A DNA stretch of 64,000 nucleotides from Shinella sp. H4-D48. GTDB lineage: Bacteria; Pseudomonadota; Alphaproteobacteria; Rhizobiales; Rhizobiaceae. This document shows positions 1 to 64,000 of the stretch, in pieces. Positions within the stretch are counted from its first letter, which is position 1, and the number at the start of each line of letters is the position of its first letter. The stretch spans positions 1,472,001 through 1,536,000 of the forward strand of contig NZ_CP093337.1 of NCBI RefSeq assembly GCF_022637395.1. Reading direction: 5' to 3'. Position numbers and translations under genes: made by a program. Below the pieces are notes generated by a model, which saw only the letters and a program-made list of their open reading frames with translations, was not told where the DNA came from and made no database searches.

Positions 1-82
1 CTCCACTCTCTCTTTTCGCGCGGCGTTTTCGGCACGGTTCCGAAATTCATCCCCGCCGCGCCATACCTACGGAGGTACTATC

Positions 83-1513
83 GTGGCACAGGCGGAAATC
101 GGTCTTATCGGTCTCGGCGTGATGGGTTCCAACCTTGCGCTCAACATCGCCGAGAAGGGCAACAAGATCGCGGTGTTCAACCGCACCGTTGCGCGCACGA
201 AGGAGTTTTACGAGGAGGCCGGCGACCTCAAGGGCCAGATCGTGCCTTGCGAGACCATCGAGGAATTCGTCGCCGCCATCCGCCCGCCGCGGCCGATCAT
301 CATCATGATCCAGGCCGGTGCGGCGGTCGACCAGCAGATGGATCTGCTGCGTCCATACCTCGAAAAGAACGACATCATGATCGATGCCGGCAACGCGAAT
401 TTCCGCGACACGATGCGCCGCTTCGATGCACTCAAGGATTCCGGCCTGACCTTCATCGGCATGGGCGTGTCCGGTGGTGAGGAAGGCGCGCGCCACGGCC
501 CGTCCATCATGGTCGGCGGCACGGAAGATTCTTGGAAGCGCGTCGAGAAGGTGCTGACCTCGATTGCCGCCAAGTACAACGATGACCCGTGCGTTGCCTG
601 GCTCGGCGAGAACGGTGCCGGCCATTTCGTCAAGACCATCCACAACGGCATCGAATATGCCGATATGCAGATGATCGCCGAAATCTACGGCATCCTGCGC
701 GACGGCCTGAAGATGAGCGCCGCCGAGATCGGCGAGGTTTTCGGCCAGTGGAACAAGGGTCGTCTGGAATCCTACCTTATCGAGATCACCGAGAAGGTTC
801 TGGCCGCCAAGGACCCGACTGCCGGTGGTCCGATGGTCGACATGATCCTCGACAAGGCCGGCCAGAAGGGCACGGGCAAGTGGTCTGCCATCGAAGCCCA
901 GAACATGGGCGTGCCGGCGACCGGCATCGAAGCCGCCGTTGCCGCACGCTCCATCTCGTCGTTCAAGGCCGAGCGGGAAGCCGCCGAAAAGATTCTTGGC
1001 CTGCCGGATGTGCCCGCACTTTCGGTCGCTGACAAGGCCGCCTTCATCAAGGATCTCGAAAGCGCGCTGCTGGCGGGCAAGATCGGCGCCTATGCGCAGG
1101 GCTTCGCCGTCATGGCCGCCGCTTCCAAGGAATACAATTGGAACCTGCCGATGCCGACGATTGCCAAAATCTGGCGCGCCGGCTGCATCATCCGTTCGCA
1201 GTTCCTGGACGAGATCACCAGCGCCTTCACCAAGGCACCGGATGCTGCGAACCTCATCGTCACCCCGGCCTTCGCCACCATGGTGAAGGACACCGACGCA
1301 GCGCTGCGCCGCGTCGTGTCGGCCGCCGCGCTGCACGGCTTGCCGGTTCCGGCACTCGCTTCCGCACTCGGCTATTTCGACAGCTACCGCCGCGGCCGTG
1401 GTACCGCCAATGTCATCCAGGCCCAGCGCGACTTCTTCGGCGCCCACGGCTTCGACCGCCTCGACGGCGCCGACAGCCACCACGGCCCGTGGGGCTCCGG
1501 CCTGAACGGCTGA
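83..1513 (+). CDS. gnd: 6-phosphogluconate dehydrogenase (decarboxylating)
   Basis: Cytosolic enzyme of the oxidative pentose phosphate pathway that converts 6-phosphogluconate to ribulose 5-phosphate, CO2 and NADPH. The 476-residue protein has the usual family length. An N-terminal Rossmann fold opens with GLGVMGSNLA (residues 9-18). The substrate loop GVSGGEEGARHGPS, the catalytic Lys followed by IHNGIEY, and the C-terminal ILDKAGQKGTGKW motif are all visible. The start is GTG at 83, with GGAGGT at 71-76 placed 6 bases upstream. It stands alone and ends in a hairpin terminator; the next gene is convergent. Confidence 0.97.
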   Translation: MAQAEIGLIGLGVMGSNLALNIAEKGNKIAVFNRTVARTKEFYEEAGDLKGQIVPCETIEEFVAAIRPPRPIIIMIQAGAAVDQQMDLLRPYLEKNDIMIDAGNANFRDTMRRFDALKDSGLTFIGMGVSGGEEGARHGPSIMVGGTEDSWKRVEKVLTSIAAKYNDDPCVAWLGENGAGHFVKTIHNGIEYADMQMIAEIYGILRDGLKMSAAEIGEVFGQWNKGRLESYLIEITEKVLAAKDPTAGGPMVDMILDKAGQKGTGKWSAIEAQNMGVPATGIEAAVAARSISSFKAEREAAEKILGLPDVPALSVADKAAFIKDLESALLAGKIGAYAQGFAVMAAASKEYNWNLPMPTIAKIWRAGCIIRSQFLDEITSAFTKAPDAANLIVTPAFATMVKDTDAALRRVVSAAALHGLPVPALASALGYFDSYRRGRGTANVIQAQRDFFGAHGFDRLDGADSHHGPWGSGLNG

Positions 1514-1536
1514 CGTCTTTCGCGGCATTATACGAG

Positions 1537-1571
1537 ACGGCCCGGTTGCAAAACCGGGCTGTTTTCGTTTT
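1537..1571 (+). terminator. Rho-independent terminator of gnd
   Basis: A 7-bp stem CCCGGTT/AACCGGG (1541-1547 and 1552-1558) with a GCAA loop is followed by CTGTTTTCGTTTT. It lies just past the gnd stop and ends 8 bp before the convergent LacI-type gene. Confidence 0.8.
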
Positions 1572-1578
1572 GGCGGTG

Positions 1579-2622
1579 TCAGCCCTGATCCGTCGGGATG
1601 GGGTAGCTCAACGTCTGCAGTTCTTCCGGCGGGCGGCCTTCGATGCGGGCGATCACGGCCTTGGCGAGTTCGTGCCCGGCGAGGCGGATGTCCTCGCGCA
1701 TGGTCATGACCTCGGGGCGAAGCCATTGCAGCAGCATGTGCGATTCCTTGGACACGAGGTCGATATGCGTGCCGAGCTTCAGTCCTTCCGCCTCCAGCGC
1801 CGCGACGAGCGCCACCGCGCCTGATCCGCTGCCCGAGACGATACCGTCAGGCGCGTTCGGCGCGCGCATGAGGTTTTCGGCCGCCCTTCGTATATCGACG
1901 AGGCTGCTGTCGAGGTTCACCTCGTTGAAGGGTACGGCTGTCGCGCCGAAGTCGCGGATGCCGCGCTCGAAGCCCGCGCGCATGTGCAGATAGAACGTCA
2001 GGTAGGGCGGCGGCTGGAGCAGCACGAGGCGCTTGCGGCCCTTTTCGACGAGCTTGCGCACAGCCTCGTAGGCGAAGCGCTCGTTGTCGAAGTCGTGATA
2101 AGGATGGGCAAGACCCATCTCCGTGCGGCCATGGGTGGCGAAGGGGAAATTGCGCTCCATCATCAGCGCCACGCGCGGGTCCTTCGGTTCGGTGCGCGAG
2201 ATGATCACGCCATCGGCCGCGCCAGTTTCAAGGACGTATCGCACCGGATCGAGCGCATTGCCCTGGGCGCGGTAGGGGGTGACGACGAGATGGTACTGGG
2301 TCGCGGCAAGCACCTCCGAGATGCCGATCACCATGGGGCTCGTCAGACCCATGATCTCTTCCTCGAGACTGAGAATGAGGCTGATGACGTTGGTCTTGCC
2401 GGTGCGCAGGCGAACGCCCGCCCGGTTGGGCTGGTAGCCGATCTGGGCGGCGACGAGGCGCACGCGCTCCTTCGTCTCCGTGCCGATATCGGGCGCGTCC
2501 TTGAGTGCCCGCGAAACCGTCGTGATGCCGAGGCCCGTCATGAAGGCGATCGTCTTCAGTGTCGGCCGCTCATTCGTGCCCGCGGACGCGGCGCGTGCTC
2601 CCTCGCTCAGCCTGTTCTTCAT
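1579..2622 (-). CDS. LacI-family transcriptional regulator of the adjacent sugar operon
   Basis: A 347-residue DNA-binding regulator. After a short leader the LacI helix-turn-helix is seen at about residues 22-45 (LKTIAFMTGLGITTVSRALKD), followed by the hinge region (IGYQPNRAGVRLRTGKTNVI) and a periplasmic-binding-protein-like sugar-sensing domain. The gene is divergent from the sugar ABC transporter operon beginning at 3034. A palindrome centred on CG at 2705-2724 is a plausible operator, so the likely job is local repression relieved by a sugar or sugar phosphate. The effector is not readable from the sequence. Confidence 0.9.
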   Translation of the reverse strand: MKNRLSEGARAASAGTNERPTLKTIAFMTGLGITTVSRALKDAPDIGTETKERVRLVAAQIGYQPNRAGVRLRTGKTNVISLILSLEEEIMGLTSPMVIGISEVLAATQYHLVVTPYRAQGNALDPVRYVLETGAADGVIISRTEPKDPRVALMMERNFPFATHGRTEMGLAHPYHDFDNERFAYEAVRKLVEKGRKRLVLLQPPPYLTFYLHMRAGFERGIRDFGATAVPFNEVNLDSSLVDIRRAAENLMRAPNAPDGIVSGSGSGAVALVAALEAEGLKLGTHIDLVSKESHMLLQWLRPEVMTMREDIRLAGHELAKAVIARIEGRPPEELQTLSYPIPTDQG

Positions 2623-3033
2623 TCCAGCCCCAACCTCTCCGCATTAGCGAGCGGTTATACATATTATGCCCGACACTGCCACATTGGCTCGAGGAATGCC
2701 TCTGAAACTGTAACGATATAGTTTGTTTGTCGAGCTTAAATTTCCATAGACGGTTTTTCTCGATGCTTCCGTGGCTGTCTCCGGGGTGCGAGGTCGCAGG
2801 ACACCGGGACGCGAGAGAGGGAAACTGCCTCCATCCGAAGTCTCTATAATATCGTTTAAAATTAATACTTTAATATCCGGATGATACTGATTTTCGTCGA
2901 ATCTCGGCGCTCTCTTCATGTCTCCCGAAGTCTGTCTCTTGAGGAAAACACGCATTTGCTGCGCTTGCTGGTTGCGTATTCCAATCTGTTCGTCTACTTT
3001 TTTACTGCAACGTTTCAGTGAGGGAGGAGACTC
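2623..3033. promoter_or_regulatory. Divergent regulatory region between LacI-type gene and sugar operon
   Basis: This 411-bp gap holds no convincing gene. It is more AT-rich than its flanks, particularly at about 2700-2760 and 2840-2900 where runs of A and T occur, as expected for promoters of the two divergent units. It contains the operator-like palindrome described separately. A purine-rich ribosome site (GAGGGAGGAGA) precedes the ATG at 3034. Confidence 0.6.
2705..2724. promoter_or_regulatory. Candidate LacI-family operator
   Basis: AAACTGTAACGATATAGTTT is an imperfect palindrome with matched outer arms AAACT/AGTTT and a central CG. This is the architecture of LacI/GalR operators. It lies 83 bp upstream of the regulator start, so it could serve autoregulation as well as control of the operon on the other side. 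Confidence 0.55.
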
Positions 3034-4269
3034 ATGAAAATTCGTTCGATGGCCGCTGCATTGGCGGTGACCGTGGTCCTGCCGTTCGCCGCAGCCAATG
3101 CGACCGATCTGGAAGTGACCCATTGGTGGACGTCCGGCGGGGAGGCCGCGGCGGTCGCCGAATTTGCAAAGGCATTCGATGCGACGGGCAACAAGTGGGT
3201 GGACGGCGCAATTGCCGGCGCCGGCGGAACGGCGCGACCGATCATGATCAGCCGCATCACCGGCGGCGACCCCATGGGTGCCACGCAGTTCAACCACGGC
3301 CGCCAGGCCGAGGAACTGGTCGAGGCCGGCCTGATGCGCGACCTCACCGATGTCGCGACCAGGGAAAACTGGAAGGAGATCATCAAGCCCGCAAGCCTGC
3401 TCGACAGCTGCACGTTCGACGGCAAGATCTATTGCGCGCCCGTCAACATCCATTCCTGGCAGTGGCTGTGGTTGTCCAACGCGGCCTTCGAAAAGGCCGG
3501 TGTGGCGGTTCCCAAGAACTGGGACGAGTTTGTCGCCGCCGCTCCGGCGCTTGAAAAGGCCGGTATCGTGCCGCTCGCGGTTGGCGGTCAGCCCTGGCAG
3601 GCCGCTGGCGCTTTCGATGTGCTGATGGTCGCAATTGCCGGCAAGGACACGTTCTACAAGGTCTTCAAGGACCGCGATGCCGAAGTCGCCGGCGGTCCTG
3701 ACATTGCCAGGGTCTTCAAGGCCGCGGACGATGCGCGCCGCATGTCCAAGGGCACGAATGTGCAGGACTGGAACCAGGCCACGAACATGGTCATCACCGG
3801 CAAGGCCGGCGGCCAGATCATGGGCGACTGGGCGCAGGGCGAGTTCGCGCTCGCGGGACAGGTGGCCGGCAAGGACTATACCTGCCTTCCGGGCCTCGGC
3901 GTGAACGATATCATCTCGACCAGCGGCGACGCCTTCTATTTCCCGCTGCTGAAGGATGAGGAAAAGTCGAAGGCGCAGGAAGTGCTGGCATCGACGTTGC
4001 TGGCGCCCGCAACGCAGGTCGCCTTCAACCTGAAGAAAGGCTCACTGCCGGTGCGCGGCGATGTCGATCTCGCCGCCGCCAACGACTGCATGAAGAAGGG
4101 TCTCGACATCCTTGCCAAGGGCAACGTGATCGAGGCGCCGGACCAGATGCTCTCGGCCGACAGCCAGAAGCAGAAGGAAGACCTCTTCTCCGAATTCTTC
4201 GCCAACCCCTCGATGACACCGGAAGACGCCCAGAAACGTTTTGCCGACATCATCGCCTCGGCGGAATGA
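3034..4269 (+). CDS. Sugar ABC transporter substrate-binding protein (CUT1 type)
   Basis: Periplasmic receptor of 411 residues in the family-1 extracellular solute-binding group. A Sec signal peptide is clear: basic MKIRS start, hydrophobic core and AANA cleavage site at about residue 22. The mature protein begins with a beta strand (DLEVTHWWTSGGE) typical of oligosaccharide-binding members, with MGDWAQGEF further on. It is the first gene of the operon and is followed by two permeases, an ATPase, a beta-mannosidase and two sugar-converting enzymes. A mannoside or a related oligosaccharide is therefore the inferred ligand; this is context only. Confidence 0.92.
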   Translation: MKIRSMAAALAVTVVLPFAAANATDLEVTHWWTSGGEAAAVAEFAKAFDATGNKWVDGAIAGAGGTARPIMISRITGGDPMGATQFNHGRQAEELVEAGLMRDLTDVATRENWKEIIKPASLLDSCTFDGKIYCAPVNIHSWQWLWLSNAAFEKAGVAVPKNWDEFVAAAPALEKAGIVPLAVGGQPWQAAGAFDVLMVAIAGKDTFYKVFKDRDAEVAGGPDIARVFKAADDARRMSKGTNVQDWNQATNMVITGKAGGQIMGDWAQGEFALAGQVAGKDYTCLPGLGVNDIISTSGDAFYFPLLKDEEKSKAQEVLASTLLAPATQVAFNLKKGSLPVRGDVDLAAANDCMKKGLDILAKGNVIEAPDQMLSADSQKQKEDLFSEFFANPSMTPEDAQKRFADIIASAE

Positions 4270-4275
4270 TCAGCG

Positions 4276-4302
4276 GACGGCCGGTGCTTGTTGCCGGCCG
4301 TC
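4276..4302 (+). terminator. Intercistronic hairpin after the binding-protein gene
   Basis: A perfect 9-bp stem (GACGGCCGG/CCGGCCGTC) with a 9-base loop starts 6 bp after the stop codon at 4269. No U-tract follows. It therefore looks like a 3' mRNA-stabilising or attenuating structure of the kind often found between binding-protein and permease genes, rather than a full terminator. Confidence 0.55.
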
Positions 4303-4390
4303 AGCAAGGCCCGAGACCTCTTTGCCGCCATGCTCGGGCCTGTCCTGAGGATAACGAAAGAGTGGGTGACTGGGTTTTGCGGTTCGCGAA

Positions 4391-4410
4391 GGCGGGCGCT
4401 TGCGCCCGCC
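4391..4410 (+). other. Second intercistronic hairpin before permease gene
   Basis: GGCGGGCGC-TT-GCGCCCGCC is a perfect inverted repeat in the same 171-bp gap. It sits 16 bp ahead of the AAGGAGG ribosome site (4426-4432) of the permease gene. With the first hairpin it may set lower expression of the membrane components. Confidence 0.45.
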
Positions 4411-4440
4411 CGTATGATCGAGACCAAGGAGGAGTGACCC

Positions 4441-5343
4441 ATGACGGGCCAGGCACACACCGGTCGCCCCAGTAAACTGCTGCGCAATCTCAGTTCGAAG
4501 ATTGCATCCATTCCCATGATGCTGACCGCCGTCGTCATTTTTCTCGGCGGCACGATCTGGACGGTCGTCTATTCGTTCACCAATTCCAAGCTCCTGCCGC
4601 GCGCCAAATTCGTCGGGCTGGACCAGTACGAGCGCCTGTGGGATGCGCCGCGCTGGATCGTCTCGATCCAGAACCTGGCGATCTACGGCTTTTTCACGCT
4701 GGTCTTCAGCCTCGTCATGGGCTTCCTTCTGGCGGCGCTGATGGACCAGAAGATCCGCTTCGAAAACACCTTTCGTACAATCTTTCTCTACCCTTTCGCG
4801 CTGTCCTTCATCGTGACGGGCCTCGTCTGGCAATGGATCCTGAACCCGGAATTCGGCGTGCAGTCGGTAGTGCGTTCGCTTGGCTGGACAAGCTTCACGT
4901 TCGATCCGCTCTACAATGCCGATATCGTCATCTACGGCGTGCTGATCGCCGGGCTGTGGCAGGGCACGGGGCTCGTCATGTGCCTGCTGCTGGCCGGCCT
5001 GCGCGGCATCGACGAGGATATCTGGAAGGCCGCGCGCGTCGACGGCATCCCCATGTGGAAGACCTATCTCTTCATCGTCATTCCCATGATGCGCCCGGTC
5101 TTCATCACGACGCTGGTCATCATCGCGAGCGGCATCGTCAAGGTCTATGACCTCGTTGTCGCGCAGACGAGCGGCGGCCCGGGCATCGCCTCGGAAGTGC
5201 CGGCGAAATACGTCTACGACTACATGTTCCAGGCCCAGAACCTCGGCCAGGGCTTCGCCGCCTCCACCATGATGCTCATCACCGTCGCAATCATCATCAT
5301 CCCGTGGGCCTATCTCGAATTCGGAGGACGCAAGCGTGGCTGA
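4441..5343 (+). CDS. Sugar ABC transporter permease (MalF type)
   Basis: An inner-membrane permease of 300 residues with about six transmembrane segments. The cytoplasmic EAA loop that docks on the ATPase is seen as KAARVDGIPMWKTYLFIVIP. The first membrane segment is at about residues 22-45. AAGGAGG at 4426-4432 gives a well-supported ATG start. The next permease starts inside its last codons (8-bp overlap), indicating translational coupling. It forms the transmembrane pore with the following protein. Confidence 0.93.
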   Translation: MTGQAHTGRPSKLLRNLSSKIASIPMMLTAVVIFLGGTIWTVVYSFTNSKLLPRAKFVGLDQYERLWDAPRWIVSIQNLAIYGFFTLVFSLVMGFLLAALMDQKIRFENTFRTIFLYPFALSFIVTGLVWQWILNPEFGVQSVVRSLGWTSFTFDPLYNADIVIYGVLIAGLWQGTGLVMCLLLAGLRGIDEDIWKAARVDGIPMWKTYLFIVIPMMRPVFITTLVIIASGIVKVYDLVVAQTSGGPGIASEVPAKYVYDYMFQAQNLGQGFAASTMMLITVAIIIIPWAYLEFGGRKRG

Positions 5344-6274
5344 GACCGTCTCCCTCAAGCCCGGCGCGGCGCGCGTCGCCACCGCCGGAACGCCGGGCGA
5401 GCCCTGGGGCAGGAAGCCCCGCCGCACGCTTTCCGGTCGCAACATCATGCTCTACGGCACGCTTCTCGTGGCGGCGCTCTACTACCTGCTGCCGCTCTAT
5501 GTGATGGTCGTGACTTCCATGAAGGGCATGCCGGAAATCCGCCTCGGCAACATCTTCTCGCCGCCGGTGGAAGTGACCTTCGAGCCTTGGGCCAAGGCCT
5601 GGGCCACCGCCTGCACCGGTCTCAACTGCGATGGCCTGTCGCGCGGCTTCTGGAATTCGGTGCGCATCACCGTGCCCTCGACGCTGATCTCGATCCTCGT
5701 CGCCTCGGTCAACGGCTATGCGCTGGCCAACTGGAAGTTCAAGGGGGCGGACCTGTTCTTCACCATCCTCATCATCGGAGCCTTCATTCCCTATCAGGTG
5801 ATGATCTATCCTATCGTCATCGTGCTCCGGGAAATGGGCATCTACGGCACGCTGACCGGCCTCATCATCGTGCACACGATCTTCGGCATGCCGATCCTCA
5901 CGCTGCTCTTCCGCAACTATTTCTCGTCCCTGCCGGAGGAGCTGTTCAAGGCGGCGCGCATCGACGGAGCGGGGTTCTGGCAGATCTATTTCCGCATCAT
6001 GCTGCCCATGTCGCTGCCAATCTTCGTCGTGGCGATGATCCTGCAGATCACCGGCATCTGGAACGACTTCCTGTTTGGCGTCGTGTTCACGCGGCCGGAA
6101 TATTACCCGATGACCGTGCAGCTCAACAACATCGTCAACTCCGTCCAGGGGGTGAAGGAATACAACGTCAACATGGCCGCGACACTGCTTACCGGCGCGG
6201 TTCCGCTCATCGTCTATTTCGTGTCGGGACGGCTTTTCGTCCGCGGCATCGCCGCCGGCGCAGTCAAGGGTTAA
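5336..6274 (+). CDS. Sugar ABC transporter permease (MalG type)
   Basis: Second permease of the CUT1 transporter, 312 residues. It has a GTG start overlapping the preceding gene by 8 bp. An N-terminal cytoplasmic leader of about 35 residues precedes the first membrane segment (NIMLYGTLLVAALYYLLPLY). The EAA loop is KAARIDGAGFWQIYFRIMLP. The ATPase gene follows after 3 bp. It pairs with the MalF-type subunit in the inner membrane. Confidence 0.93.
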   Translation: MAETVSLKPGAARVATAGTPGEPWGRKPRRTLSGRNIMLYGTLLVAALYYLLPLYVMVVTSMKGMPEIRLGNIFSPPVEVTFEPWAKAWATACTGLNCDGLSRGFWNSVRITVPSTLISILVASVNGYALANWKFKGADLFFTILIIGAFIPYQVMIYPIVIVLREMGIYGTLTGLIIVHTIFGMPILTLLFRNYFSSLPEELFKAARIDGAGFWQIYFRIMLPMSLPIFVVAMILQITGIWNDFLFGVVFTRPEYYPMTVQLNNIVNSVQGVKEYNVNMAATLLTGAVPLIVYFVSGRLFVRGIAAGAVKG

Positions 6275-6277
6275 GCC

Positions 6278-7366
<1,089 letters not shown>

Positions 7367-7388
7367 CATGCCCGAGAGTGCGGCTAAC

Positions 7389-7535
7389 CCCCTCTGCTCT
7401 GCCGGGCATCTCCCCCCAGGGGAGAGATCGGCAGGAAGCGAAAACCTTGCTCCAGCGTTGGCGTTGGAGATGAGCGAAACCGCGCCTCATCCAATTTCCC
7501 TCCGTGTTGGGGAGATGCCCGGCAGGGCAGAGGGG
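7389..7535. repeat. RIME-type mosaic palindromic repeat element
   Basis: The ends form a 27-base inverted repeat with one mismatch: 7389-7415 starts CCCCTCTGCTCTGCCGG and continues GCATCTCCCC, and 7509-7535 is its reverse complement. A second GGGGAGAGATCGGCAGG block lies just inside the left arm. The same building blocks recur in the element inside uvrB at 22261-22425. This fits the rhizobial intergenic mosaic element (RIME) family known from Rhizobium and Sinorhizobium. It lies within an operon, between the ATPase and mannosidase genes, and could affect mRNA stability or processing. Confidence 0.75.
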
Positions 7536-7567
7536 CGTAGCTCCCGTACGAGTTCAGAGACGCACCA

Positions 7568-10027
7568 ATGACCCAAGCACCCGACATCATGTCCATCGAC
7601 CTTTCCGGCACGTGGACCGCCACCAGCACCGACGCCGTGCACACCGCACCCATGCGCGTGCCGGGCGACGTGCACAGTGCGCTCATCGCCGCCGGCCTCA
7701 TTCCCGATCCCTATGCCGGCCGCAACGAGCGCGACGTGCGGTGGGTGGCAGAGAAACACTGGGCGATCGAGCGCAAGTTCGACCTCCCGCCAGAAACGCT
7801 GGAAGGCGACTGGTATCTCGACATCGGCAGCATCGACACGGTGGCGTCGGTCTATCTCAACGGCGTTCTGGTGCTCGATGCCGACAATTGCTTCCGTCGA
7901 TATCGGCCGGTCGTGACCGAGGCGCTGAAGGCGGGTGAAAACACGCTGAAGGTGCTGATCCATTCCAGCATCGCGGCCGGCGCGCGGCGGCAGGCGGAAC
8001 AGCCGTTCTTCATCCCGTGGTCGACCGACAATTCGCCCATTGCGAACGGCAACATGCTGCGCAAGCCGCAGTGCCATTTCGGCTGGGACTGGAACATCGC
8101 CATTGCCCCGCTCGGCATCTATGGCGACTTCGTGCTGCGCCGGCTTGAGGTGGCGCGCATAGAGCATGTCACGACGCGCCAGTTCCATCATGCCGATGGT
8201 GCTGTCGATCTCTATGTCACCGCAACCTTCCACGCCGAGGAGCCGGGCATCCTGCCGGTGCATTTCGCGCTCGGCGAGGAGCGTGTTCGGCTCGATATCG
8301 GCATCGTCGCCGGCGAAACCCAGCTCACCCACATGTTCAGCATCGACAAGCCAGCGCTCTGGTGGCCGGCCGGTCATGGCGAGCAGGCGATCTATGCGGT
8401 GCGTGTGGAGACGCCCACCGAGACGGTCGTGCGCCGCATCGGCCTGCGGCGGGTGGAGCTGATCACGGACAGGGACGAGGCGGGCAGCCGTTTTGCACTG
8501 AAGGTCAATGGCCGCGAAATCTTCTGCCGCGGGGCGAACTGGATCCCTGCCGACGCGCTGCCGTCGCGCATCAACCCGGTCGTCGTGCGAGACCTTCTGC
8601 AATCGGCGGTCGATGCCAATATGAACATGCTGCGCGTCTGGGGCGGCGGCTTCTACGAGCCGGACTGGTTCTACGATCTCTGCGACGAGCTTGGCCTGAT
8701 GGTCTGGCAGGACTTCATGTTCGCTTGCAACCTCTATCCCTCGACCGTCGATTTCCTCGACAATGTCACGGCGGAGGTGGACTACCAGGTCAAGAGGCTC
8801 GCCTCGCATCCGTCCATCGTGCTGTGGTGTGGCGACAACGAACTGGTGGGCGCGCTCACCTGGTTCGAGGAAAGCCGTCGGGATCGCGACCGTTATCTGG
8901 TCTCCTACGATCGCCTGAACCGCACCATCGAGGTGGCGATGAAGAGGGCGGCACCCGGCGCGATCTGGTGGCCGTCGAGCCCGACGTCGGGCTATCTCGA
9001 TTTCGCCGACGCCTGGCATGCCGATGGCGCCGGCGACATGCACTACTGGTCCGTCTGGCACGAGAACAAGTCCTTCGACAATTACCGCACCGTGCATCCG
9101 CGCTTCTGCTCGGAATTCGGTTTCCAGTCCTACACCTCCATGCCGGTCATGCGGACCTTCGCGGACCCCAAGGACATGAACATCGCGTCGCCCGTGATGG
9201 AGAGCCACCAGAAGAACGCCGGCGGCAACGAGCGCATCGCGGGCACGATGTTCCGCTACTTCCGCTTCCCCAAGGATTTCGCGAGCTTCGTCTATCTCAG
9301 TCAGATCCAGCAGGGTCTCGCCATCCGCACTGCCGTCGAATACTGGCGTTCTCTGAAGCCCCATTGCATGGGCACACTTTACTGGCAGCTCAACGACACC
9401 TGGCCGGTCGCTTCCTGGTCAAGCCTTGATTACGGCGGCAGCTGGAAGGCCATGCACTACATGGTGCGCCGCTTCTTTCAGCCCGTGGCCATTGCCGCCA
9501 TTCCGTCGAAGGATAGCCAGACGATCGGTTTCTCGGTGGTCAACGATACGGCCGAACCCGTTACCGTGACGCTCGACACCTGGCTTGTCTCGCTGTCCGG
9601 CGAGCGCAGACCTTATCGCAGCATCGAGGGCGCCTGCGGGCCGGACAGGGCGGAAATGCTGTTTTCCGTATTTGCCCCCGGTCTCCCCGAGGACGCGCTG
9701 CTCTTCTGGTCCTTCAAGGCCTCGAACGGCATGGCAGGCGAAGGGCACCATGTCTCCGGCACTTACAAGGCGCTCGATCTCCGGGCCTCCGGGCTGACGC
9801 TCGATATCGCACCGCGCGACGACGGTCGTTTTGCCGTGACCGCTACGGCGCGCGGCCTTGCCCTGCACGTCATGCTCGAGGCCGACGTTCCCGGTCGCTG
9901 GTCGGATAATGCGTTCGACCTCACCGCAGGCGCCTCAAAGACACTCATCTTCACGCCGTCCGAGCGCGGCGTTGATCCGACATTCCACTGGCTCGACCTT
10001 CACTCGTGCCAGACCCATCAAGACTGA
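7568..10027 (+). CDS. Beta-mannosidase, glycoside hydrolase family 2
   Basis: A retaining glycosidase of 819 residues that removes terminal beta-linked mannose. The jelly-roll sugar-binding domain begins DLSGTW near residue 13, followed by the immunoglobulin-like domain and the TIM barrel. The acid/base Glu is about residue 425 (WCGDNE) and the nucleophile Glu about residue 516 (CSEFGFQS), both typical of GH2 beta-mannosidases. There is no signal peptide, so it acts in the cytosol on imported oligosaccharide. It sits directly behind the ABC transporter genes. GH2 beta-glucuronidase or galactosidase activity is less likely given the SEFGFQS motif. Confidence 0.9.
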   Translation: MTQAPDIMSIDLSGTWTATSTDAVHTAPMRVPGDVHSALIAAGLIPDPYAGRNERDVRWVAEKHWAIERKFDLPPETLEGDWYLDIGSIDTVASVYLNGVLVLDADNCFRRYRPVVTEALKAGENTLKVLIHSSIAAGARRQAEQPFFIPWSTDNSPIANGNMLRKPQCHFGWDWNIAIAPLGIYGDFVLRRLEVARIEHVTTRQFHHADGAVDLYVTATFHAEEPGILPVHFALGEERVRLDIGIVAGETQLTHMFSIDKPALWWPAGHGEQAIYAVRVETPTETVVRRIGLRRVELITDRDEAGSRFALKVNGREIFCRGANWIPADALPSRINPVVVRDLLQSAVDANMNMLRVWGGGFYEPDWFYDLCDELGLMVWQDFMFACNLYPSTVDFLDNVTAEVDYQVKRLASHPSIVLWCGDNELVGALTWFEESRRDRDRYLVSYDRLNRTIEVAMKRAAPGAIWWPSSPTSGYLDFADAWHADGAGDMHYWSVWHENKSFDNYRTVHPRFCSEFGFQSYTSMPVMRTFADPKDMNIASPVMESHQKNAGGNERIAGTMFRYFRFPKDFASFVYLSQIQQGLAIRTAVEYWRSLKPHCMGTLYWQLNDTWPVASWSSLDYGGSWKAMHYMVRRFFQPVAIAAIPSKDSQTIGFSVVNDTAEPVTVTLDTWLVSLSGERRPYRSIEGACGPDRAEMLFSVFAPGLPEDALLFWSFKASNGMAGEGHHVSGTYKALDLRASGLTLDIAPRDDGRFAVTATARGLALHVMLEADVPGRWSDNAFDLTAGASKTLIFTPSERGVDPTFHWLDLHSCQTHQD

Positions 10028-10042
10028 ACCAAGGAAACCGTC

Positions 10043-10804
10043 ATGCAGACCGTCAGCTTCCAGCTCTACAGCGCCCGCAACTTCCAGCCCTTCGCCGAAG
10101 TGTTCCGCATCCTGGCCGATGCCGGGTATCGCGAAGTCGAAGGCTACAGCGCCCTTTATGAGACGCTCGACGACGCCGCGATCCAGCAGCTGAAGGCCGA
10201 TCTCGACAGAAATGGCCTCACCATGCCGACCGCCCATTTCAGCCTCGACATGCTGGAGGCAGATCCGGATCGCGTGCTCGACATCTGCCGCACGCTCGGC
10301 ATTACGGCGGTCTACTGCCCCTATCTTCTGCCGGAGCATCGTCCGACCGACGCTGTGGGCTGGCATGCGCTTGGCGAGCGGCTGCAGAGGGCCGGAGCTC
10401 CGATCCGCGAGGTGGGCCTCGTGTTCGGCTGGCACAATCACGACTTCGAGTTCTTTACGCTGCCCGACGGCACCGTGCCGCTGGACCATCTCTTCACGGG
10501 CGGCCCTGACCTGACCTGGGAGGCGGATATCGCCTGGATCATCCGCGGCGGGGCCGACCCATTCGCCTGGATCCAGAAATACGGCCGCCGCATCACCACC
10601 GTCCATGTCAAGGACATCGCGGCTAAGGGCGAGAACGCCGACGAGGACGGCTGGGCGGATGTCGGGCATGGCACGGTGCCGTGGGCCGATCTCGCCAAGG
10701 CGCTCGCCGGCACGCCGGCCAAACATTTCATCGTCGAGCATGACAATCCGAGCGATATCACCCGGCTTGCCACCCGCTCGATTGCGACCGTCAAGACATT
10801 CTGA
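10043..10804 (+). CDS. Sugar phosphate isomerase/epimerase (xylose isomerase-like TIM barrel)
   Basis: A 253-residue protein of the AP-endonuclease-2/xylose-isomerase-like superfamily. Family marks include FQLYSARN at the N-terminus, GWHNHDFEF in the middle, and HVKDIA then GHGTVPW and FIVEHDNP, which supply metal-binding His, Asp and Glu residues. It starts 15 bp after the mannosidase, with AAGGA upstream. It probably isomerises or epimerises the released sugar or its oxidised product together with the next gene. The exact substrate cannot be read from sequence. Confidence 0.85.
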   Translation: MQTVSFQLYSARNFQPFAEVFRILADAGYREVEGYSALYETLDDAAIQQLKADLDRNGLTMPTAHFSLDMLEADPDRVLDICRTLGITAVYCPYLLPEHRPTDAVGWHALGERLQRAGAPIREVGLVFGWHNHDFEFFTLPDGTVPLDHLFTGGPDLTWEADIAWIIRGGADPFAWIQKYGRRITTVHVKDIAAKGENADEDGWADVGHGTVPWADLAKALAGTPAKHFIVEHDNPSDITRLATRSIATVKTF

Positions 10805-10815
10805 GGACTGATATC

Positions 10816-11949
10816 ATGAGCAAGGAATACGGAGTCGGCATCATCGGCTGCGGCAATATCTCGGGCGCCTATTTCAAGCTGATCCCGACCTTCAGGAACC
10901 TGAAGCTCGTCGCCTGCGCCGATATCAATCCCTTGGCCTCGAAAGCACGGTCGGAGGAATTCGGCGTGCCGGCGCAGGAGATCGCCGCACTGCTGGCAAA
11001 CCCTGACGTCGATGTGGTCGTGAACCTTACCATCCCCGAGGCGCATTACCCGGTGTCGAAACAGGCGCTTGAGGCGGGCAAGCATGTCTATTCGGAAAAG
11101 CCCTTCGTGCTGTCGCTCGAACAGGGCGAGGACCTGCGCCGCATCGCCGATGCCAGGGGCCTCAAGGTCGGCTCGGCGCCCGACACCTATCTCGGCGGAT
11201 CGCACCAGTTCGTGCGCCACCTCATCGATAGCGGCAGGGTCGGCAAGATCATGTCCGGCACGGCGCATGTGCTGGGGCCGGGCATGGAGAGCTGGCATCC
11301 GAACCCTGATTTCTTCTTCGCGCCGGGCGGCGGGCCGATCCTCGACATGGGTCCGTATTACGTCAACAATCTCGTCAACCTGGTCGGGCCGGTAAAGCGC
11401 GTCGTGGCTCTCGGCAACCGGGCACGCGAGGAGCGCATTATCGCCAATGGCCCCAGGCTCGGTGAGGCGGTGCCGGTCGCCGTGCTCACGAACATCCATG
11501 CCATCCTCGAATTCATCAGCGGCGCGCAGGTCGCGCTGATGGCGAGCTGGGACGTGTGGGCGCATCGTCACCAGAACATGGAACTCTACGGCACGGACGG
11601 CGCGGTCTTCGTGCCGGACCCGAATTTCTTCGGCGGCACCGTCGAAGTCGCCGGCAACGACAAGGAGCCGAAGGTGGTCGACGTCTGGGATCATCCGCTG
11701 ACGGCCGAAAACTATCAGTTCGACTGGGGCCGGCAGGCCAATTACCGCGGCATCGGCCTTGCCGACATGATGGACGCCGTGACGACAGGCCGCGACTATC
11801 GCTGCTCGCTCGACCGCTCGCTGCACACGATCGACGTGCTCACGGCCATTCTGCGTTCCGCCGAGGAGGGCCGGACGGTCGATATCGTCACGACCTGCAC
11901 CCAGCCCGAAGCCTTCGGCATCGAGGAGGCGCGCGCGCTGCTTCGCTAG
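10816..11949 (+). CDS. Gfo/Idh/MocA family oxidoreductase
   Basis: An NAD(P)-dependent sugar dehydrogenase of 377 residues. The Rossmann motif GIIGCGNISGAY is at residues 8-19 and the family EKP motif (YSEKPFVLS) is at about residue 95. A C-terminal alpha/beta substrate domain includes GGGPILDMGPYYV. It starts 11 bp after the isomerase and is the last gene of the operon. Isomerase plus dehydrogenase pairs of this kind usually oxidise and rearrange a keto-sugar or inositol-like compound, so the pathway may not be simple mannose phosphorylation. Confidence 0.88.
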   Translation: MSKEYGVGIIGCGNISGAYFKLIPTFRNLKLVACADINPLASKARSEEFGVPAQEIAALLANPDVDVVVNLTIPEAHYPVSKQALEAGKHVYSEKPFVLSLEQGEDLRRIADARGLKVGSAPDTYLGGSHQFVRHLIDSGRVGKIMSGTAHVLGPGMESWHPNPDFFFAPGGGPILDMGPYYVNNLVNLVGPVKRVVALGNRAREERIIANGPRLGEAVPVAVLTNIHAILEFISGAQVALMASWDVWAHRHQNMELYGTDGAVFVPDPNFFGGTVEVAGNDKEPKVVDVWDHPLTAENYQFDWGRQANYRGIGLADMMDAVTTGRDYRCSLDRSLHTIDVLTAILRSAEEGRTVDIVTTCTQPEAFGIEEARALLR

Positions 11950-11969
11950 CACCGCGCGACCTCATCCGC

Positions 11970-13175
11970 TCACCCCGCCTGGCGCATCCAGAGCGGGAAG
12001 GGGTCGGGCAGGTTTGCCCAGCGCGCCGGTTCGAACGTCTCTTCGGCGACGAGGCAGGCGTCGAGCCGGCGGCGGATGTCATGCTCGTCCATCGGGCCCG
12101 CACCGATGAAGACCAGTTCCTGCCGCCGGTCGCCCCAGACGGGATCCGAATAGCGGGCGATGGCCTCGCGCGCCGCTTCGTCCTGCGGCCAGTGCTGCGG
12201 GGGAACGGAAGCCCACCACAGGCCGAGCCGGCCGCTGCGCACGAGCGCGCCCGCTTGGCTCATCTCGCCGACATGGTGCGGCCGCGTGGCGAGCCAGAAG
12301 AAGCCCTTGGCGCGGATGACGCCCGGCCAGCTCTCGTCGAGGAAAGCCTTGAAGCGGGCGGGATGAAAAGGCCTCTTTGCCCGATAGACGAAGGAGCGGA
12401 TGCCGTATTCCTCCGTTTCGGGAACGTGGTCCTTGAAGCCGTGCAGTTCCTTGAACCACAGCGGATGCTCGCTGGCCTTCTGGAAGTCGAACAGCTCGGT
12501 GCCGAGGATGTCTCCCAGCTCGACCCTGCCGAAATCGGTCTCGATCACGCGGGCCGCGCTGTTCAGGCCGCCGATAATCTGGCGGGCGGCGAGCAGGTCG
12601 CCGGGGCTGGCCGCACCCGTCTTGTTGAGCACGATCACATCGGCGAATTCGATCTGCTCGACCAGCAGTTCCACCAGTGTCCGGTTGTCCTCTTCGCCAG
12701 CCGTTTCGCCGCGTTCGGCCAGGAAATCCTGCGAGCCGTAATCCTTGAGGAGGTTTGCCGCATCGACCACCGTGACCATCGTGTCGAGGCGGGCGACATC
12801 CGACAGGCTCCAGCCGTCCTCGTCGCGAAAGTCGAAGGTAGTGGCGACCGGGAGCGGTTCGGAAATGCCGCTTGATTCGATCAGCAGATAGTCGAAGCGC
12901 TTCATGTCGGCGAGGCGGCGCACTTCCTTGAGGAGGTCGTCGCGCAGCGTGCAACAGATGCAGCCGTTCGTCATTTCCACGAGTTGTTCGCCGGTGCGTG
13001 ACAGGTCCGCCCCGCCATCGCGGATGAGTGCAGCGTCGATGTTCACCTCGCTCATGTCGTTGACGATGACCGCGACGCGCAGGCCGCTGCGGTTGTTGAG
13101 CACGTGGTTCATAAGCGTCGTCTTGCCGGCGCCGAGGAAACCGGAGAGGACGGTAACGGGGAGGCGGTTGTCCAT
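11970..13175 (-). CDS. CobW/COG0523-family GTPase, probable zinc metallochaperone (ZigA type)
   Basis: A 401-residue G3E-family GTPase. The P-loop GFLGAGKTT is at residues 12-20, the metal-binding CxCC motif appears as [11 protein letters not shown] at about residue 72, and the guanine-specificity motif is NKTG. A CobW C-terminal domain follows. Such proteins insert or deliver metal. A Zur-box-like palindrome at 13189-13205, only 14 bp upstream of the start, and the neighbouring znu genes point to a zinc allocation role under zinc starvation. A terminator separates it from znuA, so it likely has its own promoter. Confidence 0.88.
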
Positions 13176-13188
13176 GCGATTTGCCCTT

Positions 13189-13205
13189 ATGTTATAGTAT
13201 TACAT
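13189..13205. promoter_or_regulatory. Candidate Zur box upstream of the CobW-type gene
   Basis: ATGTTATAGTATTACAT is a 17-bp near-perfect palindrome matching the alphaproteobacterial Zur consensus of ATGTTATA-type half sites. It lies 14 bp upstream of the start codon, so a bound repressor would block transcription initiation. Two related palindromes control znuA and znuC. Confidence 0.7.
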
Positions 13206-13215
13206 TCGCAGTGCT

Positions 13216-13240
13216 AAAAAATGGCGGGATGATCCCGCCA
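13216..13240 (-). terminator. Rho-independent terminator of znuA
   Basis: Read on the minus strand, a 9-bp stem TGGCGGGAT/ATCCCGCCA with a single-base tip is followed by TTTTTT (13216-13221 complement). It ends the znuA transcript about 145 bp after its stop. It stands immediately ahead of the Zur box of the next gene. Confidence 0.8.
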
Positions 13241-13383
13241 CGGCGTTGTCGACGAAGGAGACTGCCGGACCCGATAGGCCCCACCCTAGTCCACTCCATG
13301 CTCTTGATGACGTGGAGGATGAATCGGGCGTTGCCCTCAGGCCGGAGCCGGGAGCCTGTCCTTTTACGGACGGCAAGCGCGCC

Positions 13384-14484
13384 TCAGCTGGCCTGTCCGA
13401 GGCAATCGCGCAGAGAGGTGGCGATGCTCTTCATCAGGGTGAAATAGAGGTCCGGGCCGGGCTCGAGCGTCGCGGCCTCGGGGTCGAGAACGCCGGATTT
13501 CGCGGGCGTGCCCTCTATCACCACATTGACCAGCTTCGGCTCGAACTGCGGCTCGGCAAAGACGCAGGTGGCGCCCAGCGTCTTCACCTTGTCGCGGATC
13601 TGCGTCAGGCGTTCCGCACCGGGCAGGGTTTCCGGGCTGACCGTGATGGAGCCTGCGGCGTGCATGCCGTAATGATGTTCGAAATACTGGTAGGCATCGT
13701 GGAAGACGATGAAAGGCTTATCCTTTACGGGCGCCACGGTCTCGGCGACCTCCTTGTCGAGCGCATCGAGCTTTGCTTCCAGGCCGGCGAGGTTCTTCTT
13801 GTAGATCTCGGCATTGGCCGGGTCCTTCTCGGCGAGAACCTTGGCGGCCTCGGCCGCGATGGCGCGGGCGTTCTGCGGGCTCAGCCACAGATGCATGTCG
13901 AATTCGCCGTGTTCATGGCCCTCATGCGCAGCTTCCTCGCCATGGGCATGATCGTGGCCTTCGGCCTCCTTGCCATGGTCGTGGTTGTGCGCCTCTTCGC
14001 CATGGGCATGCGCTTCCTTGCCGTGATCGTGGCCTTCCTTTTCATGGTCATGGGCGTGACCTTCCTCGCCCTCATGCGCGTGATCGTGACCTTCGCCTTC
14101 ATGTGTATGCGCCTCGAAAGGGCCGCCTTCGCGGAAAGGCAGTTTTTCAAGGCCGGGCGCGTGGTCCAGTTCCACCACGGTGGCCTTGCCGCCCAGCGAT
14201 TCCAGCGGCTTTTCGAGGAAGGCTTCCAGGCCGTGGCCGACCCAGAAGACCACATCGGCGTTCTGGAGGGCGGTCGCATTGGACGGCTTCAGGGAATAGG
14301 TGTGCGGCGAGGCAGCCCCCTCCACGATAAGGCTCGGTTCGCCGACGCCCTGCATGATGGCGGCGACCAGCGAATGGATCGGCTTGATCGACACGACGAC
14401 ATCGGGTGTCTCGGCGCGCGCGGCACCAGCGCCGGCAACGAGAAGAGCGGTGGAGAGGAGGAGGGCGCGAATGGCCTTTTGCAT
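13384..14484 (-). CDS. znuA: Zinc ABC transporter substrate-binding protein
   Basis: Periplasmic zinc receptor of 366 residues, cluster A-I family. A signal peptide ends near ARAETPD (residue about 24). His residues of the metal site are visible (IKPIHSLVA, GAASPHTY, DMHLWLSP, FHDAYQYFEHHYG). A long loop at about residues 120-190 is extremely rich in His, Asp and Glu (repeated HDH, HEGE and HAHG units), a zinc-collecting feature of ZnuA. It is divergent from znuC with two Zur-box-like palindromes between them and has its own terminator. Confidence 0.95.
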   Translation of the reverse strand: MQKAIRALLLSTALLVAGAGAARAETPDVVVSIKPIHSLVAAIMQGVGEPSLIVEGAASPHTYSLKPSNATALQNADVVFWVGHGLEAFLEKPLESLGGKATVVELDHAPGLEKLPFREGGPFEAHTHEGEGHDHAHEGEEGHAHDHEKEGHDHGKEAHAHGEEAHNHDHGKEAEGHDHAHGEEAAHEGHEHGEFDMHLWLSPQNARAIAAEAAKVLAEKDPANAEIYKKNLAGLEAKLDALDKEVAETVAPVKDKPFIVFHDAYQYFEHHYGMHAAGSITVSPETLPGAERLTQIRDKVKTLGATCVFAEPQFEPKLVNVVIEGTPAKSGVLDPEAATLEPGPDLYFTLMKSIATSLRDCLGQAS

Positions 14485-14507
14485 GGGATACTCCGCTTGA
14501 ATGTGAA

Positions 14508-14522
14508 TGTAATGTTATTACA
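14508..14522. promoter_or_regulatory. Candidate Zur box (znuA side)
   Basis: TGTAATGTTATTACA is a perfect 6-bp inverted repeat with a 3-base spacer. It is centred 31 bp upstream of the znuA start, in the 87-bp divergent znuA-znuC promoter region. Confidence 0.75.
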
Positions 14523-14529
14523 TCAATTG

Positions 14530-14544
14530 CGTTATGCTATAACG
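14530..14544. promoter_or_regulatory. Candidate Zur box (znuC side)
   Basis: CGTTATGCTATAACG has the same 6-3-6 inverted-repeat geometry as the neighbouring box. It ends 27 bp before the znuC start. Centre-to-centre spacing of the two boxes is 22 bp, about two helical turns, so two Zur dimers could bind on one face. Confidence 0.7.
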
Positions 14545-14571
14545 TGTGCCATATGCTGACGCAACAGGCTT

Positions 14572-15519
14572 TTGGAAAAAATGATGCTGCAGACCCCAAC
14601 CAGGAACGCTTCGCCGCTCGTGTCGCTTGCCGGCGTCGGCGTGCGCCGTCAGGGCCGCTGGCTCGTGCGTGGCGTGGAATTCTCGATCGCGCCTGGCGAG
14701 ATCGTCACGCTGATCGGCCCGAATGGCTCGGGCAAGTCCACCACTGCCAAGGCAGCCATCGGCGTGCTGAAGGCCGACGAGGGCAGGGTGGAGCGCAAGG
14801 CGGGCCTGAAGGTCGGCTATGTGCCGCAGAAGCTCTCTATCGACTGGACCATGCCCCTGACGGTGGAACGGCTGATGACGCTGACCTCGACGCTGAAGGG
14901 CGCGGAGATCGAGGCGGCGCTGGAGGCGACCGGCATCCGCCATCTTGCCCGCGCGGAGGTGCAGCATCTCTCCGGCGGCGAGTTCCAGCGCGCGTTGCTG
15001 GCCCGCGCCATTGCCCGCAAGCCCGATCTTCTGGTGCTCGACGAGCCGGTTCAGGGGGTGGATTTTTCCGGCGAGATCGCGCTTTACGATCTCATCAAGA
15101 CGATCCGCAACACCACCGGCTGCGGGATCCTGCTCATCTCCCACGACCTGCATGTGGTGATGGCCGAGACCGACACCGTCATCTGCCTCAACGGCCATGT
15201 CTGTTGTCGCGGTACGCCGGAAGTGGTGAGCCAGAGCGCGGAATACCAGCGCCTTTTTGGCGCGCGCGCCGGGCAGACGCTGGCCTTCTACAATCACGAT
15301 CACGACCACACGCACCTGCCCGATGGCCGCGTGCTGCACGCCGACGGATCGATCACCGACGATTGCCGCCCAAACGACGGCCATCATACGCCGGTCGTGC
15401 CCTCGGGTCGCGCCGGGCCGATGCGCATCGTGCACACGCACGGGCCCGATTGCGGCTGCGGCCATGATCACGGCGCGGCGCCTGACGATGCCGGGCAAGA
15501 GGAGAAGCGCGATGCTTGA
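14572..15519 (+). CDS. znuC: Zinc ABC transporter ATP-binding protein with His-rich tail
   Basis: Cytoplasmic ATPase of the zinc importer. Walker A is GPNGSGKST, the signature LSGGEFQRA and Walker B LLVLDEPVQGVD. At 315 residues it is longer than a typical ZnuC (about 250). The extra C-terminal 70 residues are rich in His, Asp and Cys (NHDHDHTH, HTHGPDCGCGHDHG), probably a zinc-binding or zinc-sensing tail. The start is uncertain: TTG at 14572 or ATG at 14581, neither with a strong ribosome site. Its end overlaps znuB by 8 bp. Confidence 0.93.
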   Translation: MEKMMLQTPTRNASPLVSLAGVGVRRQGRWLVRGVEFSIAPGEIVTLIGPNGSGKSTTAKAAIGVLKADEGRVERKAGLKVGYVPQKLSIDWTMPLTVERLMTLTSTLKGAEIEAALEATGIRHLARAEVQHLSGGEFQRALLARAIARKPDLLVLDEPVQGVDFSGEIALYDLIKTIRNTTGCGILLISHDLHVVMAETDTVICLNGHVCCRGTPEVVSQSAEYQRLFGARAGQTLAFYNHDHDHTHLPDGRVLHADGSITDDCRPNDGHHTPVVPSGRAGPMRIVHTHGPDCGCGHDHGAAPDDAGQEEKRDA

Positions 15520-16342
15520 CGATTTCTTCATGCGCGCGCTCGTTGCCGGCGTCGGCCTTGCGCTCACCGCCGGCCCGCTCGGCTGTTTCGTGGTCTGGCG
15601 GCGCATGGCGTATTTCGGCGACACGATGGCCCATTCGGCATTGCTCGGCGTCGCCCTGTCGCTGCTGATGAACTTCAACCTGCTCATCAGCGTCTTCATC
15701 GTGGCGGCGACCGTCTCGCTCCTCCTCCTGCTGCTCCAGAAGCGCGGCACGCTCTCGACGGATGCGCTGCTCGGTATCCTCTCCCACGCGACGCTGGCCA
15801 TCGGCCTGGTCATGGTGTCCTTCATGACCTGGGTGCGCATCGATCTCGTCGGCTTCCTGTTCGGCGATATCCTCGCCGTGTCGCGCGCCGATGTGGACCT
15901 TGTGTGGGGCGGCGGTATTCTCGTCGTCTTCGCTATCGTTTGGATGTGGCGTCCGCTGATCGCATCGACGGTCAACCCTGAACTGGCCGAGGCCGAAGGC
16001 ATGCAGCCGGAGAAGACGCGCCTTGCCTTCATGCTGCTGATGGCGCTCGTCATCGCCATTGCCATGAAGATCGTCGGCATCCTGCTGATCACCTCGCTTC
16101 TCATCATCCCCGCCGCAACGGCGCGGCGCTTTTCCACCAGCCCGGAGATCATGGCGGTGCTCGCCTCGCTGATCGGGGCGTTGGCCGTTGTCGGCGGATT
16201 GTTCGGATCACTGAAGTTCGACACGCCCTCCGGCCCCTCGATCGTGGTTGCAGCGCTTGGCCTGTTCATTCTAAGCCTCATCACGAAACCGAGGACGAGC
16301 GTCGTGGAACATTCGGCGGCAAATCAGGGAGGTCGGGCATGA
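15512..16342 (+). CDS. znuB: Zinc ABC transporter permease
   Basis: Inner-membrane permease of 276 residues with about eight hydrophobic segments, ABC-3 family. Characteristic stretches are VVWRRMAYFGDTMAHSALLG near residue 24 and NPELAEAEGM in the cytoplasmic coupling loop. The ATG at 15512 lies within the end of znuC, preceded by GAGGAGAAG, which settles the start. It shares an ATGA overlap with zur downstream, so znuC, znuB and zur form one translationally coupled operon. Confidence 0.94.
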   Translation: MLDDFFMRALVAGVGLALTAGPLGCFVVWRRMAYFGDTMAHSALLGVALSLLMNFNLLISVFIVAATVSLLLLLLQKRGTLSTDALLGILSHATLAIGLVMVSFMTWVRIDLVGFLFGDILAVSRADVDLVWGGGILVVFAIVWMWRPLIASTVNPELAEAEGMQPEKTRLAFMLLMALVIAIAMKIVGILLITSLLIIPAATARRFSTSPEIMAVLASLIGALAVVGGLFGSLKFDTPSGPSIVVAALGLFILSLITKPRTSVVEHSAANQGGRA

Positions 16343-16734
16343 CCACGCAGCAATTGACGAAGAACCAGGGCCTCGTCTTCGACGTGCTGTCGCATTCCGA
16401 CAGCCCGCTCAGCGCCTACACCATCCTCGACAAGCTGCGTGACAACGGGTTTCGCGCGCCGCTCCAGGTCTATCGCGCGCTGGACAAGCTCCTGGAGTTC
16501 GGTCTCGTGCACCGGCTCGAGAGCATCAACGCCTTCGTGGCCTGTGCCCATCCGAACGAGGGCTGTCATAACCACGGCATCACCGCCTTCACGATCTGCG
16601 AGACCTGCGGCAAGGTGACGGAGTTCCACGATCACGTGATCGAGGACCGGCTGAAAGCCTTTGCCAAGGACCGCAACTTCAAGACCGGCAAGACGACAAT
16701 CGAAATTCGCGGCACCTGCGCGGGGTGTGCGTAG
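16339..16734 (+). CDS. zur: Zinc uptake regulator, Fur family
   Basis: A 131-residue repressor that binds DNA when zinc-loaded. The winged helix occupies about residues 1-80 (SPLSAYTILDKLRDNGF). Metal ligands follow: CAHPNEGCHNHG, then ICETCG and a final CAGC, giving the paired Cys of the structural zinc site. It ends the znuCB-zur operon, so it is probably autoregulated through the boxes at 14508-14544 and also controls the CobW-type gene. Mur or Fur identity is disfavoured by the zinc context. Confidence 0.93.
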   Translation: MTTQQLTKNQGLVFDVLSHSDSPLSAYTILDKLRDNGFRAPLQVYRALDKLLEFGLVHRLESINAFVACAHPNEGCHNHGITAFTICETCGKVTEFHDHVIEDRLKAFAKDRNFKTGKTTIEIRGTCAGCA

Positions 16735-16768
16735 GGTTAGGAGGTTGATCTGTGCAGGCCGGGAGGGA

Positions 16769-17299
16769 TCAGTCGATCCGCTTTAGCCCCTTCCTGAAGC
16801 GCTTCCAGTTCTGGACATAGCTTTCCGCTGAAAGCTTGAGGCCGGCAACGGCAGCGTCGTCCAGCGTGCGCACGGCCTTTGCGGGCGCGCCGACAATGAG
16901 GGAATTGTCCGGAAAGACCTTGCCTTCCGTCACCAGTGCATTCGCACCGACGAGGCAATTGTTGCCGATGACGGCGCCGTTCAGCACCGTGGCGCCCATC
17001 CCGACCAGGGAATTGTTGCCGATGGTGCAGCCGTGGATGATGGCGCCGTGGCCGATGGTGCAGCCCTCGCCGATGATGACGGGCTTGCCCGGATCGGTAT
17101 GCACCACCACACCTTCCTGAATGTTCGAGCGCGCACCGACGATGATCGGCTCGTTATCGCCGCGCAGCGTGGCGCCGAACCAGATGCCGACATCCTCGCC
17201 AAGGATGACCTTGCCGATGACATTGGCATCCGGTGCCACCCAGTAGCGGTCGTCGGCGGGGAGTGTGGGCGCGCGGTCGTCGAGGGCGTAAAGCGGCAT
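16769..17299 (-). CDS. Gamma-carbonic anhydrase family protein
   Basis: A 176-residue left-handed beta-helix protein built from hexapeptide repeats, YrdA/PaaY type. The three metal-binding His of the family are recognisable in VVHTDPG, TIGHGAII and IHGCTIG. It could hydrate CO2, but many members have no proven activity. It is convergent with zur and divergent from dusA. A related acyltransferase role is possible, but the regular repeats and His spacing favour this family. Confidence 0.9.
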   Translation of the reverse strand: MPLYALDDRAPTLPADDRYWVAPDANVIGKVILGEDVGIWFGATLRGDNEPIIVGARSNIQEGVVVHTDPGKPVIIGEGCTIGHGAIIHGCTIGNNSLVGMGATVLNGAVIGNNCLVGANALVTEGKVFPDNSLIVGAPAKAVRTLDDAAVAGLKLSAESYVQNWKRFRKGLKRID

Positions 17300-17405
17300 G
17301 GTTTCCTCCGGCGGTCTGATTCCTGACGCAGTCTAGCACCGGCCCGGCGGTTGGGCGAAAGGGCGAGGGTGGTTTTTGCTGATCATATGGAGTATGAGCC
17401 CGGCC

Positions 17406-18482
17406 ATGACGAACAGAGCGACATTCTACAGCCGGGCCGTGGAGACGGGGACGAAGATTTTCGCCACCGCGCCGATGATCGACTGGAGCGACCGGCATTT
17501 TCGCGTGTTCGCGCGCCAGCTCACCCGCAACGCGTTGCTCTTCACGGAAATGATCGTTGCTGACGCCATCCTGCGCGGCAATCGCGAGCGGCTGCTCGGC
17601 TTCGACGCGATCGAACATCCTGTGGCATTGCAGCTCGGCGGCAACAGCCCGGAGAAGCTTGCGGAAGCTGCACGGATCGGCGAGGGTTTTGGTTATGCCG
17701 AAATCAATCTAAATGTCGGCTGTCCCTCGGATCGGGTGCAATCTGGCACCTTCGGCGCCTGCCTGATGCGCGAGCCGGATCTGGTGGCCGATTGCGTGGC
17801 GGCAATGCGGGTGGCGGTGTCGATCCCGGTCACGGTGAAGTGCCGCATCGGCGTTGATGACCAGGACCCCGAGGTGGCGCTGCGTGACCTCGTGTCCCGT
17901 GTGAAGGCGGCCGGCACGGATGCCGTCTGGGTCCATGCGCGCAAGGCCTGGCTGCAGGGCCTGTCGCCGAAGGAGAACCGGGACATTCCGCCGCTCGACT
18001 ACGGCCTCGTGCATCGGCTGAAAGCCGAAAACCCGAACCTTTTCATCGGTCTCAACGGCGGGCTTCAGAGTTTGAGTCAGGCCGTGGGCGAGATGGATGG
18101 GCTGGATGGGGTCATGCTCGGACGGGCGGCCTACCAGGATAGCGGTGTTCTCACGGGCGTGGACCGGCTTTTCCCGCATCCCCTGTCGGAAGGCGTGCCG
18201 TCCGGTGTCTTCTCCGGTCCGCAGGACATGTCGGGTGAAGACTGGGAGGCGGTGCGCGATGCGATGGTCGCCTATGCCGGCGAGGTGATCGCGCGGGGCG
18301 GGCGGGTGGCGCATGTCACGCGGCATATGGTCGGCCTGTTCCAGGGCTTTCCGGGCGTGCGCCGCTACCGGCAGATCCTGTCCACCGACGCCACGAAACC
18401 GGGGGCGGGGCCGCAGGTGATCGCCGATGCCTTCGCGGCGGTGCTTGCCGCGCGCGCCGCCGCGCAGGATGCGGCGGAGTAG
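17406..18482 (+). CDS. dusA: tRNA-dihydrouridine synthase A
   Basis: A flavoenzyme of about 358 residues that reduces uridines in the tRNA D-loop. The FMN-barrel motifs are in order: APMIDWSDRH, LQLGGNSPE, NLNVGCPSDRVQSGTFGACL with the catalytic Cys region, then HARKAWLQGLSPKENRDIPP, GLNGG and GVMLGRAAYQ. The last long motif is specific for the DusA subgroup. The start is uncertain: ATG at 17406 is used here; in-frame ATG at 17394 and TTG at 17376 are also open. It stands as a single gene. Confidence 0.93.
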   Translation: MTNRATFYSRAVETGTKIFATAPMIDWSDRHFRVFARQLTRNALLFTEMIVADAILRGNRERLLGFDAIEHPVALQLGGNSPEKLAEAARIGEGFGYAEINLNVGCPSDRVQSGTFGACLMREPDLVADCVAAMRVAVSIPVTVKCRIGVDDQDPEVALRDLVSRVKAAGTDAVWVHARKAWLQGLSPKENRDIPPLDYGLVHRLKAENPNLFIGLNGGLQSLSQAVGEMDGLDGVMLGRAAYQDSGVLTGVDRLFPHPLSEGVPSGVFSGPQDMSGEDWEAVRDAMVAYAGEVIARGGRVAHVTRHMVGLFQGFPGVRRYRQILSTDATKPGAGPQVIADAFAAVLAARAAAQDAAE

Positions 18483-18587
18483 CGCTTTCTGTGCATCGGC
18501 CCCGGCATGACCACAATTTCGTCCCCTCGGGGTCGGAAAACGGCGTAAAAGAACCGACGACGCAATGAGAGACGAACAGGTGCCCGC

Positions 18588-19193
18588 GTGATCGATCCCT
18601 ACGCCATGCTCGGACTGGAGCGCGATGCAGACGACAACGCGGTCAAGGCCGCCTACCGCAAGGCCGCCAAGGGCATGCATCCCGATTCGGGCGGCGATGC
18701 CGACCAGTTCGCCCGCCTGCAGGCCTGCTACGACCTGCTGCGCGATCCGGTGCGCCGCAAGGTGTTCGACGACACCGGCTTCGACCCGCAGCTCGCCGAC
18801 CCGCGCGACCTCAAGGGCCTGATGCTGCTGGAACCGCTGGTCAACGACGTCATCCTCGACGAGCGCGAGCCGGGCAGCTTCGATCCGCTGGCGGCGATGC
18901 GCCGAAAACTCTCCGACGACATCGTCAAGAGCCGCTTCCACATCCTGGAGCTCGAACGCCACCGCAACCGGGTGCGCCAGCACATCGACCGCCTCGGCCG
19001 CAAGGGCGGCACGGATTTCCTCGGCTCCATGCTGCGCGCCCGCTCGCAGTCGATCACCGAGGCCATCCGCAATGCCGAGGGCCAAATCCAGGCGATCGAG
19101 CAGGCCTATACGATGCTGGAAGGCTATTCCTACGAACTGGCCGCCGCCCTCGACACCGCCGCGCTCGACGTGAAGGGCGAGGCGGCCGAATAG
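18588..19193 (+). CDS. J-domain (DnaJ-like) protein
   Basis: A 201-residue protein with an N-terminal J domain at about residues 3-65 (DPYAMLGLERDA, then the HPD motif in MHPDSGGD), which would stimulate a DnaK-type Hsp70. The remaining part (about 80-200) is helical and charged and lacks the Gly/Phe and zinc-finger regions of true DnaJ, so its client or specialised role is unknown. The start is GTG at 18588; its ribosome site is weak (GAACAGG). No operon partner is evident. Confidence 0.8.
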   Translation: MIDPYAMLGLERDADDNAVKAAYRKAAKGMHPDSGGDADQFARLQACYDLLRDPVRRKVFDDTGFDPQLADPRDLKGLMLLEPLVNDVILDEREPGSFDPLAAMRRKLSDDIVKSRFHILELERHRNRVRQHIDRLGRKGGTDFLGSMLRARSQSITEAIRNAEGQIQAIEQAYTMLEGYSYELAAALDTAALDVKGEAAE

Positions 19194-19208
19194 GCCGCGC
19201 CGCCGCCA

Positions 19209-19649
19209 TCATCGCAAATCCCGCCAGCCCTCCGGCAGCGGCGGTTCCTCGCCGTCATATTCGGCCGGCGGCCGCGCCGCGCGCATGGCGGCAAAGGCCC
19301 GGAACTCCCGCAGCGCCGCGCCGGATTTCACCGTGCGCGCCACCGCCATGCCGGCATCCTGGAGCGCGCGCGTGTCGCGATAGGGCGAGGCGAAGGTGAC
19401 CCGGCTGAAAAACGAGCTGTAATCGACGATGTCGCGCACCTCCTCCGCCACGGCGTGGAATTGCGCGCGCTGCCCGGCATCGAGGTTGCGCAGGCAGAAG
19501 GGCTGCTGTGTGTTGCGCGAGACCCAGCAGCACCGGCCGCGGCGACGGCAGTCGCGCAGGCGGCAGGCGCGCCAGGGCAGCGCCAGCATTTCGGCGATGC
19601 GGGCGAGCAGGAAGGGCGATAGCGGGGGAAGCTTGCTGCGGTCGATCAT
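19209..19649 (-). CDS. Cys/Arg-rich hypothetical protein
   Basis: A 146-residue protein that I do not recognise. It starts MIDRSKLPPLSPF with AGGAG well placed upstream, which decides this start over longer readings. An early Cys cluster (ACRLRDCRRRGRCCW, residues about 27-41, plus a Cys 10 residues on) could bind metal. The rest is helical with many Ala, Arg and Glu, ending PPLPEGWRDL. It is convergent with the J-domain gene, 15 bp apart. Its upstream side is the structured gap before the AT-rich gene. Confidence 0.65.
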   Translation of the reverse strand: MIDRSKLPPLSPFLLARIAEMLALPWRACRLRDCRRRGRCCWVSRNTQQPFCLRNLDAGQRAQFHAVAEEVRDIVDYSSFFSRVTFASPYRDTRALQDAGMAVARTVKSGAALREFRAFAAMRAARPPAEYDGEEPPLPEGWRDLR

Positions 19650-19819
19650 GGGAGCTCCTGTCGGTTGAGAAGGGCGCGGGCTGCGCGGCGCCGCGACCGG
19701 CGGGCGGACCAAGTCCGTTGCCGGCGGCGGCTGAGGATGGGGCGGCGGGTGTCGCAAGGCGGACAGCCGCCCGCATCGCCGCGCGTGAGATCACGCCGGG
19801 TTATGGGCATCGGTATCGG

Positions 19820-19877
19820 ACGGGGCGCTGAAAGCTGCCGCATCAGATAGTATAAATGGCACCTTTCAGCGCCCCGT
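19820..19877. repeat. Long inverted repeat (15-bp perfect stem)
   Basis: ACGGGGCGCTGAAAG (19820-19834) pairs perfectly with CTTTCAGCGCCCCGT (19863-19877). After a one-base mismatch on each side, TGCC/GGCA adds 4 bp, leaving an 18-base AT-rich loop. GGCGGTTTTTGCC follows on the plus strand. It could be a structured RNA, a terminator-like element or a recombination or repeat-element end. It is 171 bp upstream (minus strand) of the Cys-rich hypothetical gene start. Confidence 0.7.
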
Positions 19878-20010
19878 TCGGCGGTTTTTGCCCGCGACTC
19901 CGGTCTCTCTGCAAGGAACGGGTCCGGCGGCGCTTGCCGTCGGTTTCCGGGGCGGGCCCCGCCGGGGTTTTTCGCGCCTGACAGGGCTCACCTTCGAGCA
20001 CCGTCAGGGC

Positions 20011-20032
20011 GGAAAGGCGTCACCGCCTTTCC
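20011..20032. repeat. Hairpin in GC-rich gap
   Basis: GGAAAGGCG-TCAC-CGCCTTTCC forms a perfect 9-bp stem with a 4-base loop. No U-tract follows. It may be part of a structured transcript spanning the gap. Confidence 0.5.
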
Positions 20033-20392
20033 CGGCAAGTCATCACTCCGGCGGACGATGCCGACGCACCCTCCGGCCCCGTTCCCCTTGTGTGCCGCAC
20101 AGGCACGCCCGACGCGCCGTCCGGGGCTGAAACGGGGGAGCCGGTCCGACGCTCCGCCGCTTCCCCCGTGTCGCCGGAGGGAGACCATTTTCCGCGGACC
20201 CTCAAGATGCAGGCTTACGTCCGTCCCGCACCCCAAGCGCCGACCCCGCCTCGCCGCAACGCCTTGCGGTGTATCCGCGACGGGATGAGGGGATTATCGC
20301 ATGGGTTTTTGGGGGCGGGGAAAAATGAAACGGCTGGTGGGGAAATTTCCCATTTTAAAGCGACAATATGGAGCATCCAAAAGGAGAATTCG

Positions 20393-20413
20393 GTGGGTGA
20401 ATTATACGTTTGA
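20393..20413 (+). other. Six-codon leader ORF with strong ribosome site
   Basis: AAGGAG at 20381-20386 is followed by GTG GGT GAA TTA TAC GTT TGA, encoding MGELYV. It lies in the AT-rich leader of the orphan gene starting at 20483. Whether it is translated is unknown. Confidence 0.3.
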
Positions 20414-20441
20414 TTGCAATCCGTGCGATAAGGAGACAAAT

Positions 20442-20456
20442 ATGGATTATATCTAG
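20442..20456 (+). other. Four-codon leader ORF with strong ribosome site
   Basis: AAGGAG at 20430-20435 is followed 6 bases later by ATG GAT TAT ATC TAG (MDYI). Its ribosome site is better than that of the main gene 27 bp downstream, so it could modulate translation of that gene. Confidence 0.35.
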
Positions 20457-20482
20457 TTTTTATCTGAGGAACGCTCGTTGAG

Positions 20483-21844
20483 ATGACCCAAGAATTAGCT
20501 CCCCTTTCAGAAGCCCTGGATCATAGTGCTCTTAGCAGTATTGACGCTACAGCATTACCGGTAGCTAAACATATCGATATTGGTTTCTTTTCGCACAGAG
20601 CCAGAAAATCCACACAGTTAGTTGAAAATTCTTCGGAAGAAAACTTTATTAAAGCACGTCGTGAATGGATGGACTTCGATTTCATTGATATAATTTATGT
20701 AACAAAGATAACAGTATTTGCATTTGGATATGAAGACTACCATGAACTCGAGTTAAGTTATAAAGACTATATCGGTGGATCAACAAAAAGTGAATCTGTA
20801 AGATACGGCGACGGTAAATTTATTTTTAACGTCAATAGATTTATTGGCGGATTTGGCTTGAGGCCTAATGAAAGATTTTTTAAAGATTCAAAGTTGACGA
20901 AGATAACCGTAGAAGGAATTGAGCAAAATTCTTTTTCAGATGTTATTTCAATTCTGGATGGATTCGAGGGGTACAGAAAAAATGTCGAAGGTAATCTTAA
21001 TCAGTACCTAAAGAGGGCGCAGCAATACGAGGAAACTTATAAATCGCTATCAATTAAGATTGCAGATTTGCAGGAGATGCTTTCTGATCAAAGTGATCAG
21101 TTTTCAGATTTGGAGGCGTCCATAGCCGACCATTCAGAAACTCTTGAGAATAGAAAAAAAGAAATTGCTATCGCGGAGTCTGTAGCAAGAAATTTAAATG
21201 AAGAAAATCAGAGATATAGAAATAATGTTGACAGATTAACTAAAGATTCCGAGAATTTATCTAAGGATATTTCGGAAAAAGAGTCGAGATTAAGATCTCT
21301 TGTCAGTGATATCAATCTATTTCCTACAGAGATATCTGGATATGTTTCTCAGGGCGCAAAGAATGTTTCTGTTTACGCATGGCTTTGTGCTGCGCCGTTG
21401 ATTGTAATTATATTTGTTACGGGTAGGTTATTTTGGAATTCTGAGAAATTGATTAATTTGGATTTTGGTGATGGATTTGATGTTGTCGATTTTATAGTTT
21501 CAAGATCTCCGTATGTTATTATATCTGCCGTTGTCCTTGCGGTTTGTTATACGATGTTACATCGGTTAATTACAGAGATTATAGGCATTAACCGCAGGCG
21601 ACAAGACTTATTTAAGATAAGTATTATTGCTACAGACGTCTCAAATGCCTCGCAAAACAACTTGGATATCCCGCTGGAAGACGTTTATAATCTTCGGACG
21701 CAAGTCAAAATGGAGCTTTTAAAGGAGCATTTGCGTAGACATATCGGCGAAGATTTTGTTTACAATCCGAAATCTAGCCTGTTCCATAAGCTCACGTCGA
21801 AAATTGCAGGGCAAATCGCTTCGGAAGAGAAGGACGCCGACTAG
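20483..21844 (+). CDS. AT-rich orphan gene: coiled-coil protein with two C-terminal membrane segments
   Basis: A 453-residue protein of no family I recognise. Residues about 20-160 look like a beta-rich globular domain (FDFIDIIYVTKITVFAFGYE, then GKFIFNVNRFIGGFG). Residues 165-278 form a long charged coiled coil. Two hydrophobic segments lie at about 295-317 and 343-363, and a helical cytoplasmic tail follows. There is no signal peptide. Codon use is strikingly AT-rich (many AAA, TTT, ATT, AGA), unlike every neighbour, so recent transfer is likely. The ATG at 20483 has only a weak GAGGA 13 bases upstream. It is convergent with uvrB, 16 bp apart. A membrane-anchored sensor or defence effector is only a guess. 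Confidence 0.8.
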   Translation: MTQELAPLSEALDHSALSSIDATALPVAKHIDIGFFSHRARKSTQLVENSSEENFIKARREWMDFDFIDIIYVTKITVFAFGYEDYHELELSYKDYIGGSTKSESVRYGDGKFIFNVNRFIGGFGLRPNERFFKDSKLTKITVEGIEQNSFSDVISILDGFEGYRKNVEGNLNQYLKRAQQYEETYKSLSIKIADLQEMLSDQSDQFSDLEASIADHSETLENRKKEIAIAESVARNLNEENQRYRNNVDRLTKDSENLSKDISEKESRLRSLVSDINLFPTEISGYVSQGAKNVSVYAWLCAAPLIVIIFVTGRLFWNSEKLINLDFGDGFDVVDFIVSRSPYVIISAVVLAVCYTMLHRLITEIIGINRRRQDLFKISIIATDVSNASQNNLDIPLEDVYNLRTQVKMELLKEHLRRHIGEDFVYNPKSSLFHKLTSKIAGQIASEEKDAD

Positions 21845-21860
21845 TTCTCTAGCACTGTTT

Positions 21861-24800
21861 TCACCGCCCCGGCCGCCCCGTTTTCCCCTTCGTCCGCCCC
21901 TTGCGCTTCGCCTCCGCCGGATCCTCATAGCTTCCGACGCCGATCTTCCCCCGGCGGACCGGCTTCGCGTCGTCGGCGCCGGTGGCGCGTTCGGGTTGGC
22001 CTTCCAGCAGGGGGGAATGGCGTTTCTTAGTGGAGAGGGTTTCCGGCGGGCGTTGGGGCAGGTCGCCGGTGACGGGTTTTTCGGTGCGGCCGACGGTCAT
22101 TTCGTCGAGGCTGTTCTTGCGGAACAGCGATTTGCCGGCGGGGGTTGCGACGTCTCGGCCCATCTCGTCCAGTTTCGGCTTGCGGAAGAGGGGGCGTTCG
22201 ATATCGGTGCCCGGGCCCATGTCGTCGAGCGAGGGTTTCTGGAAGAGGCTGCCGCTCATTCTCCCCCCTTGTGGGGGAGATGCCCCGTCAGGGGCAGAGG
22301 GGGGTGTCGCGCCGGCCGTGGAGGGGGCACCCCCCTCTGTCCTGCCGGCGTTCGTCGCTGCAATCGATTCACTGGATCGATTGCTCCGCTGCGCGGACCG
22401 CTCCTCACCCCCCACAAGGGGGGAGATCGACCCGCGGCCGGCGCCGGTTTTCTTCCCGTCGCCGCCTTGTGTCTTTGCCGGGCCCTTTGGCTTACCGCTG
22501 CCACCTTCCTGACTTTTCGCTTCTTCGCGTGCCATCGGGTCGTCCATGACGGCGAGTTCGGCGGCCTTGAGGCGCTTGATCTCGTCGCGCAGGCGGGCGG
22601 CCTTTTCGAAGTCGAGATCGGCGGCGGCGTCGCGCATGGCTTTTTCCAGCGCGTTGAGATGGGCCTGGAGATTGTTGCCGACGAGGTTGCCGCCGTCCGC
22701 GAATCCCTTGCCGGAGACGCCGGAGATATCGGCGCGGACGTGATCGCGCTCATAGACGGAGTCGAGGATATCGGAAATCTTCGCCTTCACGGATTCCGGG
22801 GTGATGCCGTGCGCCTCGTTATAAGCGACCTGCTTTTCGCGGCGGCGGGTCGTCTCGTCCATCGCGCGCTGCATGGAGCCGGTGATCTGGTCGGCATAGA
22901 GGATGACCTTGCCATCGACGTTTCGCGCGGCACGCCCGATGGTCTGCACCAGGGACGTTTCCGAGCGCAAAAAGCCTTCCTTGTCGGCATCGAGGATGGC
23001 GACGAAGCCGCATTCGGGAATGTCCAGGCCCTCGCGCAGCAGGTTGATGCCGACGAGCACGTCGAAGGCGCCAAGCCGCAGGTCGCGGATGATCTCGATG
23101 CGCTCCAGCGTGTCGATGTCCGAGTGCATGTAGCGCACGCGAACACCCTGTTCGTGCAGGTATTCGGTGAGGTCTTCGGCCATGCGCTTGGTGAGCACGG
23201 TGACGAGCGTGCGGTAGCCGGCCTGGCTGGTCTCGCGGATTTCGCCCAGCACGTCGTCCACCTGGCTTTTTGCCGGGCGCACCTCGACGGGTGGGTCGAT
23301 CAGCCCGGTCGGGCGGATGACCTGCTCGGCGAAGACGCCGCCGGACTGCTCCATCTCCCAGTTGCCGGGGGTGGCTGAGACGGCGATCGTGTCGGGGCGC
23401 ATCGCATCCCATTCCTCGAAGCGCAGCGGGCGGTTGTCCATGCAGGACGGCAGGCGGAAGCCGTATTCGGCCAGCGTCGCCTTGCGGCGGAAGTCGCCGC
23501 GATACATGCCGCCGATCTGCGGAATGGTGACGTGGCTTTCGTCGATGAAGATCAGCGCGTTGTCGGGGATGTATTCGAACAGCGTCGGCGGTGGCTCGCC
23601 GGGCCGGCGGCCGGTGAGATAGCGCGAATAGTTCTCGATGCCGGCGCAGGAGCCGGTGGCCTCCAGCATCTCGATATCGTAGCGCGTGCGCTGCTCCAGG
23701 CGCTGCGCCTCCAGGAGGCGGCCGGCCTTTTCCAGCTCGGCGAGGCGCAGCTTCAGCTCCTCGCGGATCGCCTTGATGGCGCCGTTCAGCGTGGGGCGCG
23801 GCGTGACATAGTGGCTGTTGGCGTAGATCTTGACCGATTTCAGGTCGCCGGTCTTCTGGCCGGTCAGCGGGTCGAACTCGGTGATGGCGTCGATCTCGTC
23901 GCCGAACATCGAGATGCGCCAGGCGGCATCCTCAAGGTGGGCGGGGAAAATCTCGATCGTGTCGCCCCGAACCCGGAAACTGCCGCGCTGAAAATCCATC
24001 TCGCGGCGCTTGTACTGCTGGGCGACGAGGTCGGCGAGCAGCTGGCGCTGGTCGAGCCGTTCGCCGACCTCCATCTGGAAGGTCATGGCGGTGTAGGTCT
24101 CGACCGAGCCGATACCGTAGATGCAGGAGACCGAAGCGACGATGATGCAATCGTCGCGCTCCAGCAGCGAGCGGGTGGCGGAGTGGCGCATGCGGTCGAT
24201 CTGCTCGTTGATCGACGATTCCTTCTCGATGAAGGTATCGGAGCGCGGCACATAGGCTTCCGGCTGGTAGTAGTCGTAGTAGGAGACGAAGTACTCGACC
24301 GCGTTTTCCGGGAAGAAGTTCTTGAACTCGCTGTAGAGCTGGGCGGCCAGCGTCTTGTTCGGCGCGAGGATGACGGCGGGGCGCTGCGTTTCCTCGATGA
24401 CCTTGGCCATGGTGAAGGTCTTGCCCGAGCCGGTGACGCCAAGCAGCACCTGGCTGCGCTCGCCCGAGGACAGGCCCTCCACGAGATCGCGGATCGCCGT
24501 CGGCTGGTCGCCGGCCGGCTGGTATTCGCTGATCATGCGGATCGGGATGCCGCCTTCCGACTTCGCCGGCCGGGCCGGGCGGTGCGGCGTCCACAGCTTG
24601 CCGTCCTTGAACAGCGGGTTTCCGCTCTCGATGAGCGCCGACAGTGCCTCCACCGTCGCGGTGACCGCCGTGCCGGCATTGAGCGACGCGGCGTCCTCCA
24701 GCGAGACATCCATGCCCGAGACCGGGTTGAGGCCGGCGGCGGCGCGCGTCTTCGGATCCGACGAACCGCCGATCGAGACGCCGCGGGAGGTTTTGGAGAC

Positions 24801-25031
24801 AGTAACGTTCTCCGTGTGGCGGCGGGCGGCGTTCTCCACGGTCTTGCGGTGTTTGCCGGCCTTCGAGGCGACCTCGCGGCGGCTCTCGACGCCCGACGCC
24901 TCGGCCTCGGCCTCCAGCTGCTTCACCCAGTCCGAGACGCTGCCGGACAGCGGCTCTCCCTCGAAAGGCGATTGCGGGGCTTCCTCGAAACCGGGGTTCG
25001 AGGGCGGGGATTTTTTCGGGGTTCTGGCCAT
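21861..25031 (-). CDS. uvrB: Excinuclease ABC subunit B, with long N- and C-terminal extensions
   Basis: Damage-recognition helicase of nucleotide excision repair, working with UvrA and UvrC. Core motifs: [12 protein letters not shown], Walker A GVTGSGKT, the beta-hairpin region [20 protein letters not shown]-box-like IDESH, GLINPPVE-type segment (here GLIDPPVEV), and the UVR domain at about residues 790-825. At 1056 residues it is far longer than the usual 670: about 165 extra residues precede the core and about 230 follow the UVR domain. Residues about 867-925 are encoded by a RIME-type repeat, and three LFxKxxLDxM motifs follow. The start is taken as MARTPKKSP at 25031; a TTG at 25082 is also open. 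Confidence 0.95.
22261..22425. repeat. RIME-type palindromic element inside the uvrB coding sequence
   Basis: The outer inverted repeat is CTCCCCCCTTGTGGGGG (22261-22277), matched perfectly by its reverse complement at 22409-22425. An inner inverted repeat pairs 22291-22306 (GGGGCAGAGGGGGGTG) with 22328-22342, with one mismatch. Blocks such as GGGGAGATG and CTCTGTCCTGCCGG are shared with the element at 7389-7535. It is read through in frame as a Ser/Gly/Ala/Pro-rich, probably disordered, segment of UvrB about 58 residues long, without a stop or frameshift. Confidence 0.8.
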
Positions 25032-25120
25032 GCGGGGAATATGGAGAGAGTCACCGCGAAAAGAAAGGGGCGGCGAGTACAAAAGGGAAACGAATTTGCG
25101 TCGTTTTCCGTGTCGGCGGG

Positions 25121-26029
25121 TCAGGGCAGGTGGCTGGCGAAGATGTCGCGCACGATATCCGCGACGTGCCGCACGGCACGGTCCCTGTCGCGGCGGCGGT
25201 GCCAGGCGAGGTGGAGCGGAAAGCCCTCTACCGGCAGCGGCGGCGCGGCGATATGCAGGCGGCCGGCAGCATCGGCGGGCACCGTATGGGCCGGCATCAT
25301 CGCCAGGAGGTCGCTGTCCTCTAGCAACGGCGGGACCATCAGGAAGCTCGGCACGACGATGCCGATGCGGCGCGACCGGCCCAGCGCGGCGAGCTGGTCG
25401 TCGAGGCCGCTGCGCGTGTCGCCGCGCCCGGAAACCAGGACATGCGGGTAAGCGAGCCAGCGCTCCAGCGTGAAATCGGTGGCGGCCGGATGGTCGCGCC
25501 GCATGGCCACGACATAGTGCTCGTGCAGCAGCGTCTCGCAGTGGAAGGCGGTTTCGTCGATGGCGGGGAAGACCGAGATCGCGATGTCACCGGCGCCCCG
25601 GGCGAGGGATTCGAGCGCCGCCGGCGCGCTCTGCCACGGCTGGATGACGAGGTCGATGCCGGGCGCGGAACGGGCCAGCGCGCGGTGCAGCGGGCTGGCA
25701 ATGAGGATGCCGGGATGATCGGCGGTGATGATACGCACGGTCTGGCGGATCTCGGCCAACGGTTCCTCCGGCGCATCGATCACGGCGGCAATACCGATGA
25801 GCAGGCTTTTCAGGGGATCGCGCAGCGCCTCCGCGCGCGCCGTCAGTCGCATACCGCCTTTGCCGCGTTCCAGCAGGGGGTCGCCGAAGAGGTGGCGGCA
25901 GCGGTCGAGCGCGCTTGATGTGGCCGACTGCGAGAGGTTCAGCCTGGCCGCCGCGCGCGACACATGGGCCTCGTCCAGCAGGGCGTCGAGGATGACGAGG
26001 AGGTTGAGGTCTACGGATCTTAAATTCAT
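25121..26029 (-). CDS. LysR-family transcriptional regulator
   Basis: A 302-residue regulator with a typical LysR helix-turn-helix at about residues 5-65 ([20 protein letters not shown], then [16 protein letters not shown]) and a C-terminal effector-binding domain. It is of the NodD/PnbR-like class judged by the opening [10 protein letters not shown]. It is divergent from a flavodoxin-fold oxidoreductase across an 88-bp gap that holds an inverted repeat, so it probably controls that gene, perhaps in response to a quinone or other electrophile. Confidence 0.93.
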
Positions 26030-26050
26030 CAGATCAATAATAGCATATAT

Positions 26051-26072
26051 AAATCATCCATTGGAATGATTT
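26051..26072. promoter_or_regulatory. Candidate LysR binding site
   Basis: AAATCAT-N8-ATGATTT is a perfect 7-bp inverted repeat. It is centred in the divergent 88-bp gap and contains the T-N11-A arrangement of LysR sites. The surrounding AT-rich run (ATAATAGCATATATAAATC) would suit overlapping promoters. Confidence 0.6.
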
Positions 26073-26117
26073 ACGGCCTTGCCGCATGGTCTGCCTGTCA
26101 ACACAGGAGACGACGCC

Positions 26118-26690
26118 ATGAGCAAGACCTTGATCCTCCTCTTCCACCCCGATCTCAACCGGTCGCGTGCCAATGCGGCCCTTTCGACCGCGGCGGCGCG
26201 TTTGCCGCATGTCGAGGTGGTCGATATGCAGGCGGTCTGCAAGGACGGCGGGATCGACGCCGATCGGGAGGTTGCCCGGCTGCTTGCCGCCGACCGGATC
26301 GTGCTGCAATTCCCAATCCAGTGGTATTCCACGCCGCCGTTGCTCAAGGCGTGGCAGGACGCGGTGCTGACGCGGATGTTCTACATGGCGTATGAGAGCG
26401 AGGGCCGCCTGCTGGAGGGCAAGCCGCTGCTGGTCGCGGCGACGGCCGGGAACGTGCCGGAAGCCTATGCGCCTGCTGGCCCCAACCGGTTCACCATGGA
26501 TGAATTGCTGCGTCCGCTCGAGGCGACTGCCCATCGCTGCGGCCTGCATTGGCAGCCACCGGTCCTGCTGTTCCGGGCAGACAAGCTCGACGATCTGGCG
26601 CTGCACGGTGCAGCCAGGGATTATGCGGCGTTGCTCGAAACATGGCGCAGGGACGACGAGCGCCGCTATCTCGCGGAAGCCTGGGGCTGA
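26118..26690 (+). CDS. NAD(P)H-dependent oxidoreductase, flavodoxin-like fold (KefF/MdaB type)
   Basis: A 190-residue FMN-dependent quinone reductase-like protein. It starts MSKTLILLFHPDLNRSRAN, the dinucleotide/flavin loop. The family motif FPIQWYSTPPLLKAWQDAVL lies at about residues 72-91. The ATG at 26118 has AGGAG 7 bases upstream. It is divergent from the LysR regulator. KefF-type proteins can act as ancillary subunits of potassium efflux systems. A KefB-like antiporter is encoded at 56038, but the two are 30 kb apart, so a link is speculative. Confidence 0.88.
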   Translation: MSKTLILLFHPDLNRSRANAALSTAAARLPHVEVVDMQAVCKDGGIDADREVARLLAADRIVLQFPIQWYSTPPLLKAWQDAVLTRMFYMAYESEGRLLEGKPLLVAATAGNVPEAYAPAGPNRFTMDELLRPLEATAHRCGLHWQPPVLLFRADKLDDLALHGAARDYAALLETWRRDDERRYLAEAWG

Positions 26691-26751
26691 GCCATGGCGT
26701 CAGGGTCTGGCACAGCCGTCCGCCCGGCATCGAGGCGGGTGGCAATGGCTG

Positions 26752-28752
26752 TCAGGTTGCGTCCGTCCTCGGCTGGTGCGCGAACCGTTCGGCGTGCTCT
26801 GCGAGCCAGCCGGGAATGTCAGCCGCATCCATCGGCCGGGCATAGTGATAGCCCTGGGCCTGGCGGCAGCCGAGGGTTTGCAGCATGCGCGCCTCTGCGG
26901 CGTTTTCCACGCCCTCCACGACGATGTCGATGGAGAGCGCCTTGCCGATGCCGATGAGGGCGGAGATGAGGGTCTGGTTCTGCCGGCTCGTCTCGATGCC
27001 GCGCACGAAGCTGCGGTCGATCTTCAGCCGGTCGATGTGCAGGCTGACGATGTAGGCGAGGGAGGAATGGCCCATGCCGAAATCATCGACGGCGAGGCGA
27101 AAACCGGCGGCTTCCAGCCGGGCAAGCTCAGCGCCTGCGGCCTGCGTGTCGAGCGTCGCTTCCTCGGTGATCTCGATCTCCATGCGCGACGGCGGCACGT
27201 CGTGCTGCTGCGCAATGTCGATGAGGAGACGCGAAAGCGTGTCGCCGGAAAATTCGCGGGGCGAAACGTTGATCGCCACGGCGGCGTCCGGCAGGCCATA
27301 ACCGGGCAGGGCCTGGAGCAGGCGGGCGGCACGTGTCGCGACATAGGCGGTGAGAGCGGTCGACATGTGTAGGGCCTGCGCGGCACGCACGATATCCGGC
27401 GGACTGACCGCGCCGAGTTCGGCATGGGTCCAGCGCAACAGGGCCTCGAAGCCCGTCACACGGCCGCCGTCCAGTTCCACCTGCGGCTGGAAGAACACCT
27501 TCAGCATCTGTTTTTCGAGGGCTTCGGCCAGCGTCGCCTCGATGAGACGCTGGCGTTCGATACGGGCTTTCAGCAGCGGGTTGAAAAGGCTGAGCTTGCG
27601 GCGACCGCCAGCCTTGGCGGCGTAAAGCGCGATGTCGGCGCTGGCAAAGAGCGCCTCGGCGGTCTCGCCGTGTGTCGGATAGAGTGCCAGGCCGGCGCTG
27701 GCGCCGACGGTGACTGAACGCTCCCCGATGACGATGGGCTCACCGGCAAGCCGGATGATCTCCTTGCCGATCAAGCGTGCGCGCGCTTCGGCACCCGGAC
27801 CTTCGATGATGACGGTGAACTCGTCACCGCCCAGACGTGCCACCATGTCTTGCGCGCCGGTCAGGCCGGTCAGACGACTGGCGATTTCGGTCAGGACTGC
27901 ATCGCCCACGCCATGGCCCATCGTATCGTTGATCGCCTTGAAGCGGTCGAGGTCGATGGTCAGCAGGGCGAGCGTATCGGTTGGACGGAGATCGGTGAAT
28001 GCCTTGCGCAGCCGGTTGTTGAAGAGTGTGCGGTTGGCGAGTCCCGTCAGCGGGTCCGTGTTCACAAGAGAGGAAAGCTGCTGATTGGACTGCTTGATTT
28101 CCGCATTGGCATCCGACAGCGATGCGGCGAGCGCAATGGCATTCAGGCGGTCCATCTGGCTGCGGATGAACACCCGTTCGCTGACCTGGCTTGTGCGGAA
28201 CATCACCAGGCCGAACAAAGCCGTGTCGGCGGCGATGACCAGTGACGAGGGGGTGCCGATCGCAAGAAGTGTGGCAAAGGTCGCAAGGACAGGCGGAACG
28301 GCGAACACCATTGTGGTTCGGCTATAGGCCGCGCTCTGCATCATGGCACCGGCGCAGATGCCGCAGATGATGAAGACCACATAGGGGTTGAGCCCGCCTT
28401 TACCGATCACCGTTCCCAGGAAAGGCGTCAGGGCCCATGTCAGCCCGCCTGCGAGCGCTCCGAGCGACAGGATGTCGAGCGCCCGCTTCGGCCTTTCGAT
28501 CGCGATGTTGTTGCGTCGGATGACCCGCACCGCGATATAGCGGGCGAGGTTTACGGCGAAGATCGCGGCAAGCCAGTAGAGGACGCTGGTGTTCGGCGCA
28601 TCAAGCCACAGGACGGCAACGATCGTGACGGCGATGAAGCAACTGGCCGGCAGAGTCACGACGATGCCGTCCAGCACGGACATAGCCTGTGCGGACAAAA
28701 TCTGGTGTTTTGTGGCTTCATCGATCGGCGTCGGCCGGCTCGCATGCGTCAT
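26752..28752 (-). CDS. Membrane GGDEF-EAL protein (cyclic-di-GMP turnover)
   Basis: A 666-residue inner-membrane signalling protein. Several hydrophobic segments fill about residues 25-185. The GGDEF domain follows, with DxLTGLANR (DPLTGLANRTLFNN) and an intact RLGGDEF active site. The EAL domain has GFEALLRW, DDFGMGHSSL and the EGVEN motif, so both cyclase and phosphodiesterase activity are possible. There is no inhibitory RxxD site obvious five residues before GGDEF. The start is ATG at 28752; a GTG at 28806 would add 18 Arg-rich residues and lacks a ribosome site. Confidence 0.93.
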   Translation of the reverse strand: MTHASRPTPIDEATKHQILSAQAMSVLDGIVVTLPASCFIAVTIVAVLWLDAPNTSVLYWLAAIFAVNLARYIAVRVIRRNNIAIERPKRALDILSLGALAGGLTWALTPFLGTVIGKGGLNPYVVFIICGICAGAMMQSAAYSRTTMVFAVPPVLATFATLLAIGTPSSLVIAADTALFGLVMFRTSQVSERVFIRSQMDRLNAIALAASLSDANAEIKQSNQQLSSLVNTDPLTGLANRTLFNNRLRKAFTDLRPTDTLALLTIDLDRFKAINDTMGHGVGDAVLTEIASRLTGLTGAQDMVARLGGDEFTVIIEGPGAEARARLIGKEIIRLAGEPIVIGERSVTVGASAGLALYPTHGETAEALFASADIALYAAKAGGRRKLSLFNPLLKARIERQRLIEATLAEALEKQMLKVFFQPQVELDGGRVTGFEALLRWTHAELGAVSPPDIVRAAQALHMSTALTAYVATRAARLLQALPGYGLPDAAVAINVSPREFSGDTLSRLLIDIAQQHDVPPSRMEIEITEEATLDTQAAGAELARLEAAGFRLAVDDFGMGHSSLAYIVSLHIDRLKIDRSFVRGIETSRQNQTLISALIGIGKALSIDIVVEGVENAAEARMLQTLGCRQAQGYHYARPMDAADIPGWLAEHAERFAHQPRTDAT

Positions 28753-28860
28753 TCTCGGTCCCGGCCCACAGGCACTTCGTCGCGCCGCGATGGTGCGGCT
28801 GGCCACATAAGATTGTCTTAACGCCAGACGGTCAGAATCAGCGAGGATAGCTTAGGCTTT

Positions 28861-29454
28861 TCACTCGATGAGGTCGAAGGCGCGGAAGATCCAGCTCAGC
28901 TGGTAGGCGATGGCGGCGATGACGAAGGTGGCATGGAAGCGGCGGCTTGCCGTCCATGCCGCGATCAGGCAGAGCACGATGAAGGTAACGTTGCGAATGG
29001 GATATTCGTAGCCGAAGGACTCGAAGTAATCGATCCCCTTCAGCGCCGTGTCGAGCAGATCGACCGCGAAGACCATCGTGAAAACGCCAAAGAACCATTT
29101 GCGCCGCGAGAAGAAATAGTCCTCGTAGTCCTTGTAGTCGTCGAGCGTCGTCGGAAACAGCAGCACCGCCAGCATGAAGAACAGGCAGCAATAGCTGACG
29201 ACGAAGAGGTAGACGCCGAAATCGATGGGCGTCAGCACCTGAAGCCGGAACTCCCACCACCAGAAATGCAGGAGGTACAGGATCAGGAAACCCGCCCAGG
29301 CGAGATGGACGGGATAGGCCTTGGTCTTGCCGGGATGCTGGATGAAGAGGGCGATGCCGCTCAGGACACGCGCGAGGCTGAGACTGACGACCATGCCGAT
29401 GACCACGCGGATATGCGTGAACACGGCGGGGTCCGGTGGCATGTTATGGTCCAT
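28861..29454 (-). CDS. Hypothetical multi-pass membrane protein
   Basis: A 197-residue protein with five or so hydrophobic segments, for example VVIGMVVSLSLARVLSGIAL, LAWAGFLILYLLHFWWWEF and VYLFVVSYCCLFFMLAVLLF. Aromatic-rich loops (DYKDYEDYFFSRRKWFF) separate them. The start at 29454 has GGGAGG about 10 bases upstream. I recognise no characterised family; similar unnamed membrane proteins are common in rhizobia. It follows a thioesterase gene on the same strand with a 20-bp gap, so the two may be co-transcribed. Confidence 0.72.
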   Translation of the reverse strand: MDHNMPPDPAVFTHIRVVIGMVVSLSLARVLSGIALFIQHPGKTKAYPVHLAWAGFLILYLLHFWWWEFRLQVLTPIDFGVYLFVVSYCCLFFMLAVLLFPTTLDDYKDYEDYFFSRRKWFFGVFTMVFAVDLLDTALKGIDYFESFGYEYPIRNVTFIVLCLIAAWTASRRFHATFVIAAIAYQLSWIFRAFDLIE

Positions 29455-29474
29455 GCTGCCCCTCCCGAGGCTGT

Positions 29475-29861
29475 CTAGTCGCCGGGCACCGGCGTCGGCT
29501 GGCCCTGGCTGTCGAGCGCGACCATGACGAAGGTCGCGGCCGTCACCTTCTCCAGTCGCGTGGTGAGATAGCGCTGTGCCCATGCTTCGACCGACAGCGT
29601 GATGGAGGTGCGTCCGACGCGGGCGATATCCGTGTAGATGCTGAGCGTATCGCCGATCTTGACCGGCAGTTCGAAGGCCATTTCCCTGACCGCTGCGGTG
29701 ACGACGCGGCCGCGGGCGCGCTCGGCGGCGCGGATGCCGCAGGCAAGGTCCATCTGCGCCATGACCCAGCCGCCGAAGATATCGCCGGCTGCATTGGCGT
29801 CGCCGGGCATGGCGAGCGTGCGAAGGGTGAGCTGGCCGTTCGGGGTCTGCGTGTCGGTCAT
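29475..29861 (-). CDS. Acyl-CoA thioesterase, hotdog fold (YciA type)
   Basis: A 128-residue hotdog-fold thioesterase that hydrolyses acyl-CoA. The family motif is PGDANAAGDIFGGWVMAQMD (residues about 18-37), carrying the catalytic Asp. The mid-domain VTAAVREMAFELPVKIGD also fits YciA. The ATG at 29861 has GAGGAG 7 bases upstream and this length matches the family; longer readings upstream are Arg/Pro-rich and not credible. It probably shares a transcript with the downstream membrane protein gene. Confidence 0.9.
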   Translation of the reverse strand: MTDTQTPNGQLTLRTLAMPGDANAAGDIFGGWVMAQMDLACGIRAAERARGRVVTAAVREMAFELPVKIGDTLSIYTDIARVGRTSITLSVEAWAQRYLTTRLEKVTAATFVMVALDSQGQPTPVPGD

Positions 29862-30145
29862 GCGGGCTCCTCTGCGTCTGACTTCCGGTCTAACCCATTG
29901 CGTGTGCGTACGAAAGAGGGGCGGCGGGTTCGCCGGACATCGCAAGCGGCGCGGCTTCGCGCCGCAAACCTTTCCTTTACCATGTTCGGCGAAAATCCCC
30001 TGGAAATGCAGGCGTGTCGGCCTGCGAGCCGGTTTTGCGGGAATGGGGTCCGAATCTGGACAAACGCCACCTGCACCATGACCGGACAAGAATGTGCGTA
30101 ACCGGGACCGCATCGTGCGACGACGGACGCCGGGCGGAAGTGACA

Positions 30146-31339
30146 ATGGGTATTGCGTTTGTATCACGTCTGCGCAGGCCGGTGGGGCTGCTTCTGATCC
30201 CGGCGTTTCTCGCCGCCTGTTCGGGCGGCCTGACGCCGCCCGACGATGTCGACAGCGTGGGTGTGAGCGCTGTCACGCCGACGGCCGAGATCGGCGACAC
30301 CGGTGGTGGTTCATCTTCCTACGGCATGGAAACGCCTGACATGGCCATGGCCGCGCCCGCGCGCCAGACGCGGCATCTGCCAAAGATCGACAGCGACGAG
30401 GCGATGGGCATCGGCGAGCCGGTGCAAGCGTCTTCCGGCATGCTGACCGTTCCCGAGGGCGGGGTGAGCATGGACGAGGGGCTGGGTGTCGGCCGCGTCG
30501 AGGGGCTTGCCGAGGCGCAGGCCAACGAGATCGCTGAGGGCAATGCGAGCCAGGTCGTCGTCGGCGGCATCGGCACGGACATGCCGCAGCAGGTGGGCGA
30601 GCCCGAGGCGATCCCGATGTCGGAGGCGGGCATGGAGGCCGAGGGCGACGGCTATCTGCGCGTGCCCGACAAGGCGACGACGCGAAAGCGCCAGTCCCAG
30701 CAGCAGTCGATGCAGGGCGAACAGGTCGCCTTCCTGCCGCGGCTCAACAATCCCATGCAGGTTCCCGAGACGATGGGCGGCATGCCGGCTTCCGAAAGGG
30801 CATGCCGGCAGCGGCTCCAGAAGCTCGGCGTGAAATTCCGCGACGTGCCACGCATCTCACGCGGACGTTCCTGCGGCATCGACTGGCCAGTCGAGCTTTC
30901 AGGGCTTTCCGGTGGAATCCAGATCAAGCCGGCGGCGCAGGTCAACTGCCAGATCACCGAAGCCTTCGCGCGCTGGGTGAAGGCGGAGCTCGTGCCGTCG
31001 GCGCGCATGCGCTACCTCTCGGGCGTCTCGGCCATCCACCAGATGTCGTCCTATTCCTGCCGAACGATGAATTCGCGCCGCGGCGCCGCCATGTCCGAAC
31101 ACGCCCGGGGCAATGCCATCGATGTCGGCAGGATCGTGCTGAAGAGCGGCAAGTCGATTGCCATCGAGCCGAAGGGCTTCTTCGCCTTCCGTGAGAAGGG
31201 GCTGCTCAAATCGGTGCGCGGCGACAGCTGCAAGTATTTCTCCACCGTGCTCGGCCCCGGCAGCGACCGCTACCACAAGGATCATTTCCATTTCGATCTG
31301 AGGGTGCGCAAATCGGGCTACCGGCATTGCAGCCTGTAG
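30146..31339 (+). CDS. Extensin-like domain lipoprotein
   Basis: A 397-residue secreted protein. The N-terminal signal ends in a lipobox (FLAAC, Cys about residue 24), so it is probably lipid-anchored in the periplasm. Residues about 30-210 are low-complexity and acidic. The C-terminal 180 residues form the extensin-like_C domain, with ACRQRLQKLGV, RGRSCGIDWP and a metal-type pattern SEHARGNAIDVG...DHFHFDL that resembles M15/LAS peptidases (His, Asp, HxH). A role in peptidoglycan trimming is inferred. The ATG at 30146 was chosen because it gives a complete signal peptide. Confidence 0.82.
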   Translation: MGIAFVSRLRRPVGLLLIPAFLAACSGGLTPPDDVDSVGVSAVTPTAEIGDTGGGSSSYGMETPDMAMAAPARQTRHLPKIDSDEAMGIGEPVQASSGMLTVPEGGVSMDEGLGVGRVEGLAEAQANEIAEGNASQVVVGGIGTDMPQQVGEPEAIPMSEAGMEAEGDGYLRVPDKATTRKRQSQQQSMQGEQVAFLPRLNNPMQVPETMGGMPASERACRQRLQKLGVKFRDVPRISRGRSCGIDWPVELSGLSGGIQIKPAAQVNCQITEAFARWVKAELVPSARMRYLSGVSAIHQMSSYSCRTMNSRRGAAMSEHARGNAIDVGRIVLKSGKSIAIEPKGFFAFREKGLLKSVRGDSCKYFSTVLGPGSDRYHKDHFHFDLRVRKSGYRHCSL

Positions 31340-31657
31340 GATAGCCGGACAAAAAAAGACCGGCGGGGCGCCGGTCTGAAAGGAATGTCACATTTCGATC
31401 GCCAGCGCCGGGGACCGGCGAGGGCGCATGCGGGCTTCCGCGGGGAAGCGGGCGGATCGACCGCCTAAAAGCTCCCTCAGGGTCGGGAGCGAGGCCTCTG
31501 TCTGACAGCGGGAACGGTGGGGTTGCGGGGTGCTGACCGTTCCTGTCGGCCTCGTGCAGACCATGGTTGAAATCGGTCACGGTTTGATGACAGTTGGCGC
31601 ATCTCAGCCGCGATTGTTTCGCGAGTCGCCCCTTTTCATTCCCGCCGGGAGAATTGC
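31340..31657. other. 318-bp structured intergenic region
   Basis: No credible ORF lies between the extensin-like gene and the TauE-type gene. The stretch holds a succession of inverted repeats (31358-31376, 31451-31465, 31471-31490, 31490-31554). The promoter and leader of the TauE-type gene must also be here; CGGGAGAA just before 31658 is its ribosome site. Confidence 0.6.
31351..31554 (-). ncRNA. Candidate small RNA with terminator, minus strand
   Basis: Read on the minus strand, GACCGGCG/CGCCGGTC (31358-31376) forms an 8-bp hairpin followed by TTTTTTT, a good intrinsic terminator. No protein gene on this strand runs into it. Upstream lie three more hairpins. The largest pairs 31490-31496 with 31548-31554, 31504-31507 with 31544-31547, and 31511-31518 with 31536-31543, 19 bp in total with bulges. 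The 5' end is not known and no RNA family is recognised. A leader structure for the plus-strand gene is the alternative. Confidence 0.4.
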
Positions 31658-32479
31658 ATGCCCCCCATCGCCGATCTTGTCCTGTTCGCGCTGGCGCTTG
31701 CCGCGGCGGGCGTCGTCTCCGGTCTTCTCGCCGGCATTTTCGGCGTTGGCGGCGGGGCAATCCTGGTGCCGGTCTTCTACCAGGTTTTCGGCTATCTCGA
31801 TGTGCCGGAGGCGGTGCGCATGCACCTGTCCGTCGGCACCTCCATCGCCATCATCGTGCCGACATCGATCCGGTCTTTCACGGCGCACCGCAAGCGCAGC
31901 GCCGTGGATATGGATCTCCTGAAGAGCTGGATCGTTGCGCTGCCGCTCGGGGCGATCCTTGCCTCCATCATCGCTGCCTTCATTTCCAGCGTCGGGCTGC
32001 GCTTCGTCTTCGTCGGCATCTCGCTGCTCGTTGCGCTGCGCATGCTGTTCAATCGCGAGACCTGGCGGATCGGCGATACGCTGCCGGGCGGCATCGCCCG
32101 GCAGATCGCCGGGGTGGTCATCGGCACGCTTTCGGGCCTGATGGGCATCGGCGGCGGCGTGCTCAACAATACCTACATGACTTCGTTCGGCCGGCCGATC
32201 CATCAGGCGGTCGCGACCTCCTCGGGCGTGGGCGTGCTGATCTCCATTCCCGGCATCTTCGGCTATATCTGGGCTGGCTGGGGCGTGCCCGGCCTGCCGC
32301 CCGGATCGACCGGCTTCATCAACTGGATCGCCGTCGCGCTGATCGTGCCGATCGCGCTCGTCGTTACGCCGTGGGGCGTGCGGCTGGCGCATGCCATGAG
32401 CAAGCGGCAGCTCGAGACGGGCTTCGGCATTTTCCTCATCCTCGTTGCGCTTCGCTTCCTCTACAGCATCTACGGCTGA
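31658..32479 (+). CDS. TSUP-family membrane transporter (TauE/SafE type)
   Basis: A 273-residue inner-membrane protein with about eight hydrophobic segments. The two family repeats are visible as LLAGIFGVGGGAILVPVFY near residue 27 and GTLSGLMGIGGGVLNNTYM near residue 160. Members export sulfite, sulfoacetate or similar organosulfur anions, but the substrate here is unknown because no sulfur genes flank it. GGGAGAA precedes the ATG. It is monocistronic, with an ABC exporter starting 92 bp on. Confidence 0.9.
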   Translation: MPPIADLVLFALALAAAGVVSGLLAGIFGVGGGAILVPVFYQVFGYLDVPEAVRMHLSVGTSIAIIVPTSIRSFTAHRKRSAVDMDLLKSWIVALPLGAILASIIAAFISSVGLRFVFVGISLLVALRMLFNRETWRIGDTLPGGIARQIAGVVIGTLSGLMGIGGGVLNNTYMTSFGRPIHQAVATSSGVGVLISIPGIFGYIWAGWGVPGLPPGSTGFINWIAVALIVPIALVVTPWGVRLAHAMSKRQLETGFGIFLILVALRFLYSIYG

Positions 32480-32571
32480 GAGATTTTTTCGCCAAGCCGG
32501 GTGAAAACCGGCTAAGGACGCGCCATATAGGGTGTCCTTCCGCATGAATTTTCCCTTGTCCGGACCATCCC

Positions 32572-33498
32572 ATGGCGCCCATCGTTTCCATTCGCAATCT
32601 CACCAAGAGCTATGCCTCAGGGTTCCAGGCGCTGAAAGGCGTCGACCTCGACATCGAGGAGGGCGAGATTCTCGCGCTGCTCGGACCGAACGGTGCTGGC
32701 AAGACGACGATGATCTCGATCATCTGCGGCATCGTCACGCCGAGCGGCGGCACGGTCACGGTCGGTGGACACGACATCCTGCGCGATTTCCGCCAGACAC
32801 GCTCCGTCATCGGCCTCGTGCCGCAGGAACTGACGCTCGATTCCTTCGAGACGGTCTGGAACACGGTGGCCTTCTCGCGTGGCCTGCACGGCTGCAAGCC
32901 CGACCCGGCGCTGATCGAGCGGATCCTGAAAGACCTCTCGCTCTACGACAAGAAGGACACGATGCTGCGCCACCTTTCGGGCGGCATGCGCAGGCGCGTC
33001 CTAATCGCCAAGGCGCTGTCCTACGAGCCGAAGGTGCTGTTCCTCGACGAGCCGACCGCGGGCGTCGACGTGTCGTTGCGCAAGGACATGTGGCACCTCG
33101 TCGAGCGGCTGCGCGCCTCCGGCGTCACCATCATCCTGACCACGCACTATATCGAGGAGGCCGAGGAGATCGCCGACCGGATCGGCGTGATCAACCACGG
33201 CCAAATCCTGCTCGTGGAGGAGAAGAAGGCGCTGATGGCCAAGCTCGGCCGCAAGCAGATGACGGTGGAGCTCGCCGAGCCGGTGACAGCCATTCCCGAC
33301 GCGCTGTCGCCTTTCGGGCTGGCGCTGTCGGGTGAGGGCACGCGCCTCGTCTATGAATTCGATTCCTCCGGCGAGCGGACCGGCATTTCCTCGCTGCTGT
33401 CGGCCCTGTCGCATTGCGGGCTGAGGGTCAAGGACATCTCCACCGAGCAGAGTTCGCTGGAAGACATCTTCGTGGAGCTGGTGGGAGAGGGTAAATGA
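32572..33498 (+). CDS. ABC exporter ATP-binding protein (ABC-2 / NodI-like)
   Basis: A 308-residue ATPase. Walker A is GPNGAGKTT, signature LSGGMRRRV, Walker [13 protein letters not shown], and the switch region is [10 protein letters not shown]. The C-terminal 80 residues form the usual small regulatory tail of drug/polysaccharide exporters. It overlaps the permease gene by ATGA, so both subunits are made together. Substrate cannot be told; the family includes NodI, CcmA-like and drug exporters. Nodulation genes are absent here, so NodI itself is unlikely. Confidence 0.92.
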
Positions 33499-34256
33499 AC
33501 TTCGAGGCGATCAAATCCATCTATGCGTTCGAGATGGCGCGCACCCGCCGCACGCTGCTGCAGAGCATCGTGTCGCCCGTCATCACCACATCGCTCTATT
33601 TCATCGTGTTCGGCGCGGCGATCGGCTCGCGCATGCAGGAAGTGGAGGGCGTTTCCTACGGCGCCTTCATCGCGCCCGGCCTCATCATGCTGACGCTGCT
33701 CAACCAGTGCATCGGCAACGGCTCCTTCGGCATCTATTTCCCGAAGTTCACCGGCACGATCTACGAGATCCTGTCCTCGCCGATCTCGATGATCGAGATC
33801 GTTATCGGCTATGTCGGTGCCGCGGCGACGAAGGGGCTGATCGTCGGTACGATCATTCTCGTCACCGCCTCGTTCTTCGTCGACATTTCCATACAACATC
33901 CCTTCATGATGGTGCTGTTCTTCGTGCTGACGGCGGTTACGTTCAGCCTGTTCGGCTTCATGATCGGCATATGGGCGAAGGATTTCGAGCAGCTGAACCT
34001 GTTCCCCATGCTGATCGTGCCGCCGCTCGTCTTCCTCGGCGGTAGCTTCTATTCGATCGACATGCTGCCGCCCTTCTGGCAGACGGTCAGCCATTTCAAT
34101 CCGGTGCTCTACCTCGTGTCAGGCTTCCGCTGGAGTTTCTACGAGATCGCCGATGTCAGTCCGCTCGTCAGCCTCGTAACGGTGCTGGGATTCCTGATTG
34201 TCTGCCTGTCGATCACGGCCTGGATCTTCAAGACTGGGTACAAGCTGAAGAATTGA
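33495..34256 (+). CDS. ABC-2 type exporter permease
   Basis: A 253-residue inner-membrane permease with six hydrophobic segments. Family marks are [18 protein letters not shown], the [19 protein letters not shown] loop, and the conserved end region [21 protein letters not shown]. It starts within the stop of the ATPase gene and forms the pore of the same exporter. A GC-rich hairpin follows the stop at 34264-34281. Confidence 0.92.
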
Positions 34257-34263
34257 ATTTACG

Positions 34264-34281
34264 GCCCGGCGCAAGCCGGGC
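34264..34281 (+). terminator. Possible terminator after the ABC exporter
   Basis: GCCCGGC-GCAA-GCCGGGC is a perfect 7-bp stem starting 8 bp after the stop. The downstream sequence TAGAGTTTG is only weakly U-rich, so termination efficiency is uncertain. Confidence 0.5.
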
Positions 34282-34387
34282 TAGAGTTTGTCCGTAGGCA
34301 CCGTCCTGCTTCACCACAAACAACAATGACACGCGCGGCCGGCACCGCCCGGCGCAGTGGTCTGATGTTGCAAGCGGAGGTTCTGCG

Positions 34388-34765
34388 ATGAATGACATCG
34401 CCGATCACGGTGTCCGGTTCGGACGAATAGCGGCCATGCTGCCGGTCAAGAACATGCCCGAGGCAGAGGCGTTCTACACAAATGTCCTCGGTTTCAGGAA
34501 AGTTTTCGAGAACGGAGATCCCGTCGGCTTCATGATCATGAAGCGGGATGCGGGCGAGGTGCATCTCACGTTGCAGCCTACATACAAGGCACCTGCCTTC
34601 AACGTGGCGCATCTTATTGTGGACGATGTGGATGCGTTGCATACGCTTTGCCAGACCCATGGCCTGCGCATCATCAAGAGCCTTCAGGAAAAGGACTACG
34701 GGCTGCGCGCCTTTGTTTTCGAGGATCCGGACGGCAACCGCATCGATGTCGGGCAGCCGATCTGA
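34388..34765 (+). CDS. VOC-family (glyoxalase/bleomycin resistance-like) protein
   Basis: A 125-residue two-module vicinal-oxygen-chelate protein. The first module starts IAAMLPVKNMPEAEAFYTNVLGF (shown here as its opening: residues about 17-39) and the C-terminal strand is FVFEDPDGNRIDVGQ, with the usual DPDGN turn and metal-ligand region. GGAGG lies 9 bases upstream of ATG. Substrate is unknown: glyoxalase, dioxygenase and antibiotic-binding members all share this fold. It is a single gene facing the aspartic protease gene. Confidence 0.85.
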   Translation: MNDIADHGVRFGRIAAMLPVKNMPEAEAFYTNVLGFRKVFENGDPVGFMIMKRDAGEVHLTLQPTYKAPAFNVAHLIVDDVDALHTLCQTHGLRIIKSLQEKDYGLRAFVFEDPDGNRIDVGQPI

Positions 34766-34815
34766 AAGCAGTGGGCACGGGGCGGCCTTGGCCGCTCCGT
34801 CCTGCCCGGCGGCAA

Positions 34816-35514
34816 TCAGTCCTTCAGCCGCAGTTCGTCGCGGGTGATCTCGATGGACCCGAGTGTTTCGAGGAAGCTCATGCCGAGCAGGCTCTGCTCC
34901 AGGCGACCCTCCTGCGCGACCATGCCGCGGATCGTCCCGCGCTGGATGGGCCCGATGGCGACCTGGCGCAGCGTGACGGGGGCGGCGAGCGCGCGGCCGT
35001 TGGCCGTCGAAACGTCGATGGAGAAGACCAGGTTGTCCGGGTTGATGCCGAGGCGCATGGCATCCGCATAGGACAGCACAACCGAGCTTGCTCCGGTATC
35101 GACCATCATGCGCAGTGGTGTGCCATCGATGGTGACATCCGTTTCGAAATGGCCCGACAGGCCCTTCTGGATGACGAGGATCTGTTCGCCGCTGGCATTG
35201 GTCGTGACGACCGCGCGGCCGGGAATGAGGCCCGCCGTCAGCCGGTTGCCGACGTCCTGCAGGTCGAAGCGGTAAAGATAGGCTGTCGCGAGCGCCAGGA
35301 TGAGCACGAGCCAGATGGCGGCCTGGCGCAGGCTTTCGCCCCATTGGCGGCGCCCGGCCAGAATGCCGGCCGCCATCATCGTGCCGATGGCCGAGAGCGT
35401 CACGAGGCGACCGAAATCGTCATTGGCGATGCCGAGCGTGCGGCCGCTGTCATGGTTGAGGATCAGCAGCGCAAGGCCGCCACCGAGAATGGCCAGAAGG
35501 ACGTAAAATCTCAT
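34816..35514 (-). CDS. Membrane-anchored clan AA aspartic protease (TIGR02281 type)
   Basis: A 232-residue retropepsin-like protein. Three hydrophobic segments at the N-terminus (about 1-95) anchor it in the inner membrane. The single-lobe protease domain follows with the active-site MMVDTGASSVVLSY (catalytic Asp about residue 138), so it must dimerise to be active. The closing part has LLGMSFLETLG, the family flap/interface motif. It overlaps the upstream DUF1289 gene by 4 bp and is therefore co-translated with it. Confidence 0.88.
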   Translation of the reverse strand: MRFYVLLAILGGGLALLILNHDSGRTLGIANDDFGRLVTLSAIGTMMAAGILAGRRQWGESLRQAAIWLVLILALATAYLYRFDLQDVGNRLTAGLIPGRAVVTTNASGEQILVIQKGLSGHFETDVTIDGTPLRMMVDTGASSVVLSYADAMRLGINPDNLVFSIDVSTANGRALAAPVTLRQVAIGPIQRGTIRGMVAQEGRLEQSLLGMSFLETLGSIEITRDELRLKD

Positions 35515-35732
35515 GCGTCGCCACGCTCCCTTGCCATGCGGGCGCGGCGGGTCTCGCGCCGCGGCTTGCGCTCGACGGTTTCAAGCCGCGCCGGAAGGGC
35601 GGCCATGATCGCGCGGCGCTCGTCGGATGTATAGAGCGTCCAGGCGCCGATTTCCTCGCGCGTGCGACCGCAACCGAAGCAGTAGCCGGTCACCATGTCG
35701 ATCGAACAGACGAGTATGCAGGGCGATTCCAT
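35511..35732 (-). CDS. DUF1289 domain small Cys-rich protein
   Basis: A 73-residue cytosolic protein. The DUF1289 pattern is SPCILVCSIDMVTGYCFGCG, with four Cys likely to bind a metal, followed by TREEIGAW and a basic Arg-rich tail. Function is unknown; family members are small, often encoded next to unrelated enzymes. It has an ATGA overlap with the aspartic protease gene. Confidence 0.88.
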   Translation of the reverse strand: MESPCILVCSIDMVTGYCFGCGRTREEIGAWTLYTSDERRAIMAALPARLETVERKPRRETRRARMARERGDA

Positions 35733-35768
35733 CGAAACTCCAGATATGTCCGCTCCTATATCGGCAGC

Positions 35769-36551
35769 TCAAAGCGCCAAGGCAAGGGCGAAAAGCACTG
35801 ACATTTCCGCGAGCTGTTGGGTGGCGCCGATCGTATCGCCGGTGTGGCCGCCGATCTTGCGCAGGGCGATGCGGTTGAAGACGAGGACGCAGAGCGCTGC
35901 GGCGGCAAGCGCCAGAAGCCAGGACAGGACGGTGCCGTGCAGCAGCAGGAGCAGTGCCGCAAGCAGGACACCGGAGACGAGCGCGACCGTGGTGGCGCCC
36001 TGGTCCGGCTCGCCCACCGAAGCGGCGACGCCATCGCGGCGGGCGGGCGGCAGGAGCGACCAATGCCAGACCATGGCGGTGCGGCTTGCGGCCGCGACGG
36101 CGAGCAGCGCCATGCCGAGGCCGGAGGGCGTGAGTGCGGCGGCAAGCGCGGCAATGGCGGCCGCGCGCAGACCGAAGGAGAGAACGAGGGCGACGACGCC
36201 GTAGGAGCCGACGCGGCTGTCCTTCATGATCGCAAGCGCGCTGTCGCGATCACGCCCGCCGCCGATGCCGTCGGCGCTGTCGGACAGGCCGTCCTCATGC
36301 AGCGCACCTGTCATCATCACCTGAAGCCCGAGCGTGGCGAAGGCAAGCAGGAGCGTCGGGGCGTGCAGGGCCGAAAGGACCGCCGCGAGTGCCGCCGCCG
36401 GCAGCACGATCAGCACGCCGGCCAGCGGGAAGGCCCTGACAGCGCGCGACAGCCGTCCGTCATGGTCCGTAAAATGGCGCTGCGGCACCGGCACGCGCGA
36501 CAGGAAGGCTATGGAGCGCGCGGTATCGTCGATGAAGTCGCGGATGTTCAT
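35769..36551 (-). CDS. cobS: Adenosylcobinamide-GDP ribazoletransferase (cobalamin synthase)
   Basis: Integral-membrane enzyme of 260 residues joining adenosylcobinamide-GDP with alpha-ribazole in the last steps of B12 synthesis (CobV in the Pseudomonas naming). Motifs: FLSRVPVP near residue 17, then TGALHEDGLSDSADGIGGG with the acidic metal-binding cluster, and IMKDSRVGSYG. Several Ala/Leu-rich membrane helices follow. GGGAGG lies 12 bases upstream of the ATG at 36551. It is divergent from cobT. Confidence 0.93.
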   Translation of the reverse strand: MNIRDFIDDTARSIAFLSRVPVPQRHFTDHDGRLSRAVRAFPLAGVLIVLPAAALAAVLSALHAPTLLLAFATLGLQVMMTGALHEDGLSDSADGIGGGRDRDSALAIMKDSRVGSYGVVALVLSFGLRAAAIAALAAALTPSGLGMALLAVAAASRTAMVWHWSLLPPARRDGVAASVGEPDQGATTVALVSGVLLAALLLLLHGTVLSWLLALAAAALCVLVFNRIALRKIGGHTGDTIGATQQLAEMSVLFALALAL

Positions 36552-36681
36552 GTGGAAAAGCCCCTCCCGGCGAAACGACGATGGGAACAGCCGCAAATGC
36601 GGTTGTCGGATTCGCGCCCTGCCTCTATTAGGAGACACCAAAACCCCGCCTTTGAAAGCCCAAAGCAAGGAATTCCCCAAG

Positions 36682-37698
36682 ATGAGTGCCAGCGGCCTGC
36701 CGTTCGATGATTTTCGTGAATTGCTGCGCAATCTGCCCGGTCCCGATTCGGCCGCGCTGGTGGCCGCGCGCACGCGGGATTCGCAGCTGACGAAGCCGCC
36801 GGGCGCGCTGGGCCGGCTCGAGGAAATCGCCTTCTGGCTCGCCGCCTGGACGGGACGTCCGCCCGCCGTCACCCGCCCGCTCGTCGCCATCTTCGCCGGC
36901 AACCACGGTGTGACGAAGCAGGGCATCACGCCCTATCCGTCTTCGGTCACGGCGCAGATGGTGGAGAATTTCGCCGCCGGCGGTGCGGCGATCAACCAGA
37001 TCTGCGTGACGCACGACCTCGGCCTCAAGGTGTTCGATCTGGCGCTCGACTATCCGACCGCCGACATCACCGAGGAAGCCGCCCTTTCCGAGCGCGACTG
37101 TGCCGCGACCATGGCCTTCGGCATGGAAGCCGTCGCCGGCGGCACCGACCTGCTGTGTATCGGCGAGATGGGCATCGGCAACACGACGATTGCCGCGGCG
37201 ATCAACATGGCGCTCTATGGCGGCACTGCCGAGGAATGGGTGGGCCCGGGCACCGGATCCGAGGGCGAGGTGCTGCAGCGCAAGGTCGCGGCCGTCAAGA
37301 AGGCGGTCGACCTGCACCGTGCACATCTCAACGATCCGCTGGAGGTGCTGCGGCGCTTGGGCGGTCGCGAGATCGCGGCGATGGCCGGCGCAATCCTTGC
37401 CGCACGCATGCAGAAGATCCCGGTCATCCTCGACGGCTATGTCGCGACCGCGGCCGGCGCCATCCTGCGCGCCGCCAATCCCGCCGCGCTCGACCATTGC
37501 CTGATCGGCCATGTCTCGGCCGAGCCGGGGCACATGAAGTCGATCGAGAAGCTTGGCAAGACGCCGCTTCTGGCACTCGGCATGCGGCTTGGCGAAGGCA
37601 CTGGCGCGGCGCTTGCGGCCGGCATCGTCAAGGCGGCGGCGGCCTGCCATTCCGGCATGGCGACCTTCGTTCAGGCGGGTGTCAGCAACCGTTCGTAG
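36682..37698 (+). CDS. cobT: Nicotinate-nucleotide--dimethylbenzimidazole phosphoribosyltransferase
   Basis: A 338-residue enzyme that makes alpha-ribazole phosphate, the lower-ligand precursor of cobalamin, and so feeds the reaction of the divergent cobS product (CobU in the Pseudomonas naming). Signatures: TKPPGALGRLE, FAGNHGVTKQG, CIGEMGIGNTTIAA and the C-terminal GMRLGEGTGAAL carrying the catalytic Glu. The ATG at 36682 gives the usual length. The 130-bp cobS-cobT gap is too short for a cobalamin riboswitch and none is visible. Confidence 0.95.
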   Translation: MSASGLPFDDFRELLRNLPGPDSAALVAARTRDSQLTKPPGALGRLEEIAFWLAAWTGRPPAVTRPLVAIFAGNHGVTKQGITPYPSSVTAQMVENFAAGGAAINQICVTHDLGLKVFDLALDYPTADITEEAALSERDCAATMAFGMEAVAGGTDLLCIGEMGIGNTTIAAAINMALYGGTAEEWVGPGTGSEGEVLQRKVAAVKKAVDLHRAHLNDPLEVLRRLGGREIAAMAGAILAARMQKIPVILDGYVATAAGAILRAANPAALDHCLIGHVSAEPGHMKSIEKLGKTPLLALGMRLGEGTGAALAAGIVKAAAACHSGMATFVQAGVSNRS

Positions 37699-37783
37699 CG
37701 GCACGGTCGGCAAAAAGCCAAAATGACGTGGATTGGACCCGTGGGGCTTCGCTCGACGGGCCCGACGGCAAGGGGATGACGGA

Positions 37784-38161
37784 ATGGGTCAGGGACCAAT
37801 CACGAAAAAGACGGGCTTCAGCCACCTCCTGGCGGCTGCGACCTATTCGGCGGACGGCGCACGCCGCCTGCTCGGCGAATCCGCCTTCCGCCACGAGTTG
37901 ATCGCCTTCGTCGTCGCCATGGTGCTGTTTATCGTCGTCGGCGCCACGCTGTTCGAATTCGTGGCGATGACCATCCTCTTCCTGCTGATGATCGCCTTCG
38001 AGGCGCTGAATACGGCAATCGAGGAAATCGTCGATCGCGTCTCGCCGGAAATCTCCGAAATGGGCAAGCACTCGAAGGACCTCGGTTCCTTCGCCGTTTT
38101 CTGCCTCATCATCGCCAATGCCGCCTGCGCGGGCTATGTGGTGGTTTCGAAGTTTATCTGA
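37784..38161 (+). CDS. dgkA: Diacylglycerol kinase (prokaryotic DgkA type)
   Basis: A 125-residue inner-membrane kinase that recycles diacylglycerol to phosphatidate, for example after membrane-derived or cyclic glucan modification. Three membrane helices are visible. The active-site signature is [18 protein letters not shown] (about residues 72-89), and KDLGSFAVF follows in the third helix region. AAGGGG sits about 9 bases before the ATG at 37784. It is convergent with the histidine kinase gene, 3 bp apart. Confidence 0.92.
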
Positions 38162-38164
38162 AGA

Positions 38165-39703
38165 TCAGGCGAAGCTCTTGCGACGCGGGGCGACCGCGTG
38201 GGTCTCGCTGACGGCCGGCAGGCTTTCCAACACGCGCTTTGCCGGCAGGATGGCGATGGCTTCGGTGCCTTCGCGCAGCTTCGATTTCAGGATGAATTCG
38301 CCGTTGTGCTTGGCGAGAATGGCCTGGACGATCGGCAGGCCGAGCCCGGTGCCCTGTTCGGCGCTCTTGATGGCAATCGAGCCCTGGCCGAAGGCTGAGA
38401 GCACGACGGGGATTTCCTCTTCGGGAATGCCGGGGCCGTTATCCTTGATGGAGACATACTGGCCGCCGCCGGCCGTCCAGCCGGCCTTGACGACGACTTC
38501 GCCACCCTGTGGCGTGAATTTCACGGCATTGGAGAGCAGGTTCAGGATGACCTGACGCAGCGCCTTCTCGTCGGCCCAGACCGCCGGCATGCCGCTCTCC
38601 ACTTGCTCGGAAATAGTGATGTTCTTGGCTCGGGCGCGCAGCTGCACCATGCCGATGCAATCCTCCGCGATATCGACGAGATGCACCGAATCTTCCGCCA
38701 GATCGTATTTGCCGGCCTCGATGCGCGAGAGGTCGAGGATCTCGTTGATGAGATTGAGGAGATGCTGGCCGGAGCGGTGAATATCCGACGTGTATTCCTT
38801 GTAGATCGGGTTGTTCAAGGGGCCGAGCACTTCTGTCGACATGACCTCGGAGAAACCGAGGATGGCGTTGAGCGGCGTGCGCAGTTCATGCGACATGGAG
38901 GCGAGGAAACGCGATTTGGCTAGATTGGCCTCTTCCGCCCGGCGGCGGGCCTCGTCGGACATGGATTTTGCGACTTCCAGCTCCGCGATCAGGTCGTCCT
39001 TCTCCGATTGCGAAGAGAGGAGTTGGGCGCTCGTGTAGCGCAGGCGGTGCGTCATGAAGACGAGGAAGAGCATAGCCGCCGCAATGATCGCCGCCATGCC
39101 GACGGTGCCCGGCGCCGGCGCAAGTCCGGCCAGAACGATGAGCACGGCGACGGTGGGCAGGAAGGCGCAGAGAATGGCGTGCCGCAGCATCAGCGTGCTC
39201 ATCGCCGTCACGGCGAGCGCGACGAGCAGCGCAGAGCCCTTGTAGAAATCGAAGGTCACGCCGGTGCAGGTGCCGCAGGTCTGGAGCGAAAAGGCGACCC
39301 AGGCGAGCCCCATGAAGACCTGCGCGACGAGGAAGCCGCGCTGCCAGCGCCGCACGTTTTCGGCGGTGATCTCGTGCCCGCGTGCGCGGTGCGCGACGAT
39401 CATGCCGATGGCATGCATTGTGAGCGCCAGAACCGCCCAGGCGACGAGGCCGATTTCCTGCGTGAGATAGACGCCGCCTGCGGCGATGAGCATGACGACG
39501 ACGGGAATGGCGAGCGCGCTCTGCGCCACCGAGGCGACATGCAGCTGCATCATCTCGCGTTCGAAGCCCGGCGACACGCCCGTGGCGATCTGCAAGCGAT
39601 CACGGGTCGCGCGAACAGCCCGCGAAACAGCCTTGTTTCGATGGCTGCGCGACTTGTCGACAATGATCTTGTCGGTCGAGGTGCTGACGCCGGTACTCAT
39701 CAT
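38165..39703 (-). CDS. Membrane sensor histidine kinase (PleC/DivJ-like)
   Basis: A 512-residue hybrid of a six-TM input region (about 60-217) and a HisKA-HATPase kinase core. The H box is MSHELRTPLNAILGFSEVM with phospho-His about residue 272. The N box (VILNLLSNAVKFTPQGGEV), G1 box (KDNGPGIPEEE) and G2 box (GTGLGLPIV) are intact. The H-box sequence resembles the PdhS/PleC/DivJ group that controls alphaproteobacterial cell-cycle phosphorelay. No response regulator gene is adjacent, so its partner is encoded elsewhere. Confidence 0.92.
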   Translation of the reverse strand: MMSTGVSTSTDKIIVDKSRSHRNKAVSRAVRATRDRLQIATGVSPGFEREMMQLHVASVAQSALAIPVVVMLIAAGGVYLTQEIGLVAWAVLALTMHAIGMIVAHRARGHEITAENVRRWQRGFLVAQVFMGLAWVAFSLQTCGTCTGVTFDFYKGSALLVALAVTAMSTLMLRHAILCAFLPTVAVLIVLAGLAPAPGTVGMAAIIAAAMLFLVFMTHRLRYTSAQLLSSQSEKDDLIAELEVAKSMSDEARRRAEEANLAKSRFLASMSHELRTPLNAILGFSEVMSTEVLGPLNNPIYKEYTSDIHRSGQHLLNLINEILDLSRIEAGKYDLAEDSVHLVDIAEDCIGMVQLRARAKNITISEQVESGMPAVWADEKALRQVILNLLSNAVKFTPQGGEVVVKAGWTAGGGQYVSIKDNGPGIPEEEIPVVLSAFGQGSIAIKSAEQGTGLGLPIVQAILAKHNGEFILKSKLREGTEAIAILPAKRVLESLPAVSETHAVAPRRKSFA

Positions 39704-39859
39704 GATTGCAACTGTTGCGGACAGCGTTGCAGTCTAGGTGGCAATCCTTAAGAAGATGCTGCCGCGCATAAACCATTTGCGAACCATTCCGGCATTTTTC
39801 GTGACGTGAAATGCGGTGCCATTCGTCCTATGACGCTTGGGCAGATTCTAAACCGGGAA

Positions 39860-40435
39860 ATGAGTTCCATGAGTTTTTCCAGGCGCATGCGCGATATCGG
39901 CGTGGCGGTCGCCATGATGGTGCTGATCGTGCTGATCATCGTGCGGCTCGGCGACGGCAGCGTCGAGACAATTGGCGGCGCGGCGCGGGCGAAGGACGGC
40001 GATTCCATCACGCTGGACGGCCGCCGCATCCGGCTCATCGGCATGGACGCACCGGAAATGTCGCAGCTCTGCAAGAGGGATGACGGCGAATGGCGCTGCG
40101 GCGTGGCGGCGCGTTCGCGGCTGGCCGAGTTGATGCGGGCGGGGCCCGTGACATGCCGCGTGCAGGGCAAGGACAAGTACGACCGGCTGCTGTCGCGCTG
40201 CGAGGCGAACGGCGTCGACCTTGGCGAGCGCATGGTGCGCGAGGGACTTGCCGTCGCCTATGGCGACTACGAACATGAAGAGCAGTTGGCTAAAGCCGAG
40301 CGGAAGGGCCTATGGGGCACCACCTTCGATGTTCCGCAAGACTGGCGGCGGATGAACGGCCGGCAACCGGAGGGCATTCACACGGCGGAACCCGGCTTTG
40401 TGGGGCGCATTCTGGGGCTGCTGGGGCTGGATTGA
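39860..40435 (+). CDS. Thermonuclease-like (SNase) family protein, membrane-anchored or secreted
   Basis: A 191-residue protein with a staphylococcal-nuclease fold. An N-terminal hydrophobic segment (VAVAMMVLIVLIIVRL) acts as signal anchor. The SNase core starts ARAKDGDSITLDGRRIRLIG and continues MDAPE; KDKYDRLLSRC and GEWRCG follow. Basic catalytic residues seem to be in place. Start is uncertain: ATG 39860 or 39869, or GTG 39806. The next gene, for a UDG-like protein, begins 12 bp after the stop, so the two are probably one operon. Confidence 0.85.
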   Translation: MSSMSFSRRMRDIGVAVAMMVLIVLIIVRLGDGSVETIGGAARAKDGDSITLDGRRIRLIGMDAPEMSQLCKRDDGEWRCGVAARSRLAELMRAGPVTCRVQGKDKYDRLLSRCEANGVDLGERMVREGLAVAYGDYEHEEQLAKAERKGLWGTTFDVPQDWRRMNGRQPEGIHTAEPGFVGRILGLLGLD

Positions 40436-40446
40436 CGGAACGGGCG

Positions 40447-41091
40447 ATGGACAGGACCGCACATCCCGACGACATGGCTGCCCTGCGCGCGGCTATTGCC
40501 GCCTGCCGGGTCTGTCGGGACGCGCCGGCCAAGGCTGATGATGTGCTGCCGCACGAACCGCGGCCGGTCGTCGTCATTTCCCCGACGGCGCGTATCCTGA
40601 TCGCCGGACAGGCACCAGGCCTGCGGGTGCACGAAAGCGGACTGCCGTTCAACGATGCGTCAGGCGACAGGCTGCGCACATGGCTCGGCGTCGATCGTGC
40701 GGCGTTCTACGATCCCGGCCGCTTCGCCATCGTTCCCATGGGGCTCTGTTTTCCCGGCTACGACGCCCATGGCAGCGACCTGCCGCCGCGCCGGGAATGC
40801 GCCCCGCTCTGGCGTGCGCGCATCATGGCGACGATGCCGCAGGTCGAACTGGTGCTGGCGATCGGGCAATATGCGCAGGCCTGGCATCTGGGCGCCGCCA
40901 GGGCAGGGAGCATGACAGAGACGGTGCGCGAGTGGCGCCGCCATCTCGGACTCAATGTGGGCCCTGCCGTGCTGCCGCTGCCGCATCCCTCCTGGCGCAA
41001 TACCGGCTGGCTGAAACGCAATCCGTGGTTCGAGGAAGAAATTCTGCCGGAACTGCAAGGGTGGGTGAAACGGCTAACTGCTGAAATATAA
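40447..41091 (+). CDS. Uracil-DNA glycosylase superfamily protein
   Basis: A 214-residue protein of the UDG-like fold. Motif 1 appears as ILIAGQAPGLRVHESGLPF (Gln/Ala in place of the GEAPG of family 4), a Cys-poor N-terminus has CRVCRDAP, and motif 2 is LPLPHPSWRNTGW (HPSxRN). It could excise damaged bases, but altered motif 1 leaves true uracil glycosylase activity unproven. The preceding gene ends 12 bp upstream and encodes a nuclease-like protein. Confidence 0.85.
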   Translation: MDRTAHPDDMAALRAAIAACRVCRDAPAKADDVLPHEPRPVVVISPTARILIAGQAPGLRVHESGLPFNDASGDRLRTWLGVDRAAFYDPGRFAIVPMGLCFPGYDAHGSDLPPRRECAPLWRARIMATMPQVELVLAIGQYAQAWHLGAARAGSMTETVREWRRHLGLNVGPAVLPLPHPSWRNTGWLKRNPWFEEEILPELQGWVKRLTAEI

Positions 41092-41150
41092 TTCTTCCTA
41101 TTCATTGTAAAATCGGTATATAGGGGAATTAATTTTCGTAGGGGAAACCA

Positions 41151-41639
41151 ATGGACCGTCTGGACCGCAAAATCCTTCGCCTCTTGCAGGAGGATTCCAC
41201 GCTTGCAGTTGCCGATCTCGCAAAGAAGGTGGGCCTCTCGACTACACCCTGCTGGCGCCGTATCCAGAAGATGGAAGAGGATGGTGTGATCCGCAAGCGC
41301 GTCGCGCTGCTCGATCCGGTCAAGATCAACACCAAGGTCACGGTCTTCGTCTCGATCCGCACCAATTCGCATTCGACCGAATGGCTGAAGCGCTTCTCCG
41401 AAGTGATCGTCGAATTCCCTGAGGTCGTCGAATTCTACCGCATGAGCGGCGAGGTGGATTATCTGCTGCGCGTCGTCGTGCCCGATATCGCCGCTTATGA
41501 CGCCTTCTATAAGCGCATGATCGCCCGGATCGAAATCCGCGACGTGTCGTCGGCCTTCGCGATGGAGCAGATCAAGTACACGACCGAGCTTCCGCTCGAC
41601 TATATGGTCGTGGACAACCAGAAGAGCGGCGAGGACTGA
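41151..41639 (+). CDS. Lrp/AsnC-family transcriptional regulator
   Basis: A 162-residue feast/famine regulator. The helix-turn-helix occupies about residues 4-55 (LDRKILRLLQEDSTLAVADL, then GLSTTPCWRRIQKME). The RAM effector domain follows, with GEVDYLLRVVVPDIAAYDAF. A short AT-rich promoter region (41092-41150) precedes it, where ATATAGGGGAATTAATTTTC includes possible -10 elements. Such proteins sense amino acids. A basic-amino-acid-type ABC transporter lies 3 kb away, but no direct link is shown. Confidence 0.93.
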   Translation: MDRLDRKILRLLQEDSTLAVADLAKKVGLSTTPCWRRIQKMEEDGVIRKRVALLDPVKINTKVTVFVSIRTNSHSTEWLKRFSEVIVEFPEVVEFYRMSGEVDYLLRVVVPDIAAYDAFYKRMIARIEIRDVSSAFAMEQIKYTTELPLDYMVVDNQKSGED

Positions 41640-41645
41640 GCCGCA

Positions 41646-42020
41646 TCAGAAGTCCGGTCGCCGGAAGGTGACGACCACGGTCTTCCAGGTATCGTAGGAA
41701 GCGAGCTGCGCCAGGCCTGAAAAGGGGGCGCAGCGAACGACCGCGCGCACGGCGCTGGCGGCGAAGGCCTTCGTCGCCGGATCGCCGGCGACGGCTCCTT
41801 CCACCGACGGCGAGCCATCGAGCGCGCCGGTGTGGTTGAGCGAGAATTTCACGCGCACGGACTGGACATGATCCGGCAGATCCGCCGGCACCATCCAGCA
41901 TTGGGCGATCTTCATGTGCAGCGCTGTCGCCAGCGCCTGCTGCGATGCCGCGTCGTCCGCAGCCGCCGGAACGGCGGATGCGGCGAGCAGGGCAGCGAGG
42001 GTGAACGCGCATGCGCGCAT
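41646..42020 (-). CDS. Secreted TonB/TolA C-terminal-like protein, hypothetical
   Basis: A 124-residue protein with a clear signal peptide (MRACAFTLAALLAASAVPAAA). The mature part, with MKIAQCWMVPADLPDHVQSV, VKFSLNHTGALDGSP and AVRAVVRCAPF, resembles the TonB/TolA C-terminal fold, including two Cys that may pair. It lacks a membrane anchor and proline-rich arm, so it is not a complete TonB. It starts 1 bp before the end of the preceding oxidoreductase gene on this strand, suggesting an operon. Function unknown. Confidence 0.7.
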   Translation of the reverse strand: MRACAFTLAALLAASAVPAAADDAASQQALATALHMKIAQCWMVPADLPDHVQSVRVKFSLNHTGALDGSPSVEGAVAGDPATKAFAASAVRAVVRCAPFSGLAQLASYDTWKTVVVTFRRPDF

Positions 42021-42021
42021 C

Positions 42022-42894
42022 TTACTTGCGCTCCAGCCGGGCGAGCAGCGAGGACGTGTCCCAGCGGTTACCGCCCATCTCCTGCACGTCGCCGTAGAAC
42101 TGATCGACCAGCGCGGTAACGGGCAGTTTGGCGCCGTTGCGGCGGGCTTCCGACAGCACGATATCGAGGTCCTTGCGCATCCAGTCGATGGCGAAGCCGA
42201 AATCGTACTTGCCGGCGATCATCGTCTTGTGGCGGTTTTCCATCTGCCAGGAGCCGGCGGCGCCCTTGGAGATGACGTCGATCACCGCTTCCATGTCGAG
42301 CCCCGCCTTCTTGCCGAAATGCACACCCTCGGCGAGGCCCTGAACGAGACCGGCAATGCAGATCTGGTTGACCATCTTGGTCAACTGTCCGGCACCCGCC
42401 GGGCCCATCAGGCCGACCATGCGGGCATAGGCATCGATGATAGGCTTTGCCGTCGCGAAGGTCGCCTCGTCGCCACCGCACATGACGGTGAGCACGCCGT
42501 TCTCGGCACCGGCCTGTCCGCCGGACACCGGCGCGTCGATGAAGGCGAAGCCGCGCTCTCTGGCGGCCGCGTCGAGTTCGCGGGCGACTTCGGCGGAGGC
42601 GGTGGTGTTGTCGATGAGGATGGCGCCGGGCTTCATGCCGTCGAACACGCCGTCCTTGCCCGTCGTGACGGCGCGCAGGTCGTCGTCATTGCCGACGCAG
42701 GTGAAGACAAAATCGGCATCCTTGGCGGCCTCGGCCGGGGTGCGGAAGGCCGCGCCGCCGAATTCGGCGGCCCACTTTTCCGCCTTGGCGAAGGTGCGGT
42801 TATAGACCGCGACCTCGTGGCCGCCCTTGACCTTGAGATGGCCCGCCATGGGATAGCCCATGACGCCGAGACCGATGAATGCAACCTTTGCCAT
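42022..42894 (-). CDS. 3-hydroxyisobutyrate dehydrogenase-family oxidoreductase
   Basis: A 290-residue beta-hydroxyacid dehydrogenase. The Rossmann motif FIGLGVMGYPMAGHL lies at residues 6-20, the substrate loop DAPVSGGQAGAENG at about 120, and the catalytic Lys is in QLTKMVNQ (about residue 171). It resembles GlxR/GarR/MmsB and glyoxylate/succinic semialdehyde reductases; the exact hydroxyacid is not determinable. It is upstream of the small secreted protein gene with a 1-bp gap. Confidence 0.9.
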   Translation of the reverse strand: MAKVAFIGLGVMGYPMAGHLKVKGGHEVAVYNRTFAKAEKWAAEFGGAAFRTPAEAAKDADFVFTCVGNDDDLRAVTTGKDGVFDGMKPGAILIDNTTASAEVARELDAAARERGFAFIDAPVSGGQAGAENGVLTVMCGGDEATFATAKPIIDAYARMVGLMGPAGAGQLTKMVNQICIAGLVQGLAEGVHFGKKAGLDMEAVIDVISKGAAGSWQMENRHKTMIAGKYDFGFAIDWMRKDLDIVLSEARRNGAKLPVTALVDQFYGDVQEMGGNRWDTSSLLARLERK

Positions 42895-42962
42895 GCCGTC
42901 TTCTCCTGCAATTGCTGGCAGGACGTTTAGCGGATCAGCGGGCAGGGTGAAAGTGTTTCCCG

Positions 42963-43778
42963 TCAGCCGCGGTACTTGGCGATGACCAGATGGCCGGCGA
43001 TCGGCTCACCTTCCTCCATGCGCACGGTGATGTCGGACATCTCCACGACGTCGAATCCGGTCTCGTCGAGGCGCTGGCGCACATAGGGTTCGGCATGGGC
43101 GAAACGCTGGTGCGGGCCGACCATGAAGGGGCGGCCGGCGAAGGTGTCGTCCGGCAGCGTTTCCGACGAGAAGGCAAAGAGGCCGCCTGGAAGCAGATTG
43201 TCGGCCGCGCCGAAGAACAGTGCCTCCAGCGCGCCAAGATACGGCAGCACATCGGTGGCGGCGATGAGGTCGAAGGGCTCGTCCTCGTTGTCGTCGAGGA
43301 AATCCACGGCCTCGGCGACATAGAGGGTTTCGTAGAGATCCTTCTCGTGCGCGATTTCGACCATGTTTTCCGAGAGGTCGACACCGGTGATGTCTTCAGC
43401 CATGTCGCGCAGCGCGCCGCCGGTCAGGCCCGTGCCGCAGCCGAGATCGAGCACGCGGTTGAACGGACCGAGTTCCAGTGCCTGGAACCTCTGGCGCAGG
43501 AGAAGCGGCACGCAATAGCCGAGCTGGTCGACGAGCACGTTGTCGAAGACTTCGGCATGCTGGTCGAACAACGTGGTCACATAGGCGTCGGGCGCCTTCT
43601 CCGGGGTCTCGCCGCGGCCCATGGAGGCAAGGCGCACGGCCGCGCCGCCATGGTCCTCCGGATCGAGTGCCAGCACCTCGGCATAGGCCTTCGCGGCGGC
43701 ATCGAAATCGCCGGATTTTTCCAGCGAGAGGGCGCGGTTATAGGCTTCCGCGAGCGCGTCTTCGTCGATCTTCTTCAT
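42963..43778 (-). CDS. SAM-dependent methyltransferase with N-terminal TPR-like helices
   Basis: A 271-residue protein. The first 60 residues form one or two TPR-like helix pairs (LAEAYNRALSLEKSGDFDAA, then YAEVLALDPEDHGG). The class I methyltransferase fold follows with motif I VLDLGCGTGLTGG, then ITGVDLSENMVE and DVLPYLGALE. The start at 43778 leaves out a short Pro/Gly-rich leader and has an AAGAG site. Substrate unknown; related proteins are annotated as contractile-injection or trans-aconitate-like methyltransferases. It is followed downstream on this strand by the oxidoreductase gene. Confidence 0.85.
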   Translation of the reverse strand: MKKIDEDALAEAYNRALSLEKSGDFDAAAKAYAEVLALDPEDHGGAAVRLASMGRGETPEKAPDAYVTTLFDQHAEVFDNVLVDQLGYCVPLLLRQRFQALELGPFNRVLDLGCGTGLTGGALRDMAEDITGVDLSENMVEIAHEKDLYETLYVAEAVDFLDDNEDEPFDLIAATDVLPYLGALEALFFGAADNLLPGGLFAFSSETLPDDTFAGRPFMVGPHQRFAHAEPYVRQRLDETGFDVVEMSDITVRMEEGEPIAGHLVIAKYRG

Positions 43779-43829
43779 GCCGCGTCTCTTAGGCCCGCCC
43801 GCCGGGCTTGGCAAGCAGGTCGCAGGACG

Positions 43830-44096
43830 TCAGTTGATGATGAATTCGCCCTTCAGCGCGCGCCACTCGCTGGCCGAAATCAGGTGGCGGTGCACGTAGC
43901 GGATCGAGTGCAGCGGGCCGTCGAGTTTCTCCTGCCAGAACTTGAGAAAACTCTTCATTTCCGGGAAGTCCGGCGCGAGATCGTAATGCTGCCAGATGTA
44001 GGTCTGCAGGAATGTCGGGTGATCGGGCATGCGATAGAGAATCTGGGCCGTCGTCACGCCGTAGCCCTTGAGCTGCATTGCCATGTCGTTCGTCAT
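43830..44096 (-). CDS. usg: Usg family protein
   Basis: An 88-residue cytosolic protein of the Usg family, conserved in alphaproteobacteria and first noted beside trpF-type genes. Typical stretches are GYGVTTAQILYRMPDHPTFL, TYIWQHYDLAPDFP and the closing SASEWRALKGEFIIN. Biochemical function is not known. It is a single gene on this strand, 50 bp from the methyltransferase gene downstream and well separated from the ABC transporter genes upstream. Confidence 0.88.
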   Translation of the reverse strand: MTNDMAMQLKGYGVTTAQILYRMPDHPTFLQTYIWQHYDLAPDFPEMKSFLKFWQEKLDGPLHSIRYVHRHLISASEWRALKGEFIIN

Positions 44097-44206
44097 AGGG
44101 ACCTCTCATTTCACACGAATGATGGTCCTTATGATTGAAGCGTCGCCATGGTTAAGCAAGTGTTGATTTTTGCCCGTGAAAACAAATAATCCTTTCAATT
44201 CAATTT

Positions 44207-44238
44207 GTTGGCAGCATCGGTGAGCGAGTGCTGCCAAC
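44207..44238 (-). terminator. Hairpin just past the amino-acid permease operon
   Basis: GTTGGCAGCA/TGCTGCCAAC forms a perfect 10-bp stem with a 12-base loop, 4 bp after the last permease stop (minus strand). The following AAATTGAATTG has no clear U-tract. It could be a terminator or an mRNA 3'-end stabiliser. Confidence 0.5.
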
Positions 44239-44242
44239 GTTG

Positions 44243-45076
44243 TCACCGTTTCAGGTGGCGAGTGAGGCGCGCTTCCAGCCACGCCCAGACATTGCGCAGC
44301 AGTTCCACGATGAGCAGGTAAAGCAGTGCCGCCCACAAATAGGCCTGATAGTCGAATGTGCGCGAGAAGGCGCGGCGGGTCTCACCCATCAGGTCGAACA
44401 CCGTGATGATGGCGACGATGGCCGAGCCCTTGATCATCAGGATGATTTCGTTGCCGTAGGGGCGAAGCGCCACGATCAGAGCCTGCGGCAGGATGACCTT
44501 GAAGAAGGCGATCTTCTTCGGCAGGCCGAGGGCTGCAGCCCCTTCATGCTGGCCACGCGGTACGCTTTCGATGGCGCCGCGCAGGATTTCGGCCTGGTAG
44601 GCGGCGGTGTTGAGCGTAAAGGTCAAGAGCGCGCAGTTCCACGCATCACGGAAGAACCACCACAGTCCCCAGGCCTTCAACTCCGTCGAGAAGCTGCCGA
44701 GGCCGTAATAGATGAGGAAGAGTTGGGTGAGCAGCGGCGTGCCGCGGAAGAAATAGACGTAGCCGTAGGAGAACCACGAGAACACCGGGTTCTTCGACAT
44801 GCGCGCAAAGGCGAGCGGCAGCGACAGGACGGCACCAAGCACGATGGAGAGGCCGACGAGCGTGAGGGTTACGCCGAGGCCGGAAAGGTAGTTCGGCCCG
44901 TAGCGGGTGAATTTCTCCGGATCCCATCCCTCGACCATCATCAGGAAGATGCCGATGGTCAGCGCGAGCCAGACCCCCATGAAGACGTTTCCGAAGAAAC
45001 GGCCGGCTGTAAAGGGGCGCGGCGGGGCGGGCGGCGGTGCCTGCGGCGGAATGAGGCTGGTGGAAACGCGGCTCAT
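44243..45076 (-). CDS. Polar amino acid ABC transporter permease (HisM type)
   Basis: A 277-residue inner-membrane permease of the HisMQ family. An extra Pro-rich cytoplasmic N-terminus (PPQAPPPAPPRPF) precedes the first membrane segment. Family motifs are YVYFFRGTPLLTQLFLIYYG and the EAA loop region ESVPRGQHEGAAALGLPKKI. It overlaps the HisQ-type gene by ATGA-like 4 bp. It forms a heterodimeric pore with that protein. No ATPase gene follows. Confidence 0.92.
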   Translation of the reverse strand: MSRVSTSLIPPQAPPPAPPRPFTAGRFFGNVFMGVWLALTIGIFLMMVEGWDPEKFTRYGPNYLSGLGVTLTLVGLSIVLGAVLSLPLAFARMSKNPVFSWFSYGYVYFFRGTPLLTQLFLIYYGLGSFSTELKAWGLWWFFRDAWNCALLTFTLNTAAYQAEILRGAIESVPRGQHEGAAALGLPKKIAFFKVILPQALIVALRPYGNEIILMIKGSAIVAIITVFDLMGETRRAFSRTFDYQAYLWAALLYLLIVELLRNVWAWLEARLTRHLKR

Positions 45077-45876
45077 CGCGCAGCCTCCGAGCGCTTTGCC
45101 CAGGTCTCGATGCTGGAGAAGATCAGCGAGGAGAGGAACGCGAGGATGAGGAACAGCAGGCAGGCGATAGCGTAGAATTCGAACGCCTGCTTGGTGACGC
45201 GGGCGGCGACGCCCGTCTGGCGCAGGATGTCCGGCAGGCCGATGACCGAAACCAGCGCAGTGTCCTTCAGCAGCGCCATCCAGAGGTTGCCCAGGCCGGG
45301 CAGCGCGATGCGGATGAGCTGCGGCAGGATGATGCGCTGCATCGTGCGGCCGCGGTGCAGGCCGAGTGCATCACCGGCCTCGTACTGGCCGCGGGGAATG
45401 GCCTTGAAGGCCGACAGCAGCACTTCCGAACAATAGGCCGAGAAAACGACGCCAAGCGCAATCATGCCGGCGAAGAAGGCGTTGATCTCCACGCTGCCCT
45501 GGTAGCCGATGGCTGTCGCGGCATTCTGCACGAGGATCTGCAGGCCGTAATAGACGATGAAGAGTGTGAGCAGTTCGGGCAGGCCCCGGAAGAGCGTGGT
45601 GTAGATATTGGCCGACAGGCGCAGCGAGCGTTCCTCGGACTGCTTGGCCAGCGCGATGAAGAAGCCGAACAGCAGGCCGATGGGCAGCGTGGCCAGCGCC
45701 AGGCTGCCGGTGACCAGAAAGCCGAGCGCGATCTCGTCGCCCCAGCCGGTGTCTCCACAGGCCAGAAGCGTGTCGCCTGCAAACAGCGTGAAGATGCCGA
45801 CCGGTCCGCACAGAGGATCCACGATCCCCAATGCTGCGGTTACCGCCTCGACGATGGCGGTAAAGAACCCGCTCAT
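45073..45876 (-). CDS. Polar amino acid ABC transporter permease (HisQ type)
   Basis: A 267-residue permease, partner of the HisM-type protein. Family motifs are TLFRGLPELLTLFIVYYGLQ and the EAA loop FKAIPRGQYEAGDALGLHRG. A periplasmic insertion with two Cys (GDTLLACGDTG and the early DPLCGPVG) may carry a disulfide. It follows the binding-protein gene after a strong intercistronic hairpin and overlaps the next permease gene by 4 bp. Confidence 0.92.
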   Translation of the reverse strand: MSGFFTAIVEAVTAALGIVDPLCGPVGIFTLFAGDTLLACGDTGWGDEIALGFLVTGSLALATLPIGLLFGFFIALAKQSEERSLRLSANIYTTLFRGLPELLTLFIVYYGLQILVQNAATAIGYQGSVEINAFFAGMIALGVVFSAYCSEVLLSAFKAIPRGQYEAGDALGLHRGRTMQRIILPQLIRIALPGLGNLWMALLKDTALVSVIGLPDILRQTGVAARVTKQAFEFYAIACLLFLILAFLSSLIFSSIETWAKRSEAAR

Positions 45877-45960
45877 GCCAAACCCCCGATGCGCGTTTCG
45901 CGCTTGTTGTCAGACGCTGTGCACGCCTTTCATTTTGTCGTCAAGTTCTCAAGCAAAAGA

Positions 45961-45984
45961 AGCGGGAGGGCAAGCCCTCCCGCT
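45961..45984 (-). terminator. Intercistronic hairpin between binding protein and permeases
   Basis: A perfect 11-bp stem (AGCGGGAGGGC/GCCCTCCCGCT) with a 2-base loop is followed on the minus strand by TCTTTTGCTT. It stands between the binding-protein stop and the HisQ-type start, so it probably acts as a partial terminator that gives more binding protein than permease. Confidence 0.65.
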
Positions 45985-46041
45985 TCTGCAATCCGGTGAT
46001 GGGGTCAGAAAAAACCGGCATCAACCCAATGTGCCCGCGTC

Positions 46042-46821
46042 TCAGTCGCCGTAGACATCGAACGGGAAGTACTTGGCGTTGATCTCCTGATACTTGCCGC
46101 TCTTGCGGATGGCCGCGATCGCCGCGGTGAACTTGTCGGCAAGCGGATCGCCCTTGCGAACGGCAATGCCGGCGCCTTCGCCGTTGATGACCGGATCGAG
46201 CGGCAGCGTGCCGAGCAGCTTGCAGCAGGCGCCGTCAGCCGTCTTCAGCCATTCCGACAGCACCACCACGTCGTCGATGACGGCGTCGATGCGGCCGTTG
46301 GCGATATCGAGCTTGTACTCGTCGGCCGTCGGGTAGAGCTTGACTTCGCTGTCCTTCATATGCGCTTCGGCATAGTTGGAATGGGTCGTGGAACCCTGTG
46401 CGCCGAGCGTCTTGCCAGCGAGCGCTTCGGCGGTTGCTTCCTTGATGTCGGAATCCTTCGGCACGACGATGGCCGGGGGCGTGTTGTAGTACTTCTTGGA
46501 GAAGTCCACCTGCTGCTTGCGCTCGGCAGTGATCGACATGGAAGCGATGATGGCGTCGAACTTCTTGGCGATCAGGGCGGGAATGATGCCGTCCCAGTCC
46601 TGCGTAACGAAGGTGCACTCGGCCTTCATTTCCTCGCAGAGCGCCTTGGCGATGTCGATGTCGAAGCCGGTCAGCGTACCGTCCGACTCGAGGTTGTTGA
46701 AGGGCGGGTAGGCGCCTTCCGTGCCGATCACGATCTTCTCGCCTTCAGCCATCGCGGAGGACGCGAAGAGGGCGATGACCGCAGCCGAGGCTGCGAGCGT
46801 GAAACGTTTGGAAATACGCAT
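46042..46821 (-). CDS. Amino acid ABC transporter substrate-binding protein (LAO/HisJ type)
   Basis: Periplasmic receptor of 259 residues. The signal peptide runs to SSAMA (about residue 25). The mature protein begins KIVIGTEGAYPPFNNLESDG and has GFDIDIAKALCEE, DWDGIIPALIAKKFDAIIAS and MSITAERKQQVDFSKKYY, all typical of lysine/arginine/ornithine, histidine or opine receptors. The acidic residues in these motifs favour basic amino acids. It is the first gene of a binding protein-HisQ-HisM operon without an ATPase. Confidence 0.93.
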   Translation of the reverse strand: MRISKRFTLAASAAVIALFASSAMAEGEKIVIGTEGAYPPFNNLESDGTLTGFDIDIAKALCEEMKAECTFVTQDWDGIIPALIAKKFDAIIASMSITAERKQQVDFSKKYYNTPPAIVVPKDSDIKEATAEALAGKTLGAQGSTTHSNYAEAHMKDSEVKLYPTADEYKLDIANGRIDAVIDDVVVLSEWLKTADGACCKLLGTLPLDPVINGEGAGIAVRKGDPLADKFTAAIAAIRKSGKYQEINAKYFPFDVYGD

Positions 46822-47161
46822 GTTGATCCTCTCTGTTGAAGGCTCTCGGGTTTTTCTTGTTGTCCGGGCCTTGATGTACAGCAGGCGGGGTGCCCGCTTG
46901 GTTGTGATAATCGGACTGTTTGCGCGTAAAAATCAACTCCTTTTCCGCCGTCATTCCGCCCCGTTTCCCCGACAATTTCCGCGCACCTCTGGTCTTGGCG
47001 GTCGCGCGACCTATCTCGTCGCTCACCGCTGGTCGTTCAGCCGCGGTTCAGGCAGGCATGACTAGGCCTTACAAGGAAGACGGGCGACTCGCCGACCAGC
47101 AGCAAAATGCCGGGGGCAAGCTCTCGAAGCTAACAAGACGGGACACCGTGAGGACAAAACG
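46822..47161. promoter_or_regulatory. Divergent region between amino-acid ABC operon and OmpA-like gene
   Basis: This 340-bp gap contains no ORF with a ribosome site and convincing composition. It must hold the promoters and leaders of both divergent units. I saw no clear palindrome or terminator. The leader of the OmpA-like gene is A-rich just before its ATG (GTGAGGACAAAACG). Confidence 0.5.
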
Positions 47162-49303
47162 ATGACTTTCCGCTCAAAACTTTTCGCAACCGTGGCGTTT
47201 CCGGTGCTTTCCGCTTCGCTGATCGCGACGCCGGCGCTTGCCGATGCCCTCATGAAACCGTTCGAAGTCGCTCAGGACAGTGGCGAGCAGGCCCAGCCGT
47301 CCGAAGAGGAGCTGCTGCTGCAGCGCCAGCAGGAAGAGCAACGCGCCGCCGAAGAAGCGGCGCAGCGTCAGGCCGAAGAACAGCAGCGTGCCGCTGAGGA
47401 AGAAGCCCAGCGCGCGGCTGAAGAGCAGCAGCGTGCGGCCGAGCAGGAGGCCCAGCGTCAGGCTGAAGACCAGCAGCGCGCTGCCGAAGAAGAGGCGCAG
47501 CGCCAGGCCGCTGAACAGCAGCGTGCCGCTGATGAAGAAGCCCAGCGCGCTGCCGAAGAGCAGCAGAAGGCTGCCGATGAGGAAGCCCAACGCGCGGCTG
47601 CGGAGCAGCAGAAGGCTGCCGAGGAAGAGGCCCAGCGCGCTGCCGCGGAACAGCAGAAGGCTGCCGACGAGGAAGCCCAGCGTGCCGCCGCCGAACAGCA
47701 GAAGGCTGCCGACGAGGAAGCGCAGCGTGCAGCTCAAGAGCAGCAGAACGCCGCAGACGAGGAGGCCCAGCGTGCGGCCGAGGAACAGCAGAAGGCTGCC
47801 GATGCAGAAGCGCAACGCCAGGCCGACGAGCAGAAGGCCGCCGAGGAACAGCAGCAGACAGAGCAGCAGCCGGCGGAAGAACAGCCCGTCGAGCAGCAGC
47901 AGCCTGCCGAAGGCGGTACCGCGGAGCAGCCCGCTGAAGGCGGCGCCGAGCAGCCGGCAACGGCTGAAACCGGCGAGACGCCCGCCGCAGAGCCCGTTCC
48001 GGAAGTCGTCGACACGCTTTCCACGGAAGAGAAGCAGGCCATCGCCGAAGATCCGGGCAAGACGGACGAAACGGTCGTGCTGCCGGTCGAAAACGGTGCC
48101 GCCGTGCTCGACAGCGACAAGGATGCGGACAATTCCGGCGGCCGCATGAGCCGCGAGGAGCGTCGCAAGCAGCGCGAGGAGCTGCGGGCCCAGGAAGAGG
48201 TGCCGCTGCCGGCTTCGGACGATTCGGCGCAGGCCGAAATCCCGCAGGAGGTCCGCGAGGCCGTGCCGCAGAAGATCGAGGCCGCCATAAAGGAAGAGGG
48301 CCAGCGCGTCGATGCCGCGCCCGTCTTCGCCGTGCCTGAGACGACCAACATCGTCAACAATACCGTGATCAACAACACGGTCATCAACAACAACACCGTC
48401 AATAACACCGTGAACAACAATACGGTGGAAAACAACGTGACGCAGGTGAACGTGGTCGAAACGATCGACAACCGCACCGTTCTGTCGGTCGGCAACCAGT
48501 TGTTCGTACGCGGTGACGACCGTCCCCGCCTTCGCCGCGACTCCGAGGAGGTTTATTACGACCAGCTCGCACGTGGCCGCACGCGTGAGACGATCGTTCG
48601 TCCCGGCGGGGTCCAGATCATCACGATCTACAACCGCTACGGTGACGTCATCCAGCGCTCCCGCGTCGGCCGCGACGGCCGCGAATACATCCTGGTCTAC
48701 GCGCCGGAACTGGAAGACGATGCGCCGCGTCCGGACTTCTTCGATGTCGGCTACGACCTGCCGCCGATGCGCCTGAGAATACCGCTGCGCGACTATATCG
48801 TCGATACGTCGAGCGATCCGGACCGCGATTACTACGAGTTCCTTTCCGAGCCGCCCGTCGAGCGCGTGGAGCGTGTCTACACGATCAACGAGGTGAAGCA
48901 GTCCGCCCGCCTGCGTGACAAGGTGCGCCGCATCGACCTCGATACCGTCACCTTTGCGACGGGTAGCGCGGAGATCCCGATGTCGCAGGCCCGCACGCTG
49001 CGCAAGGTCGCCGACGCAATGCAGAAGGTCCTCGACAAGGATCCGGGCGAGACCTTCCTGATCGAAGGCCATACGGACGCTGTCGGTTCGGACAAGTCGA
49101 ACCTTGTCCTGTCCGACCGCCGGGCCGACTCCGTCGCGAGCCTGCTGACCGAGGTCTATGGCATTCCGCCGGAAAATCTCCAGACGCAGGGTTATGGCGA
49201 GCGCTTCCTGAAGGTGCGCACGCAGGCTGCCGAACAGCAGAACCGCCGCGTGACCATCCGCCGCGTGACGACGCTGGTTCGCCCGGTCGCCAGCGCGAAC
49301 TGA
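47162..49303 (+). CDS. OmpA-family outer-membrane protein with long coiled-coil repeat region
   Basis: A 713-residue secreted protein. The signal peptide ends at TPALA (about residue 27). Residues 62-225 are a near-perfect 15-residue repeat rich in Ala, Glu and Gln, predicted as a long helix or coiled coil. A Pro/Glu/Gln-rich linker and an Asn/Thr/Val repeat (about residues 394-432) follow. A beta-rich middle domain (GGVQIITIYNRYGDVIQRSR) precedes the C-terminal OmpA domain, which binds peptidoglycan (TFATGSAEIP, IEGHTDAVGSDKSNLVLSDR, GYGERFL). It probably bridges outer membrane or surface and cell wall. Confidence 0.88.
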   Translation: MTFRSKLFATVAFPVLSASLIATPALADALMKPFEVAQDSGEQAQPSEEELLLQRQQEEQRAAEEAAQRQAEEQQRAAEEEAQRAAEEQQRAAEQEAQRQAEDQQRAAEEEAQRQAAEQQRAADEEAQRAAEEQQKAADEEAQRAAAEQQKAAEEEAQRAAAEQQKAADEEAQRAAAEQQKAADEEAQRAAQEQQNAADEEAQRAAEEQQKAADAEAQRQADEQKAAEEQQQTEQQPAEEQPVEQQQPAEGGTAEQPAEGGAEQPATAETGETPAAEPVPEVVDTLSTEEKQAIAEDPGKTDETVVLPVENGAAVLDSDKDADNSGGRMSREERRKQREELRAQEEVPLPASDDSAQAEIPQEVREAVPQKIEAAIKEEGQRVDAAPVFAVPETTNIVNNTVINNTVINNNTVNNTVNNNTVENNVTQVNVVETIDNRTVLSVGNQLFVRGDDRPRLRRDSEEVYYDQLARGRTRETIVRPGGVQIITIYNRYGDVIQRSRVGRDGREYILVYAPELEDDAPRPDFFDVGYDLPPMRLRIPLRDYIVDTSSDPDRDYYEFLSEPPVERVERVYTINEVKQSARLRDKVRRIDLDTVTFATGSAEIPMSQARTLRKVADAMQKVLDKDPGETFLIEGHTDAVGSDKSNLVLSDRRADSVASLLTEVYGIPPENLQTQGYGERFLKVRTQAAEQQNRRVTIRRVTTLVRPVASAN
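47345..47836 (+). repeat. 45-bp coding tandem repeat (11 copies)
   Basis: Ten full 15-codon units plus one shortened unit encode AADEEAQRAAEEQQK-like repeats (residues 62-225 of the OmpA-like protein). Copies differ mainly at third positions and at Glu/Asp/Ala changes. The regular 45-bp period makes copy number prone to change by slippage or recombination. Confidence 0.9.
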
Positions 49304-49332
49304 TCGGGCTTCGCGCCGCTTGAAAAAACAAG

Positions 49333-49365
49333 AAACCCGCCGGTGGAAGCCGGCGGGTTTTTCTT
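49333..49365. terminator. Bidirectional terminator between convergent OmpA-like and chemoreceptor genes
   Basis: AAACCCGCCGG/CCGGCGGGTTT is a perfect 11-bp stem with a 6-base loop (49333-49360). TTCTTT follows on the plus strand and an A-rich run (AAAAAACAAGAAA) precedes it, so it can end transcripts from both sides. Confidence 0.85.
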
Positions 49366-49388
49366 TGGCCTGTAAAAACTGCTTCGTG

Positions 49389-51932
49389 TCAGGCGGCGTG
49401 GTGGCGGCTAAAGCCGTCGTTGCGTGTCAGATCGAGATCGCGCGTCTTGAAGTGATCGATCTTCTCGTTGAGGTTCTGCACGCGGCGGCGCAGGCCGTGG
49501 ATTTCGGCGGTGTTTTCCTCGACCATGGTGGCGTTCTGCTGCGTGATCAGCTCCACCTGATGAACGGCCTGGTTCACCTCGTTGATACCCTCGTACTGGG
49601 CGGCGGCGGCATGCTCGATCTTGCTGACCAGCGAGTGGATGGACGAGATGTGCTCGTTGATGACGGTGAGGGCCTCACCGGTTTCGGTGACGAGGGACAC
49701 GCCGTTGCGCACCTGGGCGGAGCTGTCGGAGATGAGGCCCTTGATTTCGCGGGCGGCACCCGCGCACCGCTGGGCGAGTTCACGCACTTCCTGCGCCACG
49801 ACCGCGAAGCCGCGGCCGGCCTCGCCGGCGCGGGCCGCCTCGACACCGGCATTGAGCGCCAGAAGGTTCGTCTGGAAGGCGATCTCGTCGATGACGCTGA
49901 TGATGGTGCTGATCTTTTCCGAGGATTTGTTGATCTGGTCCATGGCGTCGACGGCCTTGGCCACCACATCGCCGGAGCGGCGGGCATAGTTCTGGGTCTC
50001 ATCGACGGAGACGGCGGTCTGCTGTGCGCTTTCGGCCGTCGAGCGGACGATATCGGTGAGCTGGCGAAGCGCCCGCGAGCTTTCCTCGAGGGCTGCGGCC
50101 TGCTGCTCGGTGCGGCGGGCGAGGTCGTCTGCGGAGGTGGCGAGATTGCCAGTGCCGCTGTTGATCTCGACCGTCGTGGCGCGAACGTCGGACAGGGTGA
50201 CGCGCAGCGCCTCCACGGCATTGTTATAGGTGCGCGCCATCGCGACATATTCGGCGGCGAGCGCCTCCGTCATGCTTTCCTCGAGATTGCCGGCGGCAAG
50301 CTGGCCGAGAACGTTGGAAAGCGCCGTCAGCGCCTCGGTCTGTTCGGCCTCGATGCGGGCGCGCTCGCTGGCGCGGCGCGCCTGTTCCTCGGCCGTCAGC
50401 TGGCGCTGGGCTTCGGCTTCCTGCTCCAGACGGATATTTTCGCGTGCCGCGTCGCGGAAGACGGCGACCGAGCGCACCATGTCGCCAATCTCGTCGCCGC
50501 GGTTGCGGCCGTCGATGGAGATGTCGAGATCGCCCGAGGCGAGGCGCGACATGGCTTCCGTAACGCGCTTGAGCGGGCCACGCAGCGTTTCAACCAGCAT
50601 CAGGCCGCCGATGATGGCCATCAGCGTGCCGGCGACCATTGCGATGATGGAGACATTGGCTGAGCGCTGGCTGTCCTTCTTGCCGGCTTCCTGCGCGCTG
50701 GAGACGAATTGCTCAAGCGTCTGGCTGGCATCTGCGACGGACACATAGGCGCTGGCGCGGGCGGCCTGCCAGGTCTCGCCGACGGAGATGAGGTTCTGCG
50801 TGCCGTTCTCGACGCGTTCCAGCGAGGGCGCGAGCTTCTGGGCAAGATCACGCAGGGCTGCGTTCTTGGCGCCAAGCTTGGCGAGTTCGGCAGCGCTTGC
50901 CGAAACATTCTTCACGTCGGCCAGCACCGCGTCGCGGCTTGCCTGATCGAGCTTGCGGTGGAGTTCGCTGATATGCAGGCGTGTCTCGCCGATCGCCTTG
51001 AACGTATCGCTCATCAGGGAGATCAGCGTCTTCAGCGTCGCGATTTCGGCGTCCATGCCGACGAAGCGCTTGGCGGCGGTATCGGAATTGGCGCCGGCGG
51101 CCTTGGTGAAGTCGGCCTCGTATTTGGCGAGTTTGCCGAGCACTGGCACGAATTTCAGTTTCTTGGCTTCGGCATCGTCGCTGCCGGCGAGAATGGCCTT
51201 CACGGCCTCGATTTCAGCCTCGAACGGTACAATCTGGCTAAGCGCCTTTTCCGAGGCGATCGCTTTGGATTCGCCCAGCTGCTTGACGAGCTGCGGCAGG
51301 TAGGTCTCGGCGGCCTTCACCTTATCCTCGGCCTTCATTGCCAGCGCGACGGGCTTGCGGAACTTGCCGATGCGTTCTGCAAGGCCCTGATAGGCTGCGG
51401 CATCGAACAGCAGGGCCTTGGCGAAGGCTTCCTTTTCGCCCGATTCGCCGCGGATGACGTCGATCTGCTTTTCGGCGAACTCGCCGTCCTTGGTCATCGC
51501 CGCAAGCGCGCCCTCAAGGTCGGCCGTCACGGCGTTGCGTTCCTGGTCGATGGCCCAGAGGTTTTCCGTCTGGCTGCGCATGGTGGTGGCGAGCGCGACG
51601 ACCGAGGCGATCTTGGCCTTTTCCGCTTCGTCGGGAAGGAGGGCCTCCAGATCGTGGATGCCGGCATCCTGCTCGTCGATGCGCGCAGCGAGCGTGTCGC
51701 GCGTCGCCTGGCTCGGCCTGTCGGAAAAGTCCTGCAAGGCGGTGCGCAGGTTCTGGAAGTGCGACAGGCTGTTGATCGTCTCGCGCGTGACCGTCATGTG
51801 GCCGTTCAGCGTGCTCGCAGTGAAATACCCCACGAGGCCGATACCCGCGATCAGCGCGATGAGAGGGATAACGAACAGCAGCACCTTGGTGACGATGCGG
51901 CGCTGTTGCAGCAGGCGATCGATGAAGGACAT
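49389..51932 (-). CDS. Methyl-accepting chemotaxis protein with large periplasmic helical sensor
   Basis: An 847-residue chemoreceptor. TM1 lies at about residues 15-37 and TM2 around 430-450. The unusually long (about 390 residues) all-helical periplasmic region between them resembles a helical bimodular type sensor. A HAMP domain follows TM2 (LKRVTEAMSRLASGDLDISI), a second HAMP-like segment comes later (LSNVLGQLAAGNLEESM), then the signalling tip with AVEAARAGEAGRGFAVVA and EVRELAQRCAGAAREIKGLI. No C-terminal methyltransferase-binding pentapeptide is seen. The start at 51932 is set by the TM1 position and a GGGGAAG site. Confidence 0.93.
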   Translation of the reverse strand: MSFIDRLLQQRRIVTKVLLFVIPLIALIAGIGLVGYFTASTLNGHMTVTRETINSLSHFQNLRTALQDFSDRPSQATRDTLAARIDEQDAGIHDLEALLPDEAEKAKIASVVALATTMRSQTENLWAIDQERNAVTADLEGALAAMTKDGEFAEKQIDVIRGESGEKEAFAKALLFDAAAYQGLAERIGKFRKPVALAMKAEDKVKAAETYLPQLVKQLGESKAIASEKALSQIVPFEAEIEAVKAILAGSDDAEAKKLKFVPVLGKLAKYEADFTKAAGANSDTAAKRFVGMDAEIATLKTLISLMSDTFKAIGETRLHISELHRKLDQASRDAVLADVKNVSASAAELAKLGAKNAALRDLAQKLAPSLERVENGTQNLISVGETWQAARASAYVSVADASQTLEQFVSSAQEAGKKDSQRSANVSIIAMVAGTLMAIIGGLMLVETLRGPLKRVTEAMSRLASGDLDISIDGRNRGDEIGDMVRSVAVFRDAARENIRLEQEAEAQRQLTAEEQARRASERARIEAEQTEALTALSNVLGQLAAGNLEESMTEALAAEYVAMARTYNNAVEALRVTLSDVRATTVEINSGTGNLATSADDLARRTEQQAAALEESSRALRQLTDIVRSTAESAQQTAVSVDETQNYARRSGDVVAKAVDAMDQINKSSEKISTIISVIDEIAFQTNLLALNAGVEAARAGEAGRGFAVVAQEVRELAQRCAGAAREIKGLISDSSAQVRNGVSLVTETGEALTVINEHISSIHSLVSKIEHAAAAQYEGINEVNQAVHQVELITQQNATMVEENTAEIHGLRRRVQNLNEKIDHFKTRDLDLTRNDGFSRHHAA

Positions 51933-51982
51933 GGCTTCCCCGGCATGTTTATGACGATCAACATTCCCGAGGGTGATCGCAA

Positions 51983-52012
51983 AAAAAACGGAAAGGGCCA
52001 CTCATGCCCTTT
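51983..52012 (-). terminator. Minus-strand intrinsic terminator without an assigned gene
   Basis: On the minus strand AAAGGGC-N7-GCCCTTT is followed by CCG and TTTTTTTT. It lies 50 bp upstream of the chemoreceptor start codon, so it would stop a transcript coming from 52013-52300 on this strand, such as a small RNA. On the plus strand only four T follow the stem. Confidence 0.6.
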
Positions 52013-52135
52013 TGCGGGCGCGGCCTGCCATCCGTCGTTCAGGGCATCACCGATCGTCCATCCGCCGGCATGCCTTCACCCGTCGCCTCATGCGATCGTT
52101 CATTGGGGTGCGGTAACGATAGGCGCGGAAGTTTA

Positions 52136-52288
52136 ATGAAATACTTCCCACAGGCGGCTGAAACTCATGCTGTTCCAGAGAATTACGCTGCTTTCGTGCC
52201 CAAGGCTGCAGCAAAAGCCTGTTCTTTGGTCACGGCAATGCTTCATCCGGTAGAATCGGGATGCAACCGACAGGTATCCGGCTTATGA
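52136..52288 (+). CDS. Possible 50-residue protein upstream of the DMT gene
   Basis: ATG at 52136 has GGAAG 5 bases upstream and opens a 50-codon frame (MKYFPQAAETHAVPENYAAF at its start), rich in Ala with one hydrophobic patch (KACSLVTAML). It ends just ahead of the preferred transporter start at 52318. No family is recognised and chance cannot be excluded. Confidence 0.25.
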   Translation: MKYFPQAAETHAVPENYAAFVPKAAAKACSLVTAMLHPVESGCNRQVSGL

Positions 52289-52317
52289 CTGAGCGGATAT
52301 GCATGGAATCATTCTTC

Positions 52318-53223
52318 ATGAGCCTTACCGCAAATACCAGGGGGGCGCTCTTCATGGTCGTCGCCATGGCCGGCTTCACCTGTAACGACGCGCTCGTCAA
52401 ATCCGTCACCCACAGCATGAATGCTGGGCAGATCCTGTTCATACGCGGGATGATGACCAGCGTGCTGGTTCTGGGCATTGCGGCCTGGATGGGGGCGATC
52501 TGTTCCTGGCGCGTGCTCGTCCAGCCGGCGGTTCTTCTGCGGCTGGTGGCGGAGATCATCGCTTCGCTCGCCTACGTTTCGGCGCTTGGAGCCATGCCGT
52601 TGGCCAACACCTCGGCCATCCTCCAGTCGTTGCCGCTTGCGGTGACACTCGGAGCAGCGCTTTTCCTCGGCGAAACCGTGGGGTGGCGGCGCTGGGCGGC
52701 GATCCTTGCCGGCTTCGTCGGCGTGCTGATCGTCATCCGGCCCGGACCGGAGGGGTTCTCGCTTGCCGCGATCTATGTCATCGCGTCTGTCGTCGGGGCT
52801 GCGACACGCGATCTTTCCACCCGACGGATAAGCCGCGATGTGCCGTCGATCTTCATCAGCGCCGCGACCGCCATCGCCATCACCATCGTCGGCGGCGCGC
52901 TGGTGGTGCCGCTCGGCGGCTGGCAGCCGATGACGCTGGAGACGCTCGCACGCCTGGCGGGCGCGAGCGTCCTGCTGCTCGTCGGCTACCAGACTATCGT
53001 CAATGCGATGCGCGTCGGGGAAATATCGTTCATCGCGCCGTTCCGCTACACATCGCTCATCTGGGCCATGACGATCGGCTTCCTGGCCTTCGGCGAAATA
53101 CCGGATTTCTGGATGGCGGTGGGCGTGGCGATCATCGTGGCGTCGGGCCTCTACGCCTTCTCGCGCGAGAATATCCGAAAACAGCCGCCGGTCGCACAGG
53201 AATCGAAGCCGGAATCGCCTTGA
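52318..53223 (+). CDS. DMT-superfamily transporter (EamA family)
   Basis: An inner-membrane protein of about 301 residues with ten hydrophobic segments in two EamA repeats. The first repeat starts GALFMVVAMAGFTCNDALVK and includes ALGAMPLANTSAILQSLPL near the end of its bundle. The second has APFRYTSLIWAMTIGFLAFG. Such proteins export amino acids, purines or other metabolites. The start is uncertain (ATG at 52318, 52303, 52285 or 52261); 52318 is favoured by comparison with the usual N-terminus. It precedes mobA by 55 bp. Confidence 0.9.
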   Translation: MSLTANTRGALFMVVAMAGFTCNDALVKSVTHSMNAGQILFIRGMMTSVLVLGIAAWMGAICSWRVLVQPAVLLRLVAEIIASLAYVSALGAMPLANTSAILQSLPLAVTLGAALFLGETVGWRRWAAILAGFVGVLIVIRPGPEGFSLAAIYVIASVVGAATRDLSTRRISRDVPSIFISAATAIAITIVGGALVVPLGGWQPMTLETLARLAGASVLLLVGYQTIVNAMRVGEISFIAPFRYTSLIWAMTIGFLAFGEIPDFWMAVGVAIIVASGLYAFSRENIRKQPPVAQESKPESP

Positions 53224-53277
53224 CGGCACAATGGTTTGCGGCCGAATAGGGCAGGGAGCGAAGGAGGAACGGGCGAT

Positions 53278-53913
53278 ATGGCGGACAAGGTGCCGATACC
53301 GGGCGTCGTGCTTGCGGGCGGGCTGTCGTCGCGCATGGGGCAAGACAAGGCCCGCATCCGTTTCGGCGGTGTCTCGCTGCTCGATCACGCGATCCGGTAT
53401 CTGCGGCCGCAGGTTTCCACCATCGCCATCAACGCGAACGGGCCGGTCTTGAGTAAGGAGAGCGAGGGGCTGGCGATCTTTCCCGATCTCGATGCATCGC
53501 GCTCCGGCCCACTCGGCGGTGTTGCGGCGGCGCTGGATTACGCGCGACGTCATAATCCCGCCGCGCGCCATGTCGCGACGGTGCCGACCGACAGTCCGTT
53601 CTTCCCCGGCGATCTCGTTTCCCGCCTGCATGATGCTGTCGATACGCCGGACCGGATCGTCGTGGCGCGGTCGGCGGATGGCGTGCATCCGGTCTTTGCG
53701 CTCTGGCCCGTTGCTCTTGCCGACGACCTTGCCGCGTGGCTTGCGAGTAGTGCCGTCCTGCGGGTGCGCAGCTTCCTTGATCGCCACGGCGCGCGGGAGG
53801 TGGCCTTTCAACCGGTCGAGACATCCATCGGGCTGCTCGATCCCTTCTTTAACATCAATACGCCTGCTGATCTGGAGGCGGCGGAACGCTGGCTTGAGGT
53901 GCTGCAACGATGA
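53278..53913 (+). CDS. mobA: Molybdenum cofactor guanylyltransferase
   Basis: A 211-residue cytosolic enzyme that adds GMP to molybdopterin to form the guanine dinucleotide cofactor. The nucleotide-binding signature is GVVLAGGLSSRMGQDKARI (residues about 8-26). GPLGGVAAALD and VPTDSPFFP supply the metal-binding Asp, and FFNINTPADL is the family C-terminal motif. AAGGAGG at 53261-53267 fixes the start at 53278. It overlaps mobB by ATGA. Confidence 0.95.
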   Translation: MADKVPIPGVVLAGGLSSRMGQDKARIRFGGVSLLDHAIRYLRPQVSTIAINANGPVLSKESEGLAIFPDLDASRSGPLGGVAAALDYARRHNPAARHVATVPTDSPFFPGDLVSRLHDAVDTPDRIVVARSADGVHPVFALWPVALADDLAAWLASSAVLRVRSFLDRHGAREVAFQPVETSIGLLDPFFNINTPADLEAAERWLEVLQR

Positions 53914-54422
53914 CACGACCGAAGATCTTCGGCATTGCCGGCTGGAAGAATTCCGGCAAGACGGGCCTTGCCGTACGCCTTGTCACGGAACTCGTCGGGC
54001 GCGGCTACCGTGTCTCCACGATCAAGCACGCCCATCATGACTTCGATATCGACAAGGTGGGGGCCGACAGTTACAGGCACCGACAGGCCGGCGCGCACGA
54101 GGTCACCATCGTCTCGGGCACGCGTTACGCCATCATGCACGAGCTGCGCGGCGCGCCCGAACCCTCATTCGAGGAAATCCTCGGCCGCTTGGTACCATGC
54201 GATCTGGTGCTTATCGAAGGCTACAAGCGCGAGCCTATCCCGAAAATCGAGGCCCGGCGGCTGGAATCGGCGAACCGCGAGCCGCTTGCCCCGACCGATC
54301 CGCATATCGTGGCTATCGCGGCCGACCATGCCGTCGCGGATACAGCGCTGCCGGTCTTCGAGTTGGACGACACGAAGAGGATCGCGGATTTCGTTGTGGC
54401 GGTGACGGGTCTCGACGGCTGA
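53910..54422 (+). CDS. mobB: Molybdopterin-guanine dinucleotide biosynthesis adaptor protein
   Basis: A 170-residue GTP-binding protein that assists MobA. The P-loop is GWKNSGKTGLA near residue 11. KHAHHDFDIDKVGADSYRHR and the Walker-B-like LVLIEGYKREPIPKIE are diagnostic for MobB. It is translationally coupled to mobA and convergent with moaA, 4 bp apart, so cofactor synthesis genes occupy both strands here. Confidence 0.95.
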   Translation: MTRPKIFGIAGWKNSGKTGLAVRLVTELVGRGYRVSTIKHAHHDFDIDKVGADSYRHRQAGAHEVTIVSGTRYAIMHELRGAPEPSFEEILGRLVPCDLVLIEGYKREPIPKIEARRLESANREPLAPTDPHIVAIAADHAVADTALPVFELDDTKRIADFVVAVTGLDG

Positions 54423-54426
54423 AGGA

Positions 54427-55473
54427 TCAGCCGCCGGTTACGCTCATGTGGCGTGCGACGGCCGGGCGGTTGCGACGGTCGATGATGAAATCGTGGCCCT
54501 TCGGCTTGCGGCCGATAGCCTCGTCGATAGCCTGCGAGAGCAGGGCGTCGTCATCGGAAGCACGCAGCGGCAGGCGCAGGTCGGCGGCGTCGTTCTGGCC
54601 GAGGCACATATAGAGCGTGCCGGTGCAGGTGAGACGCACGCGGTTGCAGCTTTCGCAGAAATTATGCGTCATCGGCGTGATGAAGCCGAGGCGTCCGCCG
54701 GTCTCCTCGACTGTCACGTAGCGTGCCGGGCCGCCGGTGCGGTAAGCATTCTCCGTGAGGGTGAACTGTTCAGCGAGGCGGGCGCGCATCTCCGACAGCG
54801 GCAGGTAGCGGTCGGTGCGATCTTCCTCGATTTCGCCCATCGGCATGGTCTCGATGAGGGTCAGGTCCATGCCGCGGCCATGGGCCCAGCGCATCAGCTC
54901 GGGGATTTCGCGGTCATTGAAGTCGTTGAGGGCGACCGCGTTGATCTTGATCTTAAGGCCCGCGGCCTGCGCGGCGTCGATGCCCTCCATGACCTTTGAG
55001 AGATCGCCCCAGCGGGTAATGGTCTTGAATTTCTCCGCATCGAGCGTGTCTAGCGACACGTTTATGCGGCGCACGCCACAATCGGCGAGTTCCGCCGCAT
55101 GTTTGGCGAGCTGCGAGCCGTTCGTGGTGAGCGTAAGTTCGTCGAGCGTGCCGGCATGCACGTGACGGCCGAGTTCGCGCACCAGATGCATGATGTTCTT
55201 GCGCACCAAGGGCTCGCCGCCGGTCAATCTCAGCTTGCGAACGCCCTTGGAGATGAAGGCGCAACAGAGCCGGTTCAGCTCTTCCAGCGTGAGAAGGTCC
55301 TTCTTGGGCAGGAAGGTCATGTTCTCCGCCATGCAATAGGTGCAGCGGAAATCGCAGCGGTCGGTCACCGAAACGCGCAGATAGGTGACGGCCCGTCCGA
55401 AGGGGTCAATCATCGGGACAGCGGATTGCGCGACGGGGTCGGCGCCGGTCCAGGGGCCAATATGCGAGTTCAA
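54427..55473 (-). CDS. moaA: GTP 3',8-cyclase (molybdenum cofactor biosynthesis protein A)
   Basis: A 348-residue radical SAM enzyme for the first step of molybdopterin synthesis. The N-terminal [4Fe-4S] motif is CDFRCTYCM and the C-terminal cluster Cys are in [26 protein letters not shown] binds SAM. The protein ends in the required Gly-Gly. The start is TTG at 55473, backed by GGAGG 7 bases upstream; an internal ATG at 55413 is the alternative. It is convergent with mobB. Confidence 0.95.
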
Positions 55474-55613
55474 GACACGTCCTCCATGACTGACATGTCG
55501 TGCGCCAAAGCCGCATCGTCAAGCCGGTGCGGCGATTATGGCAGTAATTTGCGCCTTGCGCATCCCCGGCTTGCGGCATAGTCCTTCGCGAAATCGTGAA
55601 GAAAGGAATGGAC

Positions 55614-55988
55614 ATGAGCGATGTCTGGCCGACCGAACTGCGTGTCTCCAAGGACCGCCAGCGCCTTGTCGTCACCTTCAACGACGGCGCAAGCTTCGAC
55701 CTTTCCGCCGAGTTGCTGCGCGTGCTTTCCCCCTCGGCGGAAGTGCAGGGCCATGGACCGGGCCAGAAAGTGACGGTTCCGGGCAAGCGCAATGTCGCCA
55801 TCCTGTCCATGACACCCACAGGCAATTATGCTGTGCGCATCGGCTTCGACGACCGTCACGATACCGGCATCTATACATGGTCCTATCTGCGGGAACTCGG
55901 GGAAAAGGGGGCCGATCTCTTCGCCGACTACGAGCGCGAGCTTGCGGAGAAGGGCATGAGCCGCGATATATCGGAAAAGCCGCGATAA
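55614..55988 (+). CDS. DUF971 (gamma-butyrobetaine hydroxylase-like N-terminal) protein
   Basis: A 124-residue stand-alone DUF971 protein. Characteristic parts are WPTELRVSKDRQRLVVTFND, SAELLRVLSPSAEVQGHGPG and YAVRIGFDDRHDTGIYTWSY. This small domain is the N-terminal zinc-binding part of butyrobetaine hydroxylases, and lone copies occur beside iron-sulfur and molybdenum cofactor genes, suggesting a role in cluster assembly or metal handling. The ATG at 55614 fits AAGGA six bases upstream better than the ATG at 55608. Confidence 0.88.
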   Translation: MSDVWPTELRVSKDRQRLVVTFNDGASFDLSAELLRVLSPSAEVQGHGPGQKVTVPGKRNVAILSMTPTGNYAVRIGFDDRHDTGIYTWSYLRELGEKGADLFADYERELAEKGMSRDISEKPR

Positions 55989-56037
55989 CCGGACAGTCCG
56001 CCGGGCGGCGTCCAACCAGCTCGGACGGGAGACGCCT

Positions 56038-57864
56038 TTGGCCGCAGACGCGAATGCAAACGATCTGGCGCAGGTCGTCGTCCTCCTCGCGGCGGGCGTC
56101 GCGGCGGTTCCCATTTTCAAGAAGATCGGGCTAGGCTCGGTGCTCGGCTATCTCGCCGCCGGCCTTGTGGTCGGTCCGTTCGGCTTTGGCTTCTTTGCGG
56201 ATCCGCAGGCAATCATCCATGTCGCCGAACTCGGCGTGGTGATGTTTCTCTTCATCATCGGCCTGGAAATGCAGCCGTCGCGATTGTGGGGCATGCGCAA
56301 GGACATTTTCGGGCTGGGCGCGGTTCAGGTGATCGGCGCGATCGCCGCGCTGACCTCTATAGGCCTTTCCTTCGGCTTTCCGCTCATTCCCTCCTTCGTC
56401 GCCGGCACCGGCTTCGTGATGACCTCGACTGCCATCGTCATGCAGATGCTGCAGGAACGGGGAACGATGTCCACGCTCAAGGGACAGCGCATCATCGCCA
56501 TCCTGCTCTTCGAGGATCTCGCCATCGTGCCGCTGCTTGCCATCGTCGCCCTGCTGGGCACGGGTGCTGCGGCGGCCGATGCATCCGACCGCTGGCTTTC
56601 TGTCGGCATCGCCATCGGCGCCGTCGCCGCGCTGGTTCTGGCCGGGCGTTACCTTCTCAATCCACTGTTTCGGGTGCTGGCGTCATCCGGCGCGCGCGAG
56701 GTGATGACCGCGGCGGCGCTGCTCGTCGTGCTCGGGTCGGCGCTCTCCATGCAGGTATCGGGCCTCTCCATGGCCATGGGCGCGTTCCTGGCCGGCGTGC
56801 TGCTCTCCGAATCCGCGTTCCGCCACCAGCTGGAGGCCGATATCGAGCCGTTCCGCGGCATCCTGCTCGGCCTGTTCTTCCTGGGCGTGGGCATGGCGAT
56901 CGATCTATCGGTCATCGCGGCCAACTGGCAGCTCGTGGCGGCAAGCGTGGCGGGCTACATGGTCGCCAAGATGCTGCTGATTTATGTCGTGGCGCGCGTG
57001 CTCGGCACCTGCCACGCCGAGAGCCTCGAGCGCGCGGTGCTGATGGCGCAGGGCGGCGAGTTCGCCTTCGTGCTCTATGCAGCCGCGGTGTCCGCCGGCA
57101 TCTTCGATGCACAGTCGAATGCCATCCTGACGGCGACGATCATCATCTCTATGATCCTGACGCCCTTGATGGTGATCGCCCACGACCGGCTGGTGCCGAA
57201 GAAGCCGCCGTCGACGGAAGGGCTGACGCTGCCGGAGAATGTCGAGGGCACTGTCCTCATCATCGGCTTCGGCCGGTTCGGCCAGATCGTGAGCCAGCCG
57301 CTGCTGGCGCGCGGTTACACGCTGTCGCTGATCGACCGGGACGCCGAATTCGTGCGCGATGCGTCCGAGTTCGGTTTCAAGGTCTATTACGGCGACGGCG
57401 CGCGCATCGATATCCTGCACGCCGCCGGTGCCGGCACGGCCAAGGCGATCCTGATCTGCGTCGACGACAAGGAGGCTGCGGTCAAGATCGCCGAGGTGGT
57501 GAAGGAGGAATTCCCGCTCGTGCCGCTCTTGGCCCGCGCTTTCGACCGCGGCCATGCGCTGGACCTCGTGCATGCCGGCGTCGACTTCCAGATACGGGAG
57601 ACCTTCGAATCGGCCGTGGCCTTCAGCCGCGAGACGCTGAAGGCGCTCGGTGAAGACGAAGACGTCGCTGATGACGTGGTGGAGGACTTCCGCGACGTGG
57701 ATCGTGAGCGCTTTGCGCTCGAAACGGTCGGCGGCGTCTATGCCGGCCGTCAGCTCGTTCGCGGCAATGCGCAGCCCGCCGACATCATCGCGGCGCGCAC
57801 CGGCCGCGCGCGCGCCGCCGCGGAAGAGGAGCGCCACCGCCGCGAGGACGAACAGGCGAACTGA
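56038..57864 (+). CDS. CPA2 monovalent cation:proton antiporter (KefB/KefC type)
   Basis: A 608-residue inner-membrane potassium efflux-type antiporter. About 12 hydrophobic segments occupy residues 10-385 (VVMFLFIIGLEMQPSRLWGM and GLFFLGVGMAIDLSVI are family marks). A cytosolic TrkA-N NAD-binding domain follows with LIIGFGRFGQIVSQPLL and IDRDAEFV. The Ala/Arg/Glu-rich tail ends RHREDEQ-like. The start is TTG at 56038, preceded by GGGAGA. A KefF-like oxidoreductase gene is 30 kb away, not adjacent. Confidence 0.93.
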   Translation: MAADANANDLAQVVVLLAAGVAAVPIFKKIGLGSVLGYLAAGLVVGPFGFGFFADPQAIIHVAELGVVMFLFIIGLEMQPSRLWGMRKDIFGLGAVQVIGAIAALTSIGLSFGFPLIPSFVAGTGFVMTSTAIVMQMLQERGTMSTLKGQRIIAILLFEDLAIVPLLAIVALLGTGAAAADASDRWLSVGIAIGAVAALVLAGRYLLNPLFRVLASSGAREVMTAAALLVVLGSALSMQVSGLSMAMGAFLAGVLLSESAFRHQLEADIEPFRGILLGLFFLGVGMAIDLSVIAANWQLVAASVAGYMVAKMLLIYVVARVLGTCHAESLERAVLMAQGGEFAFVLYAAAVSAGIFDAQSNAILTATIIISMILTPLMVIAHDRLVPKKPPSTEGLTLPENVEGTVLIIGFGRFGQIVSQPLLARGYTLSLIDRDAEFVRDASEFGFKVYYGDGARIDILHAAGAGTAKAILICVDDKEAAVKIAEVVKEEFPLVPLLARAFDRGHALDLVHAGVDFQIRETFESAVAFSRETLKALGEDEDVADDVVEDFRDVDRERFALETVGGVYAGRQLVRGNAQPADIIAARTGRARAAAEEERHRREDEQAN

Positions 57865-57909
57865 TTTAAGCGCCCGGGAGCGCTGCTGGCAGCGACCGCT
57901 GATCCACGC

Positions 57910-58380
57910 TCACGCCTCTTCGGCAGGCTCCATCGTCTGGAGGATATGGATGATGTCCTCCATGGCTTCGGCGACCTGAAGGCAGCGGTCCTCCGGCGTC
58001 TGGGACAGAGTACGCTCGATGAGACCGGTCTGAATGGCCATGGCCTGCATGGTCAGGTCCCGGCCGCTCTTTGTCAGCGAAAGACGCAGGATCCGCTTGT
58101 CCTTGCCATCGGGCCGGCGCTCGATGAGGCCGCGCTTTTCGAGCTGCGGTAGAAGCATGCTCATGTTCGAACGGCCGACCAAGAGCTTGCGGGCAAGCTC
58201 CTGCTGCGAAATGCCGTCGAAGCGATAGAGGTTGATCAGGATGTCGAGATGCGGCGTCTTGATATCGAGGTCGGCGATCGCACGCGTCATCGCCTGCTGC
58301 ATGAGCTGGCAGGCTCGCGCCACGCCGATCCAGCTGCGAAAGCGCGGATGATCCCAGGGGAAGGCTTGATTTTCGTTCAT
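57910..58380 (-). CDS. MarR-family transcriptional regulator
   Basis: A 156-residue winged-helix regulator. The DNA-binding part is at about residues 55-110 (DGISQQELARKLLVGRSNMS, LLPQLEKRGLIERRPDGKDK, where the wing has Asp-Gly-Lys-Asp). It is divergent from an alpha/beta hydrolase gene across 47 bp that hold a TGTTCA-N4-TGAACA palindrome, the probable operator. It likely represses itself and that gene; the inducer is unknown. Confidence 0.93.
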   Translation of the reverse strand: MNENQAFPWDHPRFRSWIGVARACQLMQQAMTRAIADLDIKTPHLDILINLYRFDGISQQELARKLLVGRSNMSMLLPQLEKRGLIERRPDGKDKRILRLSLTKSGRDLTMQAMAIQTGLIERTLSQTPEDRCLQVAEAMEDIIHILQTMEPAEEA

Positions 58381-58393
58381 CGTTGTACTTTAT

Positions 58394-58409
58394 TGTTCAG
58401 CATTGAACA
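58394..58409. promoter_or_regulatory. Candidate MarR operator
   Basis: TGTTCAGCATTGAACA is a perfect 6-bp inverted repeat with a 4-base spacer. It lies 14 bp upstream of the regulator start and 19 bp upstream of the hydrolase start. It would overlap the promoters of both. Confidence 0.7.
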
Positions 58410-58427
58410 TTTTTATGGTTTCTCACT

Positions 58428-59336
58428 ATGGCATCCTTTGGCTTGAAGGTCATCCGGCTCGCGCTTTCGGGCATGGCCGCCGTTTCTCCCGATGCGGCGG
58501 GCCGCGCCGCTTTCCGGATCTTTGCCACGACACCGGCGCGCCGGCCGCGCACGGTCAAGGAGAAGGCGCTTTTCGCGCGCTCGGAGGGCTGGATGCGGCA
58601 GGCGCAGCGCGTGACGCTCGAATTCGGCGGACGCACCGCGGTCGCCCACCGTTTTGCCGCCCGCCCTTGCGAGGCTTTCGCCGGCCGGGTGCTGGTCGTG
58701 CATGGATGGGGCTCGCGTGCGGCCTATCTTTCGGCGCTGACGGAGGAACTCGTCGCTGCCGGCCATGAGGTCGTGGCACTCGACCTACCGGGGCACGGCG
58801 CAGCGCGCGGGCGCACGCTCACCCTGCCGATGGCGGTGCGCGCAATCGATGCGGCCTGGCAGCGCTTCGGCGGCTTCGACTATTTCTGCGGCCATTCCTT
58901 CGGCGGTGCTGCCCTTGCCTGTGCGGCGAGCGGCCTCGTGCCCTCTGTGCCCGCGCATCGGCCCCGCCGGCTCGTGACCATCGGCTCGCCGAGCGAGATG
59001 ACGTGGCTTTTCAAGGATCTCGGGCGCTACCTCAAACTCGGGCCGCAGGCGCAGGCGGCGCTGGAAGGCCATGTCGAGCGCATCGCCGGCGCGCCGCTGT
59101 CCGCCTTCGACGCAGCAAGCGGGGCGGGCCGGCTCGATACGCCGATGCTTGTACTGCATGCGGAGGACGACAAGGAGGTTCCCGCGCACCATGCGCGCCG
59201 CTACGCGACGGCTGGCCCGAACGTCACGCTCGAATGGGCAAACGGCTTCGGCCACCGGCGCATCGTTTCGGCCGCACCCGTGATTGACCGGATCGTCGGC
59301 TTCTTCGCTGAAGATCAGCAACGGATCGCCGCCTGA
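58428..59336 (+). CDS. Alpha/beta hydrolase
   Basis: A 302-residue hydrolase. The oxyanion region is RVLVVHGWGSRAAYLSALTE, the nucleophile elbow GHSFGGAAL (Ser about residue 162), the acid is in LHAEDDKEVP and the catalytic His in GFGHRRIV. It is under the divergent MarR regulator, so its substrate may be the inducing compound or a related ester. Esterase, lactonase or dehalogenase activity cannot be told apart here. Confidence 0.88.
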   Translation: MASFGLKVIRLALSGMAAVSPDAAGRAAFRIFATTPARRPRTVKEKALFARSEGWMRQAQRVTLEFGGRTAVAHRFAARPCEAFAGRVLVVHGWGSRAAYLSALTEELVAAGHEVVALDLPGHGAARGRTLTLPMAVRAIDAAWQRFGGFDYFCGHSFGGAALACAASGLVPSVPAHRPRRLVTIGSPSEMTWLFKDLGRYLKLGPQAQAALEGHVERIAGAPLSAFDAASGAGRLDTPMLVLHAEDDKEVPAHHARRYATAGPNVTLEWANGFGHRRIVSAAPVIDRIVGFFAEDQQRIAA

Positions 59337-59407
59337 GGGGCTTTTCGTCACGCGACTGTCATGGAAAGGTGCGATCCGCCCGGCTTGGGCAAAGAATGGA
59401 GAGGCAC

Positions 59408-60016
59408 ATGACCGTCGTGACATCAGTTGAACAGTTGAGCGCGCTTTATGGCGCGCCGGGCGAGGCTTCGCTCGTCAAGGTGACGGATCATCTCCTGCCG
59501 GAATATCGCGCGATGATCGAGGCATCGCCGTTCATGGCGCTGGCGACCGTGGGGCCGGAAGGGCTCGATTGCTCGCCGCGCGGCGATGCGGATGCCGTCA
59601 TCCATATCGAGGACGAGCGCACGCTTATGCTGCCGGACTGGCGCGGCAACAACCGGATCGATTCGCTTTCAAACATCGTGCGTGATCCGCGCGTCGCGCT
59701 CATGTTCCTCATTCCCGGCTCCAACACCACGATGCGCCTCAACGGTCGCGCCGTGGTGCGCATCGACGAGGCGATCACTCAGCGTTTCGTGATGGATGGA
59801 CGACATCCGCGTTCGGTTGTGGTGATCACGGTGGAGGAGGTCTATTCACAGTGCGCCCGCGCGGTTCTGCGCGCCGACCTCTGGAACCCCGAAAAATTCC
59901 GTGACACATCCCAGCTGCCGACCGTCGGGCAGATGCTCGCTTCGGCCAAGCAGGGCTTTGATGGCGCCGCCTATGACCGCGAATGGCCGGGCAGGGCCGC
60001 GAAAACAATGTGGTAG
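59408..60016 (+). CDS. Pyridoxamine 5'-phosphate oxidase-family flavoprotein
   Basis: A 202-residue split-barrel FMN protein. Family features are SPFMALATVGPEGLDCSPRG and LMLPDWRGNNRIDSLSNIVR, then PRVALMFLIPG. It belongs to a subgroup of general PPOX-like reductases rather than the PdxH enzyme itself. GGAGAGG precedes the ATG at 59408, which gives the expected length. It follows the hydrolase gene by 71 bp on the same strand. Confidence 0.88.
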   Translation: MTVVTSVEQLSALYGAPGEASLVKVTDHLLPEYRAMIEASPFMALATVGPEGLDCSPRGDADAVIHIEDERTLMLPDWRGNNRIDSLSNIVRDPRVALMFLIPGSNTTMRLNGRAVVRIDEAITQRFVMDGRHPRSVVVITVEEVYSQCARAVLRADLWNPEKFRDTSQLPTVGQMLASAKQGFDGAAYDREWPGRAAKTMW

Positions 60017-60094
60017 ACGCAGGCGAATATCGCGCCATGCAGAACCGTCCTATCCCTGATCGTGAATGGCTTTTGCCGAAATCTGGAGTTGGAA

Positions 60095-60481
60095 ATGCGG
60101 ACAGGACTTTTTGCGGCGGCGCTCGCCGGTATGCTTGCGGCCTCGATAGGGGTTGCCAGGGCGGATGAACTGATCGAGAGCTACAACGCGTATATCGGCC
60201 AGGACGATCTTTACAATTCCAGCAACGAGCGCCTGACGCAGCCCTGGCAGGTCATCCGTCAGGACCGGGCGAATGTACATCGCTTCGGCATCCGCCAGCC
60301 GGGCGACGAGACCGACGGCTTCTTCGCCTCCGCACGGAACCGGGAACTGGCCGAGCGTATGCTCAGCCACGGCCGTATCGACAGCAGCGCGGCGCGCCTG
60401 CTGTTGCAAGGCGATGTGCGCATCAACGTCCAGATATGGCGCGGCGCCCGGGGCGACTACGTCAACATCAATGTCGATTAA
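60095..60481 (+). CDS. Secreted hypothetical protein upstream of an M15 peptidase
   Basis: A 128-residue protein with a signal peptide (MRTGLFAAALAGMLAASIGV, cleavage at ARA). The mature part has ELIESYNAYIGQDDLYNSSN, a WQVIRQDRANVHRFG strand region and a C-terminal RINVQIWRGARGDYVNINVD. No family is recognised. The ATG at 60095 has TGGAG about 8 bases upstream. Its stop overlaps the start of the peptidase gene by 11 bp, so the two are translationally coupled and may work together in the periplasm. Confidence 0.75.
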   Translation: MRTGLFAAALAGMLAASIGVARADELIESYNAYIGQDDLYNSSNERLTQPWQVIRQDRANVHRFGIRQPGDETDGFFASARNRELAERMLSHGRIDSSAARLLLQGDVRINVQIWRGARGDYVNINVD

Positions 60482-61268
60482 TCGCCTTCTTGCGGGTGCG
60501 GCCGCGATTTTCCTCGCTGCCTGCCCGGTGGCGGGGGCGGCAGAGCCGGATCTTGCGGCCCGCCTCGAGCTGCTGGTGGAGGCCTACCCGGATAGCCTTT
60601 CCGGCGTGGAGGGCACCACGCTGCTCTTCAAGGATGGCGGCGCGCCACTCGAAATAGATGATGGCAAGGCCAAGGATCATGCGGCGGCGCTATCCTCCGG
60701 CGATGTCGAGGACAGCTTGCGGCAAATCTATCCGCTCGGGCCCTGCGAGCGTAAACCGGAGGTGGACTTCGACCCGGGCCGTATCCGCAGCGATGCGTTG
60801 ATGATGCGCCTCTATGGCGCGTCGGCCAAGGCGGTCGGGGCTGAACTCGTGCCCGTCGATTGGTTCGGGGAAACCTTGCGCGTTACGAAGCGGCAGGGCG
60901 CGGCAGCGGCGCTGGAAAAGGTGCGTGATGCGCTTGCGGCAAAGCCCGAACTGAAGCGCTATCTGTCGCCCTCGGCGGGCGTGTTCAACTGGCGCAAGGT
61001 CTCCGGCGCAAAGAACATGTCGGTGCACAGTTTCGGTGCCGCAATCGATCTCAACACGAAGTTTGCGGATTACTGGATCTGGTCCGGCGGAAAGCCGGGC
61101 AGGGTGAAGACATTTGCCAACAAGTATCCGCTGGAAATCGTCGAGATTTTCGAACAGCACGGCTTCGTCTGGGGCGGGCGCTGGTATCACTACGACACCA
61201 TGCATTTTGAGTACCGGCCGGAACTCATCGCCATCGCGAAAGCGGCAGGCGCTGCCGCCTGCCGCTGA
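60471..61268 (+). CDS. M15-family D-alanyl-D-alanine carboxypeptidase-like protein
   Basis: A 265-residue secreted zinc peptidase. The N-terminus carries a signal with a possible lipobox (FLAAC, Cys about residue 18). The metal site pattern is SVHSFGAAIDLNT followed by WYHYDTMHFEYRPE, giving the His, Asp and His ligands of the M15/LAS fold. It probably trims peptidoglycan stem peptides. The start overlaps the preceding secreted protein gene, and it is convergent with an L,D-transpeptidase gene 6 bp away. Confidence 0.88.
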   Translation: MSINRLLAGAAAIFLAACPVAGAAEPDLAARLELLVEAYPDSLSGVEGTTLLFKDGGAPLEIDDGKAKDHAAALSSGDVEDSLRQIYPLGPCERKPEVDFDPGRIRSDALMMRLYGASAKAVGAELVPVDWFGETLRVTKRQGAAAALEKVRDALAAKPELKRYLSPSAGVFNWRKVSGAKNMSVHSFGAAIDLNTKFADYWIWSGGKPGRVKTFANKYPLEIVEIFEQHGFVWGGRWYHYDTMHFEYRPELIAIAKAAGAAACR

Positions 61269-61274
61269 TTTCGG

Positions 61275-61919
61275 TCAATCGCGCACGATGACCGTGGCAC
61301 CGGCGGAGACCTGCGCATAGAGGTGCTCGACATCCTCGTTCGCCATGCGGATGCAACCGGAGGATTGCGCCTTGCCGAGCGAGGACGGCTGGTTGGTGCC
61401 GTGGATGCGGTAGATGGTCGAGCCGAGATAGATTGCGCGGGAGCCGAGCGGATTGTCGAGGCCACCCTTCATCGAGACCGGCAGGATTTTGCCCTTCTTG
61501 GCTTCACGGTCGCGCATGTCCCGGGGCGGTGTCCAGGTCGGCCACTCGGCCTTGCGCGTCACCTTCTCTGAGCCAGTCCAGACAAAGCCAGCGCGACCGA
61601 CGCTGACGGCATATTTCATCGCAAGGCCGGAGCCGAGAACGTGATAGAGGCGGCGCTGCGAATTGACGACGATGATCGTACCGGGCGCGACCTTTTCGTC
61701 GAAGGCGACGAGTTCGCGGGCGATGGGCGCGCGGGATACTGCGGCGATCTTCTTTTCCGAGGCGATCGGCTTGCCGCTCGACAGCACCTGAAGCCAGCCG
61801 GCCTTGTGTGTTGCTGATGAGAGCGCCGACACCTCGATCGGATCCACGGACGGGCCGGCGGCGAAGGCGCTGGATGTGGAGACAAGCCCTGCGATGAGGG
61901 CGATGGCGAGCGTTTTCAT
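61275..61919 (-). CDS. L,D-transpeptidase (YkuD domain)
   Basis: A 214-residue periplasmic enzyme forming 3-3 cross-links in peptidoglycan or attaching proteins to it. The signal peptide ends SSAFA (about residue 20). The YkuD catalytic motif is IHGTNQPSSLGKAQSSGCIR, with His and the nucleophile Cys in SGCIRM, and GTIIVVNSQRRLYHVLGSG opens the domain. The ATG at 61919 is chosen because it gives a complete signal peptide. Rhizobiales polar growth relies heavily on such cross-links. Confidence 0.92.
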   Translation of the reverse strand: MKTLAIALIAGLVSTSSAFAAGPSVDPIEVSALSSATHKAGWLQVLSSGKPIASEKKIAAVSRAPIARELVAFDEKVAPGTIIVVNSQRRLYHVLGSGLAMKYAVSVGRAGFVWTGSEKVTRKAEWPTWTPPRDMRDREAKKGKILPVSMKGGLDNPLGSRAIYLGSTIYRIHGTNQPSSLGKAQSSGCIRMANEDVEHLYAQVSAGATVIVRD

Positions 61920-62036
61920 GGTCCTGTCCCTTCCCTGTCGGAGCATCCGGCGTGGCCGGCTTTTCGATGGGACTGTTCTAGGATCGGCTCGGCGTCCGCG
62001 CTGTTCCTCGCGGAACAAAGCCGCATGAGCGACGGA

Positions 62037-62114
62037 TCAGAAGGGCTGTATCCAGACCAGGCTGCTCAGCATCAGGGCGGCGATCATTGTCATTTCGAAA
62101 AATCCGGTTTGCAT
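62037..62114 (-). CDS. 25-residue membrane peptide
   Basis: A tiny gene encoding a peptide that begins MQTGFFEMTMIAALML and continues SSLVWIQPF. Residues 9-22 would make one short transmembrane helix. A perfect AAGGAGG sits 8 bases before the ATG, the strongest support. It lies between the L,D-transpeptidase and a diguanylate cyclase, beyond the terminator of the latter, so it has its own promoter within 62115-62205. No family is recognised. Confidence 0.6.
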   Translation of the reverse strand: MQTGFFEMTMIAALMLSSLVWIQPF

Positions 62115-62205
62115 GGCGCTATCCTCCTTGCTTGCCACACAAACGCACGATTTCCGTCGCGGTTCCGCCGGATGTGCGGCGCGCCGAAATTTCCTTGCCA
62201 AAATG

Positions 62206-62231
62206 CAAAAACGGCGCCGCGAGGGTGCCGT
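62206..62231 (-). terminator. Rho-independent terminator of the diguanylate cyclase gene
   Basis: On the minus strand ACGGCACC/GGCGCCGT forms an 8-bp stem with one G-U pair and a 5-base loop, followed by TTTTTGC. It starts 9 bp after the cyclase stop. Confidence 0.75.
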
Positions 62232-62239
62232 TGCTGGCG

Positions 62240-63310
62240 CTATCGCCGATAGATCAGCCAGTTCTTGGCGAAGTCCTTTTTCATGCCATCCTCGAAGGGC
62301 ATCGTGCGGTTGCGGCCGCCGTTCTTGGCGCAATACAGCGCGATGTCCGCCTTCGAATAGAGTTCTCCGGGGCCTTCCGCCGAAGACGCCATGCACAGGC
62401 CGAGCGATATGGTGATCGGGCCGTAATTGACGCCGGTCTTGGAGTTCTTGAAGGGCGTGTGCTCCAGCGCGGTGCGGACGCGCTCGGCGATAGCGATCAC
62501 CTCTTCCTCGTTGTTGCCCTCGATGATCATGGCGAATTCCTCGCCGCCGGTGCGGGCAACCAGGATGTCCTTGCGCACATTCGCGCGGATCACGCTGCCG
62601 ACGGACGCTAGGATCTTGTCGCCGACGGGATGGCCGTAGGTGTCGTTGATCTTCTTGAAATGATCGATATCGGCGAGGATGAGACCGGTGACGTTGTGCG
62701 CCATCGTGGAATTGTAGATGGACGAAAGCTTGTCGTCGAAGGCGCGGCGGTTGGCGAGCTGGGTCAGCGAATCGGTCGAGGCAATGCGCTTGTATTCGTC
62801 CAGTTCCTTGCGCACGCTTTCCATTTCGAGCGACTTTTGCGCGACATTCTCCACCATCACCTTGCCTTGGCTGATCGTGTCGCCTGTGGCCTCCGTGAGC
62901 ACGCCGATGACGCTTCTGATCAGGTCCATGCTGGTGGCGTTCTTGCCGGTGATGCGAACGACGGTCTCGTCAAGAAGCCGGTTGTAGCTTTCCAGCGACG
63001 TCTGCTCCTGCCTGAGTAGGCGAAGCAGTCCTTCCAGTTCACCGACGATGCGCGAATGCACGCCGTCCATGGCAGTGACGCCATGGTGATGGCCGAAATA
63101 CTGCGCGCCGATTTCGTCCAGCTCTTCCTGGTTGGCCTTGCTGCCAAGCGCCGCCAGTTCGCGGGTCAGCTTCGGGTTCGAGCCGATATAGGCTTCGTAG
63201 AACAGCTCGTAGTTCCGCGGAATGGGTGAGATGCCCATAATGCGCATGGCGTAGGTGACCTGCGCGGCGATGTCCGGGACCTGGACCTTCTGCGCGACTG
63301 CCGTGTTCAT
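62240..63310 (-). CDS. Diguanylate cyclase (GGDEF domain)
   Basis: A 356-residue soluble protein that likely makes cyclic-di-GMP. An N-terminal helical region of about 180 residues, without membrane segments, includes YAMRIMGISPIPRNYELFYE and a coiled coil ahead of the cyclase. The GGDEF domain has DSLTQLANRRAFDD, ADIDHFKKINDTYGH and an intact GGEEF active site (ARTGGEEFAM). The end KADIALYCAKNGGRNR is also typical. No EAL domain is present. A terminator follows. Confidence 0.93.
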   Translation of the reverse strand: MNTAVAQKVQVPDIAAQVTYAMRIMGISPIPRNYELFYEAYIGSNPKLTRELAALGSKANQEELDEIGAQYFGHHHGVTAMDGVHSRIVGELEGLLRLLRQEQTSLESYNRLLDETVVRITGKNATSMDLIRSVIGVLTEATGDTISQGKVMVENVAQKSLEMESVRKELDEYKRIASTDSLTQLANRRAFDDKLSSIYNSTMAHNVTGLILADIDHFKKINDTYGHPVGDKILASVGSVIRANVRKDILVARTGGEEFAMIIEGNNEEEVIAIAERVRTALEHTPFKNSKTGVNYGPITISLGLCMASSAEGPGELYSKADIALYCAKNGGRNRTMPFEDGMKKDFAKNWLIYRR

Positions 63311-63410
63311 TGCGGCTGCTCCCGACCGATTTCGAATGTAGGCCCGTAAAATAAAGTGAAAATGCTTTGGGAATGATTAACGTTTATCGTCTCCGCTACG
63401 TGCGGCACAC

Positions 63411-63447
63411 AAAAAAAGGCCGCAGATCGTTGAATCTGCGGCCTTTT
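63411..63447. terminator. Terminator of fumC (bidirectional form)
   Basis: AAAAGGCCGCAGAT/ATCTGCGGCCTTTT is a 14-bp perfect stem (63414-63427 and 63434-63447) with a 6-base loop. On the minus strand it is followed by more T (complement of 63411-63413), ending fumC 25 bp after its stop. Confidence 0.85.
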
Positions 63448-63472
63448 AGCTGAGCGTGACGTACCGTTGGCC

Positions 63473-64000
63473 TCAGCCCGGCGTGATCATCTTTTCCGGG
63501 CGAACGACCGCGTCGAATTCCTCATTGGTGACGTAGCCGCCACCGACGGCTTCCTCACGCAGCGTCGTGCCGTTCTTGTGGGCCGTCTTGGCGATCTTGG
63601 CGGCGTTGTCGTAGCCGATCTTCGGGGCGAGCGCGGTGACGAGCATCAGCGAGCGGTCGAGCGCTGCCTTGATGTTGTCTTCACGCGCCTCGATGCCGAC
63701 GACGCAATTGTCGGTGAAGGAGATCGCGGCATCCGAGAGAAGCTGGACGGACTGCAGGAAGTTGTAGGCCATCAGCGGGTTGAAGACGTTCAGCTCGAAA
63801 TGGCCCTGGCTGCCGGCGAAGGTCAGCGACGCATGGTTGCCGAAGACTTGGGCGCAGACCTGGGTGAGGGCTTCGCACTGGGTGGGATTGACCTTGCCCG
63901 GCATGATCGACGAGCCGGGCTCGTTTTCCGGCAGCGACAGTTCGCCGAGGCCGGAGCGCGGGCCGGAGCCGAGGAAGCGGATGTCGTTGGCGATCTTGAA
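63473..64000 (-). CDS. fumC: Class II fumarate hydratase, C-terminal part (runs off the window)
   Basis: TCA-cycle enzyme interconverting fumarate and malate. Only the last 175 residues are inside the window; the gene continues beyond 64000. The fumarase/aspartase signature [17 protein letters not shown] is complete, followed by [20 protein letters not shown] and the class-typical C-terminal [20 protein letters not shown]. These stretches favour fumarase over aspartase or argininosuccinate lyase. A strong terminator lies directly behind the stop. Confidence 0.95.

Follow-up and report, generated by a model that had tools for sequence, protein, structure and literature searches.

A single AT-rich gene at the 3′ end of uvrB in Shinella: occupant of a defence-gene slot and probable membrane anti-phage gene

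The AT-rich segment and its gene

Next to uvrB in Shinella sp. H4-D48 lies a solitary AT-rich gene, and the locus raises the question of what this gene does and why it sits there. A maximum-scoring-segment scan of the window (the whole 64-kb stretch of DNA that was analysed, from genome G000 at C1 1472001-1536000) delimited one stretch of 37% GC at 20321-21863; elsewhere within the 64 kb no further segment exceeded the scan threshold. An earlier note on this DNA had placed an abrupt change of composition at about 20310-20360 and the return to GC-rich sequence at 21845, and the scan agrees to within ~20 bases. The right edge of the segment is the stop codon of uvrB, and on the left it begins where a dispersed repeat has its conserved end. 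The single long open reading frame (ORF) inside runs from 20483 to 21844 on the plus strand and encodes 453 amino acids. Its third-position GC is 34%, versus 81% in dusA, 90% in the dnaJ-like gene and 86% in uvrB, the three genes compared. The same note had called its codon usage unlike that of any other gene in the 64 kb; this holds against these three neighbours, and in its window-wide form it rests on the segment scan. The features of the locus are as follows.

18588..19193, plus strand: dnaJ-like gene, which flanks the slot on the left in 19 of 21 Shinella genomes, G007 and G017 being the exceptions (region comparison)
19815..20324, no strand: copy of the dispersed repeat, ~510 bp, whose conserved end is the left cargo boundary (genome matches)
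20321..21863, no strand: AT-rich cargo segment, 37% GC (segment scan)
20321..20482, plus strand: non-coding leader of the cargo (shares long identical stretches with the other Shinella carrier)
20483..21844, plus strand: 453-aa gene, with a predicted discoidin-like beta domain, a coiled coil, two transmembrane (TM) helices and a conserved C-terminal tail (ORF list, hydropathy, models, family alignment)
20588..20923, plus strand: codons of the N-terminal beta domain, residues 36-147 (structure models, fold matches)
20960..21331, plus strand: codons of the coiled coil, about residues 160-283 (modelled helix, coiled-coil matches)
21365..21433, plus strand: TM helix 1, about residues 295-317 (hydropathy)
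21491..21571, plus strand: TM helix 2, about residues 337-363 (hydropathy)
21572..21766, plus strand: tail beyond TM2, one of the most conserved regions in the family (family alignment)
21861..25082, minus strand: uvrB, constant right flank of the slot (named from reading the sequence)

Two of 21 Shinella genomes carry the gene, both at the uvrB site; the 92% relative lies in Shinella sp. CPCC 101442. Between the two copies dN is 0.038 and dS 0.904, and the frame is intact. This dN/dS of about 0.04 points to strong purifying selection, which argues for function. The leader (20321-20482) holds long stretches that are identical between the two species despite the dS of 0.90 in the gene; it is possibly a regulatory region.

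Contents of the uvrB site in Shinella and other Rhizobiaceae

We obtained the same region from 20 other Shinella genomes (n = 21 with the window genome). An AT-rich segment of 1.4-2.5 kb ends at uvrB in 18 of the 21. At this end of uvrB, 2 genomes have the window gene, 16 have other cargo and 3 have none (G001, G002 and G006). uvrB is constant in all 21, and next door the dusA-dnaJ interval stays at about 100-210 bp wherever gene order is conserved. As a background, 223 kb of sequence around repeat copies (20 regions from 7 Shinella genomes) contained one AT-rich segment. The same flanks with different cargo, the pattern that defines a defence hotspot, were thus found among the 21 Shinella genomes. 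The cargo that could be assigned is listed below.

OLD nuclease: G015 and G018 (Pfam/PADLOC; G018 by Pfam)
RT-TIR of the retron-type class: G019
AriAB (PARIS) fusion: G012 and G004
SIR2 with a protein kinase: G013
AbiU/AIPR in two frames: G009
PDC-M11A with M11B: G005
GmrSD-like protein with a second ORF: G003
AbiLi with an RloB-like partner: G007
ParA-like ATPase with a HEPN protein: G016 (no PADLOC model at 1e-6)

The AriAB cargo of G004 (L106), the AbiU cargo of G009 (L107) and the RloB cargo of G007 (L120) seem frame-split or incomplete; intact AriAB-type relatives exist.

Among the 27 ORFs listed in the 16 other cargo segments, 22 were compared with Pfam and 20, from 15 genomes, with PADLOC; the latter set leaves out one ORF each of G003, G004, G010, G016 and G018 and two of G017. 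Matches to PADLOC were found in 9 of the 15 genomes at E≤1e-6 and in 7 at E≤1e-50. Ten neighbouring genes of the window served as a control and gave 2/10 at E≤1e-6 (an ABC ATPase and uvrB) and 0/10 at E≤1e-50. The cargo is therefore enriched in known defence genes relative to its neighbours, with the qualification that the control consists of ordinary genes, so that part of the difference may reflect transferred genes generally. In the remaining 6 of 15 genomes (G008, G010, G011, G016, G017 and G020) the scanned ORFs had no PADLOC match at 1e-6, so the slot may also accept other genes. When Pfam (1e-4) and PADLOC (1e-6) are taken together, the scanned ORFs of G008, G010, G011, G017 and G020 gave no match (two of three ORFs scanned in G010, one of three in G017). 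No integrase or transposase was matched by Pfam in the 22 scanned Shinella cargo ORFs.

Beyond the genus, uvrB was matched in 59 of 61 Rhizobiaceae genomes (one per genus), and its 3′ side was read in 20 of the 58 other genera, mostly the more similar ones. An AT-rich ORF stands beside uvrB in ten of these 20 (in L177 about 750 bases off), or in seven by the strict segment score, and is absent at uvrB in the other ten read. For each of the ten, one protein was compared with PADLOC: 7/10 matched at E≤1e-6 and 4/10 at E≤1e-50, all four of the latter being matches to reverse-transcriptase models, which we read as retron models (L182, L185, L189 and L190). Other occupants outside Shinella include a SIR2-type (L175) and a GmrSD-type protein (L176), both by PADLOC, and a RelA/SpoT-like protein (L183). 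By eye, L174 and L176 appear to share gene pairs with Shinella G010 and G003, respectively.

Interchangeable AT-rich cargo, much of it defence-like, in Shinella and in other genera identifies this side of uvrB as a defence-gene slot. The evidence is good both for the slot and for a defence character of much of its contents. If this is right, new immune genes can be sought at one address, the 3′ side of uvrB, in hundreds of Rhizobiaceae genomes. Slot occupants without a family match in these scans are L109 (G010), L174 (G031), L116 (G008), L178 (G098), L108 (G011), L115 (G020) and L121 (G017), and these are candidate new defence genes; the unmatched occupants of the five Shinella genomes, together with the window gene, form a short list of testable candidates.

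Hotspots of phages P2 and P4 reportedly combine fixed flanks with interchangeable defence cargo. The core defence hotspots (cDHS) of Pseudomonas aeruginosa have the same arrangement, and exchange by recombination in the conserved flanks is discussed for them (PMC10250203). The uvrB slot is like cDHS and the P2/P4 hotspots in its fixed flanks and swappable defence cargo. It differs from them in usually containing one small system of 1.4-2.5 kb, in having no integrase or transposase match among the 22 scanned ORFs and no tRNA or tmRNA in the window, and in its anchor, which is the 3′ end of uvrB in Rhizobiaceae. We found no paper describing the uvrB slot in the open-access PMC literature searched.

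How the cargo arrives can be approached from the flanks. For the two carriers of the window gene, dS is 0.26 at uvrB (454 codons) and 0.28 at dnaJ, and the history of the gene seems to differ from that of its flanks; codon bias lowers dS in core genes and could explain part of the gap. G019, the genome closest at dnaJ (dS 0.04), holds the RT-TIR in the slot instead. Simple vertical descent from the ancestor of the carriers is unlikely, because G015, G019 and G012, which are as close or closer at uvrB, hold other cargo and because the gene's dS of 0.90 exceeds that of uvrB and dnaJ. The window cargo contains no integrase or recombinase, only the one long low-GC ORF, and no attachment-like direct repeats span its two ends. 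With neither of these present, exchange by recombination in the conserved flanks would be the simplest idea.

The 453-aa protein, its relatives and its probable role

The earlier note had matched the protein to no family and had described a beta-rich N-terminus, a coiled coil and two membrane helices. These parts are present in the model and in the hydropathy profile, and profile searches likewise gave no family assignment. Every listed Pfam or NCBIfam match was below its curated cut-off (for Pfam, the best 25 of 48 weak matches). Nearly all of the matches listed from Pfam, NCBIfam, PHROGs (the best 25 of 47 weak matches inspected) and PADLOC lie inside the coiled coil; among those listed, the weak matches outside it were DUF1523 (E 0.022) and phrog_30886 (E 0.041). 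The 21 matches listed from PADLOC all fall within about residues 137-284, none of them outside the coiled coil. Exonuc_VII_L, golgin, SMC, Jet, Zorya and similar families were rejected as full-length assignments because they match the coiled coil. We know of no function for any relative of the protein.

Hydropathy places two membrane segments within about residues 292-320 and 334-369. The full-length model is poor (pLDDT 58.9, pTM 0.30) and places beta strands at 63-147 and, after them, a long helix at 148-301; modelled alone, the N-terminal domain reached pLDDT 75.9 and pTM 0.72. A Foldseek search with this domain returned discoidin-like matches of moderate strength (best E 4.6e-4, TM about 0.5): CBM86, IFT25, factor VIII C2, CBM32, APC10 and muskelin. 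There is moderate support for a predicted discoidin (F5/8C)-like beta-sandwich of the jelly-roll type. Residues about 36-147 would resemble F5/8 type C, CBM32, CBM86, IFT25 and APC10 in predicted fold, and differ from them in having no sequence match and in their presumed cytosolic placement. The F5/8 type C profile of Pfam matched none of 14 N-domain fragments, and the viral structure library gave no telling match. Inside cells, IFT25, APC10 and muskelin use the discoidin fold to bind proteins, and matches to them fit a cytosolic sensor role for the N-terminal domain.

An alignment of 14 members has the N-terminal beta domain, a variable coiled coil and the conserved tail after TM2. An (L/I)FP.E motif precedes TM1 in most members, and an RxP motif marks the start of TM2 in every member. 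Since there is no apparent signal peptide and an arginine-rich stretch follows TM2, both ends of the protein are probably cytosolic. Among defence proteins that act as membrane effectors through two TM helices are the SLATT/S-2TM effectors and Cap14/Cap15. The window protein is predicted to share with them a membrane hairpin joined to sensing parts in the cytosol; it differs in the order of its parts and in having no SLATT or Cap match among the listed Pfam or PADLOC matches. Profiles of SLATT and two-TM effectors also matched none of 14 C-terminal fragments. A C-terminal profile gave no significant match to solved structures (PDB); pentameric ligand-gated channels make up 19 of the 22 weak matches listed (best E 0.35), which we do not count as evidence, and nothing in this comparison links the two TM helices to pore formation.

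Members of the family are sporadic. Of 394 Rhizobiaceae genomes sampled, 6 gave a match, the two Shinella carriers included. A six-member profile found 6 of 397 genomes in an order sample, of which G511 matched through the coiled coil alone, and 6 of 398 in a phylum sample; the samples overlap. G056 (query residues 132-278) and G511 (149-279) were dropped as members because their match is limited to the coiled coil. Several relatives stand alone as AT-rich genes next to a core gene: carB (G117), pheT (G365) and trmD (G683), the neighbours being named from sequence. The relative in G827 (L036) is broken into pieces; intact relatives of the window gene exist.

Other relatives are carried by phages. 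The product of phi2LM21_p57, from Sinorhizobium prophage phi2LM21 (MF614627; L005 11986-13365), is 43% identical to the window protein over nearly the whole length, and the gene lies directly after the holin of this tailed phage; it thus sits in a phage genome, whereas the window gene is chromosomal. One member occurs in a Vibrio filamentous phage, and that of G998 adjoins genes read as a corticovirus-like prophage. In viral sequences a scan with the single protein found nothing, and alignment-based scans found members in three IMG/VR contigs: downstream of genes read as tail genes (L031), near a small HTH gene (L172) and between ORFs read as integrase and repressor (L173). The member genes of L172 and L173 have 38% GC, against about 60-65% for the contigs that carry them. 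Plasmid records gave no match with three family members as queries. Lysogeny regions of temperate phages often hold superinfection exclusion and defence genes. The family thus joins solitary chromosomal genes with several unrelated kinds of phage, the pattern expected of inter-phage defence genes.

The annotation of phi2LM21_p57 as an ATP-dependent DNA ligase is probably a misannotation, since its sequence belongs to the family of the window gene and the paper on the phage assigns the ligase to p65 (PMC5537653).

Location and phage carriage are two independent associations, and on both grounds a defence role is probable. We put at roughly 0.6 the probability that the gene is the occupant of a single-cargo defence slot, reaching from the dnaJ-like gene to the 3′ end of uvrB, and belongs to an unnamed mobile, often phage-borne membrane family that is probably anti-phage. 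The window gene would then probably be a defence gene encoding a new single-gene membrane anti-phage protein. The suggestion in the earlier note, a lone transferred gene of the phage-defence kind, is supported by the slot comparison and the phage relatives, from which we infer the function itself. That note had also named outcomes that would speak against it, conservation in place with normal codon usage or a housekeeping match, and neither was found: with 2 of 21 genus genomes carrying the gene, a housekeeping gene is ruled out.

From the anatomy of the protein a mode of action can be proposed. The cytosolic N-terminal discoidin (F5/8C)-like beta-sandwich would bind a phage or host ligand, the coiled coil would oligomerise the protein, and the membrane hairpin with its conserved cytosolic tail might alter the inner membrane by opening it, depolarising it or blocking the entry of phage DNA.

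A different explanation is superinfection exclusion of the lysogenic-conversion type, in which a prophage-derived inner-membrane protein harmlessly blocks DNA entry by related phages and was later captured by the chromosome. The relatives in phage lysogeny or accessory regions (L173, L172 and phi2LM21) and the combination of two TM helices with no recognised enzyme domain would suit such a protein. The assigned alternatives in the slot, however, are mostly intracellular abortive or nucleolytic systems, by what is generally known of their modes of action, and a long coiled coil with an extra beta domain is large for an exclusion protein. We regard exclusion as possible but unlikely.

Phage accessory regions are also known to carry genes for counter-defence, changes to the host envelope or prophage maintenance, and a phage-borne gene with such a role could have entered the defence slot by chance; the 6 of 15 scanned other-cargo genomes without a PADLOC match leave room for this. 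Against it, the cargo that could be identified is defence-like, and several chromosomes have the gene standing alone next to core genes, a setting in which counter-defence would bring little benefit. A role of this kind is very doubtful. A selfish or decaying AT-rich passenger without function would suit the sporadic distribution (2/21 in the genus, 6/394 in the family) and the broken G827 relative, but is strongly disfavoured by the dN/dS of about 0.04, the intact frame, the conserved leader and the invariant positions across 14 divergent relatives.

The dispersed repeat and a second cargo at a gene read as lepA

A search with the last 231 bases of the ~510 bp repeat to the left of the cargo matched 16 of 21 Shinella genomes, with seven matches in G000. 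It borders the uvrB cargo in 13 of the 18 occupied sites and in none of the 3 empty ones; in G004 and G020 it ends some 20-30 bases before the computed cargo boundary. Three genomes with cargo have no repeat match at all (G010, G011 and G013), and two have the repeat elsewhere only (G008 and G016). Rfam, searched over 16500-26500, gave no match for the repeat and no structural RNA at the boundary, and the window contains no tRNA or tmRNA.

We also considered a wider reading: that the 3′ side of uvrB in Rhizobiaceae, and in this genome also that of a gene read as lepA, is an integrase-free cassette slot for single defence systems, that the ~510 bp repeat is part of the exchange machinery, and that the window gene founds a phage-borne, discoidin-sensing membrane defence family. 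As a whole we think this quite unlikely. The machinery role of the repeat is weakened by the 5 of 18 occupied sites that have cargo without it and by its copies elsewhere (L152-L171; 5 of the 20 in G000), of which one, L154, borders an AT-rich segment; the same counts led us to reject the repeat as a necessary partner of cargo. The stretches around the other 19 copies contain no AT-rich segment. In L154 (G000:C1 3332500-3344500), at about 3966-5874, a second AT-rich cargo has a repeat copy on one side and the gene read as lepA on the other, and it consists of a pentapeptide-repeat protein and a small ORF that has no Pfam match and is nucleotidyltransferase-like by eye.
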